From contig VGMY01000002.1 in assembly GCA_016866255.1 (NCBI GenBank), positions 124,001 through 188,000 on the forward strand: 64,000 bases of DNA, in the 5' to 3' direction. Under the pieces are notes generated by a model. It was not told where the DNA came from. It was given only the letters and a program-made list of their open reading frames with translations, and did no database searches. Shown here piece after piece: positions 1 to 64,000 of the stretch. The stretch is from Bacteroidota bacterium (GTDB lineage: Bacteria > Bacteroidota > Bacteroidia > Flavobacteriales_D > Crocinitomicaceae). The first letter of the stretch is position 1. The number at the start of each line of letters is the position of its first letter. Made by a program: the position numbers and the translations under genes.

Positions 1-50
1 ATTGTAAGCTACCGTCTGAATTAACGTAACCTTGTAGTAAGGAGTTCGTA

Positions 51-539
51 ATGGTTGATATGGCTTTACAAGAGCACAAGTTTTTCTATCAGTTATTTGC
101 TCATTGGAATCAACTTGCAGAGCCTGACCAAAAATTAGTAGAACATGCTGTATTGGCCATGGGGAAAGCTTATGCGCCTTACAGTAAATTTAAGGTTGGC
201 GCATCGGTATTACTTGCAACAGGTGAAATAATCTGCGGTTCCAATCAAGAAAATATTGCCTTTCCCTCAGGGCTTTGTGCTGAGCGCGTGGCTCTTAATT
301 ACGTTGGTGCAAATCACCCAGAGATTGAAATTGACACCTTGTGTATTGTTGCAGAAGGCGGTTTAATGCCCGATGAGCAATTGCTTTCCCCGTGCGGCGC
401 TTGTCGTCAGGTTATGCTAGAATCGGAGAACCGGCAAAAACCTCCCATTAGAGTGATCATGGTGAACCAAGATCAGCGTACCATGATTGTGCTCTCGGTT
501 GCGGATTTATTGCCATTTGGTTTCGGAAAACAAGCTTAA
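51..539 (+). CDS. cdd: Cytidine deaminase
   Basis: Zinc-dependent hydrolase that deaminates cytidine and deoxycytidine to (deoxy)uridine in pyrimidine salvage. The 162-residue protein has the family signatures in order: C76-A-E78 (zinc ligand and proton-shuttle glutamate) and P-C115-G-A-C118 (other zinc ligands), preceded by the substrate-binding segment around YAPYSKFKVGA (residues 41-51). Length fits the homotetrameric class. A second in-frame ATG three codons downstream (position 60) is an alternative start; neither has a strong Shine-Dalgarno, though a GGAG lies 7 nt before the first. It appears to be a single gene; the next gene has its own promoter box. The identification is secure. Confidence 0.95.
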   Translation: MVDMALQEHKFFYQLFAHWNQLAEPDQKLVEHAVLAMGKAYAPYSKFKVGASVLLATGEIICGSNQENIAFPSGLCAERVALNYVGANHPEIEIDTLCIVAEGGLMPDEQLLSPCGACRQVMLESENRQKPPIRVIMVNQDQRTMIVLSVADLLPFGFGKQA

Positions 540-589
540 ATCCGACGGAATAACTTTTCAACAAGGGTCGTTTTCAGCAAAAGTTCCTT

Positions 590-597
590 TACTTTTG
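590..597 (+). promoter_or_regulatory. Bacteroidota -7 box before the DUF4494 gene
   Basis: TACTTTTG matches the Bacteroidota -7 consensus TAnnTTTG exactly and lies 17 nt before the ATG at 615. A T-rich stretch at 571-575 may serve as the -33 region. It probably starts the DUF4494-pdxH-M16 peptidase transcript. Confidence 0.55.
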
Positions 598-614
598 TAA
601 GATAAATAAATCCT

Positions 615-1220
615 ATGATGAACACTTGGTTTACCGTTAAAGTAAGGTATACGAAGCAGCTGGAGAACGGAACCTTAAAACGAGTGACGGAGCCGTATTT
701 GTTAGCCGCTGTCAGCTTCACAGATGCCGAGGCTAGAATTTACGAGGAGCTGGGTGCTCTAATACGGGGAGAATTTATGGTGGTTGGAATTGCACGAACG
801 GATTTGGCAGATATTTTTCAGTACGAAGATTCGGCAAAGTGGTTTAAGTGTAAGATCACCTACGGAATAGAGGAAGAAGATGGCGATAAAAAGAAAAATG
901 TAGCGCAAAATTTCTTGGTTTCAGCTTCGGATGTAAAAGAAGCCTACGGGCGAATGGAGGACAGTCTGGCAGGATTGATGATTGATTACCAGGTGCTTTC
1001 TATTGTTTCCTCGGGCATTGTCGATATTTTCCCGTACCGCGAGGAGGACGCTCAAGCTCCCGTCAACGTCGCTCAAAAAAGCGACGAGCCATCCAGCGAC
1101 CAACGTGGTGTTGTTTACAGCGCTCCAGGTACTGATGTTGAAGGCTCACAAGACAATGAAGCTGATGAATCTGTCGAAGACAATACGCTAGAAGACCATT
1201 TTGAGGACGATAATGAGTAA
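615..1220 (+). CDS. DUF4494 domain-containing protein
   Basis: The 201-residue protein has the DUF4494 domain in about residues 1-140, starting with the typical N-terminus MNTWFTVKVRYTKQ and containing EPYLLAAVSFTDAEARIYEEL. The family is nearly confined to Bacteroidota and has no established function. The C-terminal 60 residues are strongly acidic and low in complexity. Two consecutive ATGs open the frame (615 and 618); the second gives the usual family start. It overlaps pdxH by 8 bp and so is probably co-translated with it. Confidence in the family is high, in the function nil. Confidence 0.85.
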   Translation: MMNTWFTVKVRYTKQLENGTLKRVTEPYLLAAVSFTDAEARIYEELGALIRGEFMVVGIARTDLADIFQYEDSAKWFKCKITYGIEEEDGDKKKNVAQNFLVSASDVKEAYGRMEDSLAGLMIDYQVLSIVSSGIVDIFPYREEDAQAPVNVAQKSDEPSSDQRGVVYSAPGTDVEGSQDNEADESVEDNTLEDHFEDDNE

Positions 1221-1854
1221 TCCCATCGACGACTTACGCAACGATCACAGCGATTTCTCCAGGAATGCTGAATCCCTCAGCTTCGACAATCCTTGGGTTG
1301 GTTTTGAATACTGGCTGAGCGAAGCGGTGAGGTTACAAGAATTGGAACCGAATGCCATGGTCATTTCAACGGTAAATGCTTCATCTATGCCAAGTTCTCG
1401 TGTGGTGTACTTGAAAGAAATAACAGATCAAACGCTTGTTTTTTACACCAATTATCGCTCGGCAAAAGGACAAGATTTATGGAAAAACCCCCAAGCTAGC
1501 TTATTATTTTTTTGGCCAGGATTAGAGCGTCAAATTCGAATTCAAGGGCAGGTGCGGAAAATTGATGAAAGGATGAGCGATGCATATTTCGCTTCGCGTC
1601 CAAGAGAAAGCCAATTGGGTGCCTGGGCATCCCATCAATCAGAGCCCTTATCTTCTGAAGAAGAAATTCGGTTGAGGTTCGAGCAGATTGCGGCTCAATA
1701 TCCCGGTAAGGTGCCACGTCCCGAGCATTGGGGCGGTTTGGCTTTGAGTCCGAGCAAATTTGAGTTTTGGCAAGGTAAACCTTCTCGTTTGCATGAGAGG
1801 TTGGTCTTTGAGCAACAACAAGACCAGTGGGTTGTCTATCGGTTGAATCCGTGA
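1213..1854 (+). CDS. pdxH: Pyridoxamine 5'-phosphate oxidase
   Basis: FMN enzyme that oxidises pyridoxine/pyridoxamine 5'-phosphate to pyridoxal 5'-phosphate. The 213-residue protein carries the FMN-binding segment SRVVYLKEI and the YTNYRSAKGQDL motif, then the FFWPGLERQIRIQG strand and the C-terminal PEHWGGLALSP and FEFWQGKPSRLHER signatures typical of PdxH. I place the start at the ATG at 1213, which overlaps the end of the upstream gene by 8 bp; an upstream in-frame TTG at 1201 lies inside that gene and adds four residues with no family support. Followed 4 bp later by the M16 peptidase gene, so probably one operon. Confidence 0.95.
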   Translation: MSNPIDDLRNDHSDFSRNAESLSFDNPWVGFEYWLSEAVRLQELEPNAMVISTVNASSMPSSRVVYLKEITDQTLVFYTNYRSAKGQDLWKNPQASLLFFWPGLERQIRIQGQVRKIDERMSDAYFASRPRESQLGAWASHQSEPLSSEEEIRLRFEQIAAQYPGKVPRPEHWGGLALSPSKFEFWQGKPSRLHERLVFEQQQDQWVVYRLNP

Positions 1855-1858
1855 TGGT

Positions 1859-3094
1859 ATGAAAGAACGTTGCCCCGAAATAATAACCCTTCCCTCGGGA
1901 ATTCGAATTGTATTCTTGAAATCCAACAGTGCTGTAGGACATATAGCCTTTTACTTTAAGGGAGGGAGTAGGAGTGAACCCATGGAAAAAATGGGTTTAG
2001 CCCACTATCTTGAACATTGTATTTTTAAAGGCACGAAAAACCACGGCCCCATGTGGATTTTATCGCGTCTCGATGAGGTTGGAGGGGAGTTGAATGCCTT
2101 CACCGCGAAGGAAGAAATTTGCGTGCACGCCACCTTTTTGCAGAAATACACCAAGAGGACCTTTGAGTTGATTTCGGATCTGGTTATGAATTCGATCTTC
2201 CCTCTCGAAGAAATTGAAAAGGAGAAAGAGGTAATTATCGACGAAATTAATTCTTATAAAGACAGTCCAGTAGACCGTTTAATGGATGATTTTGATGCGC
2301 TTTTATTTGCTGGCAGTACGCTGGGTGCTCCAATCTTAGGAACAAAAAAAACCGTACGGGAATTTAAACAGGCAGATTTATTGGATTTCATGCATTCGAA
2401 TTTCTCAGCCGATAACTTGGTTATTTCCTATGTTGGCAATGAGTCTAAACACCAGTTGGTGCATTTAGCAAACCGATTTCTATCGGAATTGCCCCCGAAG
2501 GCAAACAATGTACAATTTGAAGCTCCTGTAAAGGCCCCCCCTTTTCAACTTCGAAAAAAGGAGTCTAACCACCAATCCCATGCTATCCTTGGGGCATATG
2601 CACCCTCTTTTCGGGACGATGACCGGTTGATGATGACCCTTTTGATTAATTACCTCGGGGGGCCTGCAATGAACGCTCGGCTGAATTTGGTCATTCGTGA
2701 GAAATACGGCTTGGCCTACCATGTGGAGGCGAATTATACCGTTTTGGAAGACTCGGGATATTGGGCGATTCTGCTGTCTGCAGAACAGAAAAATATGGAT
2801 CAGTCCATAGAATTGGCCAAAAAGGAACTTTTTAAGCTTAGCTCGCAAGGGTTATCGAAAGCACAATTACAAAAACTTAAGGTTCAATTTTTGGGGCAGC
2901 TTTCGATCTCCTCGGAAAGTAACAATGCGCGATGCATGGCAAATGGTAAAACCCTACTGGTGTACGATCGAATCGACACCCTCTCCGAAACCTTTGACAA
3001 GATTCAAGCGGTAACATTGGAAGAGATTAATGCCGTGGCCACAAAGTACTTTACTCCCGAAAACGTTTGCGAATTGGTGTACGATAAAAAGTAA
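1859..3094 (+). CDS. M16 family zinc peptidase
   Basis: 411-residue pitrilysin-type metallopeptidase. The inverted zinc motif HxxEH is present as H49-Y-L-E52-H53, with the third ligand glutamate about E129 in the segment EVIIDEINSYKDSP. The C-terminal half is the catalytically inactive M16_C domain, with LNLVIREKYGLAYHVEANY typical of processing-peptidase-like members. It has no signal peptide, so it is probably cytoplasmic, like many single-chain bacterial homologues (PqqL/YmxG/MPP-like). Start ATG is 4 bp after pdxH. The gene ends 9 bp from the convergent gene at 3104 with no obvious terminator between them. Confidence 0.92.
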   Translation: MKERCPEIITLPSGIRIVFLKSNSAVGHIAFYFKGGSRSEPMEKMGLAHYLEHCIFKGTKNHGPMWILSRLDEVGGELNAFTAKEEICVHATFLQKYTKRTFELISDLVMNSIFPLEEIEKEKEVIIDEINSYKDSPVDRLMDDFDALLFAGSTLGAPILGTKKTVREFKQADLLDFMHSNFSADNLVISYVGNESKHQLVHLANRFLSELPPKANNVQFEAPVKAPPFQLRKKESNHQSHAILGAYAPSFRDDDRLMMTLLINYLGGPAMNARLNLVIREKYGLAYHVEANYTVLEDSGYWAILLSAEQKNMDQSIELAKKELFKLSSQGLSKAQLQKLKVQFLGQLSISSESNNARCMANGKTLLVYDRIDTLSETFDKIQAVTLEEINAVATKYFTPENVCELVYDKK

Positions 3095-3103
3095 GAAACC
3101 TTA

Positions 3104-3571
3104 TTATTTATTATGTTTTTTGGCGTAGTATTCGTCCCAGTCCTTGAATCCTTCCTTTTTTAAATACGCTTCGCTGTTGGCAAATCCTTCTTTTTTACAC
3201 CAATCTTCTAAATCTTCTTTTCGCGTAGCTTGACCAATCGTATAGTGGTTAGCAACACAATACGTATCATGTTCGTTCGCTACCTGAACGGTCAATCCGA
3301 ATTGTTCACTGATCATGTCTTCAACTTGTTTTATCGTCATGCTTGCTCGAATCTTCAAATCATCGGTATTCCAGTTAACATTTTTCGAAGTGCGTTGATT
3401 TAACTGAGCAAAGGTGAAATCAGGATCAGCGAGTACTTTTCCCTTATAAACACGTAACGTTAAACCAAAATTCTCTTTGAAATCAGCTTGTACTGTTTTC
3501 ACTTTTTGGTTGGGTTCGATATCAAAATCAGAAGACTTGAACCGGTCGAAGAAGTTAGAAAATAATCCCAT
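3104..3571 (-). CDS. Hypothetical protein, 155 aa
   Basis: I do not recognise a family with certainty. The 155-residue soluble protein starts MGLFSNFFDRFK, has a middle section (residues 27-125) that could form a small alpha/beta domain (KENFGLTLRVYKGK, ASMTIKQVEDMISEQFGLTVQVA), and ends in a charged segment with two related KKEGF units (about 127-150). No signal peptide or membrane segment. The region before the ATG contains TAATTTTA, a 7/8 match to the -7 consensus, which supports an independent transcript. Codon and amino-acid use look like a real gene. Confidence 0.75.
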   Translation of the reverse strand: MGLFSNFFDRFKSSDFDIEPNQKVKTVQADFKENFGLTLRVYKGKVLADPDFTFAQLNQRTSKNVNWNTDDLKIRASMTIKQVEDMISEQFGLTVQVANEHDTYCVANHYTIGQATRKEDLEDWCKKEGFANSEAYLKKEGFKDWDEYYAKKHNK

Positions 3572-3635
3572 AGTTTTTTATTTTAAAATTAAGCAATTTT
3601 TGAATTCGATATTGAAGGGTAGAAAATAATTTAGT

Positions 3636-4196
3636 TTAAATCTTACTGGGTGAAGATTGTATTTCAATTGAGACAAATCCCGAAGATCTTAAAATACTTT
3701 CTAAGAAGATTTTCGCATTTTTTTCCGTTTCAGCAACAATATTAAGCTCTTTAATTTGTTCTTTTATTTTACTCTCAGCGATTGTTTCGAATTGTTGCCT
3801 TTCCTTTGATGAGAATTTATTCCTGAAAAATCCAACATCCAAACTTATTGTTTTAATATGGTTGGGGGGGATATTGAATGTGAGTATTTCAACAGGTGGG
3901 ATGGTAAGTTTTATCTTTTTTTCTTTAGGATTTACATCGGTAAATTGAATTTGACTAGCATCTATTCCAGTTATAAGGTAGGCTTTACATTGAATAATAA
4001 TTTTACGTGAGCCTATCGTATACCATTGACTATCTTCTCCAGCCAAAACTTTGCTCAGGGTGTATTCCGAGGTCCCCAATTTGCTCATGGCTTTAATAGC
4101 ATCAATTACTTTCTTGTCGTTGATTCCATTTACATCTTCTACTTTGGTGCACGAAACAACGAGTACAGCAAGCACGAGAATATAGATTGTTTTCAT
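3636..4196 (-). CDS. DUF4230 lipoprotein
   Basis: 186-residue protein with a lipoprotein signal peptide (hydrophobic stretch ending VLVVSC, cysteine about residue 16) followed by a DUF4230 domain: YTLSKVL, KIIIQCKAYLITGID and KKIKLTIPPVEIL are typical core strands. Function unknown. Its start overlaps the stop of the upstream DUF4230 gene by 4 bp, so the two are co-translated tandem paralogues, one lipid-anchored and one with an N-terminal membrane segment. A C-terminal segment resembling its neighbour's (KNAKIFLESILRSSGF versus KSIEIMEKFMRSVGY) supports duplication. Confidence 0.8.
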   Translation of the reverse strand: MKTIYILVLAVLVVSCTKVEDVNGINDKKVIDAIKAMSKLGTSEYTLSKVLAGEDSQWYTIGSRKIIIQCKAYLITGIDASQIQFTDVNPKEKKIKLTIPPVEILTFNIPPNHIKTISLDVGFFRNKFSSKERQQFETIAESKIKEQIKELNIVAETEKNAKIFLESILRSSGFVSIEIQSSPSKI

Positions 4197-4795
4197 TTCA
4201 GTTTTACATTAACGTTTGAATATCCCACGGACCGCATGAACTTCTCCATAATTTCTATAGACTTTGCGTCAGCCTTTTTTAGAATGGCGGTATTTTTGGC
4301 CATCTTCTCCAAGGTTTTTACCGCTTCTAGTTTCACCTTTTGCACTGCCTTGTAGTTGTCATCCCAATAACCTTCGGACACAAATATGTTAAATCCACTT
4401 GGGTTAATTATACTTTGAAGGATTTTGGCCTTGGGAATAGTTATTTCCACGGATAACGAGTCAAGAATTTTAATGTCTTCTTGTTTCAATCCCGACAAAT
4501 CGGTACCCGCAAAACACGTTCCTTTTGCAATAATAATTAATTGATCTGTCGAGTACCCGTATAAAAATCCTTTGGTTTTATGAACCTTTTTTACAATAAA
4601 TTCATTTACGTACTGCTGAGTGAATAGCTGTGCGATGGCCTTTACATCCTCTACTTTTAGAGCTGTTTCTGTGATTTCCATTTCCTTTTTCTTAAAAGGA
4701 TTGATGGCTGAGGGTAATATGCCGCTAAAGGCTAAACCCAAAAAAACGCCAATAATTACTAACAGAAATAGCGCAGGCTTTATTAATTTGTGCAT
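4193..4795 (-). CDS. DUF4230 membrane-anchored protein
   Basis: 200-residue protein with an N-terminal membrane anchor (about residues 7-24, LFLLVIIGVFLGLAFSGI) and a DUF4230 domain with the core segments IVKKVHKTKG, QLIIIAKGTCFAGTDLS and VEITIPKAKIL. Function unknown. It lies 14 bp after the 60-codon gene at 4810 and overlaps the next DUF4230 gene by 4 bp; the three probably share the promoter box at 5060-5067. The membrane anchor in place of a lipobox is the main difference from its paralogue. Confidence 0.8.
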   Translation of the reverse strand: MHKLIKPALFLLVIIGVFLGLAFSGILPSAINPFKKKEMEITETALKVEDVKAIAQLFTQQYVNEFIVKKVHKTKGFLYGYSTDQLIIIAKGTCFAGTDLSGLKQEDIKILDSLSVEITIPKAKILQSIINPSGFNIFVSEGYWDDNYKAVQKVKLEAVKTLEKMAKNTAILKKADAKSIEIMEKFMRSVGYSNVNVKLK

Positions 4796-4809
4796 ACCAT
4801 CTAAATTTT

Positions 4810-4992
4810 CTAATTCGGAGATTCCGAATTGTAAAGTTCAACTAATTTGAATCGGAAATCGCTTAATGCTTTTGTTTGCTCTGCGGTTGAATATACGCCC
4901 TTGAACGAAAGTAAGTGCTCACTGTAAAGCGCGATTATTTCCGAGAGTTTTGCATGATTCGGTAAGGACTTTACGATTTTCCCAGAAAACAT
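4810..4992 (-). CDS. Small hypothetical protein, 60 aa (possibly longer or remnant)
   Basis: A 60-codon frame of ordinary composition directly upstream (14 bp) of the DUF4230 pair and downstream of an exact -7 box. The frame stays open 21 codons upstream of this ATG, back to a TAG at 5056-5058, and that stretch also reads like protein (it includes the residues DAIFVHGFEPG), but it contains no ATG, GTG or TTG. Either the ATG at 4992 is the true start, a rare start codon is used, or this is the 3' remnant of a longer gene. No family recognised. Confidence 0.5.
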   Translation of the reverse strand: MFSGKIVKSLPNHAKLSEIIALYSEHLLSFKGVYSTAEQTKALSDFRFKLVELYNSESPN

Positions 4993-5059
4993 ACCTGGTT
5001 CAAATCCATGAACGAAAATGGCATCAGAAATTTGTCGAACGATATTATCGAAAGTCTAA

Positions 5060-5067
5060 CAAAATTA
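5060..5067 (-). promoter_or_regulatory. -7 box for the 60-aa/DUF4230 transcript
   Basis: TAATTTTG on the minus strand matches TAnnTTTG exactly, 67 nt before the ATG at 4992 and in the 118-bp gap after yggS. It is the only exact match I found in this gap. Confidence 0.45.
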
Positions 5068-5110
5068 TCGCTTGAACTAAAATTAGGAATTTTTATTTTT
5101 ATAAATGTAA

Positions 5111-5773
5111 TCACAATCTTTCACCAAAAATTTTACTTCCTACCCGAATTATAGTGCTGCCTTCTTCGACGGCAATGGGATAGTCGTCGCTCATGCCCAT
5201 CGAAATTTCTTGAAAGCTTTCAACCGAAGAAAAATGGTCTTGTTTTAGGGCTTTGAAGATCGAGGCTAATTCCTGAAATTCCCGACGAATTTGTACTGAT
5301 TTCTCGGTAAACGTGGCCATGCCCATCACTCCACAAAGTTGTATGTGCCTCAGGTCGGCAAGTTTGGTAGAAGATAGCAATGCGTTGACTTCCTCCTTCG
5401 AAAAACCAAATTTGCTTTCCTCTTGTGCGATATGAAATTGTAGTAAGCATGGAATCTTACGTCCTATTTTTTGTCCCTGTTTATCGATTTCCTGCAGCAG
5501 TTTTACACTATCGACGCCGTGAATCAAATGCACAAAGGGGGCAATGTATTTAACCTTATTACTCTGTAAGTGACCGATCATGTGCCATCGGATATCCTTG
5601 GGTAGTGCTTCGTATTTCGCTACCAATTCTTGTACTTTGTTTTCGCCAAAATCCCGCTGTCCGGCCTCGTAGGCCTCCATGATTTTGTCCGCAGTGTGCG
5701 TTTTAGATACCGCAATGAGCCGAGTTCCAGGAGGCAGTCCCACGCTAAGTTGCTTAATTTGATCCCTAATCAT
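5111..5773 (-). CDS. yggS: YggS/PROSC family PLP-homeostasis protein
   Basis: 220-residue PLP-binding protein of the alanine-racemase-like TIM-barrel fold, known in the family for pyridoxal phosphate homeostasis and not for catalysis. The PLP lysine is K24 in LIAVSKTH; the signature FGENKVQE, then WHMIGHLQSNKVK, the GMATFTE segment and C-terminal SMGMSDDYPIAVEEGSTIIRVGSKIFGER (phosphate loop) are all present. It overlaps the upstream DUF1015 gene by 8 bp, so the two are likely translated together. Confidence 0.95.
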   Translation of the reverse strand: MIRDQIKQLSVGLPPGTRLIAVSKTHTADKIMEAYEAGQRDFGENKVQELVAKYEALPKDIRWHMIGHLQSNKVKYIAPFVHLIHGVDSVKLLQEIDKQGQKIGRKIPCLLQFHIAQEESKFGFSKEEVNALLSSTKLADLRHIQLCGVMGMATFTEKSVQIRREFQELASIFKALKQDHFSSVESFQEISMGMSDDYPIAVEEGSTIIRVGSKIFGERL

Positions 5774-6995
5774 TTATGTCCATAATCGTTAGACCACTTC
5801 GCAGTTTAGGTTCAATCCAAGTGGATTTTGGAGGCATGTACATGCCGTGATCCGCCACTCTTTTTATTTCTTCGATGGTTGAAGGGTATAGAAAGAAAGC
5901 CACGTTAAAGTTGTTATCATTAACTTCGTTTAATACCTCAATAAAGGGAACATTTCCTGGGACAAACGAGATGTCGTTGGAATTTTTTAAATCCTGAATG
6001 CCCAAAATGGGTTGTAAAATCCATTGTGTTAGCAATTCCGTATCCAAACTCAAGGTTGGATGATTTTTTTGTATAGTGTTTTCGTGGAGTAATAAGCTAT
6101 AGCAAGTTCGCTCGAGGTAAAGGGTTATTTCGTGCTTTTTTTCGGGTTTTCTCGGAGCAGGGAGTTCCCTGACGGAACCGCATTTTTGAACTTGTTCCAG
6201 AAAAGATTCCGGTGTTAGTCCGTTGAGATGCTTTATCAAGCGGTGAAATTCCATTATTTTAAGGTCGGACTCGTTTACGTAATAGCACAGAAATTTACTA
6301 CCTCTTAACGTATTGCCTTGGGATTTTTGTTGTAAATAGAATGAAATGGAGGATGCACTCCGATGATGGCCGTCGGCGATGTAGGTGGCGGGTATGTCTT
6401 GAAAGGCACGAACGAGATTTTGGGTAAGCCTTGGTTCAAGAATCCATAGTTCGTGTTGGATTAAATCCGTTGTGGTAAAGTCATATTCAGGACGATACTG
6501 AATGGCCTTTTCAAGCACGGCATCAATGGTTTCGTTGCCTTGATAAGACATGAGTACAGGCTCTGCGTTCAAACCTACTGTTTCAAGGTATTCGGTAAAA
6601 ACCTCTTCTCGTGCTGTGATTGTCGCTTCATGTTTTTTGATGATGCCGTTAAGGTAATCCTCAGCATCACCGCCTCCAACAATTCCCAGGTAGCACGTAT
6701 CAGGACCCGATTGTCGGTATATGTAAAGGTGAGGTATCGCATCTTGAATCAATATCCCTTTTTCCTGAAACGATTGGTATCCTTTTTTCACCAAGTTAAA
6801 CCGCTCCTTCGAATTTGGATTTGTTTTCAAGGCCTTATTGAACTCGGGATTGATGATATGGAGGAGGGTAAATGGGTTATCCTCAATTTTGGCTTTTAAG
6901 ACGTTCTTTTTATAGGAATAGTAGGGCCTTGTTGCTACAAGGTGCACTTTGTCCCTGACCGGACGGATAGCTCGGAATGGGTGCAGTGTTGCCAT
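5766..6995 (-). CDS. DUF1015 family protein
   Basis: 409-residue DUF1015 protein with the family N-terminus (PFRAIRPVRDKV) and the conserved YIADGHHRSASSISFY segment around residue 205-220, plus FHRLIKH and a C-terminal domain with DHGMYMPPKSTWIEPKLRSGL. The biochemical role is not established; the conserved DGHHR suggests an enzyme active site. In other Bacteroidota the gene is often near serC/serA, but not in this window. Overlaps yggS by 8 bp and begins 2 bp downstream of the TonB receptor stop. Confidence 0.88.
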   Translation of the reverse strand: MATLHPFRAIRPVRDKVHLVATRPYYSYKKNVLKAKIEDNPFTLLHIINPEFNKALKTNPNSKERFNLVKKGYQSFQEKGILIQDAIPHLYIYRQSGPDTCYLGIVGGGDAEDYLNGIIKKHEATITAREEVFTEYLETVGLNAEPVLMSYQGNETIDAVLEKAIQYRPEYDFTTTDLIQHELWILEPRLTQNLVRAFQDIPATYIADGHHRSASSISFYLQQKSQGNTLRGSKFLCYYVNESDLKIMEFHRLIKHLNGLTPESFLEQVQKCGSVRELPAPRKPEKKHEITLYLERTCYSLLLHENTIQKNHPTLSLDTELLTQWILQPILGIQDLKNSNDISFVPGNVPFIEVLNEVNDNNFNVAFFLYPSTIEEIKRVADHGMYMPPKSTWIEPKLRSGLTIMDIND

Positions 6996-6997
6996 GG

Positions 6998-9340
6998 TTA
7001 AAACTTATAACTAACGCCTAAACTCGGTAGGATCGGAAACTGATAAATAATTTTCGAGGTAATTCTGTTCACGTAAAAGATGTTTCTTCGGTTGTAGGTG
7101 TTAGTAATATTCCCGGTCACTTCAAGCTGTGTTTTATTTTTGAAGTTGAAGTGTTTTTTTAAGGTGATATCAAGTCGATGATAGTAGGGAAGCCTCCGGC
7201 TGTTGAAGGTGCCCAGGAGAGTACTGATCGTAGATGGGTTGTTGGTCACATAGTCGGTGATAATACCTCCTGAAAAGTTTTCTGTTTGGTAAAATCCTGC
7301 TGTTGGGGTGAAAGGAAGTCCTGATCCTAAATTCCAACGCACGTTTAGCTCGAGGTCCTTTTTCTTTCGAAATTGATAAGAGCCCACGAGATTTACGTTG
7401 TGTCTTCGGTCGAATACTGGGAAATACTCGCTAAAACCATCCCAACGAGTCGAATGGCTGTACGAGTAAACACCCCAAAAGAAAAGCCTGTTCAGCGTTA
7501 ACTTGTAGAGCACATCGATTCCGTAAGTGGTACCTGACTCTATAATGAAATCCTTTTTAAAAACATCGGCCACGTATGCGAACTGCGCCAAATCTTCGTA
7601 TAGTTTATTTTGATTGATGTTACTTAATTGCGAAAAATACTTGTAATAACCTTCCACATTGATAAAATTATTTTTATTTAGGTCGTATTCCATCCCAATT
7701 ATTCCGTGCCAAGCGTACTGCAGTCCATTGTTAATGGCCCTGGTATTTCCGTATTCGTTTACAAACTCCTCCTGCACATTCGTTGGAGCTGAAAGCAGGC
7801 CATTAAACAGGTTAACGATGTCTTTATCGCTGGAAGCCGAGGTGAAATTTTGGGAATATCGTCCGCCGGAACATTTAAGTCGCAACCTTTCAGAAGCGTT
7901 GTATTTTAACCCTAAGCGAGGCTCAGGAGAAATGGTACTCAAGGAAGCATAGGCTTGAATCCGAATTCCTGCCTGTACAACCCATCTGAGGTTTTTAGAA
8001 ACCCTCCGGTAGTTATAATAGGCGCCAATTTCTGTGTTAAAGTTAATTAATTCAATACGTCGCTTAAGTTCATTAAACGTTACAAATTCGGTATTGAATC
8101 CTGAGAAATTGATGCCGTAGCTCATTTCTCCTTCATTTCTTAAAAAATATGAGAAATCAAACCCCAGGTCGAAGCCCCCAATGAGAGAATAGCGGGGTTC
8201 AACCTCAGACTCGTCAAAAGTGGTCTTAAAATTAGAACCGTTAACATGCCCTCGCACGAGTACCGGAGAACCTGAGGGAATTAGCAAGAAATTCAAACCT
8301 CCTCCGGAAGCTTGCCAATTTAAATCCGCAATTTGGTAATTTACACTATCCCGGTTGTGAAAACCAAAAACACTTACCTTGGAACCTCCATCAGCGGTAA
8401 ACGTCATTTTTCCATACAGGTCCGTAAAATTAAACGGCAGACCTTCTCCCTCGTTAACCCTAGGATACAAGGATTTGGAGGTATAGTCCAAAAGGCTGTG
8501 TTTTGCCGTGAAAACATAGGACCCTGAAGAAAGTTGTCCTTTAACAGGCCTGCCCAAGGGACCTTCCAAAACGAGTTTGGCAAGAAAAGGAGACAAAGAA
8601 GCCTTTCCTCCAAAAGCCCCTCGATCACCATCGCGGTATGAAATATCCATGATGGAGGAAACCCTCCCGCCGTATTTGGAATCAAAGCCCCCGGTGTAGA
8701 TATCCACAGATTTTACGAGTTCGGTTTCGAATATGGAGAAAAAACCGATAGAATGAAAAGGGTTGTAAATGGTCATTCCATCCAAAAGTGTTTTATTTTG
8801 AATGGGAGTTCCGCCTCGTACGTAGAATTGGCCTCCCTGATCGCCCGTGGTGGTAACTCCCGGAGTTACGGAAACGGCGCCGAGTATGTCGCTTTCTGCA
8901 CCATAAACCGGAATGCGCTCAACGGCGGTTTTATCGAACTTAATAAGGCCAACCTCAGGTTTGGTTTTTTTGGTTTTTGCGTCGGCGCTCACGACCACAT
9001 CGTTGAAGGTCAGGTTGGTTGGCGTTAGTTGGATTACAACATCCAGTATTTTTTGAGCGCCTCCTAATGTGATGGGTAAAGTAGTTTTTTCGTAGCCGGA
9101 AATTTTTAACCTCAGAATGTACCCACCAGCTTCCAACTTTGGAATGGAGAACAGCCCGTTTTGATCGGTCACAGCTCCGGCAACAAGTGAACTATCCCCT
9201 CCAAGTAGGGTAACTTTTTCATTGCTAATTGCTTCTCCTGTAGTTTTATCGCTCACAAAGCCTCTAACATTATAAAGTTGTGCAAATGAAAAACCAAAAG
9301 TGGGAAAGATTGCAGAGATAAAGAGCAGCGATTTCAGCAT
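6998..9340 (-). CDS. TonB-dependent outer-membrane receptor
   Basis: About 780 residues: signal peptide (MLKSLLFISAIFPTFGFSFAQ), a CarboxypepD-regulatory-like domain (about residues 25-105, VRGFVSDKTTGEAISNEKV), a plug domain (VYGAESDILGAVSVTPGVTTTGDQGG and FYVRGGTPIQNKTLLDGM) and a beta-barrel ending in LGVSYKF with the terminal aromatic. Imports an unknown substrate with TonB-ExbBD energy. A longer frame opens with TTG at 9367, but the signal peptide starts at the ATG at 9340, and a near-consensus -7 box (9355-9362) lies between, so I chose 9340. No SusD partner is adjacent. Confidence 0.93.
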   Translation of the reverse strand: MLKSLLFISAIFPTFGFSFAQLYNVRGFVSDKTTGEAISNEKVTLLGGDSSLVAGAVTDQNGLFSIPKLEAGGYILRLKISGYEKTTLPITLGGAQKILDVVIQLTPTNLTFNDVVVSADAKTKKTKPEVGLIKFDKTAVERIPVYGAESDILGAVSVTPGVTTTGDQGGQFYVRGGTPIQNKTLLDGMTIYNPFHSIGFFSIFETELVKSVDIYTGGFDSKYGGRVSSIMDISYRDGDRGAFGGKASLSPFLAKLVLEGPLGRPVKGQLSSGSYVFTAKHSLLDYTSKSLYPRVNEGEGLPFNFTDLYGKMTFTADGGSKVSVFGFHNRDSVNYQIADLNWQASGGGLNFLLIPSGSPVLVRGHVNGSNFKTTFDESEVEPRYSLIGGFDLGFDFSYFLRNEGEMSYGINFSGFNTEFVTFNELKRRIELINFNTEIGAYYNYRRVSKNLRWVVQAGIRIQAYASLSTISPEPRLGLKYNASERLRLKCSGGRYSQNFTSASSDKDIVNLFNGLLSAPTNVQEEFVNEYGNTRAINNGLQYAWHGIIGMEYDLNKNNFINVEGYYKYFSQLSNINQNKLYEDLAQFAYVADVFKKDFIIESGTTYGIDVLYKLTLNRLFFWGVYSYSHSTRWDGFSEYFPVFDRRHNVNLVGSYQFRKKKDLELNVRWNLGSGLPFTPTAGFYQTENFSGGIITDYVTNNPSTISTLLGTFNSRRLPYYHRLDITLKKHFNFKNKTQLEVTGNITNTYNRRNIFYVNRITSKIIYQFPILPSLGVSYKF

Positions 9341-9354
9341 GGGAAAGTTTTGTG

Positions 9355-9362
9355 CGAAGTTA
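9355..9362 (-). promoter_or_regulatory. Probable -7 box before the TonB receptor
   Basis: TAACTTCG on the minus strand matches TAnnTTTG at 7 of 8 positions and lies 14 nt before the ATG at 9340. It helps to reject the upstream TTG start at 9367. Confidence 0.35.
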
Positions 9363-9412
9363 CGCAATTTGTAATTTAATGCTTCGAATTTATGGTAAGC
9401 AGGATACCGTAA

Positions 9413-10369
9413 TTATTTGCTTTCGCTAAACAGGGCTTCGACAAATGCGCTTTTTTCGAATAATTGAAGGTCCTCTGGGGTTTCGCCCACTCCAATATAT
9501 TTAACGGGGATTTGCATTTGATCGGATATTCCAATAACAACCCCCCCTTTAGCTGTTCCGTCCAACTTAGTTATAGCTAAGGCATTTATATCGGTGGCTT
9601 GAGCAAATTGCTTGGCTTGTTCGTAAGCATTTTGTCCGGTCGATCCATCTAAAACTAATAAAATTTCGTGCGGTGCGTTCGGAAATACCTTGTTCATCAC
9701 CCGTTTGATTTTCCCCAATTCGTTCATCAAATTCACTTTGTTGTGCAGTCGACCTGCCGTGTCGATGATGACAACATCGGCGTTTTGGGCTTTTGCCGAT
9801 TGAAGTGTATCAAAGGCAACGCTTGCCGGGTCGGCATTCATGCCTTGCTGAACGATGTCTACGCCAACGCGCTGGGCCCAGATCACCAATTGGTCTACGG
9901 CGGCAGCTCTGAACGTATCGGCAGCACCTAAGAGTACTTTTTTACCCCCGCCCTTGAACTGGTGTGCTAATTTCCCGATAGTGGTTGTCTTACCAACGCC
10001 ATTTACACCCACTACCATAATTACATAGGGTTCTCCTGGGTTGATTGTTTGGTTTTGTTCCAGGGATATCTTACTGTCGGCGAGTAAGCCGGAGATTTCC
10101 TCTTTTAAAATTTGGTGAAGCTCTTCGGTATTAATGATTTTGTCGCGCCTTACCCGAGCTTCGATGCGTTCAATGATTTTTAATGTTGTCGCTACTCCCA
10201 CATCCGAGGCTATCAAAAGCTCCTCCAAATTGTCGAGCACCTCTGCATCCACGGTTGATTTACCGAGAATTGCGCGAGAAATTTTAGATAAAAAGGATTG
10301 CTTGGTCTTTTCAACCCCTTTATTCAGGTTGTCGTTTTTGCCGCGTGTAAAAAAATCAAATAAGCCCAT
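9413..10369 (-). CDS. ftsY: Signal recognition particle receptor FtsY
   Basis: 318-residue SRP-receptor GTPase that docks SRP-ribosome complexes at the membrane for co-translational insertion. The N-terminal A domain is short, as in most Bacteroidota; the NG domain has the P-loop GVNGVGKT (121-128), DTFRAAAVDQL, DTAGRLHNK (G3) and TKLDGTAKGG (G4). The gene starts immediately after the terminator of the ribosomal protein cluster: the terminator's T-run gives TTTTTTTG only 4 nt before the ATG, a 7/8 match to the -7 consensus. Confidence 0.96.
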   Translation of the reverse strand: MGLFDFFTRGKNDNLNKGVEKTKQSFLSKISRAILGKSTVDAEVLDNLEELLIASDVGVATTLKIIERIEARVRRDKIINTEELHQILKEEISGLLADSKISLEQNQTINPGEPYVIMVVGVNGVGKTTTIGKLAHQFKGGGKKVLLGAADTFRAAAVDQLVIWAQRVGVDIVQQGMNADPASVAFDTLQSAKAQNADVVIIDTAGRLHNKVNLMNELGKIKRVMNKVFPNAPHEILLVLDGSTGQNAYEQAKQFAQATDINALAITKLDGTAKGGVVIGISDQMQIPVKYIGVGETPEDLQLFEKSAFVEALFSESK

Positions 10370-10374
10370 GGTAC

Positions 10375-10399
10375 AAAAAAAATCCCGGCAATACCGGGA
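10375..10399 (-). terminator. Rho-independent terminator after rpmB-rpmG-DUF4295
   Basis: On the minus strand a 6-bp GC-rich stem (TCCCGG/CCGGGA) with a 5-nt loop is followed by eight T. It lies 16 bp after the DUF4295 stop codon and 6 bp before the ftsY start, so it separates the two transcripts. Confidence 0.85.
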
Positions 10400-10414
10400 C
10401 AGCGTTCTTGAGAC

Positions 10415-10570
10415 TTATTGTTTAGAAAACCATTGTCGCACCTTATCGTTGTGCACAATTTCTTCTTTGGTAGTGTAAGAGCCGGTTTTTGCTGATTTCA
10501 CCATTTTAATCACTTTGGTGTGCTCTTTCCCGCCGCCTTTCTGTAAAGTTGCAACTACTTTCTTCGCCAT
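10415..10570 (-). CDS. DUF4295 domain-containing protein (51 aa)
   Basis: A 51-residue basic protein, MAKKVVATLQKGGGKEHTK..., ending KVRQWFSKQ. This matches the DUF4295 family, a small Bacteroidota-specific protein regularly encoded next to L28 and L33; it is probably ribosome-associated, though its role is unproven. It lies 7 bp downstream of rpmG and is followed by a strong terminator, making it the last gene of the rpmB-rpmG-DUF4295 unit. Confidence 0.88.
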   Translation of the reverse strand: MAKKVVATLQKGGGKEHTKVIKMVKSAKTGSYTTKEEIVHNDKVRQWFSKQ

Positions 10571-10577
10571 GACTTAT

Positions 10578-10766
10578 TTATTTAATTTCTTTGTGAACGG
10601 TGTAACGTTTGAGAACGGGATTGTACTTTTTCAATTCTATTCGGTCGGGCGTATTTTTTCGGTTTTTGGTGGTAATATAACGTGACATACCTGCCATGCC
10701 TGAGTCCTTGTGTTCAGTGCACTGAAGTATCACCTGAATTCGATTTCCTTTTGCTTTTTTTGCCAT
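10578..10766 (-). CDS. rpmG: 50S ribosomal protein L33
   Basis: 62 residues, [20 protein letters not shown]..., ending [10 protein letters not shown]: the L33 signature with [25 protein letters not shown]. It carries a single cysteine where zinc-binding L33 has four, so it is the zinc-independent (C-minus) form. Between rpmB and the DUF4295 gene. Confidence 0.95.
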
Positions 10767-10792
10767 GTGGATTCGTTGTTACGTTACTTTAT

Positions 10793-11029
10793 TTACTTAA
10801 GAAAACCTTTGGCACGAGCTTCTTTGAGACAGGCTGAAATACCTTTCTTGTTGACCGTACGCAAGGCAGCCGCTGAAACCTTGAGGGTAATAAAATTATC
10901 CTCTTCCGGCACATAAAATTTCTTAGTTAAGAGATTTGGTAGAAAACGGCGCTTGGTTTTACGGTTGGAGTGGGAAACATTGTTCCCTACCATTACGGAT
11001 TTTCCAGTGAGTTGACAAATGCGTGACAT
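10793..11029 (-). CDS. rpmB: 50S ribosomal protein L28
   Basis: 78 residues, [33 protein letters not shown]..., the classic L28 start with a single zinc-type cysteine (C5), ending in the [15 protein letters not shown] helix. First gene of the rpmB-rpmG-DUF4295 cluster. Confidence 0.95.
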
Positions 11030-11063
11030 ACTTCTTGGTCTTTCTGAATAGATAAAACGGGTG

Positions 11064-11071
11064 CAAAGAAA
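11064..11071 (-). promoter_or_regulatory. Probable -7 box before rpmB
   Basis: TTTCTTTG followed by CACCC on the minus strand, 34 nt before the L28 start; 7 of 8 match to TAnnTTTG. The similar TTTG-C context occurs before rpsP. Confidence 0.4.
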
Positions 11072-11119
11072 CGACTTTTTTCCTAAATAAACAAGAATAA
11101 TATATTTTTAGGTCAAATA

Positions 11120-12370
11120 TTATTTGCGGTAATTGTGCGCTTGTTCCACAAGTGCTAGCCTCAGAAAATTGAGTGCGGCTAAGGTTGTCATATCTATATT
11201 TCGCGAACGCTCATCTCCAAAAATGAAGCGTTTTGCATCCGAGCCAAAAGGTCCGGCTAATCCAACCCAGACGGTTCCAATCTCATCTTGAGAATCTCCT
11301 TTTGAAGGACCCATGACCCCCGTAGTACTGAGGCAGTAGTCGGTGCGCAACTGCTTTCTTCCTTCTTCCGCCATCTGTTTCGCAACTTCGAAACTCACGA
11401 CATCGTATTGTTCGATAAAAGTGGCTGGGATGTTGAGAAGTTGTGTTTTTAAGGAGGTTTGATACGTAATTAAAGCACCTCGGAAATAGTCGGAAGACCC
11501 TGAGATTCCTGCCAAAGAAGAGGCTACATTTCCTGCGGTACAACTCTCCACAGTACCGACCGTTTTTTGGAATTTTTTCAACAGTTCTCCTACCACTCCC
11601 GCCACGGTATCACCCTCGTAGCCTATTATGAATTCGGGAATCAAGGTTTTAAGTTCATCCATCTTTAAATTGATCAATGCAGCATCCTCGCTACCACGTA
11701 GTGAGCCAATGCGCAATTTAACCAAACCCGGCGAGGGCAGGTAGGCGAGGCTCAGGTTTTGCTGTTCTAAGGACTCTTCCCATTTTGCAATGCGCTCCGC
11801 TAAAAAACTTTCACCAATTCCTTGAGTAATGACCGTTCGATGGAATAGCGCGTTTAGGGTAAACCTTTTCTTTAGTCGAGGAAGAATTTCCTCCGAAAAA
11901 ATACCTTTCATTTCGTAGGGAACTCCCGGCAAACAGATGAGCGACTTCCCCTTTCCTTCGAACCACATTCCTGCTGCAGTTCCCCACTGATTCGGTAAAA
12001 TTTCGCATCCCCTTGGCAACAGAGCTTGGTCTATGTTCGCCTGCAGCATAGGGCGATTTCTACGGGCGAAAAATGCTTCGATATGCTTCAAGGTAGTGGC
12101 ATCATGTACCAAAGGCATTTCAAAATAATTTGCCAACACCTTTTTGGTTCGATCGTCTTTGGTTGGTCCTAAACCTCCTGTTACGATGATTAGGTCAGAT
12201 TCCGACAATTCTATGGCACGGATTATTTGATGTGGATCGTCTGAAATGGTGAGAACTTGCAGGATGCGCGCTCCAATCGATGAAAGTTCAAGGCCCAGCC
12301 AAGAAGCGTTGGTATTGATCGTTTGACCGATCAATAATTCATCACCAATGGAAACAATACTTACTTTCAT
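11120..12370 (-). CDS. cinA: CinA family protein (competence/damage-inducible protein A)
   Basis: 416 residues. N-terminal molybdopterin-binding-like (COG1058) domain about residues 4-170 with SIGDELLIGQTINTNASWL and the GGLGPTKDDRTKK loop; C-terminal CinA domain (about 255-410), related to PncC nicotinamide-nucleotide deamidase, with VESCTAGNVASSLAGISGSSDYF and STTGVMGPSKGD. Probably an ADP-ribose pyrophosphatase/NMN deamidase of NAD salvage. It overlaps rlmD by 4 bp and is the last gene of the lpx operon. The ESCTGG motif reads ESCTAG here. Confidence 0.93.
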   Translation of the reverse strand: MKVSIVSIGDELLIGQTINTNASWLGLELSSIGARILQVLTISDDPHQIIRAIELSESDLIIVTGGLGPTKDDRTKKVLANYFEMPLVHDATTLKHIEAFFARRNRPMLQANIDQALLPRGCEILPNQWGTAAGMWFEGKGKSLICLPGVPYEMKGIFSEEILPRLKKRFTLNALFHRTVITQGIGESFLAERIAKWEESLEQQNLSLAYLPSPGLVKLRIGSLRGSEDAALINLKMDELKTLIPEFIIGYEGDTVAGVVGELLKKFQKTVGTVESCTAGNVASSLAGISGSSDYFRGALITYQTSLKTQLLNIPATFIEQYDVVSFEVAKQMAEEGRKQLRTDYCLSTTGVMGPSKGDSQDEIGTVWVGLAGPFGSDAKRFIFGDERSRNIDMTTLAALNFLRLALVEQAHNYRK

Positions 12371-13794
12371 TTTTTTATAAATTTCGCAATCGATTCAATA
12401 TGCCCCGTGTGGGGAAATTGGTCCACTAGGCTGAATTTTTCTAACGAATAGCCGGCTTCAAATAATATGGAGGCATCACGGGCTTGTGTTGAAGGATTGC
12501 ACGAGATATACACGATCCTCCTTGCACCCAATCCGATAGTTTTTAACAAGGTTTTAGGTGCGATCCCGGCTCGTGGAGGGTCCAAAACTACCGCTGCAAT
12601 TTTACCTTCGAGATGAGGGTGTTCCTTCAGAAATTTACCAACATCAGAAGCGTAGAAAGAAACATTGCTTAAGCCGTTTTTTAGGGCATTTTCTTTTGCA
12701 TCCTCGATGGCCTCAGCAACCAAATCAACGCCCGAGATTTTTTCCTCTTTTTTTCGTTGAGCGATGAGTTGTGCGATGGTTCCCGTACCACAAAACAAGT
12801 CCAAAATTTCTTCTCCATCGTTCAAATCTTCCAACAAATAGTCAATAGCTTTTTGATAAAGCAATTCAGCGCATTTTGGATTGGTTTGAAAAAAACTTTC
12901 CATACGCATTTGAAAGGTTAGGCCTAATAAAATTTCCTCCACCCAGGGAGAACCGAACAATTGCATGGTTCGGCCGTTCTCAATTTTAGATCGGTCGGCC
13001 ACTTCATCGTTAACGGTGTGTTGCACTCCCGCAATCCGTTCTCCGTGAAGTTCGAGGAGTTTTGCCACAAAGGATGGGGCGTTAAAGGATTTAATGCCTT
13101 TCGACGAGGTGACTAAATGCACGAGAAGTCGGTCGTCTTTGAAGGATTTTCGCACAATGATATGGCGAAAAAATCCTTTTTTCTGAGGGGGATGCCAGGC
13201 GGGAAGTTGGCTGTCTTGAAGAAAGGTCCTTAAGATAGGAAGTTGACTTTCCCATTCCTGGTCGAATAAACCGCTTGGGCGATTTAAATTTTCGACTTTC
13301 CACCATGTGCCTCTTCGCTTAAACCCAAGAGCAAAGGCGTTGTCCAATTCTTCTCCTGTTTCCGCGATGTGTTCAATGCTGGAAAAACTATACTCCATTT
13401 TGTTTCTATAGAAGTAAGAAGACGGGGAGGCTATGTATTCATCGAAGAGTCGTTCCATATTCTTTTGTCCACTGATTTTGGAAAAAGTGCTTAGTGTGGA
13501 CTCCGACTTCATTGCGCGCTGCAGTTCCTCTGGGACAAACAGGTAGGGTGCGCCAGAGATTTCTTGAAACTCGGAAATCTTTTCACAGGGAGCCCGCTTA
13601 ATCACCTCCACCAATTTTGCTTCTGCGTGATTTTTGCGTTTTGTACTGATTTTAGCACTCACTACTTGACCGGGAAACGCGTTGTCAACAAATACTACGA
13701 AATGGGATCCATCCATGGGTATTTTCGCAATACCTTTACCACCAAAAGCGTACCCCTCGATGTTTAATGTAACGATTTCTCCTCGGTGAAGCAT
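12367..13794 (-). CDS. rlmD: 23S rRNA (uracil-C5)-methyltransferase, RlmD/RumA family
   Basis: 475 residues. N-terminal TRAM domain (about 1-60), central region, then a SAM-dependent methyltransferase domain: DLFCGTGTIAQLIAQ (SAM binding), VVLDPPRAG, and the catalytic nucleophile C432 in YISCNPSTQARD. It methylates U residues in 23S rRNA; the exact target (U1939 or U747) cannot be decided from sequence alone, and some members act on tRNA. A conserved GHIESIAKF ends the protein. Co-transcribed between lpxA and cinA. Confidence 0.92.
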   Translation of the reverse strand: MLHRGEIVTLNIEGYAFGGKGIAKIPMDGSHFVVFVDNAFPGQVVSAKISTKRKNHAEAKLVEVIKRAPCEKISEFQEISGAPYLFVPEELQRAMKSESTLSTFSKISGQKNMERLFDEYIASPSSYFYRNKMEYSFSSIEHIAETGEELDNAFALGFKRRGTWWKVENLNRPSGLFDQEWESQLPILRTFLQDSQLPAWHPPQKKGFFRHIIVRKSFKDDRLLVHLVTSSKGIKSFNAPSFVAKLLELHGERIAGVQHTVNDEVADRSKIENGRTMQLFGSPWVEEILLGLTFQMRMESFFQTNPKCAELLYQKAIDYLLEDLNDGEEILDLFCGTGTIAQLIAQRKKEEKISGVDLVAEAIEDAKENALKNGLSNVSFYASDVGKFLKEHPHLEGKIAAVVLDPPRAGIAPKTLLKTIGLGARRIVYISCNPSTQARDASILFEAGYSLEKFSLVDQFPHTGHIESIAKFIKK

Positions 13795-13796
13795 GC

Positions 13797-14573
13797 TTAA
13801 ATCATTCCTCGAATAACGCCTTTATCGGATGCCTGGATAAAACTTAGGATTTCATTCCGCAAAACAGATTCAGGAAGGGTTTCAAGTGCCGACTCAATTC
13901 CCTTTGCTAAGTTGCTGTTCTGGACATACAGGCATCGATATATGTCTTCGATTTGTTGAACGACCTCGTCGCTAAAACCTCGCCGACGTAAACCTATCGA
14001 ATTTACGCCCGCAAAGGTTAAGGGCTCGCGAGCTGCCTTGATGTACGGCGGCACATCCTTACGGATGAGGGATGCGCCTCCAATAAAAGCGTGCTTACCG
14101 ATGTGCACAAATTGTTGTGCTGCTACTTTTCCCTCCAAAATGGCAAAATCGTCGATCGTCACATGTCCTGACAAGCCCGTATAGCTGGCTAAAATCACGT
14201 TATTTCCAATTTGACAATCGTGCGCTACATGAACATAAGTCATGAGTAGGCAGTGGGATCCAATGGTTGTTTTTCCTGTGTGTTTCGTACCCCGGTGAAT
14301 GGTAACGCACTCACGTATTTTGGTGTGGTCTCCGATTTCGACGGTCGTGTATTCCCCTTCGAATTTCAGGTCCTGTGGGATTACTCCAATGACTGCGCCT
14401 GGAAAAATTTCACAATTTTGCCCAATTCGTGTGCCCGGATATAAATGCACGTTGCTGTGAATCACCGTGTTTTCACCAACGATAACATCCTCATGAATGG
14501 CACTAAAAGGAGCTAATTGAACGTTTGCACCGATAGTTGCGTTGGGATGTATTTCGGCGAGTGGAGAAATCAT
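13797..14573 (-). CDS. lpxA: Acyl-ACP:UDP-N-acetylglucosamine O-acyltransferase
   Basis: First enzyme of lipid A synthesis: transfers a hydroxyacyl chain from ACP to UDP-GlcNAc O-3. 258 residues; left-handed beta-helix of hexapeptide repeats through about residue 190 (IGANVQLAPFSAI, VIGVIPQDLKF), the catalytic histidine in TYVHVAHDCQIG, then a C-terminal helical domain. Starts 4 bp inside the end of lpxC/fabZ, so co-translated. Confidence 0.96.
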   Translation of the reverse strand: MISPLAEIHPNATIGANVQLAPFSAIHEDVIVGENTVIHSNVHLYPGTRIGQNCEIFPGAVIGVIPQDLKFEGEYTTVEIGDHTKIRECVTIHRGTKHTGKTTIGSHCLLMTYVHVAHDCQIGNNVILASYTGLSGHVTIDDFAILEGKVAAQQFVHIGKHAFIGGASLIRKDVPPYIKAAREPLTFAGVNSIGLRRRGFSDEVVQQIEDIYRCLYVQNSNLAKGIESALETLPESVLRNEILSFIQASDKGVIRGMI

Positions 14574-15970
14574 GCTTTATCTTTTATAACTTGAGCGAGC
14601 ATTTCTGCTTGCATCACAACATGGCCGTTTACGTAAGCAGTACCCGACATTTCCACGAGGCCTCTTCGAATGGGCGACATAAGTTTCAATGCGAAAATGA
14701 GGGTATCTCCGGGCAACACTTTCGATTTGAATCGAACGTTATCAATTTTCATGAAGTAGGTAGTATAGAGGTGGGGATCATCTAAACGGTGCAACGCGAA
14801 AATCCCGCCAACTTGAGCCATGGCTTCCACTTGCAATACCCCGGGGAATACCGGATTTCCTGGGAAATGTCCTGTAAACACAGGTTCATTAAAGGTGATG
14901 TTTTTAAGGCCAATTATCTCATTTTCCGTAATGGAGATTACTTTATCGACCAACAAGAATGGATAACGATGGGGAAGTATTTCCTCAATTTGCTTTATGG
15001 TGTAAACCGGTTTTTGACTGAGATCGAAGAAACGCTCCTTGGATTGTTGTTTTTTAATTTGTTCTTTGAGGATTTTGGCAAAAGCAACGTTTCCGAAATG
15101 TCCCGGCCTTGCAGCCAGAATATGGGCTTTTATTGGTCGGCCAACTAGGGCTAAATCTCCAACAATATCGAGAAGTTTATGTCTTGCTGGTTCGTTTTCA
15201 AACTGCAGTTTACTGCTATTCAGCACCCCAATTTTTTCAATGCTGATGTCGAGATTGGTCTTTCCGAGCAGAGTTGCCAGGCGATGCAGTTCTTCTTTTG
15301 TAACATCCGTGCGGTCAACCAGAACGATGGCGTTGTCCAAATCCCCCCCTTTAATGAGGTTATTTTTTGCAAGTACTTCCAACTCCCTCAGAAAACAAAA
15401 GGTTCTACATGGGGCGATTTCACGATTAAATTCCCCTAGGTTGTACATGCTTGCGTGTTGTGTGCCCAAAACGGGGGAATTATAGTCTACCATCACGGTT
15501 ATTCGAAAGATCGGATTGGGAACTGCTAAAAATTCGATGTTGCGGGCGGTATCCTCCCATGGAATAATCTCGTCAAGCTCCAGGTAAACACGCTCGGCGT
15601 TTTGGTTACTTTTTCCCACTTTCTCAATGGCATGCACAAAAGGCATGGAACTGCCGTCTAAAATTGGAATTTCAGGCCCATCGAGCTTAATTAGGGCATT
15701 ATCTATGCCACATCCAACAAGAGCAGCAAGCACATGTTCCGTAGTTTGGACGCGAACTCCATGATGTTCCAAAGTCGTCCCTCGATCGGTTGCAATCACC
15801 AAATCGACATCTGCCGGAATGAGGGGTTGACCTTCAACATCTGTCCTTTGAAAGATATATCCATGGTTTTCTGGCGCCGGACAAATAGTTAGATTTACTT
15901 TTTTTCCACTATGCAACCCAACTCCGATAAATTGAATCGCTTCGGTCAACGTACATTGAGTTTCTACCAT
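14570..15970 (-). CDS. lpxC/fabZ: Bifunctional UDP-3-O-acyl-GlcNAc deacetylase / 3-hydroxyacyl-ACP dehydratase
   Basis: 466-residue fusion typical of Bacteroidota. Residues 1 to about 310 are LpxC, the zinc deacetylase that commits to lipid A: TTEHVLAALVGCGIDNA (zinc His), LDGSSMPFV and RHKLLDIVGDLALVGRPIKAH (further ligands). Residues about 325-466 are FabZ: ILPHRYPFLLVDK and the active-site segment FTGHFPGNPVFPGVLQVEAMAQ. The fusion joins the two reactions that compete for hydroxyacyl-ACP. The gene's first base overlaps the lpxD stop. Confidence 0.97.
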   Translation of the reverse strand: MVETQCTLTEAIQFIGVGLHSGKKVNLTICPAPENHGYIFQRTDVEGQPLIPADVDLVIATDRGTTLEHHGVRVQTTEHVLAALVGCGIDNALIKLDGPEIPILDGSSMPFVHAIEKVGKSNQNAERVYLELDEIIPWEDTARNIEFLAVPNPIFRITVMVDYNSPVLGTQHASMYNLGEFNREIAPCRTFCFLRELEVLAKNNLIKGGDLDNAIVLVDRTDVTKEELHRLATLLGKTNLDISIEKIGVLNSSKLQFENEPARHKLLDIVGDLALVGRPIKAHILAARPGHFGNVAFAKILKEQIKKQQSKERFFDLSQKPVYTIKQIEEILPHRYPFLLVDKVISITENEIIGLKNITFNEPVFTGHFPGNPVFPGVLQVEAMAQVGGIFALHRLDDPHLYTTYFMKIDNVRFKSKVLPGDTLIFALKLMSPIRRGLVEMSGTAYVNGHVVMQAEMLAQVIKDKA

Positions 15971-17019
15971 TACTTGTGTTTATTTTTTTTTAAATCAATT
16001 AACTCTTTTCGCATGGTCTCTATTTCGTCCATAATTTGGGGTAACCGTCGAAAAACTATGTGGGAACGTTTGAAATCATTCAAGGTAATTGCTGGCGAGC
16101 CCATAAAGGTATCCGCAGATGTTATGGAAGATGGAATTCCAGATTGTGCGACGATTTTTGTTTTATCAGCAATCGAAAGATGTCCATTTATTCCTGTTTG
16201 GCCGCCTACCATCACAAATTTGCCCAATTTTGCAGAGCCTGCAATTCCTGCCTGAGAAGCCATTGCGGTATGATCGCCAATTTCCACATTGTGAGCAATT
16301 TGGCAAAGGTTATCAATTTTAACGCCACTACCAATTTTTGTCGAACCCAGGGTGGCCCGGTCTATCGTGCAATTTGCACCGATTTCCACATCGTCGGAGA
16401 TAATCACATTCCCAATTTGAGGGACTTTACTGTAAATTCCCTGACTATCGGGAGCGAAACCAAAGCCATCACTTCCAATCACGGTTCCAGCGTGGATAAT
16501 GCAGCGCTGACCAATTAGCATGCGATCATAAATTTGTACCCCGGAATGCAAGGTGGTGTTGTTACCAATTTGGCTGTAATCTCCCACATATGTTCCGGGA
16601 AAGATAGCACAATTATCTCCTATTACAACGTTTGCGCCAAGGTAGACAAAGGCCCCGATGTAGCAATTTGCTCCAATCTCAGCAGAGGGATCAATGTAAC
16701 ACGGTTGTTCAATTCTTGTTGGTTTTTTTTGAATTTGGGCGTACATTTTCAGGATCTCGGCAAAACTCGCGTAAGCATCGGTAACGCGAATTAGGGTCAG
16801 TGAAGGAGGCAGGGCTTGTTTCGGTTCAAAGGACTTATTTACGATGCAAACGCTGGATGCTGTATGGTAAATGAACGGTTCGTATTTTGGATTAGCTAAA
16901 AAAGTGAGGGAACCGAGTTGCCCTTCTTCGATTTTCGCCAAGTTATTTACGCAAACTTGTTCTTCGCCCTCAACCGTTCCCTGCAGTAAGTCCGCGATTT
17001 GTCTAGCACTAAATTCCAT
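15970..17019 (-). CDS. lpxD: UDP-3-O-acylglucosamine N-acyltransferase
   Basis: Third step of lipid A synthesis (N-acylation with hydroxyacyl-ACP). 349 residues: N-terminal uridine-binding LpxD domain ([16 protein letters not shown]..., [13 protein letters not shown]), hexapeptide beta-helix (about 105-310) with the catalytic histidine region [15 protein letters not shown], and a C-terminal helix ([22 protein letters not shown]). First gene of lpxD-lpxC/fabZ-lpxA-rlmD-cinA. An exact -7 box lies only 4 nt before the ATG, so the mRNA is probably leaderless. Confidence 0.96.
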
Positions 17020-17023
17020 GTTT

Positions 17024-17031
17024 CAAAAGTA
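17024..17031 (-). promoter_or_regulatory. -7 box for the lpxD operon, adjacent to the ATG
   Basis: TACTTTTG on the minus strand is an exact TAnnTTTG match with only 4 nt to the lpxD ATG, leaving at most a few untranslated nucleotides. Confidence 0.6.
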
Positions 17032-17096
17032 TTTATTAAAGTAATGCCTGGATTCGTCGCTCAGCCATTTTATCAACAAATAAGTGCTTGTATATG

Positions 17097-17795
17097 TTAC
17101 TTTTTGCGTGCGACGCAGGCTTCGGTTGTCACATCCAGGATTTCTATCTTTTCCTGAAACCAGGTTGTTTTAAGCAAAAGATCTTGATGCACGGAATCGC
17201 TTCCAAAGGGGTAGTTTAAATAGCAAATGGGCTTTTGGACATCGAGGTTTGAACAGTCTGCATTTAAGGTTCCTCTTGATAAAAACAGTTGGGTGAATTT
17301 TTCGGGTGCCACAGGTAGGCCTTTTTCTAAAACTTTGAGTAGTTCGAGTTTGCCGGAAAACCAGTTTTTTGTTGTGTACAGAAATGGCCTTGCATTGCCT
17401 TCCAGCCTTTTGTAATCCTGCGGTTTATCGTGTAAAAAATCCACATCGACTACTGCGCTATTCTCCCGGTAGGCAAGTAGGCAATTGAACGAATTATTTT
17501 TACCTAAAGTTCCATTAAAATGGTAAATTTTCTCATTGCCGCTCCGCTTACTGTCCATGAAAGATACCGTGCCGTGCAGGATGAACTTTTTCAATTTTTT
17601 GGGCGTGATTTTGTGGGTCTTCAAAAATACCATATCCAAAGAATCAACGAATACGATGCGTTCGAGTACAGCAGATTTGACGCGATTTCCAGGGGTCCAC
17701 GAACATCCTTTTTGACGAAATAATACGATGACAAAGACGAGCCCTATCCCGAACCCTATACCGTAATATTTTAGCCTCCGTAAAAGATTTTCCAT
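17097..17795 (-). CDS. Hypothetical membrane-anchored protein, 232 aa
   Basis: No family recognised with certainty; the central part (residues about 36-115, LERIVFVDSLDMVFLKTHKITPKKLKKFILHG...) has some resemblance to DUF4258-type domains, a weak call. One N-terminal membrane segment (about residues 9-26, YYGIGFGIGLVFVIVLF) and the rest outside, with four scattered cysteines in the C-terminal third. It follows trxA by 18 bp on the same strand and is probably co-transcribed; a link to thiol chemistry would be speculation. The 77 bp to lpxD hold only that gene's promoter. Confidence 0.7.
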   Translation of the reverse strand: MENLLRRLKYYGIGFGIGLVFVIVLFRQKGCSWTPGNRVKSAVLERIVFVDSLDMVFLKTHKITPKKLKKFILHGTVSFMDSKRSGNEKIYHFNGTLGKNNSFNCLLAYRENSAVVDVDFLHDKPQDYKRLEGNARPFLYTTKNWFSGKLELLKVLEKGLPVAPEKFTQLFLSRGTLNADCSNLDVQKPICYLNYPFGSDSVHQDLLLKTTWFQEKIEILDVTTEACVARKK

Positions 17796-17813
17796 ATCGG
17801 GAAGCTGATTTCC

Positions 17814-18131
17814 TTAAAGTATGGCATCCAGCTTTGATGCGAGCGTCGCTTTTGGAACGTTACCCACGGAACGGTCAACAACTTCTCCGTTTTTAATGAA
17901 TAAAATTGTCGGTATGCTTCGCACTTGGTATTTGTTCGCCATCTCTGAATTATGATCCACATTTACCTTGCCTATGATCGCCCGCCCTCCATATTCATTG
18001 TGTAATTCCTCAACCACAGGGCCAATCATTCGACAAGGGCCGCACCATTCTGCCCAAAAATCAATTAACACAGGTTTTTCGGAGTTCAGGACTAATTCGG
18101 TGAAATTTTGATCGGTTATTTCTACTGCCAT
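17814..18131 (-). CDS. trxA: Thioredoxin
   Basis: 105-residue cytoplasmic thioredoxin with the redox motif W-C30-G-P-C33 in FWAEWCGPCRMIGPV, the VNVDHNSEMANKYQVRSIPTILFIKNGE segment with the cis-proline, and a C-terminal helix. General protein disulfide reductant. It follows uvrA by 53 bp but has its own exact -7 box. Confidence 0.97.
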   Translation of the reverse strand: MAVEITDQNFTELVLNSEKPVLIDFWAEWCGPCRMIGPVVEELHNEYGGRAIIGKVNVDHNSEMANKYQVRSIPTILFIKNGEVVDRSVGNVPKATLASKLDAIL

Positions 18132-18154
18132 GATTCTTATTTTGGTTAAGCATG

Positions 18155-18162
18155 CAAAATTA
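18155..18162 (-). promoter_or_regulatory. -7 box before trxA
   Basis: TAATTTTG on the minus strand, exact TAnnTTTG match, 23 nt before the trxA ATG and downstream of the uvrA stop. Confidence 0.55.
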
Positions 18163-18184
18163 CATTTTTTTTTAACGCCGTGAT

Positions 18185-20998
18185 TTATTTTAACTCCTCG
18201 GCTAAAAAATAGGCTGTTGGTGAATCCTCACGGTGTTTACGAATCATATGTTCTGGACTTCCACTTGCAATAATTTGTCCTCCCTGTTTTCCTCCTTCAG
18301 GACCTAAGTCTATAATGTAGTCCGCGGTTTTAATAATGTCTAAGTTGTGTTCTATAACGAGGACTGTATTTCCTTCATCCACAAGTCTGTGAAGAACATT
18401 TAACAACATTTTAATATCTTCAAAATGCAGTCCGGTTGAAGGTTCATCCAATAGATAAAGGGTCTTTCCTGTTGCCCGTTTTGTAAGTTCTGATGCTAAT
18501 TTAATGCGCTGTGCCTCGCCGCCGGAAAGGGTGGTGGAAGCTTGTCCCAAAGTTAAATAACCCAATCCCACGCTATCTAGGGTTTTCAAGGTCCTGTAAA
18601 TTTTAGGTTGATTTTCAAAAAAATCAACAGACTCTGCAATGGACATATTGAGAACATCGGATATGTTTTTTCCTCTGTACTTCACTTCTAAGGTTTCCTT
18701 GTTGTAACGTTTTCCCTGACATGTTTCGCAGGTGACATAGACATCCGGTAGAAAGTTCATTTCAACCAATTGCAAACCTGCACCGCTGCACGTTTCGCAT
18801 TTACCTCCGCTTACATTGAATGAAAATCGTCCGGGTTTGTAACCGCGTATTTGGGCTTCGGGAAGCGATGCGAATAAACTGCGGATTTCATCGAATACCT
18901 TGGTGTAAGTTACAGGATTGGAACGCGGTGTGCGTCCAATGGGACTTTGATCGATGGAAATTACTTTATCAAGGTGTTCTAATCCATCAATCCCTTCATA
19001 CTCCAATGGATTAGATGTGCTGTTATGAAAATGCTTCATCAATATAGGGAAGAGTGTATGGTTGATGAGCGTGGATTTTCCACTCCCGGAAACCCCAGTC
19101 ATACAGGTGAAGGTTCCCAAGGGTAGCTTTAAGGTGATATTTTTCAGGGTATTTCCTTTAGCCCCGAATAAAACAAGGTTTTTTCCGGTTCCTTTTCTTC
19201 GGTTCTTGGGAACTTCAATGCGTTTTTCTCCAGTAAAATAACTTGCCGTTACGGAGGTTGAAGCAAGCATTTGTTCTACGGAGCCCTGAAATACGATTTC
19301 TCCTCCGTTGACTCCTGCTTTAGGGCCTATGTCGATGATTTCATCGGCTGCTAATATCATTTCCTTATCGTGTTCCACCACAACGACCGTATTTCCTGCA
19401 TCCCTCAATTTTTTGAGGGCGCGAATCAATTTTTGGTTATCCCTCTGGTGCAGGCCAATGGAGGGTTCGTCCAAAATGTACATTACGTTGATGAGTTCCG
19501 TACCAATTTGTGTGGCTAAGCGAATTCGTTGAGCTTCCCCTCCCGATAAGCTTTTTGAGGATCTACCTAGGGTGAGGTATCCTAAACCTACTTCCAGAAT
19601 AAATGCCAGTCTGCTTCGAATCTCTTTGATAATCTCGGCTCCGATGCGCTGTTGATCTTGGTCAAAATACTTTTCTATGCCGTTTACCCATCCAGCCAAG
19701 ACCGTTAAATCCATATTGGAAATGTCACCTATATGGCAATTACCAATTTTAAAATGCAATGCTTCTTGTTTCAACCGATGACCATGGCAGGTATCGCATC
19801 GTTTTTTTTCCAAAAATTGCTCAACCCATCGAACGAGGGTGGGATCGCCGTCTTCTTTATAACGAAGCATAAATTGAGCAATTCCTTCAAAGGGTTCATG
19901 TTGCTGATTAAGCAAGGACTCAAGGCCTTCATTTCCATAAATCAAGAGGTTGATTTCCTGTTCATTGAACTCGTTCAAGGGAGTTGCTAATGTATGCCCT
20001 AAAGAAGCTACAAAGGATTCCAATTTGACGAAAAACCAATTGTTTTTCATGGCACCCAAGGGAGCGATCCCTCCTTTGGCAATTGATTTTGAAGCATCAG
20101 GAATTATTTTATTCAGATCTATTGCGCTTATCTCGCCCAGTCCATGACAAGCGGGGCACGCGCCATAAGGCGAGTTAAAGGAAAATAGATTGGGTTCAGG
20201 TTCGGGATATGCGATACCGGTAGTAGGACACATGAGGTTTCGGCTAAAATAACGGATTTCATTGGAGTCCCAGTCAAGCACTAAAACAAAGCCAGATCCT
20301 AACTTCATACCTGTTGCAATAGCTTGGTAAAGGCGATCTTTGTCGGTGGAATTTTCGGAAAATCGATCGATCACTATTTCGATATCATGCGTTTTGTAGC
20401 GATCTAATTTCATTCCTGGTTTGACATCAAGAATTTTACCATCAACACGAGCTTTTGTGTAACCTTGTCGAATAATTTGTTCAAATAGTTCTTTGTAATG
20501 TCCTTTTCGAGCACGGATTTTTGGGGCGAGAAGCGCATATTTTTTTCCTGAATATTGTTCTTGAATCAGCTCGGCTATTTGCCGATCGCTGTATTTGACC
20601 ATTTTTTCGCCGGTTTGCATCGAATAGGCAATCGATGTTCGGGCAAAGAGCAATCGTAAAAAGTCATTGAGTTCGGTTATGGTGCCAACGGTAGAGCGAG
20701 GAGACCTCGAAACCGTTTTTTGTTCTATGGATATCACTGGGCATAAACCTTCTATTTTGTCGATATTTGGGCGTTCAAGCCCACCCATAAATTGGCGAAC
20801 ATAGGAGGAGAAGGTTTCAATATATCTTCTCTGCCCCTCCGCAAACAGCGTGTTAAAGGCAAGCGAACTTTTTCCGCTGCCACTCATACCTGTTAGCACA
20901 ATAAGCTGCTGACGTTTGAAGGATAGGTCAACGTTTTTAAGGTTGTGTTCACGAGCTCCGTAGAGACGAACGTAAGGCCCTATCGATTTGGTGCTCAC
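18185..20998 (-). CDS. uvrA: Excinuclease ABC subunit A
   Basis: 937-residue damage-recognition ATPase of nucleotide excision repair. Two ABC modules: first Walker A GMSGSGKSSLAFNTL (about residues 37-51) with FSSYVRQFMGGLERP, CxxC zinc finger near CPACHGLGE, and signature SLSGGEAQRIRLATQ; second Walker A GVSGSGKSTLINHTL, zinc module CETCSGAGL / CETCQGKRYN and signature TLSGGEAQRIKLASE, with LLDEPSTGLH. It is the last gene of the polysaccharide operon, overlapping the transglycosylase gene by 4 bp, an unusual place for a repair gene. Confidence 0.98.
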   Translation of the reverse strand: MSTKSIGPYVRLYGAREHNLKNVDLSFKRQQLIVLTGMSGSGKSSLAFNTLFAEGQRRYIETFSSYVRQFMGGLERPNIDKIEGLCPVISIEQKTVSRSPRSTVGTITELNDFLRLLFARTSIAYSMQTGEKMVKYSDRQIAELIQEQYSGKKYALLAPKIRARKGHYKELFEQIIRQGYTKARVDGKILDVKPGMKLDRYKTHDIEIVIDRFSENSTDKDRLYQAIATGMKLGSGFVLVLDWDSNEIRYFSRNLMCPTTGIAYPEPEPNLFSFNSPYGACPACHGLGEISAIDLNKIIPDASKSIAKGGIAPLGAMKNNWFFVKLESFVASLGHTLATPLNEFNEQEINLLIYGNEGLESLLNQQHEPFEGIAQFMLRYKEDGDPTLVRWVEQFLEKKRCDTCHGHRLKQEALHFKIGNCHIGDISNMDLTVLAGWVNGIEKYFDQDQQRIGAEIIKEIRSRLAFILEVGLGYLTLGRSSKSLSGGEAQRIRLATQIGTELINVMYILDEPSIGLHQRDNQKLIRALKKLRDAGNTVVVVEHDKEMILAADEIIDIGPKAGVNGGEIVFQGSVEQMLASTSVTASYFTGEKRIEVPKNRRKGTGKNLVLFGAKGNTLKNITLKLPLGTFTCMTGVSGSGKSTLINHTLFPILMKHFHNSTSNPLEYEGIDGLEHLDKVISIDQSPIGRTPRSNPVTYTKVFDEIRSLFASLPEAQIRGYKPGRFSFNVSGGKCETCSGAGLQLVEMNFLPDVYVTCETCQGKRYNKETLEVKYRGKNISDVLNMSIAESVDFFENQPKIYRTLKTLDSVGLGYLTLGQASTTLSGGEAQRIKLASELTKRATGKTLYLLDEPSTGLHFEDIKMLLNVLHRLVDEGNTVLVIEHNLDIIKTADYIIDLGPEGGKQGGQIIASGSPEHMIRKHREDSPTAYFLAEELK

Positions 20999-21927
20999 AA
21001 TGAATGCTTATTGTTTAATTGTTGGGCATCCTTTGGTAAATCAATGAAGCAGGGTAGGGATTTTTCCGTCAATTGGTTTCCTAATATCCATGGATTGAGC
21101 AGGCGCAGTATTTTCTGATTAACCCCGTGCTCGATAGACCATTTTGAGATGTTTGTGATGGGCCGGTTGATCAAGAATTTTTTCGTCTTATAACGTGGAT
21201 AGCGGCTTTTTGCAGGAATACGAAATCCGTAAGGTTCAGGGTTCTCGAGAATCATTTTAAGCGCCATGATTCTTAAAACATACCTGGCAGTCTCGAGGTT
21301 CATTTCGGCATCAAAATAATGTTGTACTCCTTGGGATTTAAAGTCTTGTAGTAAACCATTCGGACCTCTATTATAGGCTGCGCAGGCATTAACCCAATTA
21401 TTGAATAACGCGTAATTGGATTTGATTAGGGCACATGCCGCTTTAGTGCTTTTTTCCAAGTGATGTCTTTCATCGATTTCCGAGTTGATCTTGAGGCCAT
21501 ATTCAAGGGCTGTGGCAGGCATAAATTGCCATAATCCTGTTGCTCCCGCCGGGCTGGTAACATTATTCAAATTACTTTCAATTACACACAAGTACTTGAA
21601 ATCCTCCGGGATGCCCTCTGAACGAAGGATAGGTTCAATTATGGGGAAATATCGGGCGCTTTTTTTGATGATTAGCGTCGTACTACTCTGGTAAAAAGCA
21701 TTTACCAACAGTTCCCGATCTAGTCGTTCTTGAACATCTTGGTCGGCCAGGGAACAAACTTTTCCGAAAAATGTAATGGATTTTGGAATGGTTGGAAAAC
21801 CGTTTGTAGGCGATTTATTTTCTCTTTTGGTAATTTTTTTAGGGGGAGGGGAGCAAAAGCAAAGAGTCAATAGGGTACTAAGAATTAGTGTCGCTTGATG
21901 ATTTCGAAGCGGGGGGAGTGAAAACAT
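20995..21927 (-). CDS. Lytic transglycosylase (SLT/GH23 domain)
   Basis: 310-residue murein lytic transglycosylase, cleaving MurNAc-GlcNAc bonds to 1,6-anhydro ends. N-terminal export signal (about 1-26, cysteine-rich, possibly a lipoprotein but the lipobox is poor), then a GH23 domain with catalytic E117 in LCVIESNLNNVTSPAGATGLWQF, MPATALEYGL and AYNRGPNGLL. Unlike MltD there is no LysM repeat. The start at 21927 overlaps the WecA-like gene by 50 bp; a later start would cut the signal peptide. Probably makes room in peptidoglycan for envelope assembly, given its operon. Confidence 0.88.
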   Translation of the reverse strand: MFSLPPLRNHQATLILSTLLTLCFCSPPPKKITKRENKSPTNGFPTIPKSITFFGKVCSLADQDVQERLDRELLVNAFYQSSTTLIIKKSARYFPIIEPILRSEGIPEDFKYLCVIESNLNNVTSPAGATGLWQFMPATALEYGLKINSEIDERHHLEKSTKAACALIKSNYALFNNWVNACAAYNRGPNGLLQDFKSQGVQHYFDAEMNLETARYVLRIMALKMILENPEPYGFRIPAKSRYPRYKTKKFLINRPITNISKWSIEHGVNQKILRLLNPWILGNQLTEKSLPCFIDLPKDAQQLNNKHSL

Positions 21928-22969
21928 GAGTTCGTCGAAAAAAATAATAAAACGCTATAATTAGTGGAAAAAACAGGGCTAAAATCCAATAACCAGCTCC
22001 CGCACTATAGAGGCACAGCATCACCAATCCAAGGCCTCCCAGGGTGAAGGAAAAAGCCGTAAAAATCAACCATACTTGAAATTCGGAGTAACCCGAATAA
22101 ACTAAATGGTGCGTTGTGTGGTCTTTACCTCCTCTTGCAGGTGACGCTCCTCGTTTAACGCGATTGTATACCACGGTAAATGTATCGATAAAAGGCATTG
22201 CCAATATCATCATGAGAATAAGGGTGGCTACCCAAAATGGAATTTCAGAAATTCCCTTCTCGTCCCATAAAATGAACACCGAAAAATAGGCCAAAACGTA
22301 GCCGATAAGTTGGCTTCCTGAGTCTCCCATAAATAACTTTGAAGGAGGTTTGTTGAACGTTAAGAAACTCGCTGTTGCGCCAATAAAACCGATTAATAAA
22401 AATAGGTAGATATCCGAAACATGATTACAGAAAAAGAGGCTAATGCAGATAAAGTTGATGAGTGCGCTGGTTGCTATACTGGCCGCAATTCCGTCCATGT
22501 TATCGAGCATATTTAGGGAATTCATCACCCCTACGGTCCACAAGACGGTAACCATAAGATTGATGGATTCGACCTCACTTACAGGAATTAACTTTTTTGA
22601 AAAACCAATGAGCAAACCACAAAAGATTTGAGCAGTTAATTTAATCAAAGGCTTTGTGTCGAAGGCATCGTCGGATAATCCCATAAAGAAAGCCAAACAC
22701 ATACCAACGAAGAAATATACAAAGGAAGAATCACTGAATACATTTTCAAGGGGGTGCGAAATGAGGTAAGTAATTAATGAAAAGAAGACCGATAAAAAAA
22801 TTGCAATTCCCCCCAACGAGGGTTTGGAACTTTTGCTCCACCTTTTGTCGGTATTATTGTTGCCGCGAATTCCGAGAGTACGCGAAAATTCAAGCAGCAC
22901 GATCATCAGTGCAAGTGTGGCGAGGAAAGTTCCAAGGAAGAACAATATAAGCTTCAGGCTTGAATTCAT
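21878..22969 (-). CDS. WecA/MraY-type polyprenyl-phosphate sugar-1-phosphate transferase
   Basis: 363-residue integral membrane enzyme that loads a sugar-1-phosphate onto undecaprenyl phosphate to start surface-glycan synthesis. About ten membrane helices; family motifs are KPSLGGIAIF, MGLSDDAFDTKP (catalytic Asp pair), NMLDNMDGIAA and FMGDSGSQLIGY, and a loop ARGGKDHTTHHLVYSGYS. The HTTHHL loop and lack of MraY-specific features place it in the WecA/TagO group. Sugar specificity cannot be read. Starts 4 bp inside the rfbC end. Confidence 0.92.
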   Translation of the reverse strand: MNSSLKLILFFLGTFLATLALMIVLLEFSRTLGIRGNNNTDKRWSKSSKPSLGGIAIFLSVFFSLITYLISHPLENVFSDSSFVYFFVGMCLAFFMGLSDDAFDTKPLIKLTAQIFCGLLIGFSKKLIPVSEVESINLMVTVLWTVGVMNSLNMLDNMDGIAASIATSALINFICISLFFCNHVSDIYLFLLIGFIGATASFLTFNKPPSKLFMGDSGSQLIGYVLAYFSVFILWDEKGISEIPFWVATLILMMILAMPFIDTFTVVYNRVKRGASPARGGKDHTTHHLVYSGYSEFQVWLIFTAFSFTLGGLGLVMLCLYSAGAGYWILALFFPLIIAFYYFFRRTHVFTPPASKSSSDTNS

Positions 22970-23511
22970 AACGCGAATGGACTATCGAATAAGCGTAAAG
23001 GAATGCCATTTTCGTCTTTGGAAGAAACGATTTTTGGAACGTCGGGCCACTGAATTCCAAGATCCGGGTCGTTCCAAAGTAAGGTGCCCTCGTGCTCAGC
23101 CGAATAAACCGAGGTACACTTGTAACTCAACAGCGTATGGTCTTCTAACGCCAAAAAGCCGTGGGCAAATCCTTCGGGAATGTAAAATTGTGTCCGATTA
23201 ATTTCGGAAAGTTCGATGGTTTGGCATTTGCCGTAGGTTGGGGAATTTTTTCGAAGATCAACGGCAACGTCTAGAGCTTTACCTCTCAAAACTTGCACCA
23301 ATTTTCCTTGAGCGTAGGGAGGAAACTGAAAATGAAGACCACGAATCACTCCATATCTTGAAGACGAAACATTGTCTTGAAGAAAATTGAAAGGGAGAAC
23401 CTCCTTGTAGCGAACAGCGTTAAAGGTTTCCATGAAATAGCCCCGCTCATCGTCGAATACATTGGGAGTAATCTTAACCAAGCCCTCGATCGAAAAATAT
23501 TCAACTTTCAT
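22966..23511 (-). CDS. rfbC: dTDP-4-dehydrorhamnose 3,5-epimerase
   Basis: 181-residue cupin epimerase of dTDP-L-rhamnose synthesis (RmlC). Motifs: DERGYFMETFN, the catalytic histidine H60 in IRGLHFQFPP, QGKLVQVLRGKALDVAVDLRKNSPTYGK, and IPEGFAHGFLALED. The other rml genes (A, B, D) are not in the window. It overlaps the Wzc gene by 11 bp. Confidence 0.95.
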   Translation of the reverse strand: MKVEYFSIEGLVKITPNVFDDERGYFMETFNAVRYKEVLPFNFLQDNVSSSRYGVIRGLHFQFPPYAQGKLVQVLRGKALDVAVDLRKNSPTYGKCQTIELSEINRTQFYIPEGFAHGFLALEDHTLLSYKCTSVYSAEHEGTLLWNDPDLGIQWPDVPKIVSSKDENGIPLRLFDSPFAL

Positions 23512-25945
23512 GCTTCACTTTTTTCTTGTTCCAAAATGTTAATTTGGTCAACAAGTTTTTCCACCATGGTTCGGTGCGATCATCGGAGTAGTAACCCCCG
23601 TAATGGTTTCCGTATCCATAACCGTATCCATAACCGTATCCATACCCATACCCATATGCGTAGAACCCACCACTTGTTGGAACAGCATTCAGAATAACGT
23701 TGATTTTTTGCATTTTCTGAATGGAAAATAGATTCATGATTTGTTCGGCATACTCTCTTTTGGAATAATTGGCCTTGAATAAATAAATGGGAATGTCGCA
23801 TTGCGTTAAAATATTGATGCCGTCTGAAACCAAACCAACCGGTGGATTGTCGATAAAAAGGATATCGTAGTTTCCTTTAAGTTCCTCCAGAACCTTTGAC
23901 AAGGTCGCTCCTTGAATAAGATCGGATGGGTTGGGAGGTACGGGACCAGCTGTAATAAAATCGAGGTTCGTAATTTTTGACGAGCTTATTGCCTCGTGTA
24001 AGGGCATCAATCCCGATAAGATTTGGCTCATTCCTTTTTCGTTTGGGACCCCGAAACCGTGGTGGACTTTAGGTTTTCTAAGATCAAGATCCAACAAAAT
24101 GCATTTTTTCCCAGCAAGAGCATAGGTAGCTGCCAAATTGAGAAGAACAAAGGTTTTTCCCTCCCCGGATATCGAGGAAGACACGGCAACGGTTTTCGCG
24201 TTTTGGTTGACAAAATTCATGTTGGATTTAATGTTTCGGATAGACTCAGTAAGGCGCGACTTCGGTGCATCCGTTATGACAATTTGTGAATACATCATTT
24301 TCCTTTTGTGCATCGGGACAATTCCGAGCACCGTAGTGGATTCGGGAAGTAGGGATTTAAGATCATCCAATGAGGTAATTTGATTATAAAAGAGGTAATC
24401 AAGAAACAGGCTTCCAAAACCGATGATGGATGCCAGTATGATGGCAAAAAGGAGGGTCTTGTTGCGGTTTGGAGAAATGGGTAAGTTGGATAATTCTGGA
24501 GGGCTAAGTATTTGGTTTTTAGTGGAGTAACCAGCATTACTTAATTGAAATTCTATTTTTTTTGCCGTGTATTGATTAAAATAATTTCTGTTTAACTCTT
24601 CCATATATTTCAAGCGGTTGAATTCCGATGCTTTATCCGGTAATCCTAAAAGCCGCCCTTCGAAGCCTTCAGCCTGGTTATCTAAAATTCTTTTTTCGTG
24701 CCTGAGTCGATCGTGAATGGTGGAGATACTGCGACGAATTCCTTGAACGCAGGTTGTGATTCGGTCGTTGGTTAACCGAACCTTTTTGCTTTCATATGAA
24801 ATGTCTTGGAGAAGATCCTCCTTGATTTCTAGCAGGCGTTTTAGTTCTTCAATCTGGCGCGTGAGAGAACCTTCGAAGCTTCTTTTTCCTACCAACTCTG
24901 GCAGTATTTTGAAAATTTCAGGACGAGATACTTGATCTGAGATGTTTTTTTGCAGGTAATCCACCGCGTAAAGTTCTTCGTTGATTTCCATGATACGCGT
25001 ATTCAGGGTGGATAGATTTTTTGTTATATCGGATTCTTCGTATTCAAGGCTTGGCAAATTTTGTGTACGCTGAAATTTACTGAGGCTGTCCTTTGAGGTA
25101 TTTAAAATGGTGGAAAGGGAGTCTAGTTGGTTGTCAATGAAGGTGAGCGTTTTCAAGTTTTCCTCCTGCTTATGCATTCGTTCAAACGTAAAATAACCAC
25201 GGATAAGACTTTGCATGAGGTTGTAAGCAAGTTTCCTATTCTCGTGACGGTACGATATTTGGATTGTCCTGGCTGCTTCGTCAATGATAGCAATGCTCAA
25301 TCCACTTTGGAGTAATTTTACAAGGTCTTGTTGGTGGTTAAAGGTGAAATAGATGCTTCCGTTTTCGATTAATTCAAAAAATTTCCTTTCATTTTGTGCT
25401 TTTATTAAAATTTCAAAATGCGGGGATTTAATAAGTTTAGCAAGACGTCCGGAGATGCGATACGTCTTATTTTGATAGGCGTAACTCAGGGAGAACCTGT
25501 TTTTTTCAAGAGGTTCAATGTTAATTTTTATTGCGCAAATACCAGAATCTGAGACTTGGTTGGTTATTATTGAAAAGGGTGTAAATCCGTATAAGTTTTC
25601 GGTGAGTAATTGGCCGTCGTTGTGCACAAAAGTGTGGAGGCCTAATCCCTGAACAGCATTTTTAAACAAAATCGGTGAGCGAAGTAATTCAACATCCTCC
25701 GATAAACTGCGTTGGGTGCTTGAGACCCCTAAGTTGTTGTTCAAAAGTTGCTGTGTTTTATTCTCTTGAATTATTTGAAGCACCGCTTGAGATTCGAAAA
25801 TGGGTTTGGTGTAACGGAAGTAAAGAAATACGGCGATAAAAATTACGGCAAAGGCCAACAAGGGTTTATACCAATGTTTCGCCAAGACATTTTGAAGTAT
25901 TACAGGATTAAAGGAATCATTTAATCTTCGGCTCGGTTTCTTCAT
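23501..25945 (-). CDS. Polysaccharide biosynthesis tyrosine autokinase (Wzc-like)
   Basis: About 814 residues from the ATG at 25945, which overlaps the Wza gene stop by 4 bp (a frame opening at 26005 runs into that gene and is rejected). N-terminal Wzz chain-length domain with TM1 near residues 30-47, long periplasmic coiled-coil region with Gly/Pro-rich segment, TM2 about 500-520, then the BY-kinase domain: Walker A ISGEGKT (592-598), Walker A' ILLDLDLRKPK (616-626), IDNPP. C-terminal tyrosine cluster: 12 Tyr in 25 residues (about 762-786), mostly Gly-Tyr repeats, the autophosphorylation site that controls Wza-Wzc assembly. Confidence 0.94.
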   Translation of the reverse strand: MKKPSRRLNDSFNPVILQNVLAKHWYKPLLAFAVIFIAVFLYFRYTKPIFESQAVLQIIQENKTQQLLNNNLGVSSTQRSLSEDVELLRSPILFKNAVQGLGLHTFVHNDGQLLTENLYGFTPFSIITNQVSDSGICAIKINIEPLEKNRFSLSYAYQNKTYRISGRLAKLIKSPHFEILIKAQNERKFFELIENGSIYFTFNHQQDLVKLLQSGLSIAIIDEAARTIQISYRHENRKLAYNLMQSLIRGYFTFERMHKQEENLKTLTFIDNQLDSLSTILNTSKDSLSKFQRTQNLPSLEYEESDITKNLSTLNTRIMEINEELYAVDYLQKNISDQVSRPEIFKILPELVGKRSFEGSLTRQIEELKRLLEIKEDLLQDISYESKKVRLTNDRITTCVQGIRRSISTIHDRLRHEKRILDNQAEGFEGRLLGLPDKASEFNRLKYMEELNRNYFNQYTAKKIEFQLSNAGYSTKNQILSPPELSNLPISPNRNKTLLFAIILASIIGFGSLFLDYLFYNQITSLDDLKSLLPESTTVLGIVPMHKRKMMYSQIVITDAPKSRLTESIRNIKSNMNFVNQNAKTVAVSSSISGEGKTFVLLNLAATYALAGKKCILLDLDLRKPKVHHGFGVPNEKGMSQILSGLMPLHEAISSSKITNLDFITAGPVPPNPSDLIQGATLSKVLEELKGNYDILFIDNPPVGLVSDGINILTQCDIPIYLFKANYSKREYAEQIMNLFSIQKMQKINVILNAVPTSGGFYAYGYGYGYGYGYGYGYGNHYGGYYSDDRTEPWWKNLLTKLTFWNKKKVKHES
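23610..23655 (-). repeat. Short tandem repeat encoding the (Gly-Tyr)n tail of Wzc
   Basis: About four copies of a 12-bp unit (plus strand CCGTATCCATAA and variants), each encoding Gly-Tyr-Gly-Tyr. In-frame length change by slippage would alter the number of phosphorylatable tyrosines. Confidence 0.75.
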
Positions 25946-26700
25946 GGATAAAATCGTAAAATGATGGAAACCAACGCAAGGCCGGCTACAGCAAGGTTCA
26001 ACCAAGGATTGATTTCCTGTAAGCTATTTTGCACCGTTCGGGGATAATAATTGACAACAACGATATCATGATTATGGACCAGTGTCGCTGCGGGCTTCAT
26101 GTTGTCGAGGGACGATATATCGAGTCGGTAAACCTTATAGGACCCATTGATTTTTCGTAAAAGGTGCACTTCTTTTGCTTTCGCATAATTCTTCAATCCT
26201 CCGCCAAGTGCAATTACTTCAACAAGAGTGGTGTTTTGTTGGGTTAGTGGTATCACTTTACCTGCGTCCTTTCCTGAAAATAATACCACTCTTTCATTTT
26301 CGATGCTCACCTGAACAAAAGGCTCTCGGATTACCTTCGACAATTGACCTATCAAGATGACTTTTACCTCATCAACGGTTTTTCCATTCACTTGTACACT
26401 GCCTATAAGTGGAAGTGTTACATTTCCTTGCTGGTCTACCACATAGCTCGAGTTTCTTTTCTCATCGGCCGATTGCTCATTGACTTTACCAATTATTTTC
26501 AATTCACCGTTGTTCGGGTAAAAATCAATCGATAGAACATCTCCGGGAATAATTTGCGAGGTGCTGTTTGAAGGGGGCAGCGACTCGATGATCAAAGCGC
26601 TACCTTCCTCCGGAAATAAAATTCGATTGGAATTGATGGTTTTACAGGAAACCAATATCATCAAAAAAAAGAGTCCTCCAAATAATTTCCAATTATGCAT
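25942..26700 (-). CDS. Polysaccharide export protein (Wza-like)
   Basis: 252-residue outer-membrane polysaccharide export lipoprotein. Lipobox LVSC with C19, then the poly-export domain (IIPGDVLSIDFYP..., VVDQQGNVTLPLIGSVQVNGKTVDEVK) and a SLBB domain (GKVIPLTQQNTTLVEVIALGGGLKNYAKAKEVHLLR). The C-terminal helix (WLNLAVAGLALVSIILRF) would span the outer membrane, as in Wza. Partner of the Wzc kinase encoded directly downstream with a 4-bp overlap. Confidence 0.93.
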   Translation of the reverse strand: MHNWKLFGGLFFLMILVSCKTINSNRILFPEEGSALIIESLPPSNSTSQIIPGDVLSIDFYPNNGELKIIGKVNEQSADEKRNSSYVVDQQGNVTLPLIGSVQVNGKTVDEVKVILIGQLSKVIREPFVQVSIENERVVLFSGKDAGKVIPLTQQNTTLVEVIALGGGLKNYAKAKEVHLLRKINGSYKVYRLDISSLDNMKPAATLVHNHDIVVVNYYPRTVQNSLQEINPWLNLAVAGLALVSIILRFYP

Positions 26701-27871
26701 CGTTCAATAATTTTTGATACAAGTTATCCATACGACCTATCAGCTGGCTGTAAGAATGTTGCTCAACAGCAAAGGTATGAGCATTTTTTGACATTTGAAT
26801 TCGCTTTTCGCGATGAGTGCTCAGGTATTCTATTTTTTCCGCAAGTTCTTTTGAGTCAAAGGAGCTAAGGAGTAGGCCGGTTTCATGGTTGATTAGGGTA
26901 TTTTTGACTCCCCCGACATCTGTGCTGATCACCGGGATTCCGGCGGCTTGCGCCTCAATTAAGGTTACGGGAGTACCTTCGTTGAGTGAAGTCAAACAAA
27001 TTAGGTCCATGGCAGCATAGAATCGATCCATGGGGAAAATCCACGAGGTGAACACAACCTTGTGAGAGATTCCCAATAGCTCTGCGTGTTCTTGCAACTC
27101 GGTTTTCATCTCCCCGTCTCCCGCAATAAAGAATCGATAATTCAATGGCGAGTTTGATACGACAAGATGCGCCGCATTTAAAAACATTTCATGGTTTTTA
27201 ATGGGCGTTAAACGGCCTACGATTCCCACGGCAATGGTGGCGTCGCTCAACTGATATTCTTTGCGGGCCGTTAATCTTATTACTGCATTGGGGTGAAAGG
27301 GAGTCAAGTCAAATCCCAAGGGTATTACGTGGGTTTTGGAAGAAGCGCAAATGCGAAATTGTTCGTTGATTGCCTTCTTTTGCGCTTCAGATATGGCTAC
27401 TACAGCTGTGGTCTTTAGCGCTAGCAAGCGCTCAACGTGTTTAATTAAGGAACTTTTGATTTTTCCGAAATAACTTTCAAATACGTGGCCATGATACGTG
27501 TGAACAACAACGGGTACTCCCGATGTAAATGCCGCAAGACGTCCTAAAAAACCCGCCTTTGATGCATGGGTATGCACGATTTGAGGTTTGAATTCTCGAA
27601 TGATCTTTCGGAGCTCAAAAAAAGCCTTTAAGTCTCGGGTTAAGTTCAATTTTCGTGACATTGAGGGTAAAATACTCGCCGTAATATTGAGCTTTTCCAA
27701 TATCTCCATTGCCGATGCTTCCGTAACATTGGCTTGACCACCTACCAATTTTGTTTCGTAGTTTTCAGGGAGGTGTTTCGTCAACAGGGCAACGTTCCAA
27801 ATGGGCCCCCCAATGTTAAATCGATTGATAATTCGAAGTATTTTTATTTTTTCAGAATTTTCTTTACCCAT
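26693..27871 (-). CDS. Glycosyltransferase family 4 protein
   Basis: 392 residues, GT-B fold retaining glycosyltransferase for surface polysaccharide. N-terminal Glyco_trans_4 domain (RIINRFNIGGPIWNVALL, HTHASKAGFLGRLAA), C-terminal GT1 domain (VGIVGRLTPIKNHEMFLNAA, EGTPVTLIEAQAAGIPVISTDVGG with the donor-binding E-x7-E). I use the ATG at 27871; the frame also has a TTG one codon earlier. First gene of the seven-gene minus-strand operon that ends with uvrA. The donor sugar is unknown. Confidence 0.93.
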   Translation of the reverse strand: MGKENSEKIKILRIINRFNIGGPIWNVALLTKHLPENYETKLVGGQANVTEASAMEILEKLNITASILPSMSRKLNLTRDLKAFFELRKIIREFKPQIVHTHASKAGFLGRLAAFTSGVPVVVHTYHGHVFESYFGKIKSSLIKHVERLLALKTTAVVAISEAQKKAINEQFRICASSKTHVIPLGFDLTPFHPNAVIRLTARKEYQLSDATIAVGIVGRLTPIKNHEMFLNAAHLVVSNSPLNYRFFIAGDGEMKTELQEHAELLGISHKVVFTSWIFPMDRFYAAMDLICLTSLNEGTPVTLIEAQAAGIPVISTDVGGVKNTLINHETGLLLSSFDSKELAEKIEYLSTHREKRIQMSKNAHTFAVEQHSYSQLIGRMDNLYQKLLNDA

Positions 27872-27924
27872 CAATTATGTTGAAAAAAAAACCATGGATC
27901 CTGAATAACTCGCATATATTTTTT

Positions 27925-27932
27925 AATTTTTG
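27925..27932 (+). promoter_or_regulatory. Probable -7 box before dacB
   Basis: AATTTTTG matches TAnnTTTG at 7 of 8 positions and stands 7 nt before the ATG at 27940. It supports that start over the upstream ATG at 27877. Confidence 0.4.
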
Positions 27933-27939
27933 TGATACG

Positions 27940-29391
27940 ATGATTGCATTTCGAAGTTACGCTATTTTGAGTTGTTTCATGCTTGGAAACCACGGAATAG
28001 CGCAAAGCATTTCGGATCGCATGGCTGAATACTTAAGCGATCCTCATATTTCGGCCGCACAGAGTAGCCTGTTGGCTGTGGATATTTTTTCCGGAGATAC
28101 CCTGCTGAGCTTTCAAAGCAATGTGGCGCTTCCGACTGCATCTACCACCAAGGTATTTTCGACGATGATGGCATTGGAATTGCTAGGCTCGGAATATCGT
28201 TTTGCGACGGAGTGCTATACGGATGGAACAATAAAAGACAGTGTGTTGACCGGAAATGTCTGGATAAGAGGTTTGGGAGATGTTTCTTTTGGCAGCAAAT
28301 TTTTCCACGGAGAAGGCCTAGAGGTAAATGCGTTATTCGGATTGGTAGATATGTTAAAGCATAAAGGAATTAGCAAGGTAAGCGGCTCTGTTATCATTGA
28401 CGGTTCATCTTTCGGTTACGAAGGAACCCCAAAGGGTTGGTCAGCATGGGACTCGGGCAATTACTACGGTGCCTTTTCTGCTGGGATCAATTATTACGAT
28501 AATGCCGTTAATTATTATTTTTCCACGGGTAAGCCCGGAAGTAGAGCTCAACTAATTTCAACCTATCCCAACCAAACGCGACTTCAATTAAAAAATCTAA
28601 TTACCAGTTCCCGAGCGCGAGGCGATAATTCGAACCTGCAAGGGGAGGCGTACAGTGAAAAGCGCACGGCTACCGGTAAACTTCCTGCTTACGAATCAAA
28701 TTTTAAGGTACGTGGTTCTGTAGCTGATCCGGAACAGAATTTTGCAGATGTTCTTGCGGAGACATTCAAAATGCGCGGATTTGTTGTTACCAAGGGGGTC
28801 TTTGGAGTACGGAATAAAAATTTGGTGTTACCAGACTATGATGCAATACAGCAGGTGGCAAAAATCGAAGGTCGTACGGTAGGTGAAATCGTTGAATGGA
28901 CAAATAAAAAAAGTGTAAATTTTTTTGCGGAGGGACTTTTAAACGGTGTTGCATATAAGTTGACGGGTTTAGGTTCTAACAGCAATGGTCTGAAAGTCTA
29001 TCAACAATATTTGTCTTCAAGAATGGATACTACAAACCTTCGCTTATACGATGGGAGTGGGCTGTCGCGTTACAACCGTATTTCAGCCAAACATTTATGC
29101 CAAATACTGTCTTATGCTTGCAACTCAGCGTTGTATGGGGCATTTAAAAATTCGTTACCCATTGCCGGTAAGTCGGGTACGATTAAAGATCTTTGTTTGG
29201 GACAAGCCGGCGAGGGCCGCGTTTTCGCGAAAAGCGGAACCATGACAGGCGTCAAGTCCTATTCGGGTTTCGTCTACACCCTGTCGGGGAGAACCATCGT
29301 TTTTACCTTGATTGCTAGCGGTTTTAAGTGCGAACAAAGTCATATCAAAGCCTTGATGCAAGAATTGTTGAATGGTCTAGCTGCTCTTTAA
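27940..29391 (+). CDS. dacB: D-alanyl-D-alanine carboxypeptidase/endopeptidase (PBP4, S13)
   Basis: Periplasmic penicillin-binding protein 4, a low-molecular-mass enzyme that trims or cleaves peptidoglycan crosslinks. 483 residues from the ATG at 27940, which gives a clean signal peptide (MIAFRSYAILSCFMLGNHGIAQS); an ATG at 27877 would add 21 atypical residues. Catalytic SxxK is S68-T-T-K71 in TASTTKVFSTMM, followed by GNVWIRGLGD, the DGSGLSRYN segment and FAKSGTMTGV (KTG-type). The large insert between SxxK and the second motif is diagnostic of S13. Divergent from the polysaccharide operon. Confidence 0.95.
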   Translation: MIAFRSYAILSCFMLGNHGIAQSISDRMAEYLSDPHISAAQSSLLAVDIFSGDTLLSFQSNVALPTASTTKVFSTMMALELLGSEYRFATECYTDGTIKDSVLTGNVWIRGLGDVSFGSKFFHGEGLEVNALFGLVDMLKHKGISKVSGSVIIDGSSFGYEGTPKGWSAWDSGNYYGAFSAGINYYDNAVNYYFSTGKPGSRAQLISTYPNQTRLQLKNLITSSRARGDNSNLQGEAYSEKRTATGKLPAYESNFKVRGSVADPEQNFADVLAETFKMRGFVVTKGVFGVRNKNLVLPDYDAIQQVAKIEGRTVGEIVEWTNKKSVNFFAEGLLNGVAYKLTGLGSNSNGLKVYQQYLSSRMDTTNLRLYDGSGLSRYNRISAKHLCQILSYACNSALYGAFKNSLPIAGKSGTIKDLCLGQAGEGRVFAKSGTMTGVKSYSGFVYTLSGRTIVFTLIASGFKCEQSHIKALMQELLNGLAAL

Positions 29392-30348
29392 TTCGGTTTC
29401 AAAAATATCATTCCAAAATTCAGAATAAGGAATGCCGGCCTCTTTGAGCATTTTAGGGACGATGCTTTCCGCGGAAAATCCCGGGGTTGTATTTACTTCA
29501 ATTACGTAAGGTGTTGAGTCAACTAACATAAAATCAATGCGTGCAATGGATCTTAAATTTAACAGCTTATAGATTTCGATTGATTGAGCCTGAATGGACA
29601 AGGTGTGTTCTGGAGAAATTCGAGCAGGTGTGATTTCTTGCGATTTCCCTTGGTATTTTGCCTCGAAATCAAAATACTCGTTTTCCGACACAATTTCGGT
29701 TAGGGGTAAGGCTTGTATTTCCGATGCTTTGCGATAAACACCACAGGTGACTTCGATGCCGTTGAGAAAAGATTCGATTACCGCCGTTTCCCCTTCGGTG
29801 TAGGCTAATGCCAACGCTTTTTGCAATTCATTTGCTGATTTAACCTTCGAAATCCCGTAACTCGATCCGGAATTCGTCGGTTTGATAAATAATGGAAGGC
29901 CTAGCTCGTTAACAATTCTGTTTGTGTCAAGATTGCTGTTTTTTTTGCTTAAAATGGATTTTGCAACAGAAAACCCAAAGGATTTTAAAAACTGATTACA
30001 ATACCACTTATCAAACGAAAGTGAAGAGGCTAAGGGATCAGAATTGATGTAAGGAACCTTAAACATGTCCAAATAGGCCTGTATTTTCCCGTTTTCTCCG
30101 GGATCACCGTGCGTGTACACCAACGCGCCGGTAAGAGGAATAATTTGTTCTTGGATGATTGCTGAGGCACAGTTCAAATCGAATATTCCGGATTTACCGT
30201 TCATTTCGGTTAACCAGCCTTCGCGGGTCACCTTTATGATTAAAGGGCTAAAACCATCGGGAAAATGGTCGAGGATGGTATTGACGCTTTTCATGGAAAT
30301 TTCGAACTCGGAAGAAAATCCTCCACAAAAAATACCGATTGTTTTCAT
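29377..30348 (-). CDS. ddl: D-alanine--D-alanine ligase
   Basis: 323-residue ATP-grasp ligase making D-Ala-D-Ala for peptidoglycan. N-terminal GIFCGGFSSEFEISMKS (Ddl signature, usually GG.S.E), HGDPGENGKIQAYLDM, then FIKPTNSGSSYGISKV, EVTCGVYR and the metal-binding end IARIDFMLVDSTPYVIEVNTTPGFSAESIVPKM. Overlaps dacB's end by 15 bp convergently. The upstream 100 bp carry a weak -7-like TACCTTAG 4 nt before the ATG. Confidence 0.96.
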   Translation of the reverse strand: MKTIGIFCGGFSSEFEISMKSVNTILDHFPDGFSPLIIKVTREGWLTEMNGKSGIFDLNCASAIIQEQIIPLTGALVYTHGDPGENGKIQAYLDMFKVPYINSDPLASSLSFDKWYCNQFLKSFGFSVAKSILSKKNSNLDTNRIVNELGLPLFIKPTNSGSSYGISKVKSANELQKALALAYTEGETAVIESFLNGIEVTCGVYRKASEIQALPLTEIVSENEYFDFEAKYQGKSQEITPARISPEHTLSIQAQSIEIYKLLNLRSIARIDFMLVDSTPYVIEVNTTPGFSAESIVPKMLKEAGIPYSEFWNDIFETELKSS

Positions 30349-30451
30349 GCACCTAAGGTAAAATTTAACTTGGTCCTCTTTTTAATTTGATAAGTTAATT
30401 ATGAAAGTAAGATTGTTAATTTAGTACCTTTTAACAACGTAATTTCGTTTT

Positions 30452-31783
30452 ATGCGCTTTTCTTACTTTTTAATGTGGTGCGCATTCCAATATTCATTTC
30501 GGCTTTATTTTCGCAAGATCATCATTCGTAAGAAAAGCCCCTATTTTTTCGGCCGTACCATATTTGTCAGCAACCATCAAGGATCATTCATGGATCCTTT
30601 GTTAATTGCTTCATTGCGAAAACCAATAGTTCATTTCATGGTGCGAGCAGACGTCTTTAACCGATTTACAAATTGGATTTTTTGGTCCTTGCATATGCTC
30701 CCGATTTACCGACAAAGGGATCGGGTTGACACGGTTGAAAAAAATAAGGAAAGCTTTATTAAAACCAATCGTTTGCTCGGTCGACGAAGAAACATTTTAA
30801 TTTTCGGCGAAGGATTCACCCATGACCGGATTCAGCGTCGCCTTCATCCCATCAAGAAAGGCGCAGCCCGCATTGGTTTCTCGGCACTTATTGAGGATGG
30901 CTGGAGAAACCCTGTTTACCTGCAAGGTTTAGGAATTAATTACAGCGATTTCAATTTAATAGGCAGTGATGTTTTAGTTGATGCAGGCAACAAAATTTGC
31001 TTGAACGATTATCGAGAATCTTATCTTGAAAATCCTTCTAAAACCATAACGGAGGTAACGGTACTACTTGATGCCGATATGAGGACCCTTATTCCGGATG
31101 TAAAAACCCCTGAAATGGCAGATTTTCACGAGGACCTTATGATGCTCACCCGAAAAGGCATACATCCTTTGTGTTTCGATCCTTCTATTTCTTTTGAACA
31201 TCGGTGGCAATATGCACTTGAACTGGCAACTTGGATTAACGCGCATCCTTTCGAACATTGCCAGGAGTTAACCGTTTTACGTGACGAAATAGCCGATTAC
31301 AAAGAAGAACTCTGTCGGCAAGGGGTATCGGAACCAGAACGATTTGCGGCAGCCGAAAAGCCCAGTCGAATAATTCCTGGGTTGTTCAACGTTTTGTTGC
31401 ATTTACCTTTTGCTATACTTGGGTTGATGCACGCTGCGCTGCCTATTCACGTTATAAAATGGTGGGTCGAGAGGACTCTAAAACGCCCCGTTTATTGGGG
31501 CTCTACCAAAATGGTTTTGGCGGTAATTATCGTACCAATTATCAACATCCCTTTTTTGCTATGGTTGCTAGCTGCCTTATCCTGCATAGCGCCGTGGAAC
31601 TGGGTGGTTGCTAGTGCTTATTTCTTTTCCATTGGTTGGTTTTCTTTGGCCTATTTGAAGGTTCTTTCAAGGCTAAAGTTGATGTTTCGTTTGAGTCAGG
31701 TAAAACAAAAAAAGTTGAAGGCGCTTAATGACAATTACTTCAATCTTATTGCATCAATTCGCACAAAAATTCCTGTGGCATGA
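30452..31783 (+). CDS. PlsC-type acyltransferase with C-terminal membrane domain
   Basis: 443 residues. N-terminal PlsC acyltransferase domain with H42-x5-D48 in VSNHQGSFMDPLL (the spacing seen in the NHPNxxxDP subgroup), then IFGEGFTHDRIQRRLHPIKKGAARIGF. The C-terminal region (about 310-410) has three or more membrane helices, and its role is unknown. Probably acylates a (lyso)phospholipid or related lipid. It overlaps ung by 4 bp. No close match to the classical PlsC; substrate unresolved. Confidence 0.85.
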   Translation: MRFSYFLMWCAFQYSFRLYFRKIIIRKKSPYFFGRTIFVSNHQGSFMDPLLIASLRKPIVHFMVRADVFNRFTNWIFWSLHMLPIYRQRDRVDTVEKNKESFIKTNRLLGRRRNILIFGEGFTHDRIQRRLHPIKKGAARIGFSALIEDGWRNPVYLQGLGINYSDFNLIGSDVLVDAGNKICLNDYRESYLENPSKTITEVTVLLDADMRTLIPDVKTPEMADFHEDLMMLTRKGIHPLCFDPSISFEHRWQYALELATWINAHPFEHCQELTVLRDEIADYKEELCRQGVSEPERFAAAEKPSRIIPGLFNVLLHLPFAILGLMHAALPIHVIKWWVERTLKRPVYWGSTKMVLAVIIVPIINIPFLLWLLAALSCIAPWNWVVASAYFFSIGWFSLAYLKVLSRLKLMFRLSQVKQKKLKALNDNYFNLIASIRTKIPVA

Positions 31784-32451
31784 TGTTCAGCCTATCGCTA
31801 GAATGGCAGGAATTTTTAACAACTGAAATCAACAGCAGGTATTATGTAAACCTGCATAATAGGGTGTTGAGAGAATACGAGGCGCATCCCGATAAGGTAT
31901 TTCCCCCAATCCATCGTGTGTATGAAGCTTTCTCAGGAATCCAACCGAGCGAAGTGCGGGTGGTGATTTTAGGGCAAGACCCTTATCCTACGCGAGGTCA
32001 CGCCCACGGTTTGGCTTTTTCTGTGGAGCGAGATGTTTCACCCCTTCCGAGGAGTTTAAGCAATATTTTTCGGGAACTCACAAGCGACATGAGCATGGAT
32101 TGCCCCCAAAACGGAAACTTAGGCGCATGGCGGACTCAAGGAGTATTGCTGTTGAATTCGGTGCTAACCGTGAAAGAAGGTCAGCCGGGATCTCACAAAG
32201 GCTTGGGCTGGGAACAATTTACGGACGCTGTAATTACCCGTCTAAGTAAGCAAGTCGACCACTTGGTATTTATGCTTTGGGGTGCACATGCACAGCGAAA
32301 AATACCGCTTATTGACGGGGCCAAACATCTCATATTATGCGCACCTCATCCATCACCGCTTGCAGCACATAGGGGATTTTTGGGGTGTCGTCATTTCAGC
32401 AAGGCTAATGATTTTTTAGCTGCAATGCAAAGGCCAATAATCGCTTGGTAG
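31780..32451 (+). CDS. ung: Uracil-DNA glycosylase
   Basis: 223-residue family 1 UDG that removes uracil from DNA. Water-activating D67 in VVILGQDPYPTRGHAHGLAFSV (motif A), uracil-binding LLLNSVLTV, and C-terminal APHPSPLAAHRGFLGCRHFSKAN with catalytic histidine. Two consecutive ATGs begin the frame; the first overlaps the upstream stop as ATGA. Confidence 0.97.
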   Translation: MMFSLSLEWQEFLTTEINSRYYVNLHNRVLREYEAHPDKVFPPIHRVYEAFSGIQPSEVRVVILGQDPYPTRGHAHGLAFSVERDVSPLPRSLSNIFRELTSDMSMDCPQNGNLGAWRTQGVLLLNSVLTVKEGQPGSHKGLGWEQFTDAVITRLSKQVDHLVFMLWGAHAQRKIPLIDGAKHLILCAPHPSPLAAHRGFLGCRHFSKANDFLAAMQRPIIAW

Positions 32452-32459
32452 GTTTTCAC

Positions 32460-32467
32460 TATCTTTG
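32460..32467 (+). promoter_or_regulatory. -7 box for hemE, 6 nt before the ATG
   Basis: TATCTTTG matches TAnnTTTG exactly; the hemE ATG follows after 6 nt. The TTG at 32465-32467, in frame with hemE, is the end of this box and not a start codon. Confidence 0.6.
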
Positions 32468-32473
32468 CCAGCA

Positions 32474-33511
32474 ATGTTAAAAAATGATCTTTATTTGCGG
32501 GCACACCGAGGGGAGAGCATCCCGCGGTATCCCGTTTGGCTAATGCGCCAAGCGGGTAGAATTTTGCCGGAGTATAGAATTCTTCGGTCAAAATTGAGTG
32601 GATTTAAAGAATTAGTTGAAACCCCGGGCTTAGCAGCAGAGGTAACTCTCCAACCTGTGGATCGCCTTGACGTTGATGCGGCCATTTTATTTTCCGATAT
32701 TCTGGTTGTTCCCGATGCCATGGGATTGACCTACGACATGGTAGAACATCGTGGGCCTTACTTTTCAGAAACGATTCGCTCCGAGGCAGATTTATTCAAG
32801 TTGGATGGGGAGGTTGATGTTAAGGAACGTCTTTCTTATGTTTTCGAGGCGATAAAGCTTACCAAAGAGGGTTTAAATAATCGTATTCCGCTCATTGGTT
32901 TTGCTGGAGCTCCATGGACCATTTTTTGTTACATGGTGGAGGGGAAGGGTTCTAAAACATTTTCCGAAGCGAAAAAGTTGCTCTACACGAACCCCGTTTT
33001 GGCACACGAATTGCTTGGTCGAATTACTGACGTCACCATTGAATACATGAGAGAACAAGTGAACTCCGGAGTTGATGCATTACAGCTTTTTGATTCATGG
33101 GCGGGAATTTTAGGGAGAGAACAATATGCTGTATTCGGTTTAGGGTACATTGCTAAAATTGTTAAGGCCTTTGAAGGTTTCCCCTTCACCGTTTTCTCCA
33201 AAGGTGCTTTGGGATCCTTGATCGATATGGCTAATCTGCCTTGCACCGCTCTTGGCTTAGACTGGAATATGGAAGTTGAGTTGGCGCGGAGTTTGGTAAA
33301 GGAAACCAAAACGCTTCAGGGTAATTTAGATCCATGTCTTTTGTATGCCAACAAAAAAACCATTGAGGGCGAAACAAAAAAATTGTTGAATTCGTTCAAA
33401 AGTCCCCGACATATTGTAAATTTGGGACACGGCGTTTATCCGGATGTAGATTTCGAACACGCGAAAGTATTCATTAATACTGTTAAAAATTATGAAACAA
33501 AGTATGCTTAA
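32474..33511 (+). CDS. hemE: Uroporphyrinogen decarboxylase
   Basis: 345-residue heme biosynthesis enzyme that decarboxylates uroporphyrinogen III to coproporphyrinogen III. Signatures: PVWLMRQAGRILPEYR, the catalytic FSDILVVPDAMG, GFAGAPWTIFCYMVEG, and C-terminal LGHGVYPDVDFEHAKVF. I start at the ATG at 32474; a TTG nine bases earlier lies inside the promoter box. Its 3' end overlaps the OmpA-family gene by 20 bp. Confidence 0.96.
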   Translation: MLKNDLYLRAHRGESIPRYPVWLMRQAGRILPEYRILRSKLSGFKELVETPGLAAEVTLQPVDRLDVDAAILFSDILVVPDAMGLTYDMVEHRGPYFSETIRSEADLFKLDGEVDVKERLSYVFEAIKLTKEGLNNRIPLIGFAGAPWTIFCYMVEGKGSKTFSEAKKLLYTNPVLAHELLGRITDVTIEYMREQVNSGVDALQLFDSWAGILGREQYAVFGLGYIAKIVKAFEGFPFTVFSKGALGSLIDMANLPCTALGLDWNMEVELARSLVKETKTLQGNLDPCLLYANKKTIEGETKKLLNSFKSPRHIVNLGHGVYPDVDFEHAKVFINTVKNYETKYA

Positions 33512-34856
33512 TTGGGGCGTTTTATGCGTTTCCTTGATTTTTTCAAGTTCTTTTTTTGCGCAAAAAAAAGGCGATAAGTCAGCCAAGTTGTTGAATTACA
33601 CTTTCGATAAATTGCAAGATTCGGATGTTGAGGTTTCTGAGGAGGGTCAAATCGGATTATTGAGGGGTTTAAGACCGTCTTCACAATACCCCGCAGACGC
33701 ATTTATAGGTAGTGGAGACTTTGGTGTTGGTGTCAATTTGTACGGGTACGCCCAACCAAAAGCCTTTGCTGATGAAAAATTTGAGGGCGATGATGCCAGT
33801 TTATTTCGCTACGGCGACAAGAACCTGGGTTATGCGGGAATTGTGACCTACAAACAAGGTAAATTGGCCAAAGAGCGCTCTTACATTACCATTCCTTTTA
33901 CCGATGAAACCGGCAAGAAAGGGGTAAAAATGACTGCCGGGAAAATGTATTGTATCGAAATGAGCGTTTCCATGGCCGAGGCTTCAAAATTCGCAACGAA
34001 TAACATAGGTTTGATGTTTGTCAAAAATTTTGCTGACTACCAAACGGAGAATATAGAAGAACCGTCGGGTCCTTTTTACGATGATAATTCGGCGGGGCGT
34101 GTAATTTACAACACAAAAAACCGCATCTACAATTCCTACGGAGGGTGGGATAAGGTTTGTAATATCTACAGAGCCAAAGGCGATGAAACAGGCGTGGTTA
34201 TTGGTAATTTTGCCATGAATGACAAAACCAAATATGAGGTCAACAAAAAAATCGATCCAAAGAAAATGGAGAGGGATGGCGAGGAATTAGCGGAAGTTCC
34301 CGTATTACAGCCAATGGCTTATTACTACATCGATAATGTTCGAATCAAGGAGGTCGATTCAAAAGATAAGTGCTACTGCATTAAACGCGACACCACGACA
34401 ATGATTCAATTATCTCGAACGCAAATTACCAAGGATATGATTATCTCGGATAAGCTCTCTGCAGCAGATAATGTCGAGGCTCAGGTCATTTATTACTCAC
34501 AAGGAGAGAGCAAGCCTGATGAAACGGGCAAAGAAATTATTGATTTTCTGGCTTCCTATTTGAAAGAAAATGAAGGTGCATCTGTTGAGATTTTTTCCAA
34601 CAACGACCAAATGGAGGATTCATTAGCCCTCGAATTTGCCGACGATGAAGACATCGTCGCTCAATTTGCAAACCTCTCCGAAAAGCGCATTGATTATATT
34701 AAGGAACGCTTGATGGAGCGTTTTGAAATTTCTGCTTCAAGAATCATTCCCCGCCCCATGGGAGCCAGCAATGAGAACACGAAAGAGATACCTGCGGATG
34801 CCGATGACGACATGCGATATGCCTACAATCGAAGGGTCACGTTTGTTATCAAATAA
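33492..34856 (+). CDS. OmpA family protein, N-terminal ligand-binding-like region
   Basis: 454 residues. Signal peptide to about residue 23 (MKQSMLNWGVLCVSLIFSSSFFAQ), then a beta-rich region (about 40-290, with ADAFIGSGDFGVGVNLYGY and YYYIDNVRIKEVD) typical of Bacteroidota secreted jelly-roll-like domains, and a C-terminal OmpA-like peptidoglycan-binding domain (about 325-454, IIDFLASYLKENEGASVEIFSNND... and YAYNRRVTFVIK). Probably outer-membrane or periplasmic and anchored to peptidoglycan. The long overlap (20 bp) with hemE suggests translational coupling. Its specific role is unknown. Confidence 0.8.
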   Translation: MKQSMLNWGVLCVSLIFSSSFFAQKKGDKSAKLLNYTFDKLQDSDVEVSEEGQIGLLRGLRPSSQYPADAFIGSGDFGVGVNLYGYAQPKAFADEKFEGDDASLFRYGDKNLGYAGIVTYKQGKLAKERSYITIPFTDETGKKGVKMTAGKMYCIEMSVSMAEASKFATNNIGLMFVKNFADYQTENIEEPSGPFYDDNSAGRVIYNTKNRIYNSYGGWDKVCNIYRAKGDETGVVIGNFAMNDKTKYEVNKKIDPKKMERDGEELAEVPVLQPMAYYYIDNVRIKEVDSKDKCYCIKRDTTTMIQLSRTQITKDMIISDKLSAADNVEAQVIYYSQGESKPDETGKEIIDFLASYLKENEGASVEIFSNNDQMEDSLALEFADDEDIVAQFANLSEKRIDYIKERLMERFEISASRIIPRPMGASNENTKEIPADADDDMRYAYNRRVTFVIK

Positions 34857-34874
34857 TTTTTTCTAAAGTTCGTT

Positions 34875-34901
34875 AAAAAGCTGTCTGAGGACAGCTTTTT
34901 T
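34875..34901. terminator. Bidirectional rho-independent terminator
   Basis: An 11-bp stem (AAAAAGCTGTC/GACAGCTTTTT) with TGAG loop, flanked by A and T runs on either side. It separates the OmpA-family gene (+) from maf (-) and works in both directions; it touches the maf stop codon. Confidence 0.85.
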
Positions 34902-35463
34902 ATTGCGTAAACTTTTTTAGTTCGAGGTATAAGCGTTCGGTGGGGAGCCCCATGACGTTCGTATAAGAACCCTTAATGGTTCGAATTCCAATAAGTCCAA
35001 TCCAATCTTGAATTCCGTAGGCTCCCGCTCGATCCAACGCATTTTCCCGGGTCAAGTATTGCGTTATCTCACTTTTTTCTAAAGATCGGAATTCAACGGT
35101 GGTGCGTTCGTAAAACGTATTATATGTATGGAGGGTTGCAAGACAAACTCCCGTGATTACCTCATGTTTTCGATCCGATAAAATCTGCAGCATTGTTCGG
35201 GCCTCCTCGATATGTGTTGGTTTGCTTAACGGGGTCTTGTCAATGAAAACCAGCGTATCTGCACAAATCAACAATTCATCTTCTAAAAGATTTTTTCTCA
35301 GGGCCTTCATTTTGCGCAGCGAAATATCTTCTGGGACTTTATACCATGGGATTGTAACATCAATCTTTTCGTTAATATTAGCAACACGCTGTTCAAATGC
35401 ATAGCCCATACGCGTTAAAAGTTCTACCCTGCGAGGTGAGTTCGATCCGAGGATGAGTTTCAT
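34900..35463 (-). CDS. maf: Maf-like nucleotide pyrophosphatase
   Basis: 187 residues; Maf/HAM1-related pyrophosphatase acting on dTTP/UTP or modified nucleotides (the subfamily cannot be assigned with certainty). Motifs LILGSNSPRRVELL at the N-terminus, ADTLVFIDKTPLSKP, TGVCLATL, and RAGAYGIQDWIGLIGIRTIKGSYTNVMGLPTERL. Overlaps the UbiA gene by 4 bp, at the end of the queE operon. Confidence 0.93.
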   Translation of the reverse strand: MKLILGSNSPRRVELLTRMGYAFEQRVANINEKIDVTIPWYKVPEDISLRKMKALRKNLLEDELLICADTLVFIDKTPLSKPTHIEEARTMLQILSDRKHEVITGVCLATLHTYNTFYERTTVEFRSLEKSEITQYLTRENALDRAGAYGIQDWIGLIGIRTIKGSYTNVMGLPTERLYLELKKFTQ

Positions 35464-36320
35464 AGAAGAAATAGCGAAATTACTCCAGCGAACATACTCA
35501 GTTTCAGCGTTAGAGATATCCGTGAAATGTTGACGCTAAGCGTGTTGAGAATAGCTGCCAAAATACAGAATGCCAGTGCAGAGGATAACATTGCAAAAAA
35601 GAAAGAATTGGTAGGAACCGAGGCATCGAACAGCAGCGTTGTAAAGGGAAAAAGAACGCTAATGCACATGAGAGAAACCATATTTCTGGATCGTTGAATA
35701 CCTATTACGATGGGTAAAGAACGAACTTTTATGAGCTGATCTCCTTGAACATCTTGTATATCTTTTATAATTTCTCGGGATAAATTGATGAGAAACGCAA
35801 ACAAAGAAACCAACAGTACCACATTAGTGTGTTGGGTTTTTACTCCGGCAATCTTGAAGAAAGTCAAACTGATAAGCGGGATTAGACCCACCAGAAAGGC
35901 AATGGAAACGTTTGACCAGAATAAAATCTTTTTTAAATATACTGAATAAACCCAGAGCAGTGTTGAGGAGAAAAGGTGAATGAATAGGAAAAACCATGAA
36001 TGAAGAGAAATGCTTAAGATAAGGGAAATAAAGAATCCTAGGGCATTAAATGCCCAATGAATAATGATGGCCCACCTTTTTTGCAGCGTTTTACCAACTA
36101 CGATTTTATTCGGTCGGTTTAAGCGGTCAGCTCGAACGTCGAAATAATCGTTAATGGCATTTCCTGCTCCGGCAATAAGTACCGTTGAAAGGATGAACAA
36201 CATAAATAAGAAGTTCTGGTAATCCCCTAAGGGTTGCATTAAAACCGCTTGCTTGACCCCTACCATGGTGAGGGCTATTAAAATGAGATTTTGAATTCTT
36301 ATTAACCTTAAAAATGCCAC
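35460..36320 (-). CDS. UbiA family prenyltransferase
   Basis: 286-residue membrane prenyltransferase with about eight helices. The two Asp-rich motifs are NDYFDVRADRLNRP (about residue 57-70) and REIIKDIQDVQGDQ. In Bacteroidota the closest characterised type is geranylgeranylglycerol-phosphate geranylgeranyltransferase-like; the substrate here is inferred from family context only. It lies between the PorE-like gene (1-bp overlap) and maf (4-bp overlap). Confidence 0.88.
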   Translation of the reverse strand: MAFLRLIRIQNLILIALTMVGVKQAVLMQPLGDYQNFLFMLFILSTVLIAGAGNAINDYFDVRADRLNRPNKIVVGKTLQKRWAIIIHWAFNALGFFISLILSISLHSWFFLFIHLFSSTLLWVYSVYLKKILFWSNVSIAFLVGLIPLISLTFFKIAGVKTQHTNVVLLVSLFAFLINLSREIIKDIQDVQGDQLIKVRSLPIVIGIQRSRNMVSLMCISVLFPFTTLLFDASVPTNSFFFAMLSSALAFCILAAILNTLSVNISRISLTLKLSMFAGVISLFLL

Positions 36321-38320
36321 TATTTCATTATTTTATATACGGTTCTGCGATTGATCTGGTGCGCGTTCTCTTTTTCGTCCTCCGAAGGTAGTGCCGAGAT
36401 TTCCTGATCGCTGATAATTGGTGATAACTCGCCGTAGCCTCTATAGCTCATGCGAACAGCTGCAATGTGTTCGCTTTGGACCAGATAATCATATACCGCC
36501 TTAGCTCTTTCCGTCGACAATTTCATATTATCTGTGGCATCGCCCCGAGTATCGGTATGCCCACCTAATTCTATGGTTAAGCTTGGGTTCGTGCGCAGGA
36601 AGTTAGCGAGATTATTCAATTCGACATAAGATTCGCTGCGAAGTTTAGCACTGTTTAAATCGAAATAAATGTTGTGAAGAATGTTTTCTTTACCACTTCC
36701 TATTGGATTCATAGGAATATCCAAGTGATAGGTTGTTTGGTTTTCATCATAGGTTAAATCGAATCCAAGCGAGGTTGGTGCGTACCCCGGAAATGTAACA
36801 TCAATGACATATTGGCGATTGCTCGGTAAAGGAACACTGAAGGTCCCGGTTAAAGGATCTGCATCACTGATGATCACAACTTCGCCAGTAGCAATATCCT
36901 TCAAGGTAAAGTGGCCTCCTAAAGGCGACAGGGTTGCTGCTTCAAAAACTTTTCCGTCAAAATAGTAGGTGGTTGTCGGTTGCAAATTTTTCGGCAATTC
37001 AAACAGGTAGATGTCCAAATCTCCGTAGCCTCCGGCTCGATCCGAAGCAAAAAAAGCAATATTTCCCTGCGGAGCCACAATTAAGGAATTTTCGTCGTTG
37101 AGGGTATTAATGGGATACCCCAAATTCTTGGGTTTGGACCATTTACCATCAGCACCGATTTGGCTAACATAAAGGTCAGATCCCCCCAAACCCGCATGCC
37201 CTCGAGAGGCGAAATACAGCGTTTTCCCGTCGGGATGAATGTGCACGGATTCTTCCGCATAAGGTGTGTTAATTATGTCGGGCAAGCGTTCGGCAGCCGA
37301 CCATGTTCCGTTTTCACCGATTCGACTCACATAAATATCGCTGTTGCGGAAGTCGGCACCTTTGCCCCTAAGCCCCCGAATAAAATACAAGGTTTTCCCA
37401 TCCGCAGAAAGCGATGGTTGGGTTTCCCAATGATAGGTATTGATTTCGCCACCGATGTTTACCGGGTTGGACCATTTGTTGCCTATGCGTTCCGTATAAA
37501 ACAGGTCACAACTTCCCTTGCCCTTGCGGTTTTCACCGTAATCGCCACTTTCGTCGGAGCAGGCTACAAATACCAATCCTCTCCCGTTAGCAGAAACGGT
37601 AGGAGCACCTTCGTTGCGTTCCGAATTCACATTCAAGGGCATGGGGATAGCGTTACCCCAATTGTTGTCTGAAAAATTGGAGGTGAAAAAATCTTCTTGA
37701 ATGTTGTTGCTTTCATAGGGTAGCGCTCGGGTGAAAAAAATCTTTTTTCCATCTACCGTAAGCGAGGGGTAGTATTCTGCATGAACGGTATTGATTCCCG
37801 GCCCGGCATTTATTGGGTCAAAGGCAACGGGATTTTTTAGCGCCTCTATGGAAAAGACCGCGCTTTCGTAAATGAGTTTTCCCAACTTTATGTAATCGCT
37901 GTTGGCGTTGGGGTTTTTTAGAAATTGTTGGATGTACTGTAACGCTTTGGAATATTCTCCTCGGTCAAGATAAAGGTCTCCAAGTTGAAAAAAGGTCATG
38001 CCCGTTCTCGAATGCTCCGGGTTAATCTTTAAAGCATTTTCATAATCGAAAATTGCCTCGGATTTTTTACGAAGGTTGAGGTGAAATTCAGCACGAAGTA
38101 AATATGCCTCCCAAAAGTTAGGATCTTTTAATAAGCACTTATTTAAAATTTTGATCCCCGAACTGAAGTCCGGATAGCCCGTTCCGGGATCTATTTGTTG
38201 AGAAGGAACTACTTGAGCTTCTTTGAATAATTTGACCGCTTTTTTGTTGTTACTCGAGTATTGTCCACAAACCGAACGCATGAGAAAGAACAACGTAAGA
38301 AGGAATACGCATTGCTTCAT
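36320..38320 (-). CDS. TPR/WD40-like/OmpA protein (PorE-like architecture)
   Basis: 666 residues in the order: signal peptide (MKQCVFLLTLFFLMRSVCGQ), TPR repeats (about 28-150), PD40/WD40-like propeller (about 175-440, motifs GKKIFFTRAL, GKTLYFIRG, GKTLYFASRGH), a carboxypeptidase-regulatory-like domain (about 450-540), and C-terminal OmpA-like peptidoglycan-binding domain (about 555-666, NIYFDLNSAKLR...GHTDTRGD). This is the layout of the T9SS component PorE. A paralogue is at 58128. In the operon queE-this-UbiA-maf; assignment to T9SS is inference. Confidence 0.85.
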   Translation of the reverse strand: MKQCVFLLTLFFLMRSVCGQYSSNNKKAVKLFKEAQVVPSQQIDPGTGYPDFSSGIKILNKCLLKDPNFWEAYLLRAEFHLNLRKKSEAIFDYENALKINPEHSRTGMTFFQLGDLYLDRGEYSKALQYIQQFLKNPNANSDYIKLGKLIYESAVFSIEALKNPVAFDPINAGPGINTVHAEYYPSLTVDGKKIFFTRALPYESNNIQEDFFTSNFSDNNWGNAIPMPLNVNSERNEGAPTVSANGRGLVFVACSDESGDYGENRKGKGSCDLFYTERIGNKWSNPVNIGGEINTYHWETQPSLSADGKTLYFIRGLRGKGADFRNSDIYVSRIGENGTWSAAERLPDIINTPYAEESVHIHPDGKTLYFASRGHAGLGGSDLYVSQIGADGKWSKPKNLGYPINTLNDENSLIVAPQGNIAFFASDRAGGYGDLDIYLFELPKNLQPTTTYYFDGKVFEAATLSPLGGHFTLKDIATGEVVIISDADPLTGTFSVPLPSNRQYVIDVTFPGYAPTSLGFDLTYDENQTTYHLDIPMNPIGSGKENILHNIYFDLNSAKLRSESYVELNNLANFLRTNPSLTIELGGHTDTRGDATDNMKLSTERAKAVYDYLVQSEHIAAVRMSYRGYGELSPIISDQEISALPSEDEKENAHQINRRTVYKIMK

Positions 38321-38919
38321 TAGGGAATTTCAAGGTATTTGTGGGTTTGTAACGAGAGTTTCCAGCGTGGGTTACGGTGTATGAAGGAAATAATGCCTTC
38401 TTGCAAGAAAGCTCTTTTGCTCCATTCCGGTTGAAGGTAAAGTAAGCAAGAATCGCTCACCTTCTCGGAATGGTTTTTAGCCCACTCTAAATCGGAAAGG
38501 TGGTAAATGACCACCTTTAATTCATTTGCGAGGGTGTAGGCCTCCTCGCAGGGTTCTTTAAATTTTTTGGGCGAAAAAGTGTACCAATCTACCGATCCCT
38601 TAAGGGGATAACATCCGGAGGTTTCGATGCTCACATATTTCTCATGACGATGTAGCAGTTGCGTGAGCGGATACAAGTTGTGCATAGCGGGCTCGCCGCC
38701 GGTCAATACCACAAAGTTGTGATTTTCAGTAAGTTCCTGAATTCTTTCCAGGCTGTAGGATTCTCCTACCACTGCTGACCAACTTTCTTTGACATCGCAC
38801 CAAACACAAGCAATATCGCACCCGGATAGACGAAGAAAATAGGCGGAACGGCCGCTGTGGTAGCCTTCTCCTTGCAAGGTCGAAAAATGTTCCATGATCT
38901 GATAGCACGCCTGTTGCAT
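38320..38919 (-). CDS. queE: 7-carboxy-7-deazaguanine synthase
   Basis: 199-residue radical SAM enzyme for queuosine precursor preQ0 formation. The 4Fe-4S cysteines are C34-x3-C38-x2-C41 in LSGCDIACVWCDVKESW, with the substrate-binding FSTLQGEGYHSGRSAYFLR before it and VVLTGGEPAMHNL after it. The usual QueE shape and length fit. Other queuosine genes (queC, queD, queF) are not in the window. First gene of its operon; an exact -7 box is 4 nt from the ATG. Confidence 0.93.
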   Translation of the reverse strand: MQQACYQIMEHFSTLQGEGYHSGRSAYFLRLSGCDIACVWCDVKESWSAVVGESYSLERIQELTENHNFVVLTGGEPAMHNLYPLTQLLHRHEKYVSIETSGCYPLKGSVDWYTFSPKKFKEPCEEAYTLANELKVVIYHLSDLEWAKNHSEKVSDSCLLYLQPEWSKRAFLQEGIISFIHRNPRWKLSLQTHKYLEIP

Positions 38920-38923
38920 ACAG

Positions 38924-38931
38924 CAAAGTTA
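38924..38931 (-). promoter_or_regulatory. -7 box for queE operon, 4 nt before the ATG
   Basis: TAACTTTG on the minus strand, exact TAnnTTTG, followed by 4 nt and the queE ATG. Confidence 0.6.
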
Positions 38932-38980
38932 AGGTTCTTTAACATCAAGAATGAAAAACCATCAAGTTAAAGGATATTTT

Positions 38981-38988
38981 TATATTTG
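38981..38988 (+). promoter_or_regulatory. -7 box before the T9SS cargo gene
   Basis: TATATTTG, exact TAnnTTTG, 21 nt before the ATG at 39010; back to back with the queE promoter. Confidence 0.55.
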
Positions 38989-39009
38989 TTTCAACAAATT
39001 TAAGATACA

Positions 39010-39963
39010 ATGAAAAAAATTACACTTGTTTTTTCCTGTTTATTGAGTTCTTTGGCCTTTGCGCAATCCCAATTTGGCAACGGTAGCCTAGAACAATGGC
39101 AGAACGTTGGCGCACCAACAGAGGAGCCGTTTAACTGGAACAGCTTTAAAACTGGTTCAGGACCTTTCTCTGGTTTTGCCAACAAGCAAATCGAACGTTC
39201 AACCAATGTGCGGGCAGGTTCATCGGGCATGTATTGCGCCCGGATTTGGTCTACCAGTGTTCTCGGTATCGTCGCTAACGGAACGATGACTTCGGGTCGA
39301 ATCAACATGGGCAGCACATCTCCAGCGAACTCTGCAAATTACAATTATTCTCAAACCAGCGACACGCTATTTTCGGAAGCGTGCCTTGCAAATCCGGACT
39401 CCATTGTATTTTGGGCTAAATACACCCATGCCGGTGCCGGAGTAGATCAGATGGCAAGGATGCATGCTATTGTCCATGATAGCTATGATGTGCGCGATCC
39501 AATTGATCCTAATTCGGATCCTCATGTTATCTCTGTTGCTGAATTAAACTTCTCTCCAACCAATGGAGGATGGGTTAGGTTCTCTGTTCCGTTTGTTCCA
39601 TCTGTGAACACGGGACTTTCACCAACCTATATTTTAACGACTTTTGCGACCAATTCCATACCCGGAGGAGGTGCAACAAATGACGAAGTGTTGTTGGATG
39701 ATATTAGTCTTGTGTACAATGGGGGCGGGGCTGGATTGGATGATCCAATGCCTTCACCATTCGCCGTTACTTACTCAGAAGGATTACTCCATGTTCACGG
39801 CGAAGTTCAAGGTCATCTTCGTATCATCGGGTTAAATGGTCAAGTGGTCTATGAGGCAGCTGCAAAAGAGCTGATTTCAATGCCTTTGACGTCGGGATTT
39901 TACGTTGCACACATCACTGGAAAAGGCGGGAAATATTTAGTGACAAAATTTTCAGTAAATTAA
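39010..39963 (+). CDS. T9SS type A sorting domain-containing secreted protein
   Basis: 317 residues: signal peptide (MKKITLVFSCLLSSLAFAQ), an N-terminal domain starting FGNGSLEQWQNVG typical of the Bacteroidota PCMD-like (putative carbohydrate-metabolism) beta-sandwich, and a C-terminal sorting domain (about 245-317) with HGEVQGHLRIIGLNGQVVYE and GFYVAHITGKGGKYLVTKFSV. The protein is expected to be exported by the type IX system. It is followed 5 bp later by a TonB receptor, so the two may act on the same substrate. Confidence 0.85.
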   Translation: MKKITLVFSCLLSSLAFAQSQFGNGSLEQWQNVGAPTEEPFNWNSFKTGSGPFSGFANKQIERSTNVRAGSSGMYCARIWSTSVLGIVANGTMTSGRINMGSTSPANSANYNYSQTSDTLFSEACLANPDSIVFWAKYTHAGAGVDQMARMHAIVHDSYDVRDPIDPNSDPHVISVAELNFSPTNGGWVRFSVPFVPSVNTGLSPTYILTTFATNSIPGGGATNDEVLLDDISLVYNGGGAGLDDPMPSPFAVTYSEGLLHVHGEVQGHLRIIGLNGQVVYEAAAKELISMPLTSGFYVAHITGKGGKYLVTKFSVN

Positions 39964-39967
39964 GAAT

Positions 39968-42364
39968 TTGAAATATTTCTGTTCCGTTTTTGTTGCGTTT
40001 TTATTTGCTTTTCATTTTTACGGCCAGTCCGCCATAGTCAAAGGGGTTGTTTACGACGATAGCGATGCACCCGTAGAAGGCGCGAGTGTAATTTACCGTT
40101 ACGATGTTTCCCGTGGGTGCCAAACGGACAAAAATGGAAAGTTTCAGTTAACGGTTCCATCAGGAGCGGTTTTGCTCTTGGTGCGCTATACCAGCATGCG
40201 AACCGATACCCTCTCGCTGAAGTTGGAAGAGAACGAAATAAAGGTGGTGTCGATAAAACTAAGGCCGTTTAGTCTTGAGAAAGGACAAGTAACTGTAGCT
40301 GTAGGTAAATTTGATAAGCCTCTGGAGGAGCAAACAGTGACCATGGTGGTAATGAAACCTTCGCTAATTGAAAACAAAAATACGCGCAGCATTGAAACAG
40401 CACTCGATCAAACCCCGGGTTTGAATATTTTGGATGGCGAACCACAAATTCGTGGAGGAAGCGGTTTTACGTTTGGAGTAGGAGCTAAAGTTGCTGTACT
40501 TGTTGATGATATGCCGATGCTTTCCGGAGATGCGGGGCGCCCCGAGTGGGGCTTTGTACCCGTTGAAAACATTAGTCAGGTAGAAATTATAAAAGGTGCG
40601 GCGAGTGTTCTTTCAGGAAGTTCAGCATTGTCCGGCTCGATTCACATTCGTACAGCCTATCCAACATCGAAGCCTTTGAATAAAATCAACCTCTATACAG
40701 GTATGTATTCTTCACCTTCTGTGGAGGGGGCTAAATGGTGGTCAGGAATACCGCTGATATCAGGCGCAAATTTTATTCATTCGAAGTCCTACAAAAACTG
40801 GGACATTGTGCTGGGCGGTAATATGAATTACGACAATGGATACATTGGTGCACCGAAGCCGGGTCCTTATGTGGTTGATACAATTTCGGATTTTAGCGAT
40901 AAGCAAATGGCGATGAAAAGGGCGAGGATTAATTTTAATCTTCGCAAACGTTCGACAAAAGTGAGCGGTTTGAGCTACGGCCTCAACGGCAACATCATGT
41001 TAGCGCGCACTAACCTCTCTTTTGCCTGGCTCGATGATTCCTCTGGACTTTACAGGGCCTATCCTGGAGCAGTTTTTTTACAAGATCAAACCATATTTAA
41101 CATGGATCCCTTTATTCAGTTAATTACCGAAGCGGGGGGCAATCATTACCTAAGGACAAGGATCTTGTACAATGACAACCAAATGTCGGCAAACCAAGAC
41201 AACCGGGCAACAACCTATTACTCGGATTATATGTTTAAAAGGTCTTACGCACAATTAGGAGGAATGGATTTTATAGGGGGTTTAACCGGATCGTTCGTGA
41301 ATTCGTTCGCCAATATGTACGTCGGGAGTGGAGATCCTAATAACCAACTTCTGAACTTTTCAGCTTACACTCAGGTGGAAAGAACCATCAATAAAACCTT
41401 GAATGTTTCCGCTGGAGCGCGTGCGGAATATTTTCAACTCAATGACACAGTTACCGCGTTTAAACCCATTTTTCGTTGCGGTGCAAATCTGAAATTATAT
41501 CAAGAAACCTACTTGCGCGCTTCTTTCGGACAAGGATTTCGTTTTCCAACCATTACAGAACGCTTTATCAAGACCGGTGTGGGTAACTTTGGGGTCTTTC
41601 CAAATCCCGATTTAATTCCCGAAAGCAGTTGGAATGGTGAAGTAGGAATAAAACAAGGGCTTAAAATTGGCGGCGTATACGCCTATTTCGATGTTGCTGC
41701 TTTTTGGCAAGAATATCAAAACACGATCGAATATATGTTCGGAATTTGGGATGTTGCGAGCGCTCCTGCATCTTTTGCGGGCTTTAAATTTCTGAATACG
41801 GGTAAATCTCGTGTTCTGGGTTTAGACCTTTCTTTCGCAGGTAAAAGTAAGTTGAGTAAAAATTCAGAAGTGAATTTCTTAACTGGGTACAATTACATTG
41901 TTCCGAAAACGCTCAACCCGGATTACATATATGCCATCGATGACATCAATCGAAAGTACAGTTACAATTCCACTTCGTTGGACTCAGCGAGCGGAATTCT
42001 TAAGTACCGATTTTTACACAACATTAAATTTGACGCGGAATGGACCTTAAAAGAGCAATTTTCGTTGGGGTTGAGCATGAAATATTTCAGTAAAATCGTA
42101 AATATGGATGCCATTATCAAAGATTTTGAGGAAACGACCGCTGCATCCGGTGGTGATAAACAGAACATTCGCTACATGGATTATTTCTATTCTCACCGCT
42201 TTGGAAACATGATTTTTGATGCAAGGGTATCCTACACCGTAAACGAGCATCATAAAATTGCGCTTGTAGGGTCCAATGTATTAAATCGAAGTTATTCGCT
42301 TCGGCCATTGAAAATCGAGCCACCTCGTAGTGTTATGTTGCAGTATACCCTAAAATTGAGTTAG
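39968..42364 (+). CDS. TonB-dependent receptor with carboxypeptidase-like domain
   Basis: 798 residues from a TTG start (5 bp after the upstream stop) that gives a full signal peptide (MKYFCSVFVAFLFAFHFYGQS); no ATG lies close by. Domains: CarboxypepD-reg-like (about 22-110, VKGVVYDDSDAPVEGASV), plug (PQIRGGSGFTFGVGAKVAVLVDDMPML, VEIIKGAASVLSGSSALSGSIHI), and a 22-strand-type beta barrel ending LQYTLKLS. Works with the cargo gene at 39010, probably as a substrate importer; substrate unknown. Confidence 0.9.
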   Translation: MKYFCSVFVAFLFAFHFYGQSAIVKGVVYDDSDAPVEGASVIYRYDVSRGCQTDKNGKFQLTVPSGAVLLLVRYTSMRTDTLSLKLEENEIKVVSIKLRPFSLEKGQVTVAVGKFDKPLEEQTVTMVVMKPSLIENKNTRSIETALDQTPGLNILDGEPQIRGGSGFTFGVGAKVAVLVDDMPMLSGDAGRPEWGFVPVENISQVEIIKGAASVLSGSSALSGSIHIRTAYPTSKPLNKINLYTGMYSSPSVEGAKWWSGIPLISGANFIHSKSYKNWDIVLGGNMNYDNGYIGAPKPGPYVVDTISDFSDKQMAMKRARINFNLRKRSTKVSGLSYGLNGNIMLARTNLSFAWLDDSSGLYRAYPGAVFLQDQTIFNMDPFIQLITEAGGNHYLRTRILYNDNQMSANQDNRATTYYSDYMFKRSYAQLGGMDFIGGLTGSFVNSFANMYVGSGDPNNQLLNFSAYTQVERTINKTLNVSAGARAEYFQLNDTVTAFKPIFRCGANLKLYQETYLRASFGQGFRFPTITERFIKTGVGNFGVFPNPDLIPESSWNGEVGIKQGLKIGGVYAYFDVAAFWQEYQNTIEYMFGIWDVASAPASFAGFKFLNTGKSRVLGLDLSFAGKSKLSKNSEVNFLTGYNYIVPKTLNPDYIYAIDDINRKYSYNSTSLDSASGILKYRFLHNIKFDAEWTLKEQFSLGLSMKYFSKIVNMDAIIKDFEETTAASGGDKQNIRYMDYFYSHRFGNMIFDARVSYTVNEHHKIALVGSNVLNRSYSLRPLKIEPPRSVMLQYTLKLS

Positions 42365-42370
42365 GTTTTC

Positions 42371-42400
42371 TTGTTAGTCGAAATAATTCTTGTATCTTTG
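42371..42400 (+). promoter_or_regulatory. Promoter of rpsP (TTG -33 and TATCTTTG -7)
   Basis: TTG at 42371-42373 and TATCTTTG at 42393-42400 (exact TAnnTTTG), 19 bp apart, followed by GC. The leader to the rpsP ATG is 54 nt, the longest among the exact boxes seen before core genes. Confidence 0.6.
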
Positions 42401-42454
42401 CGCCCTTAAATTACATTATTCACCGAGGTTTCGTACCTCAATAAATAACGAGCA

Positions 42455-43288
42455 ATGGCAACAAAAATTCGTCTCCAAAGACACGGAAAAAAAGGAAATG
42501 CTTATTTTCATCTCGTAGCGGCCGACAGCCGGGCCAAGCGCGATGGCAAATTCATTGAAAAATTAGGAACCTACAATCCGGTTTCCAACCCTGCAACAAT
42601 TACCATAAATTTTGATAGAACGCTTTATTGGGTTGGGGTAGGTGCAGAAATGACCGATACAGCTCGGGCGATACTATCGTACAAGGGAGTGTTGTTTAAA
42701 AATCACTTGTTAAAGGGAGTGGCCAAAGGCGCACTAACGCAGGAAGAGGCTACCAAAAAGTTTGACCTTTGGTTACTCGAGAAGGAAAATAAAATCCAAG
42801 CTAAGAAAGATGGGTTGTCAAAGGCCTCGGATAATGAAAGAGCAAATCGATTAAAAGCCGAAATGGAAAGCAACGCAGCGAAAGCAGCCGCCATAGAAGC
42901 CAAAGCGAATGCCATTTTGGAAGAGCCAGTCGTAGCGGTTGATGATGCTGTTGAGATGGAGGAAACTGCTGCTGTTGAGGAAACTGCTGCTGTTGAGGAA
43001 GCGCCTGCTGCTGAGGAAGCGCCTGCTGCTGAGGAAGCGCCTGCTGCTGAGGAAGCGCCTGCTGCTGAGGAAGCGCCTGCTGCTGAGGAAGCGCCTGCTG
43101 CCGAGGAAGCGCCTGCTGCCGAAGAAACCCCTGCTGTTGAGGAAGCGCCTGCTGCCGAAGAAACCCCTGCTGCTGAGGAAGCGCCTGCTGCTGAGGAAGC
43201 GCCTGCTGCTGAGGAAGCGCCTGCTGCCGAAGAAACCCCTGCTGTTGAGGAAGCGCCTGCTGCCGAGGAGGGAGCTTCGGAAGAATAA
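42455..43288 (+). CDS. rpsP: 30S ribosomal protein S16 with long repeat tail
   Basis: 277 residues; S16 proper is about residues 1-85 (MATKIRLQRHGKKGNAYFH, LGTYNPVSNP, GAEMTDTARAILSYKG) and assembles into the 30S body. Residues about 100-165 form a charged, Ala-rich helix, then about residues 169-270 are 17 hexapeptides of the type EEAPAA with variants (EETPAV, EETAAV), encoded by near-uniform 18-bp repeats. Typical S16 is 80-90 residues (Bacteroidota forms often 150-190). Followed 15 bp later by rimM, the usual partner. Confidence 0.92.
   Translation: MATKIRLQRHGKKGNAYFHLVAADSRAKRDGKFIEKLGTYNPVSNPATITINFDRTLYWVGVGAEMTDTARAILSYKGVLFKNHLLKGVAKGALTQEEATKKFDLWLLEKENKIQAKKDGLSKASDNERANRLKAEMESNAAKAAAIEAKANAILEEPVVAVDDAVEMEETAAVEETAAVEEAPAAEEAPAAEEAPAAEEAPAAEEAPAAEEAPAAEEAPAAEETPAVEEAPAAEETPAAEEAPAAEEAPAAEEAPAAEETPAVEEAPAAEEGASEE
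42959..43264 (+). repeat. 18-bp in-frame tandem repeat in rpsP tail (17 units)
   Basis: Seventeen consecutive 18-bp units of the form GAGGAAGCGCCTGCTGCT and near variants. Blocks of identical units (for example seven EEAPAA in a row) suggest slippage or recombination has changed copy number. All units keep the reading frame. Confidence 0.9.
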
Positions 43289-43303
43289 TTCATATCAGAT
43301 TGT

Positions 43304-43825
43304 TTGAAAGGATATTTTCAAATTGGTCATATTGCGAAACTTCACGGATTTAAAGGTGAAGTTTCCTTGTTTTTAGACGTCACACAACCTGACAATTATC
43401 GCAGTCTTAATGTTATTTTTTTCGAGATAGAGGGCATTGCCACCCCGTTCCCTATTCAATCCGTAAAGCCGATGATTAACGGATTTATGGTGTTGAAATT
43501 AGAAGGGGTGAACAGCGAGGCTGAGGCAAGACGGTTGGTGCGTAAATCGGTGTTTTTGAGCGATTCCTTGCTCCCCGTATTGGACGAACATTCCTTTTAT
43601 GATCATGAAATTGTGGGTTTTACCGTGATTGATGCGGTTCGTGGCAACATCGGTACCGCCATTGGTGTGATTGACCATCCCTCCAATCCATTGTTGCAAG
43701 TGGATAAAGAGGGGGTTGAGATCTTAATTCCCCTCAATTTGGAGTTGTATAAAAAAGTAAACCGAACGGAAAAAACTTTAACGCTTACAACGCCTGAAGG
43801 TCTGTTAGAAGTTTATTTGACTTGA
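43304..43825 (+). CDS. rimM: 16S rRNA processing protein RimM
   Basis: 173-residue ribosome maturation factor for the 30S head. N-terminal RimM domain (MKGYFQIGHIAKLHGFKGEVSLFLD..., residues about 1-85, the highly conserved G-x-I-x-K-x-H-G-x-x-G), linker, then PRC-barrel (about 95-173, DHPSNPLLQVDKEGVEILIPL). The start is TTG; no ATG lies before the motif, and the TTG is 15 bp after rpsP. Partner of S16, so operon and function agree. The 3' end overlaps the GH3 gene by 13 bp convergently. Confidence 0.9.
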   Translation: MKGYFQIGHIAKLHGFKGEVSLFLDVTQPDNYRSLNVIFFEIEGIATPFPIQSVKPMINGFMVLKLEGVNSEAEARRLVRKSVFLSDSLLPVLDEHSFYDHEIVGFTVIDAVRGNIGTAIGVIDHPSNPLLQVDKEGVEILIPLNLELYKKVNRTEKTLTLTTPEGLLEVYLT

Positions 43826-44964
43826 GACAACAGACCCAAACAAATTTTCATGCGCATCACTTTTTTGGCTGCTTCGTTCACTTGCTGTTGAAAGTCCTTA
43901 TTTTTTCGGTATTCTTGAAGGAGCTCGTTGTGTGCTTGAGCCGCGTTAACGGGCATTAAAATAATGTCGCAACCTGCGGAAATGGCTTTTGTTGCGGATT
44001 GGGGAACATTGACTACTCCCCCCATGTTCATCGCATCTGTAACGATAAGGCCTTTGAAACCCAGTTCATTTTTCAAAAGACCTGTAACTATAGTTTTTGA
44101 ACAGGTGGAAGGCAATCCTTGAGTATCGTATTTTTTGTTATTCTTGACGGCAATGTGCGCGACCATAATCGAGAGCACTCCTTTCGAAATCAGTTCCGGA
44201 TAATTTTTAATTTCCTTAAGTTCGCCGTCAATGGTTTGCAGCGAGGCGTGGGTGTCGCCGCTCACGAGCCCATGCCCAGGGAAGTGCTTAGCAGTTGCAA
44301 TGATACGGTTGTTTTGGGTTTCTTGAATGAACGCATTGGACCATGGAATCAATTGTTCGGGTTTGTTCCCAAATCCTCGGTAACCAACGGTAGCATTTCC
44401 AGCTACATCCACAACAGGTGCAAAGTTGTAGTTAATCCCAATGGAGTTTAGAAGTTTGGCAATTTGTTGGGCAACGCTAATCACCTCTTCCATGGAATTA
44501 ATTTCTGCCGCTTTTTTAACGGGTGCAGATTCCCCAATTTTTCGATTGACAAGACTCGGTTCAGCATCCGCGCTGTAGAGAAAGGGAAGGTTAGCTTTTG
44601 ATTCATTTAAAGCATTAAATTTCGTGATCCATTGGGTGAATTCGTTTTGGGTTCCGTTCAACATTAAAATTCCTCCAATAACCCTTTGGTCAATGTGTTG
44701 TTCAATCGTTGCAAGGGTTTGACCGTATCGGCCAACGGCAGGCATAAGCAATTGTGCAACAATAGCAGTGTCGTCCAATTGACGGAATACCTCTTCCACC
44801 GCTTCATCTAGCAATTTATTGACGCCCAAAAAATCAGAGAGCTGAAAAGTTGTTGTTCCGTTTAATTGGGGAACGTTCAGGGTCTTGTGATTTTCAGAGG
44901 GTTGAGAACACGCCAGTAACCCGAGGAGCACACTCGATAGAAGTATAAAGTGTTTGAGATTCAT
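43813..44964 (-). CDS. Glycoside hydrolase family 3 lipoprotein (beta-N-acetylhexosaminidase-like)
   Basis: 383 residues from the ATG at 44964 (a frame opening at 45006 starts upstream of the promoter box and is rejected). Lipobox LLAC (MNLKHFILLSSVLLGLLACS), then GH3 N-domain with the NagZ-type KHFPGHG motif and the catalytic-nucleophile segment KGLIVTDAMNMGG. The KHFPGHGxxxxDTH element identifies the NagZ class that cleaves GlcNAc from peptidoglycan fragments. Unlike cytoplasmic NagZ it is lipid-anchored, so it probably acts in the periplasm or at the surface. Confidence 0.9.
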   Translation of the reverse strand: MNLKHFILLSSVLLGLLACSQPSENHKTLNVPQLNGTTTFQLSDFLGVNKLLDEAVEEVFRQLDDTAIVAQLLMPAVGRYGQTLATIEQHIDQRVIGGILMLNGTQNEFTQWITKFNALNESKANLPFLYSADAEPSLVNRKIGESAPVKKAAEINSMEEVISVAQQIAKLLNSIGINYNFAPVVDVAGNATVGYRGFGNKPEQLIPWSNAFIQETQNNRIIATAKHFPGHGLVSGDTHASLQTIDGELKEIKNYPELISKGVLSIMVAHIAVKNNKKYDTQGLPSTCSKTIVTGLLKNELGFKGLIVTDAMNMGGVVNVPQSATKAISAGCDIILMPVNAAQAHNELLQEYRKNKDFQQQVNEAAKKVMRMKICLGLLSQVK

Positions 44965-44982
44965 CGACCTGTTTCTTTCGTA

Positions 44983-44990
44983 CAAATTTA
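44983..44990 (-). promoter_or_regulatory. -7 box before the GH3 gene
   Basis: TAAATTTG on the minus strand, exact TAnnTTTG, 18 nt before the ATG at 44964; it excludes the start at 45006. Confidence 0.55.
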
Positions 44991-45143
44991 GGGTGCTTGT
45001 TTTCAAAATTCTACCGATAGTCCATTTGTTATTAACAGCCAGATGTTTTATCCAATATGAAATAATTGTTAAATAATTTTTGTAATTTTTATTAACTTAA
45101 GTGTAGGAGAGTCGGAGATTACTAAATAATTCATCAGTAGCGT

Positions 45144-47396
45144 ATGAGAATTTTGCATTTCTTTAATTTCATCTTCTGGGTCAATTGCGCGGTTTCTCAA
45201 TCGTTTTATGATAAACAAACGGTACAAACGTTAGAAATATTTTTTGCTCAAGCCAATTGGGATGCTCTTCTCGATAATTTAGCTCAAACCACCGAAGATT
45301 ACTTGTTAGCGGATTCAGTAAGAATTAACGGGACAGTATTCGATTCGGTCGGGGTGAAGTATAAAGGGAATAGCTCCTATAATCCTAACAACAGCAAAAA
45401 TCCTTTGCACATCAACTTAAATTGGATTAATTCTGATGCAGATTATCAAGGGTATACCAATGTTAAATTGCAAAACGGTTACAAAGATCCCTCAATGATT
45501 CGGGAGGTGCTATCCTATGCTGTTCTTGAAAATTATATGGATTGCTCGAAAGCAAATTTTGTCAATGTTTTTATTAATGGCGGCCTAAGAGGTTTGTACT
45601 CGAGCTCAGAAAGCATTAACGATAAGTTCAATACTGACTATTATTACGATTTCAAGGGGTCTTTTTTTAAATGCAATCCTAATGGAGGCGCAGGTCCCGG
45701 AGGAGGGACATCGCCGGATTTGAAATATTTAGGGTCTGATTCATCCTTGTATACGAATGGCTATGAGTTAAAATCCAACTACGGTTGGACCGATCTGGTC
45801 GATTTGATTAACACCTTGAACAATAATTTTGCGAGCATTGAAGATAAATTAGACTTGGATCGCGCGATTTGGATGTTGGCATTTAACAACGTACTCGTGA
45901 ACCTCGATTCCTACAGCGGTTCGTTTCGTCAAAATTATTACTTGTACAAAGACCTTAACCAAAGATTTGTTCCTACCGTTTGGGATTTGAACATGAGTTT
46001 TAATGGATTTCCTGGGGGATCCGGCAGCGGGCCGGGAAGCGCCAATTTAGATCCTTTGTCCAACATCAACTCAAACAACCACCCTTTGATTAAGAAAATC
46101 TTAAACAACCCCATGTATCAGCGCATGTACATGGCCCATGTACGAACCATGTTGCAAGAAATGTTTGCTTCGAATTGGTATTTGAATCAGGCCAATGCTT
46201 TGAGGAATACCATCAATGCGCATGTCCAAGCTGATCCTTTTAAGTTTTATACTTACGCTCAATATCAAAATAGTTTAACGACGGCCGTTCCGGGTGGAGG
46301 GCCCGGTGGGTTCTCGATTCCGGGAATTCAAACCTTGATGAACGATAGAGTGACATATTTCAATTCAAATGCCAATTACCTCTTGGTAGCACCGTCTATT
46401 ACCGCTTTTTCAGCTTCAAATCCCACCCCGGCGTTTAACGAGAGTTTTACCATTAGTGCAACGGCGTCGAATGAAACTGCGGTTTATCTGGGATATCGCA
46501 CCTTTCATCACCTGCGTTTTACACGCGTACCCATGTATGACGATGGGAACCATGGCGACGGATTGGCTGGAGATCATATCTATGGAGCCAACGTAACCGC
46601 TAACGGGCCAAGGTTCGAATACTACCTGTATGCCGACAATAACAACGCTGGTATATTCAGTCCTGTTAGGGCGGAACATGAATTTCACACCTTGGATCTA
46701 AACATTCCCGCCCCGACGCCGGGGCAAGTTCAACTCAACGAAGCCATGTCCGATAACGAACTTACCGAAGATGATCCGTACGGGGAGTCCAACGATTGGG
46801 TAGAATTGTTGAATACCACCTCCAGTGCCGTTGATTTAAGCGGATATTTTTTAAGCGATGATCCTGCAAATCCCCTTAAGTGGACGATTCCATCGAATAC
46901 CGTAATGCTTCCAAACAGCTATTTAATCGTTTGGACCGACAACGACCTGCATCAAACCACGGGATTGCATGCAAATTTTAAATTGCGAGCCTCCGGCGAT
47001 TATCTTTCTTTTTCCAATGGACAGACGGTTCTTGATCAAGTTACTTTACCTGCCTTATTGACCGATCAATCGTATGCACGGTGCCCAGAATCCGGGTTGA
47101 TATTCGATGTTGCTCAACCTACTTTTGAAGCCATGAATAATTGCGTAGCCGGGCTTGAAGACGAAGAGGTTTTGGGAAGGATTTATCCCAATCCGTTCAG
47201 TGATCTTGTCAACATAGAGGTACCCCAATCTTCCATCATTGAAGTCTTCGATATCAACGGTAAACTCATCCACCAAATTCGATGCAACCAAGGCGGATGT
47301 CAATGTTCGACCGAAAATTGGAATGCTGGATTGTATATCGCAAGAATTCACATTTCAGGCCAATTGACCCAAAATATTAAGATCATTAAGCGATAA
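45144..47396 (+). CDS. CotH-type kinase-like secreted protein with lamin-tail and T9SS domains
   Basis: 750 residues: signal peptide (about 1-19), a CotH domain (about 30-390; VKYKGNSSYNPNNSKNPLHINLNW, IREVLSYAVLENYM, VPTVWDLNMSFNGF), a beta-sandwich (about 425-520), a lamin-tail domain (LTD, about 530-640; NDWVELLNTTSSAVDLSGYFLSDD), and a C-terminal T9SS sorting domain (about 670-750, GRIYPNPFSDLVNIE...). CotH proteins are spore-coat-like kinases; here it is a predicted extracellular protein with unknown substrate. An imperfect -7 box (AATTTTTG at 45076-45083) lies upstream. Confidence 0.88.
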   Translation: MRILHFFNFIFWVNCAVSQSFYDKQTVQTLEIFFAQANWDALLDNLAQTTEDYLLADSVRINGTVFDSVGVKYKGNSSYNPNNSKNPLHINLNWINSDADYQGYTNVKLQNGYKDPSMIREVLSYAVLENYMDCSKANFVNVFINGGLRGLYSSSESINDKFNTDYYYDFKGSFFKCNPNGGAGPGGGTSPDLKYLGSDSSLYTNGYELKSNYGWTDLVDLINTLNNNFASIEDKLDLDRAIWMLAFNNVLVNLDSYSGSFRQNYYLYKDLNQRFVPTVWDLNMSFNGFPGGSGSGPGSANLDPLSNINSNNHPLIKKILNNPMYQRMYMAHVRTMLQEMFASNWYLNQANALRNTINAHVQADPFKFYTYAQYQNSLTTAVPGGGPGGFSIPGIQTLMNDRVTYFNSNANYLLVAPSITAFSASNPTPAFNESFTISATASNETAVYLGYRTFHHLRFTRVPMYDDGNHGDGLAGDHIYGANVTANGPRFEYYLYADNNNAGIFSPVRAEHEFHTLDLNIPAPTPGQVQLNEAMSDNELTEDDPYGESNDWVELLNTTSSAVDLSGYFLSDDPANPLKWTIPSNTVMLPNSYLIVWTDNDLHQTTGLHANFKLRASGDYLSFSNGQTVLDQVTLPALLTDQSYARCPESGLIFDVAQPTFEAMNNCVAGLEDEEVLGRIYPNPFSDLVNIEVPQSSIIEVFDINGKLIHQIRCNQGGCQCSTENWNAGLYIARIHISGQLTQNIKIIKR

Positions 47397-47397
47397 A

Positions 47398-47763
47398 CTA
47401 CTCTTCTTCCAAATGCTTCTGGATGGATTGAACGATGAGGTGGCGCTGGTGAATTTCCCTAAGGTAATAGGATTTCGTTTTCTGTCTCGTAATTTTCCGT
47501 TTGCTGTAGCCGAAAGTTATGAACCCAACAAAATTAACGGCCCAAGAAAGTTTCGGGACGAAGTCTAAATCCAGCCTTCCTAGAGCATTGAGTTCCTCGT
47601 TCATCGTTGGACTGAAGTCCATTTTAAGTGCCTGTAAACGAATGGTTTCAATCAAAGAATCGTAAGGTTCAACAAGCTCTCTGCTGAAATTATGGGTTTT
47701 CATGAAACGTAAATAGCGAAAATTAACATCGGTGAACGTCCTGTATAACTCTTCAATGGTCAT
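47398..47763 (-). CDS. Hypothetical protein, 121 aa
   Basis: No family recognised. Soluble, charged, mostly helical: MTIEELYRTFTDVNFRYLRFMK at the N-terminus, a short hydrophobic stretch (about 74-86, LSWAVNFVGFITFGY), and a basic C-terminus KRKITRQKTKSYYLREIHQRH. Its stop lies 1 bp from the CotH gene's stop (convergent). It has its own exact -7 box 16 nt before the ATG, so it is transcribed and likely real. Confidence 0.7.
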   Translation of the reverse strand: MTIEELYRTFTDVNFRYLRFMKTHNFSRELVEPYDSLIETIRLQALKMDFSPTMNEELNALGRLDLDFVPKLSWAVNFVGFITFGYSKRKITRQKTKSYYLREIHQRHLIVQSIQKHLEEE

Positions 47764-47779
47764 AAAAATCTTTGCTCGT

Positions 47780-47787
47780 CAAAAGTA
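47780..47787 (-). promoter_or_regulatory. -7 box before the 121-aa gene
   Basis: TACTTTTG on the minus strand, exact TAnnTTTG, 16 nt before the ATG at 47763. Divergent from the rimO box at 47829-47836. Confidence 0.55.
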
Positions 47788-47828
47788 ATAAAAGAAACCT
47801 AAAGACCCGGATACTGCCCAGGGTTTTC

Positions 47829-47836
47829 TATTTTTG
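47829..47836 (+). promoter_or_regulatory. -7 box for rimO, 6 nt before the ATG
   Basis: TATTTTTG, exact TAnnTTTG, then 6 nt to the ATG at 47843. The in-frame TTG at 47834 is the end of this box. Confidence 0.6.
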
Positions 47837-47842
47837 CAGCCT

Positions 47843-49153
47843 ATGAAAACCAAATCTCATCGCAAGAATAAGATCAACGTGGTAACCTTAGGTTGTTCTA
47901 AAAATACTTTCGACTCAGAAATCATGATGGCCCAACTCAAAGCCAATCGTTTTGAGGTTCAACACGAAGGGCAAGAAGAATCGGAAATCGTGATCATCAA
48001 CACTTGTGGTTTTATCGATAATGCGAAACAGGAATCCATTGATACCATTCTCCAATACGTCGATGCGAAGTCACAAGGTTTGGTGGATAAGGTTTACGTT
48101 ACAGGCTGCCTTTCCGAGCGCTATCGTTCGGATTTAGAAAGCGAAATCCCTGAAGTGGATGCCTATTTCGGCACCCGGGAATTGCCTAGACTCCTCAAAA
48201 CGTTGAAAGCCGATTATAAGCATGAGTTGGTCGGCGAACGGTTGCTCACGACTCCCAACCATTACGCCTATTTCAAGATTGCCGAAGGCTGCGATCGCCC
48301 TTGTTCTTTCTGTGCCATTCCCTTAATGCGAGGCAAACACGTTTCTACTCCCATGGAACAATTAGTGTCCAATGCCCAAGATTTGGCCAAAAAAGGAGTC
48401 AAGGAACTGTTGTTGATTGCTCAAGATTTAACCTATTACGGTTTGGACCTCTACAAAAAACGCAATTTGGCGGAGCTCCTAGTAAAATTATCCGACGTCG
48501 AGGGCATTGAGTGGATTCGTTTGCATTACGCGTTCCCTGCAGGTTTTCCCATGGATGTTCTGGAAGTTATGAGGGAACGTAAAAACGTTTGTAACTACCT
48601 CGATATTCCTTTACAGCACGGTTCCACCGCCATGCTTCAAGCAATGCGCAGAGGCATTACCCGTGAAAAAACTGAGGAATTGTTGGATGCGATTCGACAG
48701 CGAGTTCCCGAAATTGCGTTGCGCACGACCCTCATTTCAGGATTTCCTGGAGAAACGGAAGCAGATTTTGAGGAAATGAAGGGTTTTGTAGAGCGCAGCC
48801 GGTTTGACCGCCTCGGTATATTCACCTACTCTCACGAGGAAAACACCCATGCCTTTCAACTTGCCGACGACGTTCCTGAGGAATTAAAGCGAAAACGTGC
48901 GGATGAAATCATGGAAATGCAAGCGGGAATTAGCCATGCCTTGAACCAACACAAAGTGGGACGAACCTTTAAAACCCTTTTTGATCGGGTGGAAGGGGAC
49001 TATTTTATTGGGCGAACGGAATTTGATTCTCCCGAGGTAGATAACGAGGTGAAGGTGCTTCGCACGCCGGATTTGTACGTGCCTATTGGGGATTTTTCCA
49101 TGGTTCGAATGGTTTCCGCCGAACCCTATGATTTGTTGGGTGAATTAGTTTGA
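47843..49153 (+). CDS. rimO: Ribosomal protein S12 methylthiotransferase
   Basis: 436-residue radical SAM methylthiotransferase modifying Asp of S12. N-terminal MTTase domain with three cluster cysteines C18 (LGCSKNTFDSE), C55 (INTCGFI), C89 (VTGCLSERY); radical SAM C150-x3-C154-x2-C157 (EGCDRPCSFCAIP); TRAM domain at the C-terminus. LGCSKN with DSE is the RimO, not MiaB, variant. Starts at ATG 47843; a TTG three codons earlier lies in the promoter box. Confidence 0.96.
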   Translation: MKTKSHRKNKINVVTLGCSKNTFDSEIMMAQLKANRFEVQHEGQEESEIVIINTCGFIDNAKQESIDTILQYVDAKSQGLVDKVYVTGCLSERYRSDLESEIPEVDAYFGTRELPRLLKTLKADYKHELVGERLLTTPNHYAYFKIAEGCDRPCSFCAIPLMRGKHVSTPMEQLVSNAQDLAKKGVKELLLIAQDLTYYGLDLYKKRNLAELLVKLSDVEGIEWIRLHYAFPAGFPMDVLEVMRERKNVCNYLDIPLQHGSTAMLQAMRRGITREKTEELLDAIRQRVPEIALRTTLISGFPGETEADFEEMKGFVERSRFDRLGIFTYSHEENTHAFQLADDVPEELKRKRADEIMEMQAGISHALNQHKVGRTFKTLFDRVEGDYFIGRTEFDSPEVDNEVKVLRTPDLYVPIGDFSMVRMVSAEPYDLLGELV

Positions 49154-49176
49154 GTACCTTTAATGAAAATTGTACG

Positions 49177-49476
49177 GTGAAAAATATTCTTACTACCGCT
49201 TTTGCCTTCGTTGTTTTAGCCTTGAACTTCGCTTTTGCGCAGCCTGCTTCGCCGTTAACGGTGATCGATGCTTCGAGCCCAAATGCCTGTGATGGATCCG
49301 CTTCGATAACCAATCCAAACAACGTCATTACCAACACCATCGTTTGGTATTCTAGCTTCGGACTAAGTTGTTTTCTGGCAAAGGTTAATTTTGGGATTAC
49401 GAGCGCTGCTCGTTTTCCGGGTGATGGACTCATTCCAAGCATAAAGTCCACCTTGCTATCGCAAGCTTCGGACTAA
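49177..49476 (+). pseudogene. 3'-truncated T9SS-type secreted protein gene
   Basis: GTG at 49177 starts a clear signal peptide (residues VKNILTTAFAFVVLALNFAFAQ, with GTG as Met), then ASPLTVIDASSPNACDGSASITN, which resembles the first repeat-type domain of long Flavobacteriales secreted proteins. About 60 codons later it runs into the 110-bp tandem array, and the frame closes at 49476 after one unit. The expected hundreds of residues and the C-terminal sorting domain are absent, so it reads as a broken gene. An alternative TTG start lies at 49150. The broken state is inference from length and context. Confidence 0.6.
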
Positions 49477-50020
49477 GTTGTTTTCTGGCAAAGGTTAATT
49501 TTGGGATTACGAGCGCTGCTCGTTTTCCGGGTGATGGACTCATTCCAAGCATAAAGTCAACCTTGCTATCGCAAGCTTCGGACTAAGTTGTTTTCTGGCA
49601 AAGGTTAATTTTGGGATTACGAGCGCTGCTCGTTTTCTCGGAAATGGACTCATTCCAAGCATAAAGTCCACCTTGCTTGCGCAAGGTTCGGACTAAGTTG
49701 TTTTCTGGCAAAGGTTAATTTTGGGATTACGAGCGCTGCTCGTTTTCCGGGTGATGGACTCATTCCAAGCATAAAGTCAACCTTGCTATCGCAAGCTTCG
49801 GACTAAGTTGTTTTCTGGCAAAGGTTAATTTTGGGATTACGAGCGCTGCTCGTTTTCCGGGTGATGGACTCATTCCAAGCATAAAGTCAACCTTGCTATC
49901 GCAAGCTTCGGCCTAAGTTGTTTTCTGGCAAAGGTTAATTCTGGGATTACGAGCGTTGCTCGTTTTCCGGGTGATGGACTCATTCCAAGCATAAAGTCAA
50001 CCTTGCTATCGCAAGCTTCG
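49361..50020 (+). repeat. 110-bp tandem repeat, six complete copies
   Basis: Six head-to-tail units starting at 49361, 49471, 49581, 49691, 49801 and 49911, almost identical, with divergence mainly in units 3 and 6. Partial similarity extends to about 50036, where CTTCGG followed by TTGTTTTCT recurs. Each unit contains three inverted repeats: ACGAGC-GCT-GCTCGT (unit positions 39-53), TGGACT/AGTCCA with a 14-nt loop (65-90, perfect only in units 1 and 3) and CTTGC-TATC-GCAAG (92-105). 110 is not a multiple of 3, so it cannot encode a continuous protein repeat. It lies between rimO and tRNA-Lys. Confidence 0.95.
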
Positions 50021-50064
50021 GCCTTTTTTGTTTTCTTCCTCATTAAAGCAAGCTTTATTCGGGG

Positions 50065-50104
50065 AAAACAAAAAAGTCCGCTTCGTACCGAAGTGGACTT
50101 CTTT
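50065..50104 (-). terminator. Rho-independent terminator after tRNA-Lys
   Basis: 12-bp stem with one G-U pair (AAGTCCACTTCG...CGAAGCGGACTT on the minus strand), 3-nt loop, then TTTTTTGTTTT. It begins 7 nt after the 3' end of the minus-strand tRNA. The stem is at 50074-50100. Confidence 0.85.
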
Positions 50105-50106
50105 TG

Positions 50107-50179
50107 TGATTCCGCTGGGATTCGAACCCAGGGCCCATACATTAAAAGTGTATTGCTCTACCAGCTGAGCTACGGAATC
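50107..50179 (-). tRNA. tRNA-Lys (anticodon TTT)
   Basis: Full cloverleaf on the minus strand: acceptor GATTCCG/CGGAATC, D arm GCTC/AGAGC with GG, anticodon stem ATACA/TGTAT around loop CTTTTAA (anticodon TTT), 5-nt variable loop, and T arm CTGGG-TTCGAAT-CCCAG. Discriminator A at 50107; CCA is not encoded. 73 nt in all. Confidence 0.97.
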
Positions 50180-50194
50180 GCTGATTTGAGGGTG

Positions 50195-50223
50195 CAAATA
50201 TAGGTATTTTTTTCCATAAGCAA
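50195..50223 (-). promoter_or_regulatory. Promoter of tRNA-Lys (TTG -33, TATATTTG -7)
   Basis: Minus strand: TATATTTG at 50195-50202 (exact TAnnTTTG) with TTG at 50221-50223, 18 bp apart. The box ends 15 nt before the tRNA 5' end. Confidence 0.6.
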
Positions 50224-50234
50224 TTTTCATTCAT

Positions 50235-50242
50235 TATTTTTG
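50235..50242 (+). promoter_or_regulatory. -7 box for aroK, 6 nt before the ATG
   Basis: TATTTTTG, exact TAnnTTTG, followed by 6 nt and the ATG at 50249. The in-frame TTG at 50240 is the end of the box. Confidence 0.6.
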
Positions 50243-50248
50243 AAGTGT

Positions 50249-50788
50249 ATGTTTAAACCCTTGTGTTTAGTTGGTTTGATGGGGAGTGGTAAATCAACCT
50301 TAGCTGCTACGGTAGGCGAAACTCTTGGTTGGAAGGTCCTTGATACCGATCGTTGGATTGAGGAGGAAGAAAAAAATTCAGTTCAACAAATAGTTGCTGC
50401 CAAAGGATGGGAATATTTTCGGGAAAAAGAGTCCGATTTCTGCCGTAATTTTAAAACTACAGGCCCTTGTCTTATATCAACCGGAGGAGGATTTCCTATG
50501 AGCCCATTCAATTTTCAATGGTTGTTCGATCACGCCTTAACCGTTTACCTCCAGGTTTCTCCTGAAATTGCAGCTGAACGCATTTCCCGACAAGAATCTT
50601 TGCTTCCCGGTTCGCGCCCGCTAATGGGAGGGCTTAATAGTAAGGACTTATTAAATAAGCTCAGGAAATTGTATTGGGAGCGCGGTCCGATTTATGAAAA
50701 ATTTCCATTTTCTGTCAATGCCGATGCACCGCTGGATCAGGTAGCTGAGGCGTTAGTAAAGATCTCGGCGATAGCCCAAACTGAATAA
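50249..50788 (+). CDS. aroK: Shikimate kinase
   Basis: 179-residue kinase of the shikimate pathway. P-loop GLMGSGKST (9-17), the shikimate-binding DTDRWIEEEE segment, FREKESDFC (adenine/lid region) and STGGGFPM. ATG at 50249, chosen because a TTG nine bases earlier lies inside the promoter box. 3' end overlaps the outer-membrane protein gene by 36 bp convergently. Confidence 0.94.
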   Translation: MFKPLCLVGLMGSGKSTLAATVGETLGWKVLDTDRWIEEEEKNSVQQIVAAKGWEYFREKESDFCRNFKTTGPCLISTGGGFPMSPFNFQWLFDHALTVYLQVSPEIAAERISRQESLLPGSRPLMGGLNSKDLLNKLRKLYWERGPIYEKFPFSVNADAPLDQVAEALVKISAIAQTE

Positions 50789-51412
50789 AAAATTCAAGGG
50801 AGAATACGTAAGCGAGGAGTTACCTGTTGCGTTATTAGCAAAACCGAGGACAGAATAGGTCCCTGTCATATCGAAGTAAATAGTTCCCCTAATGGGAATC
50901 GTATATTTCATACCTCCTTGTATTCCGAGCGCCAAATAATAGTAATTTCCTTTCCTTTCATCTCCATTGCTTGGTAAGTACTTGCCTTCCCATGCATAAT
51001 CTTCGTACTCTTTACGAGTCTGGTTGATTCCAACACCCAAAACGCTTCCTCCGTAAAGTCCAAAACCGTTGTCGTAATCGTTTAGCATGTACGAGCGAGT
51101 TCCGCCTTCAAAATAATACGTTGCGGATCTGTTTTGATAAGGTACGGTCAAGGTGTATGGAACCGTTGTAAGACTAATGGCTGTCATATTCGCATAATTC
51201 GTGTCTGCTCCTCCTGAGGGAAGATAGGCTGCACCGCGCACATAAAACGTCAAGTCACTGGATCTCGGTAATTCGAGACCTAAATGAAACCCAAGAGGCT
51301 TGGAGCCCGTGCCTACACCGTTAAGAATTCCGGTTCCTCCTGAAATGCTAATTTGTCCAAGAGTGTAACAACACAAGCCAATATATAAAACACTGGAAAA
51401 CGCTTTAATCAT
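50753..51412 (-). CDS. Predicted outer-membrane beta-barrel protein
   Basis: 219 residues with a signal peptide (MIKAFSSVLYIGLCCYTLGQ) and alternating aromatic/hydrophobic strands (SGGTGILNGVG, LYGGSVLGVGINQTRKEY, YYYLALGIQGGMKYTIP) ending FLFSLGYRRDLY, the pattern of a small porin-like barrel. No further family recognised. An exact -7 box lies 10 nt before the ATG. Confidence 0.72.
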   Translation of the reverse strand: MIKAFSSVLYIGLCCYTLGQISISGGTGILNGVGTGSKPLGFHLGLELPRSSDLTFYVRGAAYLPSGGADTNYANMTAISLTTVPYTLTVPYQNRSATYYFEGGTRSYMLNDYDNGFGLYGGSVLGVGINQTRKEYEDYAWEGKYLPSNGDERKGNYYYLALGIQGGMKYTIPIRGTIYFDMTGTYSVLGFANNATGNSSLTYSPLNFLFSLGYRRDLY

Positions 51413-51422
51413 AACCTATTTA

Positions 51423-51430
51423 CAAAGATA
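51423..51430 (-). promoter_or_regulatory. -7 box before the outer-membrane protein gene
   Basis: TATCTTTG on the minus strand, exact TAnnTTTG, 10 nt before the ATG at 51412. Confidence 0.55.
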
Positions 51431-51441
51431 CGCGACTTGTT

Positions 51442-51609
51442 TCACTTTTTTGACCATATTAACGCTTTTTTTGATTTTTTATTTCCGGCAAGCAGGTTGG
51501 CTGTCCAAATAAAAGCATATTGGGTACCTTGGCTGTAAGGCGTGCGGGTTTGCATTGTTTCGAATTCTTGACGGTTTATTCCACCCATCCAGCGATTTTT
51601 ATCTACCAT
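51442..51609 (-). CDS. Possible small gene or gene fragment, 55 aa
   Basis: In the 280-bp gap between the outer-membrane protein gene and wbqC a minus-strand frame stays open from a TAA at 51670-51672 to a TGA at 51442-51444 (75 codons, of which 55 follow an ATG). It reads like real protein (LSLYLMVDKNRWMGGIN, RTPYSQGTQYAFIWTANLLAGN). No family recognised and no promoter box in front of it. It may be the end of a lost larger gene or a small gene co-transcribed with wbqC. Confidence 0.4.
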   Translation of the reverse strand: MVDKNRWMGGINRQEFETMQTRTPYSQGTQYAFIWTANLLAGNKKSKKALIWSKK

Positions 51610-51692
51610 GAGGTATAAGGAAAGTTCAATTCGCGCAGTTTTGCTTAAGCAACTTTCATCAAGGGAACCTTAATTCTCAGATTTGACGATTC

Positions 51693-52280
51693 TTAACTCA
51701 GAATGATATTTCTTCCAAGTGGGCCTTCACAGCAAAGCAAGTCTAAAGCAGAAGCGTTATAAATGGTCGCTACCCTGGGTTGAAAAACTTGCTGATAGGA
51801 GGTGTGGGTTGCATGTCTAGTTAACCAATTTTTTTGGCGAAAATCACCGTCGTTGTAGGGAATAAATTCTTCGCTTTCTGAGGTTAGTATAGGTAGTTCC
51901 CAAACATGCATAAATAACGTGAGAATTTGGCGATTGAGTTCAATTAAACGTTCACAATCATGAAATATACAGGCTTCAATCTCAAACGCGTAGTGCTCAA
52001 AATAGGGAGAACGACCGTAAGCTGTTTTAATGGATTTCCAATGATTCCAACGCCATTTTGTTGCATCGTCAACAGTTATCGAACCAAGCGTTTGTTTTCC
52101 ATTTTTGTGGCATATGGGAACGACTAATTTGTGAAGTCCTGACGATCCCAAAATTTCACAGCGATTGCGAATGCTCTGTTTTATCCAATGCTCGTGGCGG
52201 TCAATCAATACCACGTTGTTCGACACGCACATGGCTTTTAAGTAGCTAATTGATGGAAAATACGCTGTTGGAAACAGCAT
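51693..52280 (-). CDS. WbqC family protein
   Basis: 195-residue WbqC-like protein, starting MLFPTAYFPSISYLKAM with the conserved HWIKQSIRNRCEILGSSG and KLVVPICHKNG segments and the KSIKTAYGRSPYFEHY signature. WbqC proteins occur in O-antigen and polysaccharide loci with no assigned reaction. Here it is the last gene of the parA-lepB operon, sharing one base with lepB. Confidence 0.9.
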   Translation of the reverse strand: MLFPTAYFPSISYLKAMCVSNNVVLIDRHEHWIKQSIRNRCEILGSSGLHKLVVPICHKNGKQTLGSITVDDATKWRWNHWKSIKTAYGRSPYFEHYAFEIEACIFHDCERLIELNRQILTLFMHVWELPILTSESEEFIPYNDGDFRQKNWLTRHATHTSYQQVFQPRVATIYNASALDLLCCEGPLGRNIILS

Positions 52281-54226
52281 TATACGAGATACTTAAACAC
52301 CAAAACGAGTAAAACGATGCCCAGCGCAAAACCTATCCATTGAAGTGCGCTAAAGGAACCTTCTTGGCTCACGTTTTTAAAGATGCGTTCTACACGGATT
52401 CCTTTGTAAGGGCTATTGGATAACCAAACCAACGAGGCGCGACCCACAATGTGGTCTTCGGGAACAAAACCCCAAACGCGGGAATCAGCAGAATTGTAGC
52501 GGTTGTCTCCCATCATCCAATAATAATTCATGGCAAAAGTGTATTTGTCCCTTTTTACTCCGTCGATGTAAATACCATCCTTTCGTTCTTCTAGGGCGTG
52601 TCCCTCGTATGCGGAAATAATCCTTCTGTACCATGGGATATTTTGAGAGGTAAGATTTACGGTTACCCCTTTTTTCGGAACGACAAATTTCTGAAAGTCC
52701 GTCATGGTATTGTTGACATAAAAATCTTTCGGAAAATAGTCGAGGTTTTCGATAAGTTCCTCGGGGCTTGGAATTCTTTTTGCCCGAGCATACGAGGGGC
52801 GATCAATATGTACCTCAAATTTCGCGGTCGGATAAGCCTCCTGAATCTGTTGTTTTTCGATAGGAGTGATATTTAACACATAGGGGGATGCTGAATCTCC
52901 TTCTTCAAAATCCATTCTCGATCCGTCTGGAGCATTTTCCAAGCCAAAATTATCCATCATTTCTTGAGAGGTCAAGGTGGTGCTAGCTTTACTAACATCC
53001 CACTTAAAGGCCATGTTATCAAATATCTTGGCAGGTTTTCCATTGCGGTATACCGTGGCGTTCTCAATTTTTATAACATCACCGGGCGTTCCTATACAGC
53101 GCTTTATGTAATTTTCCCGCTTATCAACAGGGCGATAGATGAGTCCGCCATGGTTCATACCCTCGGCGTATTCTTGCGAATATATGGGAAATAATCCGTT
53201 GCTTAAATTGGTCCGAGCCAAGGTACGCCAAGATTCGATGTTTTTCATGAAATCGATGAATTTCAAGGAATCGGAAGCGTTGACGCCTTTTCCATACAGG
53301 TTGTTTTTAATTCGAAATTGCCAGGTGGCTTCTTGGTTGATTAATCCGTGGTAGTCGTGTCCCATTAAACCGTTTGGAATGCGCGGATCGTACACCGCCG
53401 TATCTCCGGAAGGGTAGTTAAATACCACAATGTCGTAGGGTTTTATTTTCCCAAATCCCGGTAACCTGAAGTAAGATCCCTTTTCAATCGTAAGATAAGA
53501 GGGAATGTTGATCCAGGGTACATTGTTGTGCACCAAAGGATAGGAGAGGGGGGTAACAGGAACTTTAGGGCCATAGGCAAGCTTGTTGACGAATAAAAAA
53601 TCACCGACAAGCATCGTTTTTTCCATGGAGCCAGTAGGAATTTGAAAGGGTTCAAACACGTACGACCGAATGACTGTAGCGGCAACGAGGGCAAAAACCA
53701 AAGAATCTCCCCATTCCTTAACTCCGGTTTTACTCCCGACTTTCGCCTTACTGATTAATGAAAATAAAAATTGCAAAGCATGACCTAACACAGGAAGGCA
53801 CAAAAACAGCACTAGATGGTCTCCCCATTTTCGAGCTTCGAGTTCTTTTGCGTTATTCCAATTGGTATCTTTAACAGGTAGGCACTTTTCGTCGCTTGCC
53901 ATTTGATAATTCAAATAAAAGGGGAAGAAAATGCCTTGAAGCGTCTCTACAAGGGAAAATTTTCCAAACCTGCGAATCAAACTAAGGTTTGCTACCATCA
54001 TCATTACTAAATGCACTCCGGGAAAAAGCAGCAGAAGAGTCCAGAATGGTTTTCCGTTGGTTAATTTAAAAACCAGATAATAGTTGTAGATGGGAATGTA
54101 GGCATGGGTTGGCTTAAGTCCCATTTTCTGACCTTCTTCGGTCGCTGCTAATTTAACAAAGAACCTGTTCCATTGACCAAGCAAGGGGTTAATAAGAATC
54201 AGTAGGTAGAAATAAATAAAGCTCAT
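52280..54226 (-). CDS. lepB: Signal peptidase I, large Bacteroidota form
   Basis: 648 residues, over twice the length of E. coli LepB. N-terminal membrane region (several helices, about residues 1-160), then the S26 protease domain: catalytic S200 in FQIPTGSMEKTMLVGDFLFVNKLAYG and the general-base lysine in YIKRCIGTPGD (about residue 375), with a roughly 170-residue insert in between, and box E MGDNRYNSADSRVWGFV near residue 570. Final C-terminal helix. Removes signal peptides from exported proteins, including T9SS cargo. In the operon between dapB and wbqC. Confidence 0.94.
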   Translation of the reverse strand: MSFIYFYLLILINPLLGQWNRFFVKLAATEEGQKMGLKPTHAYIPIYNYYLVFKLTNGKPFWTLLLLFPGVHLVMMMVANLSLIRRFGKFSLVETLQGIFFPFYLNYQMASDEKCLPVKDTNWNNAKELEARKWGDHLVLFLCLPVLGHALQFLFSLISKAKVGSKTGVKEWGDSLVFALVAATVIRSYVFEPFQIPTGSMEKTMLVGDFLFVNKLAYGPKVPVTPLSYPLVHNNVPWINIPSYLTIEKGSYFRLPGFGKIKPYDIVVFNYPSGDTAVYDPRIPNGLMGHDYHGLINQEATWQFRIKNNLYGKGVNASDSLKFIDFMKNIESWRTLARTNLSNGLFPIYSQEYAEGMNHGGLIYRPVDKRENYIKRCIGTPGDVIKIENATVYRNGKPAKIFDNMAFKWDVSKASTTLTSQEMMDNFGLENAPDGSRMDFEEGDSASPYVLNITPIEKQQIQEAYPTAKFEVHIDRPSYARAKRIPSPEELIENLDYFPKDFYVNNTMTDFQKFVVPKKGVTVNLTSQNIPWYRRIISAYEGHALEERKDGIYIDGVKRDKYTFAMNYYWMMGDNRYNSADSRVWGFVPEDHIVGRASLVWLSNSPYKGIRVERIFKNVSQEGSFSALQWIGFALGIVLLVLVFKYLV

Positions 54227-54237
54227 TCTGCTGGGGT

Positions 54238-54954
54238 TTAGGGCTTAAAGTTAAGGACATCATCCATGGTAAACAAACCCTTTTTTCCTAAGAGAAATTC
54301 GGCTGCCAAAACAGATCCAACGGCAAAGCCATCGCGGTTGTGCGCCTGATGGGATAAACGAAGGGTGTCGATATGTGATTTTGCCTGTAAGACATGTGTA
54401 CCAGGTACATCGGGAACTCGCGAGGCTTGAATGGGCAACACACCCGGTAAAATTTCGGAGCCTAGTCTCCATTCTTTCAGGGCCTCGTGTTCTGCAATAA
54501 CGGCTTCTGCAAGCGTTATGGCAGTACCGCTCGGGGCATCTAATTTTTGCGTATGGTGGGTTTCCTCTAAGCTGATTTGATAGTCAACGTGATGGGATAG
54601 CATGCGGGAAAGATGAATGCATAATTTTTGAAATACGTGGACTCCTAAACTGAAGTTTGATGCGTACAATAAACTGCCTTGGTGTTGTTCTACAAAAGCT
54701 TTTACTTCGGTTATACGGTGGTTCCAGCCCGTTGTGCCAACAACGATGGGCAGGCCCAATGCTACAGCCTTTTGAATGTGGGGAATGGCAAGTTCAGGCC
54801 TCGAGAATTCAATCGCTACGTCAGCCGTCTTTTGCACTTCCTTCCCAAAACTGTTTTTTGAAGAATAGGTGGCGACGATCTCATGACCTCGGGATTGCGC
54901 GAGTCGTTCGACGGTTTGACCCATTTTTCCGTAACCGATTAGTGCTATTTTCAT
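54238..54954 (-). CDS. dapB: 4-hydroxy-tetrahydrodipicolinate reductase
   Basis: 238-residue NAD(P)H reductase of lysine/diaminopimelate synthesis. Rossmann GYGKMGQTVERLA at the N-terminus, VVGTTGW, NFSLGVHVFQKL, and the substrate-binding ETHHTQKLDAPSGTA. Supplies diaminopimelate for peptidoglycan. 11 bp from lepB on the same strand. Confidence 0.96.
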   Translation of the reverse strand: MKIALIGYGKMGQTVERLAQSRGHEIVATYSSKNSFGKEVQKTADVAIEFSRPELAIPHIQKAVALGLPIVVGTTGWNHRITEVKAFVEQHQGSLLYASNFSLGVHVFQKLCIHLSRMLSHHVDYQISLEETHHTQKLDAPSGTAITLAEAVIAEHEALKEWRLGSEILPGVLPIQASRVPDVPGTHVLQAKSHIDTLRLSHQAHNRDGFAVGSVLAAEFLLGKKGLFTMDDVLNFKP

Positions 54955-54965
54955 CCGACAAATGC

Positions 54966-55508
54966 TTATTTAAAGGTTAACTTTGCGCTGCAACCGATCC
55001 CCAGCGAATTGCCGTAGGGTGTAAAATTCAGCGACAGGTCTTTGGAAATGCTGAAGTTCAAAAAATGGGCTTCAACCGCAGCATCCAAAATTTGAAATAG
55101 GTAAACTGCACCCACTCCCAAAATGGATACATCGCGGAGGCTTGCAAATTGTTCGTACAAGGAAAGAAGGGCATAGGTGTCATAGTCCATCCACCTTGGG
55201 TTCAACGGCGGTCCGGTCTGTCGTGCGTTATACTCTGTTTTTAGGCTATTAACCGTGAGTTGATTTTGGATTAAGAGCCAGGTTGTTGCACCTAGGCCGG
55301 CGTAAATCAGCGGAACTTTCCAAAAAGCATGTTGGTGTTTTGTGGAATGAATGGAATTATAAATTTGCCCGAGTCCGGGAACCATGGCAGACAATAAAGC
55401 TGTCTTTTTATAGGGATATAGGCTGTCCAACGCAGGATTTTTTTGCGGTTTTTGCGCTAAGGCATTCATGCCTAGCAGCGTTAAACTTAAGTAAAACAGG
55501 AGTTTCAT
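54966..55508 (-). CDS. DUF5683 domain-containing protein
   Basis: 180-residue protein with signal peptide (MKLLFYLSLTLLGMNALAQ), then DUF5683 with KKTALLSAMVPGLGQIYNSI and membrane helices (about 70-85 and 125-145). The family is widespread in Bacteroidota next to parB and dapB; its function is unknown, possibly envelope-related. The gene's end lies 11 bp from dapB and its start overlaps parB by 4 bp. Confidence 0.85.
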   Translation of the reverse strand: MKLLFYLSLTLLGMNALAQKPQKNPALDSLYPYKKTALLSAMVPGLGQIYNSIHSTKHQHAFWKVPLIYAGLGATTWLLIQNQLTVNSLKTEYNARQTGPPLNPRWMDYDTYALLSLYEQFASLRDVSILGVGAVYLFQILDAAVEAHFLNFSISKDLSLNFTPYGNSLGIGCSAKLTFK

Positions 55509-56353
55509 CCCTGTGTTAATTTATCAATCAGCGCGTTTCGTTGTGCCGTTGTCCGAAACGAGAGGATAAGTTGACCTTGACCTCGAAGACCTTCTTTTAA
55601 TTTTACCGAGACCCCCAGGTTTGTTTTAAGCTGTTGCTCGATCGGTGATATAGCTGTTTTTGGTTTGCTTGACCTTGTGGGATTACTTGTTTTATTTTGC
55701 CAATGTTCTGTTTCCCTAACCGAAAGATTTTTTTCCAAAACAGCGGTTAATGCCTCCAATTGTTGTTGTTCGTTGTTTATGCTCAGCAGAGCCCTAGCGT
55801 GTCCCATGGAAATTTTACCATCGCGAACGCATGCTTGAATCTTTGCAGGGAGTTTCAACAAACGCAAGTGATTGGTGATATCAGAACGGGATTTGGCTAT
55901 TTTTTGACCAAGTTCCGTTTGCGTCATCTTGCATTCCTCGAGCAGTCGCTGGTAAGAAAGGCCTATTTCGATCGCATTCAAGTTTTCGCGTTGGATATTT
56001 TCCACCAAGGCCATTTCCAACATGCTCTGATCGTTGGCAATGCGAACGTATGCCGGAACTTCGGTGAGCCCTGCGATTTGTGCGGCACGGAACCTTCGTT
56101 CTCCCGAAATGATTTGAAATTTGTCCGCGTTTAATTTTCGCAGCGTTAAGGGTTGTATGATGCCCAATTCTTTAATGGACGAAGCAAGTTCATTTAAGGC
56201 TTCCTTGTCAAAGTCGGTGCGTGGATTGAATGGATTGGGGTGAATTTTACTGATGTGTACCGTGCTTGTTCCACCCGTGGTGGCGTTAGCCTCGTTCAAA
56301 AGAGCACTCAATCCCCTACCAAGGGCTGGATTTTTTCTACTGCTCGAAGTCAT
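55505..56353 (-). CDS. parB: Chromosome partitioning protein ParB
   Basis: 282-residue ParB/Spo0J: N-terminal RGLSALL, ParB-N domain with NPFNPRTDFDKEALNELASSIKELGIIQPL and the CTPase box SGERRFRAAQIAG, central HTH (MTQTELGQKIAKSRSDITNHLRLL) and C-terminal dimer domain. Binds parS and works with ParA in segregation. Overlaps parA by 17 bp; no parS motif was spotted in this window. Confidence 0.95.
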   Translation of the reverse strand: MTSSSRKNPALGRGLSALLNEANATTGGTSTVHISKIHPNPFNPRTDFDKEALNELASSIKELGIIQPLTLRKLNADKFQIISGERRFRAAQIAGLTEVPAYVRIANDQSMLEMALVENIQRENLNAIEIGLSYQRLLEECKMTQTELGQKIAKSRSDITNHLRLLKLPAKIQACVRDGKISMGHARALLSINNEQQQLEALTAVLEKNLSVRETEHWQNKTSNPTRSSKPKTAISPIEQQLKTNLGVSVKLKEGLRGQGQLILSFRTTAQRNALIDKLTQG

Positions 56354-57155
56354 TTTCTAGATCTAAAGTTTTATCGGAGTTAATCATTTTGGTCAGGTTA
56401 TTCTTTTGTAAAATTTCCCTTGCCAAGTTGAGGTAGTTGATCGCACCTTTGGAAGAAGCATCGTGCATGATCACGGGAATGCCGTGACTCGATGATTCTG
56501 ATAAAGTAGTATTTCGGTGTACGATGGTATCGAAGACCATCTCTTGAAAATGCGTTTTGACTTCATCCACCACTTGATTTGCTAAACGCAAACGGGTGTC
56601 GTACATCGTTAACAGCATTCCTTCAATGGCCAGATCAGGATTTAAGCGAGTTTGAACTATTTTGACCGTATTTAATAATTTACTTAATCCCTCCAAGGCA
56701 AAGTATTCGCATTGTACGGGAATCAATACCGAATCTGCTGCAGCAAGAGCATTGACCGTTATCAAACCGAGTGAAGGCGAACAATCGATGAGAATTACGT
56801 CGAATTGGTCCGTGATTTTTGCAATCGCTTTTTTTAGCAGGTATTCGCGTTCGGGCATATCGATCATCTCGAGCTCAGCCCCGACAAGATCGATGTGAGA
56901 TGGCAAGAGGTACAGATGGGGAGAAGCGGTTTCAAGAAGTAAGTCGAAGGGGTCTGCTTGATTGACCAAACATTCGTAGATATTATCTACGTTGGTAGGT
57001 TCAAAGCCAAGGCCGGAAGTGGAATTTGCCTGAGGATCTGCATCAATGATGAGCGTTTTATACTCCAATGCACCTAAACTGCCTCCCAAATTGATCGCGG
57101 TTGTTGTCTTGCCTACACCGCCTTTTTGATTCGCTATCGCGATGGTTTTTGCCAT
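56337..57155 (-). CDS. parA: Chromosome partitioning ATPase ParA
   Basis: 272-residue ParA/Soj ATPase with the deviant Walker A KGGVGKTTT (11-19), DADPQANSTSGLG, and DCSPSLGLITVNAL. First gene of parA-parB-DUF5683-dapB-lepB-wbqC. An exact -7 box lies 5 nt before its ATG. Confidence 0.96.
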   Translation of the reverse strand: MAKTIAIANQKGGVGKTTTAINLGGSLGALEYKTLIIDADPQANSTSGLGFEPTNVDNIYECLVNQADPFDLLLETASPHLYLLPSHIDLVGAELEMIDMPEREYLLKKAIAKITDQFDVILIDCSPSLGLITVNALAAADSVLIPVQCEYFALEGLSKLLNTVKIVQTRLNPDLAIEGMLLTMYDTRLRLANQVVDEVKTHFQEMVFDTIVHRNTTLSESSSHGIPVIMHDASSKGAINYLNLAREILQKNNLTKMINSDKTLDLENDFEQ

Positions 57156-57160
57156 AAGAA

Positions 57161-57168
57161 CAAATGTA
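57161..57168 (-). promoter_or_regulatory. -7 box for the parA operon, 5 nt before the ATG
   Basis: TACATTTG on the minus strand, exact TAnnTTTG, followed by 5 nt and the parA ATG. Confidence 0.6.
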
Positions 57169-57223
57169 GTAAATCATTCGGGTTGTTCAACATCCTAGGT
57201 TCTGAGATTCCAGCAATTTTACG

Positions 57224-57231
57224 TAAATTTG
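57224..57231 (+). promoter_or_regulatory. -7 box before the FHA gene
   Basis: TAAATTTG, exact TAnnTTTG, 16 nt before the ATG at 57248; divergent from parA. Confidence 0.55.
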
Positions 57232-57247
57232 ATAAGATATATAGTTG

Positions 57248-57691
57248 ATGTCAGCACGCGTTCATATAAAGGTAGGCAGTAAAGCCTCGAATCAAGTTGT
57301 TATCAAAGATGCTGCAATTGCTGAGGTTCATTTGGAATTGTTTGCCGATGCTGAAGGTAACGTATTTATTACGGATTTGGGTTCATCCCATGGTACAGCG
57401 GTGAATGGAGTGCCATTGAAAGGTTTTGTTCTGTTGAACTCGGGAGATGAAGTGGTTTTAGGGGGAAAGTTTCGATTCAATTGGGAAAAATATCGAGTTA
57501 AGAAAACGCATAACAGCGCGCCTACTCCGAATAAGCTCGAGCCTATTGATATCGATACACAGCCTCATTCCCAACAAAAAAAGAAAGCGCCCGTCGAGAA
57601 ACCTGCCAAAATGGAGGTGACGAATCAATCTCTTTTGATCATTTTCGGAGTGGTTTTTTTGCTCTTGTTGCTCATGTACGCAATTAATTGA
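57248..57691 (+). CDS. FHA domain-containing protein with C-terminal membrane helix
   Basis: 147 residues: FHA phosphothreonine-binding domain (about 5-85; HLELFADAEGNVFITDLGSSHGTAVNGVPL, the conserved GSSHGT-NG core), a polar linker, then one C-terminal membrane helix (about 130-147, LLIIFGVVFLLLLLMYAI). A tail-anchored signal reader; the kinase partner is not in the window. I use the ATG at 57248; a TTG lies one codon earlier. Confidence 0.88.
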   Translation: MSARVHIKVGSKASNQVVIKDAAIAEVHLELFADAEGNVFITDLGSSHGTAVNGVPLKGFVLLNSGDEVVLGGKFRFNWEKYRVKKTHNSAPTPNKLEPIDIDTQPHSQQKKKAPVEKPAKMEVTNQSLLIIFGVVFLLLLLMYAIN

Positions 57692-57722
57692 CGTTTTTCA
57701 TCTTCTTTTGAAAAAAAAATTG

Positions 57723-57730
57723 TAATATTG
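57723..57730 (+). promoter_or_regulatory. Probable -7 box before rplS
   Basis: TAATATTG, 7 of 8 to TAnnTTTG, followed by CACCCC as before rpmB, 30 nt before the rplS ATG. Confidence 0.4.
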
Positions 57731-57760
57731 CACCCCTTAAAGTGATTAAATCGGAGTACC

Positions 57761-58123
57761 ATGGATGCAATTAGCCAAATTCAGAAAGAACTTCTCGCAG
57801 GAAACGACCTTCCAAGTTTTGGTGCAGGAGATACGGTCTCCGTAAGTTACAAAATCAAAGAAGGTAACAAAGAGCGCGTCCAGCAGTTTCAGGGGGTTGT
57901 GTTACAACGACGGGGAGCTGGAGCAACAGAAACGTTTACGGTTCGCAAAATGTCGGGAAACATTGGTGTTGAACGGATTTTTCCGTTAAACAGCCCTTTT
58001 ATTGAATCCATCTCCGTGGTCAAACGAGGTGCTGTACGTCGTGCACGCATCTTCTATTTCCGTGAGCGCACGGGTAAATCCGCGCGTATCAGGGAGCGCA
58101 AAAATTTCAAAAAGGAGGCTTAA
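57761..58123 (+). CDS. rplS: 50S ribosomal protein L19
   Basis: 120 residues, L19: FGAGDTVSVSYKIKEGNKERVQQFQGVVLQRRGAG, ETFTVRKMSGNIGVERIFPLNSPFIESI and KRGAVRRARIFYFRERTGKSARI. It sits at the 30S-50S interface. Not linked to rpsP-rimM here, unlike in many bacteria. Ends 4 bp from the convergent PorE-like gene. Confidence 0.97.
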   Translation: MDAISQIQKELLAGNDLPSFGAGDTVSVSYKIKEGNKERVQQFQGVVLQRRGAGATETFTVRKMSGNIGVERIFPLNSPFIESISVVKRGAVRRARIFYFRERTGKSARIRERKNFKKEA

Positions 58124-58127
58124 GCCG

Positions 58128-60155
58128 TCACTCACTAATCAACAGAAATTCCGTTCTTCGGTTTTTCGATCGATTCAATGCGTTCGTATTCGGAACTTTT
58201 GGTTTGCTTTCTCCGAAGCCTTTGGCACTTAGTCGGTTCGCATCAATCCCTTGGTCGATAAGGTAATTAATGGCTGTTTTTGCTCTGTTCTCAGATAAAA
58301 TCAAGTTTTTTGAATCATCCCCTACATCGTCAGTATGTCCATGGATTGCGATGTTTAACGTAGGATTTTCCTTCAAATAATCTGCAAATCGCGTAAGTAT
58401 TAATTGCGAACTTGATGGAAGTTCGTAAGAATCTATGCCAAAGAGTAAGTCCTCTATGTTATAGCTTTTTCCGGGTTTTAACGTTTGGACTGCAACGTCT
58501 ACCTTCACGTTATTGGTGTTCAATTCCTCAGAGGTTAGGACTTTCGATGAAAACGCACTGCCCTCCTTTTTAAGGGTTACAGTAATGGGTTCGTCTTTTA
58601 CAACCTCAACGGCAGCCGCATAATTTCCATCGTCCGGGCTCACGTCTATGGTGATTTTTTTACCTGCGACTCCGTAGGCAATTTCAATTTTACCATCTTT
58701 CACTGCCTCGTTTTTTTCATTTTTCAATTCTCCTTTGATAATGACAATTTCTTTGGGACGGGCCTGATCGTAAAGATCAAAGGCGTAAATATTCCAATTT
58801 CCGTTTTGATAGCTGGAGTAATAAGCAATTTTTCCTTGAGTGGAAACAAAGAGCCCTAGCTCATCTCCTTCGGTATTGATGGGGAATCCAATATTTTCCG
58901 GTGTTGTCCATCCTGTTGCGGTCTTACGAATGTAAAAAATATCCAGTCCACCGAGGCCGGGCCGAGATTCGTTGCATTCCGATACAAAATAGAGGGTTTG
59001 TCCGTCTTGGTGAAAGAATGGACTTTTGTCCTTTCCAGAGGTATTTACTTCGTTAAAGGGTTTTCCCGGGGTCCAAGTTCCATCGTCTAACCTGAGGGTG
59101 AAATAAATATCATTATCCCGCGATCCTTTTCGGTTCGTTGTGTAAAAAAGGGTTTTTCCGTCGGCGGATAGTGAGGGTTGTGCTTCCCACCCGTCCTTCG
59201 TGTTGATATCAGGGCCCAGGTTAACCAAAGGAGACCACTGGTAGTCGTTTCCTCCTTTTCCGGTTCGTTTGAAGGATGTGGAGTATAAGTCGCAGTTTAG
59301 GTATTTCTGGTTATAGATATCCTCCTTTTTACAGGCTGAGATAATCATTTCTTTGTTGTCGGTGGATAATGTTGCAGTACCGTAATTGAAAAAAGTACCG
59401 TCGTTGAATGGCGCGGGAAGGGGATTTCCGTAAGAAAAGAGAGAGGAATTGACATCCGGGTGCTCTGCAACGGTGAATTCTTCAACAATGTTATCCGACA
59501 TATCGCCTAAATTTTTTCGATTGACTTTCCGCGTAAAAAATAATAAATCGTTATCGGGAGAAATCATCGGAAAATATTCGTCGAGGTTAGAGCTAACATT
59601 TTCCACAAGTCTCGGCTCGAAAGGCACTGGATTATCTTTAAATTTTTGAACTTTATCGTATTCATCAACGAATGTTTTAACGGTTGCTTTTTTTTCTGAG
59701 TGGTCGTTTGCAATGCGCATTAAATCGTCCTCAGGAAAGGTAAGGAAATCCCTGAGGTAGGGTATCGCTTGTTCGATATCGCCCCTGCCCACCAAGATGG
59801 AGGCAATGAAATAGAGGTTGTCCGCGTGGAAGGTCTTACATTTCGCGTAGGAAGAAGAAAAAAACAGATAAGCTTGCGTTTCGAACTGCTGTGTTTCAAC
59901 TGCTTTTTTAGGATCTCGTTTTAATTTTTGATAATGGATATAACTTTTTTCTGCGATTAGGAACGGCAATTCTGCATTGTTTTCGTAGGTTTGATACAAG
60001 GATTTAAATAAGGTCAGAGCCTTATTGATATCCGTTTCAAGCTTTAATTGCCGGAATGCTTTGATGGCCTTTTTTTCCGAGGTTGTGCACGGATCTTTTT
60101 GAGCAAGAAATTGGGTGCATAGTGCCAGTAACAGAAGTGTGAAGCATTTTGGCAT
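58128..60155 (-). CDS. TPR/WD40-like/OmpA protein (PorE-like paralogue)
   Basis: 675 residues from the ATG at 60155 with signal peptide MPKCFTLLLLALCTQFLAQ (an ATG 39 bp earlier at 60194 is the alternative). Same layout as the protein at 36320: TPR (about 25-160), PD40/WD40-like propeller (about 190-440), carboxypeptidase-regulatory-like domain (about 465-540), OmpA-like domain (about 555-675, DLLFGIDSYELPSSSQ...GHTDDVGD...RRTEFLLIS). A candidate T9SS outer-membrane or peptidoglycan-linked component; which paralogue is PorE cannot be told. An imperfect -7 box (TAAGCTTG) lies 6 nt before 60155. Confidence 0.84.
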   Translation of the reverse strand: MPKCFTLLLLALCTQFLAQKDPCTTSEKKAIKAFRQLKLETDINKALTLFKSLYQTYENNAELPFLIAEKSYIHYQKLKRDPKKAVETQQFETQAYLFFSSSYAKCKTFHADNLYFIASILVGRGDIEQAIPYLRDFLTFPEDDLMRIANDHSEKKATVKTFVDEYDKVQKFKDNPVPFEPRLVENVSSNLDEYFPMISPDNDLLFFTRKVNRKNLGDMSDNIVEEFTVAEHPDVNSSLFSYGNPLPAPFNDGTFFNYGTATLSTDNKEMIISACKKEDIYNQKYLNCDLYSTSFKRTGKGGNDYQWSPLVNLGPDINTKDGWEAQPSLSADGKTLFYTTNRKGSRDNDIYFTLRLDDGTWTPGKPFNEVNTSGKDKSPFFHQDGQTLYFVSECNESRPGLGGLDIFYIRKTATGWTTPENIGFPINTEGDELGLFVSTQGKIAYYSSYQNGNWNIYAFDLYDQARPKEIVIIKGELKNEKNEAVKDGKIEIAYGVAGKKITIDVSPDDGNYAAAVEVVKDEPITVTLKKEGSAFSSKVLTSEELNTNNVKVDVAVQTLKPGKSYNIEDLLFGIDSYELPSSSQLILTRFADYLKENPTLNIAIHGHTDDVGDDSKNLILSENRAKTAINYLIDQGIDANRLSAKGFGESKPKVPNTNALNRSKNRRTEFLLISE

Positions 60156-60200
60156 AGGCGACAAGCTTATCATCCCTTTAAGGCGAAAATTCATAAAAGG

Positions 60201-61232
60201 TTACAGTTTACCAATACTTTTGATGGCAAGAATTGCCTTTTCAAGCGCTTCATCATCGATGTTAAGGTGTGTAACGAAACGGAGCATTCCCGGGCCAAAA
60301 GCAATGCAAGCAATTCCGAGGTCCATCAACTGTTGTTGAACTAGGTCCCTTTGATCTTCCTTATGGAGAACGGCAACCACGATATTCGTCTCTACCGGAA
60401 AGATTTCCTGCACCCAGGATTGCATTACAAGGGTTTCACCGAGCAGTTTCGCCCTCCTGTGGTCTTCGTGCAGGCGACTTATATTATTTTCCAATGCGTA
60501 AATGCCTGCTGCCGCTAATATTCCTGCCTGACGCATACCTCCGCCAAGGACTTTTCGAAATCTTCTTGCCTTTTCTATAAAAGATTCGGTTCCGAGAAGG
60601 AGAGATCCTACCGGGGCGCCAAGGCCCTTGGAAAGACAAAGCGAAATGGAATCAAACATTTGTCCGTAGGTCTTGGTATTCATGCCATTTACCGCCAAAG
60701 CATTGAAAATTCGAGCACCATCGAGGTGGAGGGGTAGCCCTTTGGTTGCACAAAATTTCTGAATATCACGGAGGTCTTCTATTTTGTAAACGGCCCCACC
60801 TCCTCGGTTAGCGGTGTCTTCTACCGAGACGAGTTGGGTCAGCGGCAGATGAACATCTTTCGGATTGTTTAAGCACGACTCCAATTGGTTGGGTAGAATT
60901 CTTCCGAGATTTCCTTGAACCAATTTCATAGAGCATTGGCTGTTTCGGGCTATTCCGCCTCCTTCGTATTTATAGATGTGGCTTTCAGCATGGCAAATCA
61001 CTTCTCCACCGGGGCTCGTGTGTGCCATTATCGCAATTTGATTCGTTTGGGTTCCAGAGGCACAAAAAAGAGCTGACTCTTTTCCAAAAAGGTCCGCTGC
61101 ATAAGCCTCCAAAGCATTTACGGTCGGATCTTCTTGAAAAACATCGTCTCCCAAGGGAGCATCCATCATGGCTTTTAACATCGATGGGGTAGGTAGGGTA
61201 ACGGTGTCGCTGCGAAAGTCTGCGTTTTTCAT
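60201..61232 (-). CDS. ltaE: Threonine aldolase family PLP enzyme
   Basis: 343-residue fold-type I PLP enzyme: FRSDTVTLPTPSML at the N-terminus, GSGTQTNQIA-type segment FCASGTQTNQIAIMAH, HAESHIYKYEGGG, LDGARIFNAL, and the PLP lysine in SLCLSKGLGAPVGSLL. Cleaves L-(allo)threonine to glycine and acetaldehyde. Divergent from the TSUP permease across a 25-bp gap. Confidence 0.93.
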   Translation of the reverse strand: MKNADFRSDTVTLPTPSMLKAMMDAPLGDDVFQEDPTVNALEAYAADLFGKESALFCASGTQTNQIAIMAHTSPGGEVICHAESHIYKYEGGGIARNSQCSMKLVQGNLGRILPNQLESCLNNPKDVHLPLTQLVSVEDTANRGGGAVYKIEDLRDIQKFCATKGLPLHLDGARIFNALAVNGMNTKTYGQMFDSISLCLSKGLGAPVGSLLLGTESFIEKARRFRKVLGGGMRQAGILAAAGIYALENNISRLHEDHRRAKLLGETLVMQSWVQEIFPVETNIVVAVLHKEDQRDLVQQQLMDLGIACIAFGPGMLRFVTHLNIDDEALEKAILAIKSIGKL

Positions 61233-61240
61233 TAGTTTTG
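61233..61240 (+). promoter_or_regulatory. -7 box before the TSUP permease gene
   Basis: TAGTTTTG, exact TAnnTTTG, 17 nt before the ATG at 61258. It begins immediately next to the ltaE start codon. Confidence 0.5.
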
Positions 61241-61249
61241 TTTAGAGTG

Positions 61250-61257
61250 TAAAAGTA
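61250..61257 (-). promoter_or_regulatory. Probable -7 box before ltaE
   Basis: TACTTTTA on the minus strand, 7 of 8 to TAnnTTTG, 17 nt before the ltaE ATG; it faces the plus-strand box at 61233-61240. Confidence 0.35.
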
Positions 61258-62022
61258 ATGGATTGGTTGATTCCTTTGGTGGCTTTTTTGGCATCTTTGC
61301 TCACCTTTTTTTCGGGATTTGGGCTCGGAACGCTATTGATGGCGGCAATGCTTTTTTATTTTCCTCCGGAATTGGCTATTGCGTTTACTGCTTTGGTTCA
61401 TTTTGCCAACAGTTCTTTCAAGGTGCTTCTTAACCGCAACGTGGACTGGAAAATTGTCGGAGTTTTTGGTATTAGCGCTTTTGTTGCTGCCCTTTTCGGT
61501 TCATGGGTTTTGAATGCGATGAGTTCGATGAACGCAGAAGTTTATGATTTTTCTCAAACGTTCGATTTTCTACATCCGGTTAAATTAACTTCTTGTGTAA
61601 TTGGAATACTGCTGCTGGTTTTCGCGTACATGGAATGGAAGTTTAAGCAGGCCACTTTAACGGTTCCTTTATGGTTAGGCGGATTGTTTTCCGGCTTTTT
61701 TGGAGGTTTGAGCGGTCATCAGGGTGCGCTTCGGAGTGCTTTTTTGGCGAATCGGATGAAGGAAGTTTCAGGCTGGGTGGCTACCTCGGCCATGATTGCT
61801 TGGTTCACCGATTTGGGCCGTTTATCCATTTACGCTTTAGCAATGGACGGGACTTCGCTGGATTGGGGCTTGCTTGCTATCACATGCTTGGCGGCTCTTG
61901 TTGCCGTTTTAATCGGATCCTATGCCTTAAAAAAAGTCACCTTGAAATGGGTGCAAACCTATGTGGCCATTGGCCTATTCCTTTTAGGTTTTTCCATGCT
62001 TCTTGGAATGATTCAAGGTTAA
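61258..62022 (+). CDS. TSUP family (TauE/SafE) permease
   Basis: 254 residues, about eight membrane helices in two halves: FFSGFGLGTLLMAAMLFYFPPELAIAFTALVHFANS at the first half and SGFFGGLSGHQGALRSAFLANRM at the second, the inverted-repeat signature of the TSUP family (sulfite/sulfonate or other anion export). Substrate unknown. Ends 4 bp from the convergent 78-aa gene. Confidence 0.88.
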   Translation: MDWLIPLVAFLASLLTFFSGFGLGTLLMAAMLFYFPPELAIAFTALVHFANSSFKVLLNRNVDWKIVGVFGISAFVAALFGSWVLNAMSSMNAEVYDFSQTFDFLHPVKLTSCVIGILLLVFAYMEWKFKQATLTVPLWLGGLFSGFFGGLSGHQGALRSAFLANRMKEVSGWVATSAMIAWFTDLGRLSIYALAMDGTSLDWGLLAITCLAALVAVLIGSYALKKVTLKWVQTYVAIGLFLLGFSMLLGMIQG

Positions 62023-62026
62023 GACC

Positions 62027-62263
62027 TTAACTTCGGTTTAACTTTTTTGGCTGATTCTGGGCTAAATCATGGTGCATTGTTGTAATGGAAACCACAAATC
62101 TCCCCATGTGTTTAGTCATTCCGAATACTACTTTTTCTTTGTCGCTTGCTATGAATTTCGGGTTAAATTTCATCCTATCTGGGTGCATTAATTGAATCCA
62201 ACGATAAAAGATGGAGGCTATTGCCTCTTGGTGCAGTGGATCGCTCATTCTTTCATGGCTCAT
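62027..62263 (-). CDS. Hypothetical protein, 78 aa
   Basis: No family recognised. Basic, soluble protein with 8 methionines in 78 residues (MSHERMSDPLHQEAIASIFY..., KHMGRFVVSITTMHHDLAQ). Its start overlaps the MORN gene's stop by 4 bp (ATGA), so translational coupling supports it being real. ATG at 62263 is the first in frame. Confidence 0.65.
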   Translation of the reverse strand: MSHERMSDPLHQEAIASIFYRWIQLMHPDRMKFNPKFIASDKEKVVFGMTKHMGRFVVSITTMHHDLAQNQPKKLNRS

Positions 62264-63285
62264 TCTTTTTCTTTTTTCCGGCGTTCCTTTTTGCGTTTCT
62301 TCTGCCGTTTTTTTTCTTCTTTTTTTCCGATGTTTTCAGGATTGTCATCCTCGTTTTCCAAGGCTGTTTCCGTTTTGGTCTTGTTGATGTCAAAAAGTAC
62401 TTTTTTATCCCCGAACTCATCGATTTCCATCTCGTATTGTCTCACCCCTTTCTTATCGTAGATCGTTTGGTGAATCAGTTTTCCTTTTTCGTTGTTTACG
62501 AGGTGTTCGCCAATTGCGATACCTTTGTCAAAACTTCCTTGCACAAGGATAATACCGTTGTCAGAAAGGCTTTTAAACTCGCCGTTTTTTTGCCCCATCA
62601 ACCAATTTTGTATGCCAATCTCTTTACCGTTGTCTGCGAAATATACCCATTTGCCGTTGTTCTTTCCTTTTTTATACGACAATATGGATTCGACCTTTCC
62701 TTCGGTAGAATACGTAATATGCATTCCGTCTATTAAGCCCTTTACATAATGGGACACCTTCGCAAGTTTTCCATTGGGATAATATTCTCGCTGCTCACCA
62801 TCCGGTACAGCTTCATGATAATTCAAGTAGCGTAAGGTGTCGCCATAACGCGAAAAATTGCAAACTCGACCGTGTAATTTTCCATTAAGGTAATTTTCCT
62901 CTGCCCGCAACTGACCTGTAGAATCATAAAATACTTTTTGTGGCCCATTTTGTATCCCGAGAATGTAGCTTTGAGTGGATTGGAGGCATCCCGAACCGAA
63001 GTACGAATTGTCAATGCCGTTGCGTTTGCCATCGATGCAGGTTAATTCTTCCAAAACATAGCCATTTCGGTTGTAGGTTTGACAGGTCCCGTTGAAGGGC
63101 GTGAAACCGTCTTTTTCGAGCACATAAGTGTTGATTTCTTTATCGTACAGGATTTTATCGGAACAATTAAGGTAAGCCCGCGGTTCCGCTTTTTTGCGAA
63201 CGTTGCCACAAGGGCTTTTTTCTTGAGCGATTGGTGAAATTACCAGCAGACTTATGAGTGAGGAAACGAGAAAAAAACGGTTCAT
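62260..63285 (-). CDS. MORN-repeat (YwqK-like) protein with charged tail
   Basis: 341 residues: signal peptide (MNRFFLVSSLISLLVISPIAQ), then about seven MORN/YwqK-type repeats (residues about 70-270; GKRNGI, GKLHGR, NGKLAKVSHYVKGLIDGM, GKNNGKWVY) of the kind found in bacterial toxin-antitoxin-like YwqK proteins and secreted proteins, then a Lys/Arg/Glu-rich tail of about 30 residues (KEEKKRQKKRKKERR). The tail is low in complexity and strongly basic. Function unknown; probably periplasmic. Overlaps the thioesterase by 4 bp. Confidence 0.78.
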   Translation of the reverse strand: MNRFFLVSSLISLLVISPIAQEKSPCGNVRKKAEPRAYLNCSDKILYDKEINTYVLEKDGFTPFNGTCQTYNRNGYVLEELTCIDGKRNGIDNSYFGSGCLQSTQSYILGIQNGPQKVFYDSTGQLRAEENYLNGKLHGRVCNFSRYGDTLRYLNYHEAVPDGEQREYYPNGKLAKVSHYVKGLIDGMHITYSTEGKVESILSYKKGKNNGKWVYFADNGKEIGIQNWLMGQKNGEFKSLSDNGIILVQGSFDKGIAIGEHLVNNEKGKLIHQTIYDKKGVRQYEMEIDEFGDKKVLFDINKTKTETALENEDDNPENIGKKEEKKRQKKRKKERRKKEKE

Positions 63286-63674
63286 TTCAAATCTTCTAAT
63301 GTCCGTTTGAATTTTTCAGGTAACGTTATGCTCGCTTTGCGCAAGTGATCAAAACAAACTAGTTTACTTTTTCCCATACAGTGGATTTTATCGTTCACAG
63401 AAAGCTGGTATTCGAGGGAAAAACTTTTGTTGCCTATTTTGGTTACATGGAGGGAAATTTTTGCTCGATCATTCAGGAGAAGAGGTTTTAAATACTGAGC
63501 ATAATTTTCAACCAACATGATCCCTGTTCGGTTCCAGTCCCAATCGTCTCCGAGCAGTTGTGAAAAATAATAAAGCCGAGCGGATTCAAAATACTGGAAG
63601 TAGGCAGCATTGTGGACATGCCCAAAAGCGTCAATATCGCTGAATCGAATATCTACCGGGTGAGGACTAATCAT
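63282..63674 (-). CDS. Acyl-CoA thioesterase, 4-hydroxybenzoyl-CoA type
   Basis: 130-residue hot-dog-fold thioesterase (YbgC/4HBT family): RFSDIDAFGHVHNAAYFQYFESAR at residues about 10-33 carries the conserved D-x-G/F-H-V-N-N-like catalytic segment. Hydrolyses acyl-CoA; substrate unknown. Overlaps the sugar-nucleotide enzyme's end by 8 bp and the MORN gene by 4 bp. Confidence 0.88.
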   Translation of the reverse strand: MISPHPVDIRFSDIDAFGHVHNAAYFQYFESARLYYFSQLLGDDWDWNRTGIMLVENYAQYLKPLLLNDRAKISLHVTKIGNKSFSLEYQLSVNDKIHCMGKSKLVCFDHLRKASITLPEKFKRTLEDLK

Positions 63675-64000
63675 GGTTGAGGTTTTTGATGTAGGAATTG
63701 GTACTTACGAACTCAGGAACCAATCTTTTCATAATGGCAACTTTTTGGGAAAGGGATTGACGGGAATCGAGCAATGCCTCCAAATCTTTCATGAATGCCA
63801 AATCATTTTCACGCGTTTTAGCAATCAAAATTTTGGGATGGTGGGTACTTAGCGAAGTTTCTTCGTCAGCTAACAGTTCCTCGTAAAGCTTTTCGCCAGG
63901 TCGAAGTCCCGTCATCTTAATGGAAATGTCCTGATTGGGCTCCAACCCGTGCAGTCGAATCATTTTCTCTGCCAAATCAAGAATTTTCACCGAATTGCCC
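63667..64000 (-). CDS. CapD/FlaA1-type polysaccharide biosynthesis protein, C-terminal part (5' end beyond window)
   Basis: The frame continues off the right edge, so only the C-terminal 111 or so residues are visible. They contain VKILDLAEKMIRLHG and the GLRPGEKLYEELLADEET segment, typical of the end of UDP-GlcNAc 4,6-dehydratase/CapD proteins (usually 600+ residues with four membrane helices). The role is nucleotide-sugar modification for capsule or O-antigen. Apparent starts inside the visible part (such as GTG at 63990) are not real starts. Confidence 0.88.
   Translation of the reverse strand, partial: GNSVKILDLAEKMIRLHGLEPNQDISIKMTGLRPGEKLYEELLADEETSLSTHHPKILIAKTRENDLAFMKDLEALLDSRQSLSQKVAIMKRLVPEFVSTNSYIKNLNHD

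Follow-up and report, generated by a model that had tools for sequence, protein, structure and literature searches.

The window, i.e., the whole stretch of 64,000 nucleotides analysed here, contains a tandem array of short units between a rimO-like gene and a tRNA-Lys gene. The rimO-like gene is an ORF at 47834-49153 with matches to UPF0004, Radical_SAM and TRAM, and a shikimate kinase gene is located beyond the tRNA-Lys. The neighbours of the array encode CotH, radical SAM/TRAM, shikimate kinase, WbqC and signal peptidase proteins. No recombinase is present among these neighbouring genes, as the initial annotation had stated, and none of the three Phage_integrase matches of the source genome lies on contig C2. 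At the edge of the array, a secreted-protein gene is cut short. Its truncated ORF agrees in 14 of 15 residues (TNPNNVITNTIVWYS) with an ORF at the tRNA-Lys locus of genome G007 right up to the array edge, and the G007 counterpart continues for about 320 residues past this point, which bears out the earlier reading of a gene interrupted by the array. Elsewhere in the window, at 42969-43269, there is an 18-bp tandem repeat of 16.7 copies (CTGCTGCTGAGGAAGCGC), whose period is a multiple of 3.

The array has a period of 110 bp, with 6.2 copies, 95% matches and no indels in the TRF analysis, in line with the six near-identical units described before; the copy number of six is taken from one assembly. 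A protein repeat is ruled out, as had been argued from a unit length that is not a multiple of 3, by the period of 110 and by the lack of a long ORF through the array. The covariance model R1, built from 16 units, matches each of the six units. The features of the locus are the following:

49150..49356, plus strand: 5′ remnant of the secreted-protein gene, truncated at the array edge (ORF; match to the longer G007 ORF)
49354..50036, minus strand: tandem array, 6.2 copies of the 110-bp unit, each with a T2 hairpin, a conserved core and a T-arm-like stretch (TRF; six R1 matches)
49388..49481, minus strand: unit 6, most distant from the tRNA (R1, 96.4 bits)
49498..49591, minus strand: unit 5 (R1, 93.9 bits)
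49608..49701, minus strand: unit 4, the most divergent, 94% identical to the consensus (R1, 93.8 bits; BLAST)
49718..49811, minus strand: unit 3 (R1, 93.9 bits)
49828..49921, minus strand: unit 2 (R1, 93.8 bits)
49938..50031, minus strand: unit 1, closest to the tRNA and the sole copy in which the A/T run CAAAAAAGG is retained ahead of T2 (R1, 98.4 bits; sequence)
49943..49968, minus strand: T-arm-like stretch of unit 1, GGA, AA, the hairpin ACGAGC-AAC-GCTCGT and AATCCC (sequence; helix support on 40 units weak)
50045..50056, minus strand: spacer hairpin S (AAAGCAAGCTTT) between T1 and T2, within the inverted repeat 50024-50035 / 50064-50075 (sequence; T1/T2 complementarity in related elements)
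50074..50100, minus strand: T1, a terminator-like hairpin directly 3′ of the tRNA-Lys (terminator scan; similar hairpin in relatives)
50106..50179, minus strand: tRNA-Lys(TTT), the host tRNA (ARAGORN; Rfam RF00005)

The array is thus placed on the tRNA-Lys strand and starts 74 bp behind the tRNA. In the terminator scan, T1 is reported with 12 pairs on the plus strand and as a 5-pair part on the minus strand.

A BLASTN search of the unit consensus against its own genome, a check proposed in the initial annotation, finds six places, all of them inside the window array; identity to the consensus is 100% in two copies, 99% in another two, 97% in one and 94% in one. Plain BLAST therefore finds one array in this genome, and covariance models add two others. 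The first, on contig C7, lies behind tRNA-Arg(TCT) and consists of 3.8 copies of 110 bp (TRF). The second, on contig C31, is a more distant array that runs into the contig end, with 3.9 copies of 111 bp, R2 model scores of 26-33 bits and no tRNA called there. In addition, a single element behind tRNA-Arg(TCG) on contig C3 carries a 29-bp copy of the tRNA end (L083). The units of the window array are near-identical to each other and unlike the units of the other arrays in the same genome.

The family is dispersed, as had been supposed for a family of intergenic elements. At E<=0.05, R1 finds a match in 54 of the 86 genus genomes, among them the source genome; the other 32 are without a match, some of which may be hidden by strict filters and incomplete genomes. 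The 150 units listed, out of a larger number of matches, come from 39 genomes and form 98 clusters, for which the tRNA positions were taken from the tRNA rows of the genomes concerned and a few ARAGORN positions. Among these listed units, 72 of the 98 clusters start no more than 400 bp behind a tRNA-Lys or tRNA-Arg gene on the same strand, and in 66 of the 72 the distance is 73-80 bp, a range that includes the gap of the window array. The hosts of the 72 clusters are tRNA-Lys (28), Arg-TCG (22), Arg-ACG (14) and Arg-TCT (8). Nine further clusters of listed units are found 0.4-10 kb behind a Lys or Arg tRNA. The remaining 17 were at first without a tRNA; three were then placed 76-77 bp behind a tRNA-Arg (G020:C8, G025:C31, G065:C298), ten are at contig ends with no tRNA on the contig, and four have none in the DNA examined (G025:C33, G084:C26, G099:C3, G106:C54). 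The periods inside the clusters of listed units range from 83 to 246, with 110 as the commonest. The position and the strand of the array, together with the copies of tRNA 3′ ends in relatives, are explained by a link to tRNA genes. The earlier reading, which stood as regards a dispersed family and local amplification, had missed this link. The family may also explain some of the assembly breaks beside tRNA-Lys and tRNA-Arg in this group.

The full form of the element is about 165-175 bp long. Read on the tRNA strand, it comprises the tRNA 3′ end or half, T1, the spacer hairpin, T2, the motif TATGCTTGGAWTGA and the T-arm-like stretch with its hairpin, and it stops at AATCC. In relatives, the T-arm-like stretch consists of, e.g., GGTTC or GGGAAA, after which come a hairpin AYG..CRT and finally AATCC. 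The hairpins T1 and T2 are matched to each other: T1-T2 complementarity is 13.8 within the same element vs 9.5 between different elements, and none of 2000 random pairings is as high (38 non-redundant elements, kinship ignored). Other right ends are seen as well. In a second family, CTTATAAAAGTTAGATTTTTCGACC or a related sequence precedes the 3′ end of tRNA-Arg; it borders islands at L094, L102, L141, L249 and L252, among them the one of 10 kb with defence-like genes. A third, TCCACTGCACGTCG..AATGGGATCTTTAATCCCAGC or similar, occurs behind tRNA-Lys at L019, L029, L031 and L035. Beyond the unit in G025 (L016 438-1048) there are other tandem repeats, with a period of 162-212 and GGACTCC..GGAGTCC hairpins, and similar DNA is present in G007.

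In complete forms, AATCC is the start of a second copy of the host tRNA's own 3′ end. Examples of such copies are 21 bp long in L051 and 29 bp in L083. An exact 16-nt copy of the tRNA end lies within 1 kb downstream at 15 of 91 Lys/Arg loci, and 14 of these 15 copies end 163-174 bp behind the tRNA; upstream or in antisense, none was found at any of the 91 loci. The tRNA-end copies are neither general in the family nor special to it, because 76 of the 91 loci are without an exact 16-nt copy, whereas such copies accompany 7 of the 21 other tRNAs at these loci. Related end families are located at tRNA-Ser in L009 and L246. Behind a tRNA-Pro (L045 600-960, G004), tRNA-Arg-like partial copies are arranged in tandem.

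In the window, the AATCCC of unit 1 is the start of a tRNA 3′-end copy whose remainder is absent there. Throughout the array, the tRNA end is reduced to AATCCC(A) and T1 is missing; there is no long tRNA-end repeat and no cargo. Because the units keep only AATCCC(A) and are without T1, the copies are probably a local amplification of the part from T2 to AATCC, not six complete insertions. Local amplification, as had been proposed from near-identity, agrees also with the difference from the other arrays of the same genome and with the unit number at tRNA-Lys, which varies between relatives. For instance, G108 has two units where G025 has one.

The hairpins of the unit were already noticed in the initial annotation. 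A single unit folds better than chance on the minus (tRNA) strand, with z = -2.40 and 4 of 200 shuffles as good, but hardly so on the plus strand, with z = -1.10 and 22 of 200 shuffles as good. Across 40 related units, 97.5% of the cells of the named structure (T2, T-arm hairpin, GG/CC) are paired, in an alignment (A3) whose units were found with the structure-bearing R1 and which is thereby biased towards the R1 structure. Cells changed on both sides number 70 vs 18.2 in shuffles (0/500 as high). Two of the five summary measures, the pairs with double changes (7 vs 5.9, 140/500) and the pair types (13 vs 15.3), are not above shuffles. By helix, the covariation covers 6 of 7 pairs in T2, 1 of 3 in the T-arm hairpin and none of 2 in GG/CC, and RNAalifold on its own predicts T2 only from the same 40 units. 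The support is therefore located almost wholly in T2.

Such a fold raises the alternative that the units are a structured small RNA, released by read-through of the tRNA-Lys and processing, like RttR behind E. coli tyrV, and kept for function with mobility as a secondary trait. The z score of the minus strand, the compensatory changes, which are mainly in T2, the location behind a tRNA and the annotated E. coli RttR at the same relative place all speak for it. On the other hand, the tRNA is separated from the units by the terminator-like hairpin T1, 32 of the 86 genus genomes gave no match (some possibly hidden, as mentioned above), and hairpins are also expected in DNA substrates of recombination. 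In the stretch 49000-50300, no Rfam family except tRNA reaches the gathering score, and in the units of 12 related loci only tRNA and one SRP do so, which rejects a known RNA family as the identity of the unit and weighs against this alternative as well. We consider the small RNA unlikely, and it is the strongest of the competing explanations.

The sequences of the elements themselves are informative about their history. For this purpose, 56 hand-picked elements were compared from the tRNA end to the ATGCTTGG motif, with two G099 loci entered twice. Some pairs of elements behind different tRNAs are 93-98% identical, while identity is 72-79% between their host tRNAs and, at about 0.5, no higher than for unrelated DNA in the 250 bp upstream. 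An example is the element behind Arg(TCG) in G066 compared with that behind Arg(ACG) in G025, with identities of 0.98 for the element, 0.73 for the tRNA and 0.49 for the upstream region. Element identity between the same two kinds of tRNA is also 0.98 for G022 Arg(TCG) and G020 Arg(ACG), 0.97 within G020 and 0.94 for G006 Arg(TCG) and G320 Arg(ACG), the latter from another genus; within G015, a cross-tRNA pair reaches 0.93. The near-identity across Arg(TCG) and Arg(ACG), in spite of dissimilar tRNAs and unrelated upstream DNA, points to movement. Among the best 45 pairs, all near-identical ones are of this Arg(TCG)-Arg(ACG) kind, with no pair that links Lys or Arg(TCT) to a different tRNA. Inheritance in place also contributes, because mean identity is higher for same-tRNA pairs across genomes (0.73, n = 413) than for different-tRNA pairs inside one genome (0.67, n = 31); for different-tRNA pairs across genomes, the mean is 0.65 (n = 1094). 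At the tRNA-Lys of G061 and G025, the upstream DNA is alike (0.90) and the DNA past the last unit is common to both, and G061 has an extra element beside the tRNA. No circular form or excision was seen.

The next explanation in rank dispenses with movement altogether and assumes a tandem duplication of the tRNA 3′ region together with gene conversion between tRNA loci. It would account for the greater average likeness of same-tRNA pairs, for the restriction of the near-identical cross-tRNA pairs among the best 45 to Arg-Arg and for the local expansion of arrays. However, it is improbable: the best cross-tRNA pairs (0.93-0.98) offer little homology for conversion, because the host tRNAs are only 72-79% identical and the upstream DNA is at the unrelated level, and the cross-genus pair of G006 and G320 and the extra G061 element between shared flanks argue against it too.

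In some relatives, 1-10 kb of genes, part of them defence-like, are located between the tRNA and the unit, and the window array is without such cargo. In L103, a 2-kb insertion with a 603-aa ORF is flanked by long direct repeats that start from AATCC and comprise the end of the tRNA as well as the native terminator. A 10-kb island between two units in L102 has ResIII/Mrr_cat_2, VRR_NUC, DUF4379/CapR, DUF4238 and AbiEii matches. Two units also enclose a Fic protein in L250, a secreted FG-GAP protein in L104 and a 148-aa ORF in L092, and RNase_T and HNH proteins lie between tRNA-Arg and the unit in L249. A further Fic protein precedes the unit in L252, where the stretch examined has no tRNA, and the efflux genes in L248 may be ordinary chromosome. 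In G099, tRNA-Arg(ACG) and a unit are 45 kb apart; a serine recombinase of 533 aa lies directly next to the tRNA, and both ends of the stretch carry CCTGACAAGGTCAC.

Several enzymes were considered as the moving factor, which was not found. Tyrosine integrases were rejected as helper: 20 of the tyrosine-recombinase loci listed are near tRNA-Ser, Asp, His, Asn or no tRNA, and G099:C3 is the single one of the 20 with an R1 unit (39.8 bits, plus a doubtful one of 18.1), at a distance of 10 kb from the recombinase. The integrase of 286-304 aa beside an ORF6N-like gene was rejected as well, with a best R1 E-value of 0.096 in L123, L134, L135 and L140. By eye, this tyrosine integrase follows the ORF6N-like gene in G000:C36 (L133) and L136, and in some genomes it is followed by a cassette sequence of integron-type appearance. 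Large serine recombinases are present in 13 of 28 R1-positive vs 5 of 22 R1-negative genomes (p = 0.14; 50 high-quality genomes, kinship ignored). They lie beside tRNA-Arg in four genomes, with an R1 unit at one of the four islands; in the three other loci, R1 was not seen in the examined parts, the far ends being outside the examined DNA. Given no significant association with R1 and this single island, the large serine recombinase was rejected as helper.

Serine integrases at tRNA genes seem unusual. At 13 of 20 loci read, the large serine recombinase match is at the 3′ end of a tRNA-Arg, tRNA-Met, tRNA-Gln or tmRNA gene, and all 11 of those with a called ORF have it overlapping the RNA gene and pointing in its direction. 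In L258, L280, L281 and L282, the recombinase gene contains a motif AAGGTT[A/T]GAACTCG that is similar to the T-arm of the tRNA-Arg beside it; the A/T of the motif agrees with the tRNA in three of the four loci and disagrees in L282. A phage copy of the element was likewise rejected: pattern scans of viral contigs gave one match, in coding DNA of a phage-like contig, which is taken as chance.

A Y1 (RAYT-type) transposase that moves REP-like repeats would fit the hairpins, and Y1_Tnp is found more often where R1 matches strongly than where it does not match (17 of 28 vs 4 of 22 genomes, Fisher p = 0.004; kinship ignored). Nevertheless, 11 of the 28 R1-positive genomes are without Y1_Tnp, and it has no match in the source genome (G000, 93.95% complete) or in G020, despite the intragenomic pair of 0.97 in the latter. 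To our knowledge, tRNA-end copies of 16-29 bp are not expected from Y1 enzymes, and this explanation is quite improbable. An artefact of the fragmented assembly is very improbable: the source genome is in 50 contigs and 10 of the 98 clusters of listed units are at contig ends with no tRNA on the contig, but the window contig continues through the array, and the family recurs in independently assembled genomes, where its sequences and copy numbers differ.

The explanation that we favour, and consider likely, is that the array consists of small, non-coding, non-autonomous, tRNA-targeting mobile elements, locally amplified in the window. Its basis is formed by observations: the position, the strand, the anatomy, the tRNA-end copies in some loci, the near-identity across Arg(TCG) and Arg(ACG) and the cargo beside units in some relatives. 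The mobile reading is not put higher because the near-identical cross-tRNA pairs among the best 45 are all Arg-Arg. According to the proposed mechanism, a site-specific recombinase provided in trans would join the right end of the element to the T-loop of the tRNA. The element would thereby supply a new tRNA 3′ half and a terminator, so that the tRNA would stay functional. In the window, unequal recombination or slippage would then have multiplied the part from T2 to AATCC to six copies, leaving out T1 and the half of the tRNA. As a rule, a mobile element at the 3′ end of a tRNA measures kilobases and encodes its own integrase. The present element is gene-less and approximately of the size of an attachment region, yet near-identical copies stand behind different tRNA-Arg genes, one of them in another genus. 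If the mobile reading is true, it would set a new lower limit for an integrative element and show a way in which islands of genes, in some cases with defence functions, may start.

The family extends beyond the genus. Across the order, R1 finds matches at E<=0.001 in 33 of 299 genomes, of which five belong to other genera, and across the phylum, the model R2 finds matches in 10 of 395 genomes at E<=0.001, of which two are in the genus. The loci of five of the eight non-genus genomes were read. The full architecture is present behind tRNA-Ser(TGA) with a four-unit array (L289), behind tRNA-Pro with tandem units, the last of which ends in the exact 19-nt tRNA 3′ end (L288), and behind tRNA-Ser(GCT) (L291). 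In L287, T1-S-T2 is present with no tRNA call, and L293 looks spurious. The first units of L288, L289 and L291 are located 74-82 bp behind the tRNA, a spacing that gives independent support, because a model match with E near 1e-4 carries little weight by itself. In named genomes, the core pattern is present in 16 stretches: 14 are in records labelled as Flavobacteriales or taxa within that order, and the other two, candidates only, are in one Thermobrachium and one Helicobacteraceae record. More tentatively, and with less likelihood than the mobile reading of the window array, there may be a phylum-wide class of gene-less integrative mini-elements behind tRNA genes. Such elements would have two matched terminators around a hairpin and a right end that mimics a T-arm, would depend on a recombinase in trans and would pile up in tandem as landing pads that collect defence and other genes; the E. 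coli tyrT repeats would share this lifestyle.

No description of the element was found in the open-access literature, a scope that leaves subscription papers mostly outside. The closest known repeats are those of E. coli tyrT/tyrV (annotated rttR, tpr), known since the 1970s, for which the favoured reading, if true, would provide an explanation. Like the window array, they consist of tandem units immediately 3′ of a tRNA gene and in its orientation, and they share the AATCC boundary. As measured here, the tyrT region has a period of 178 bp and 3.1 copies; exact 19-nt tRNA-Tyr 3′ ends from AATCC are present in tyrT/tyrV at four places besides the own ends of both tRNAs, and an inverted repeat (such as GCGCGCAGCGC, by eye) lies shortly before AATCC. 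The E. coli units carry a long tRNA-end copy from AATCC, in contrast to the bare AATCCC(A) of the window units, and long copies are seen at 15 of 91 related loci. Moreover, R2 finds nothing in the E. coli region at E<=1. We know of the tyrT repeats at one tRNA only, and of no spread to other tRNAs and no cargo. RtT RNA (RF00391) is absent from the 14 matches at E<=5 in 49000-50300 and has no gathering-score match in 12 related loci. MITEs and REP/BIME elements are also small, non-coding, hairpin-bearing and non-autonomous, but the family described here has a fixed place and strand behind tRNA genes and, in some loci, tRNA-end copies at its boundary.

Two gene-bearing systems are comparable in other respects. 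In the additive flexible genomic islands of Ca. Methylopumilus, repeats of the last 20 nt of tRNA-Lys, in varying number, precede islands of 330 bp to 42 kb (PMC10872708). The likeness lies in the repeats of the tRNA-Lys 3′ end, and tRNA-end repeats that bound cargo are seen in relatives here; the islands differ in that they bear genes, and the consulted portion of the source mentions no hairpin unit of 110-175 bp (PMC10872708). Tycheposons, described in the same portion as elements of 4-200 kb with a tyrosine recombinase, cargo and insertion at tRNA genes (PMC10872708), resemble the family in the insertion at tRNA genes and in cargo, whereas the unit of the window array is below 200 bp and no tyrosine recombinase is present at the tRNA end. 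Partial tRNA copies at the boundaries are found at those same 15 of 91 related loci, and of such a copy the window array retains AATCCC(A).
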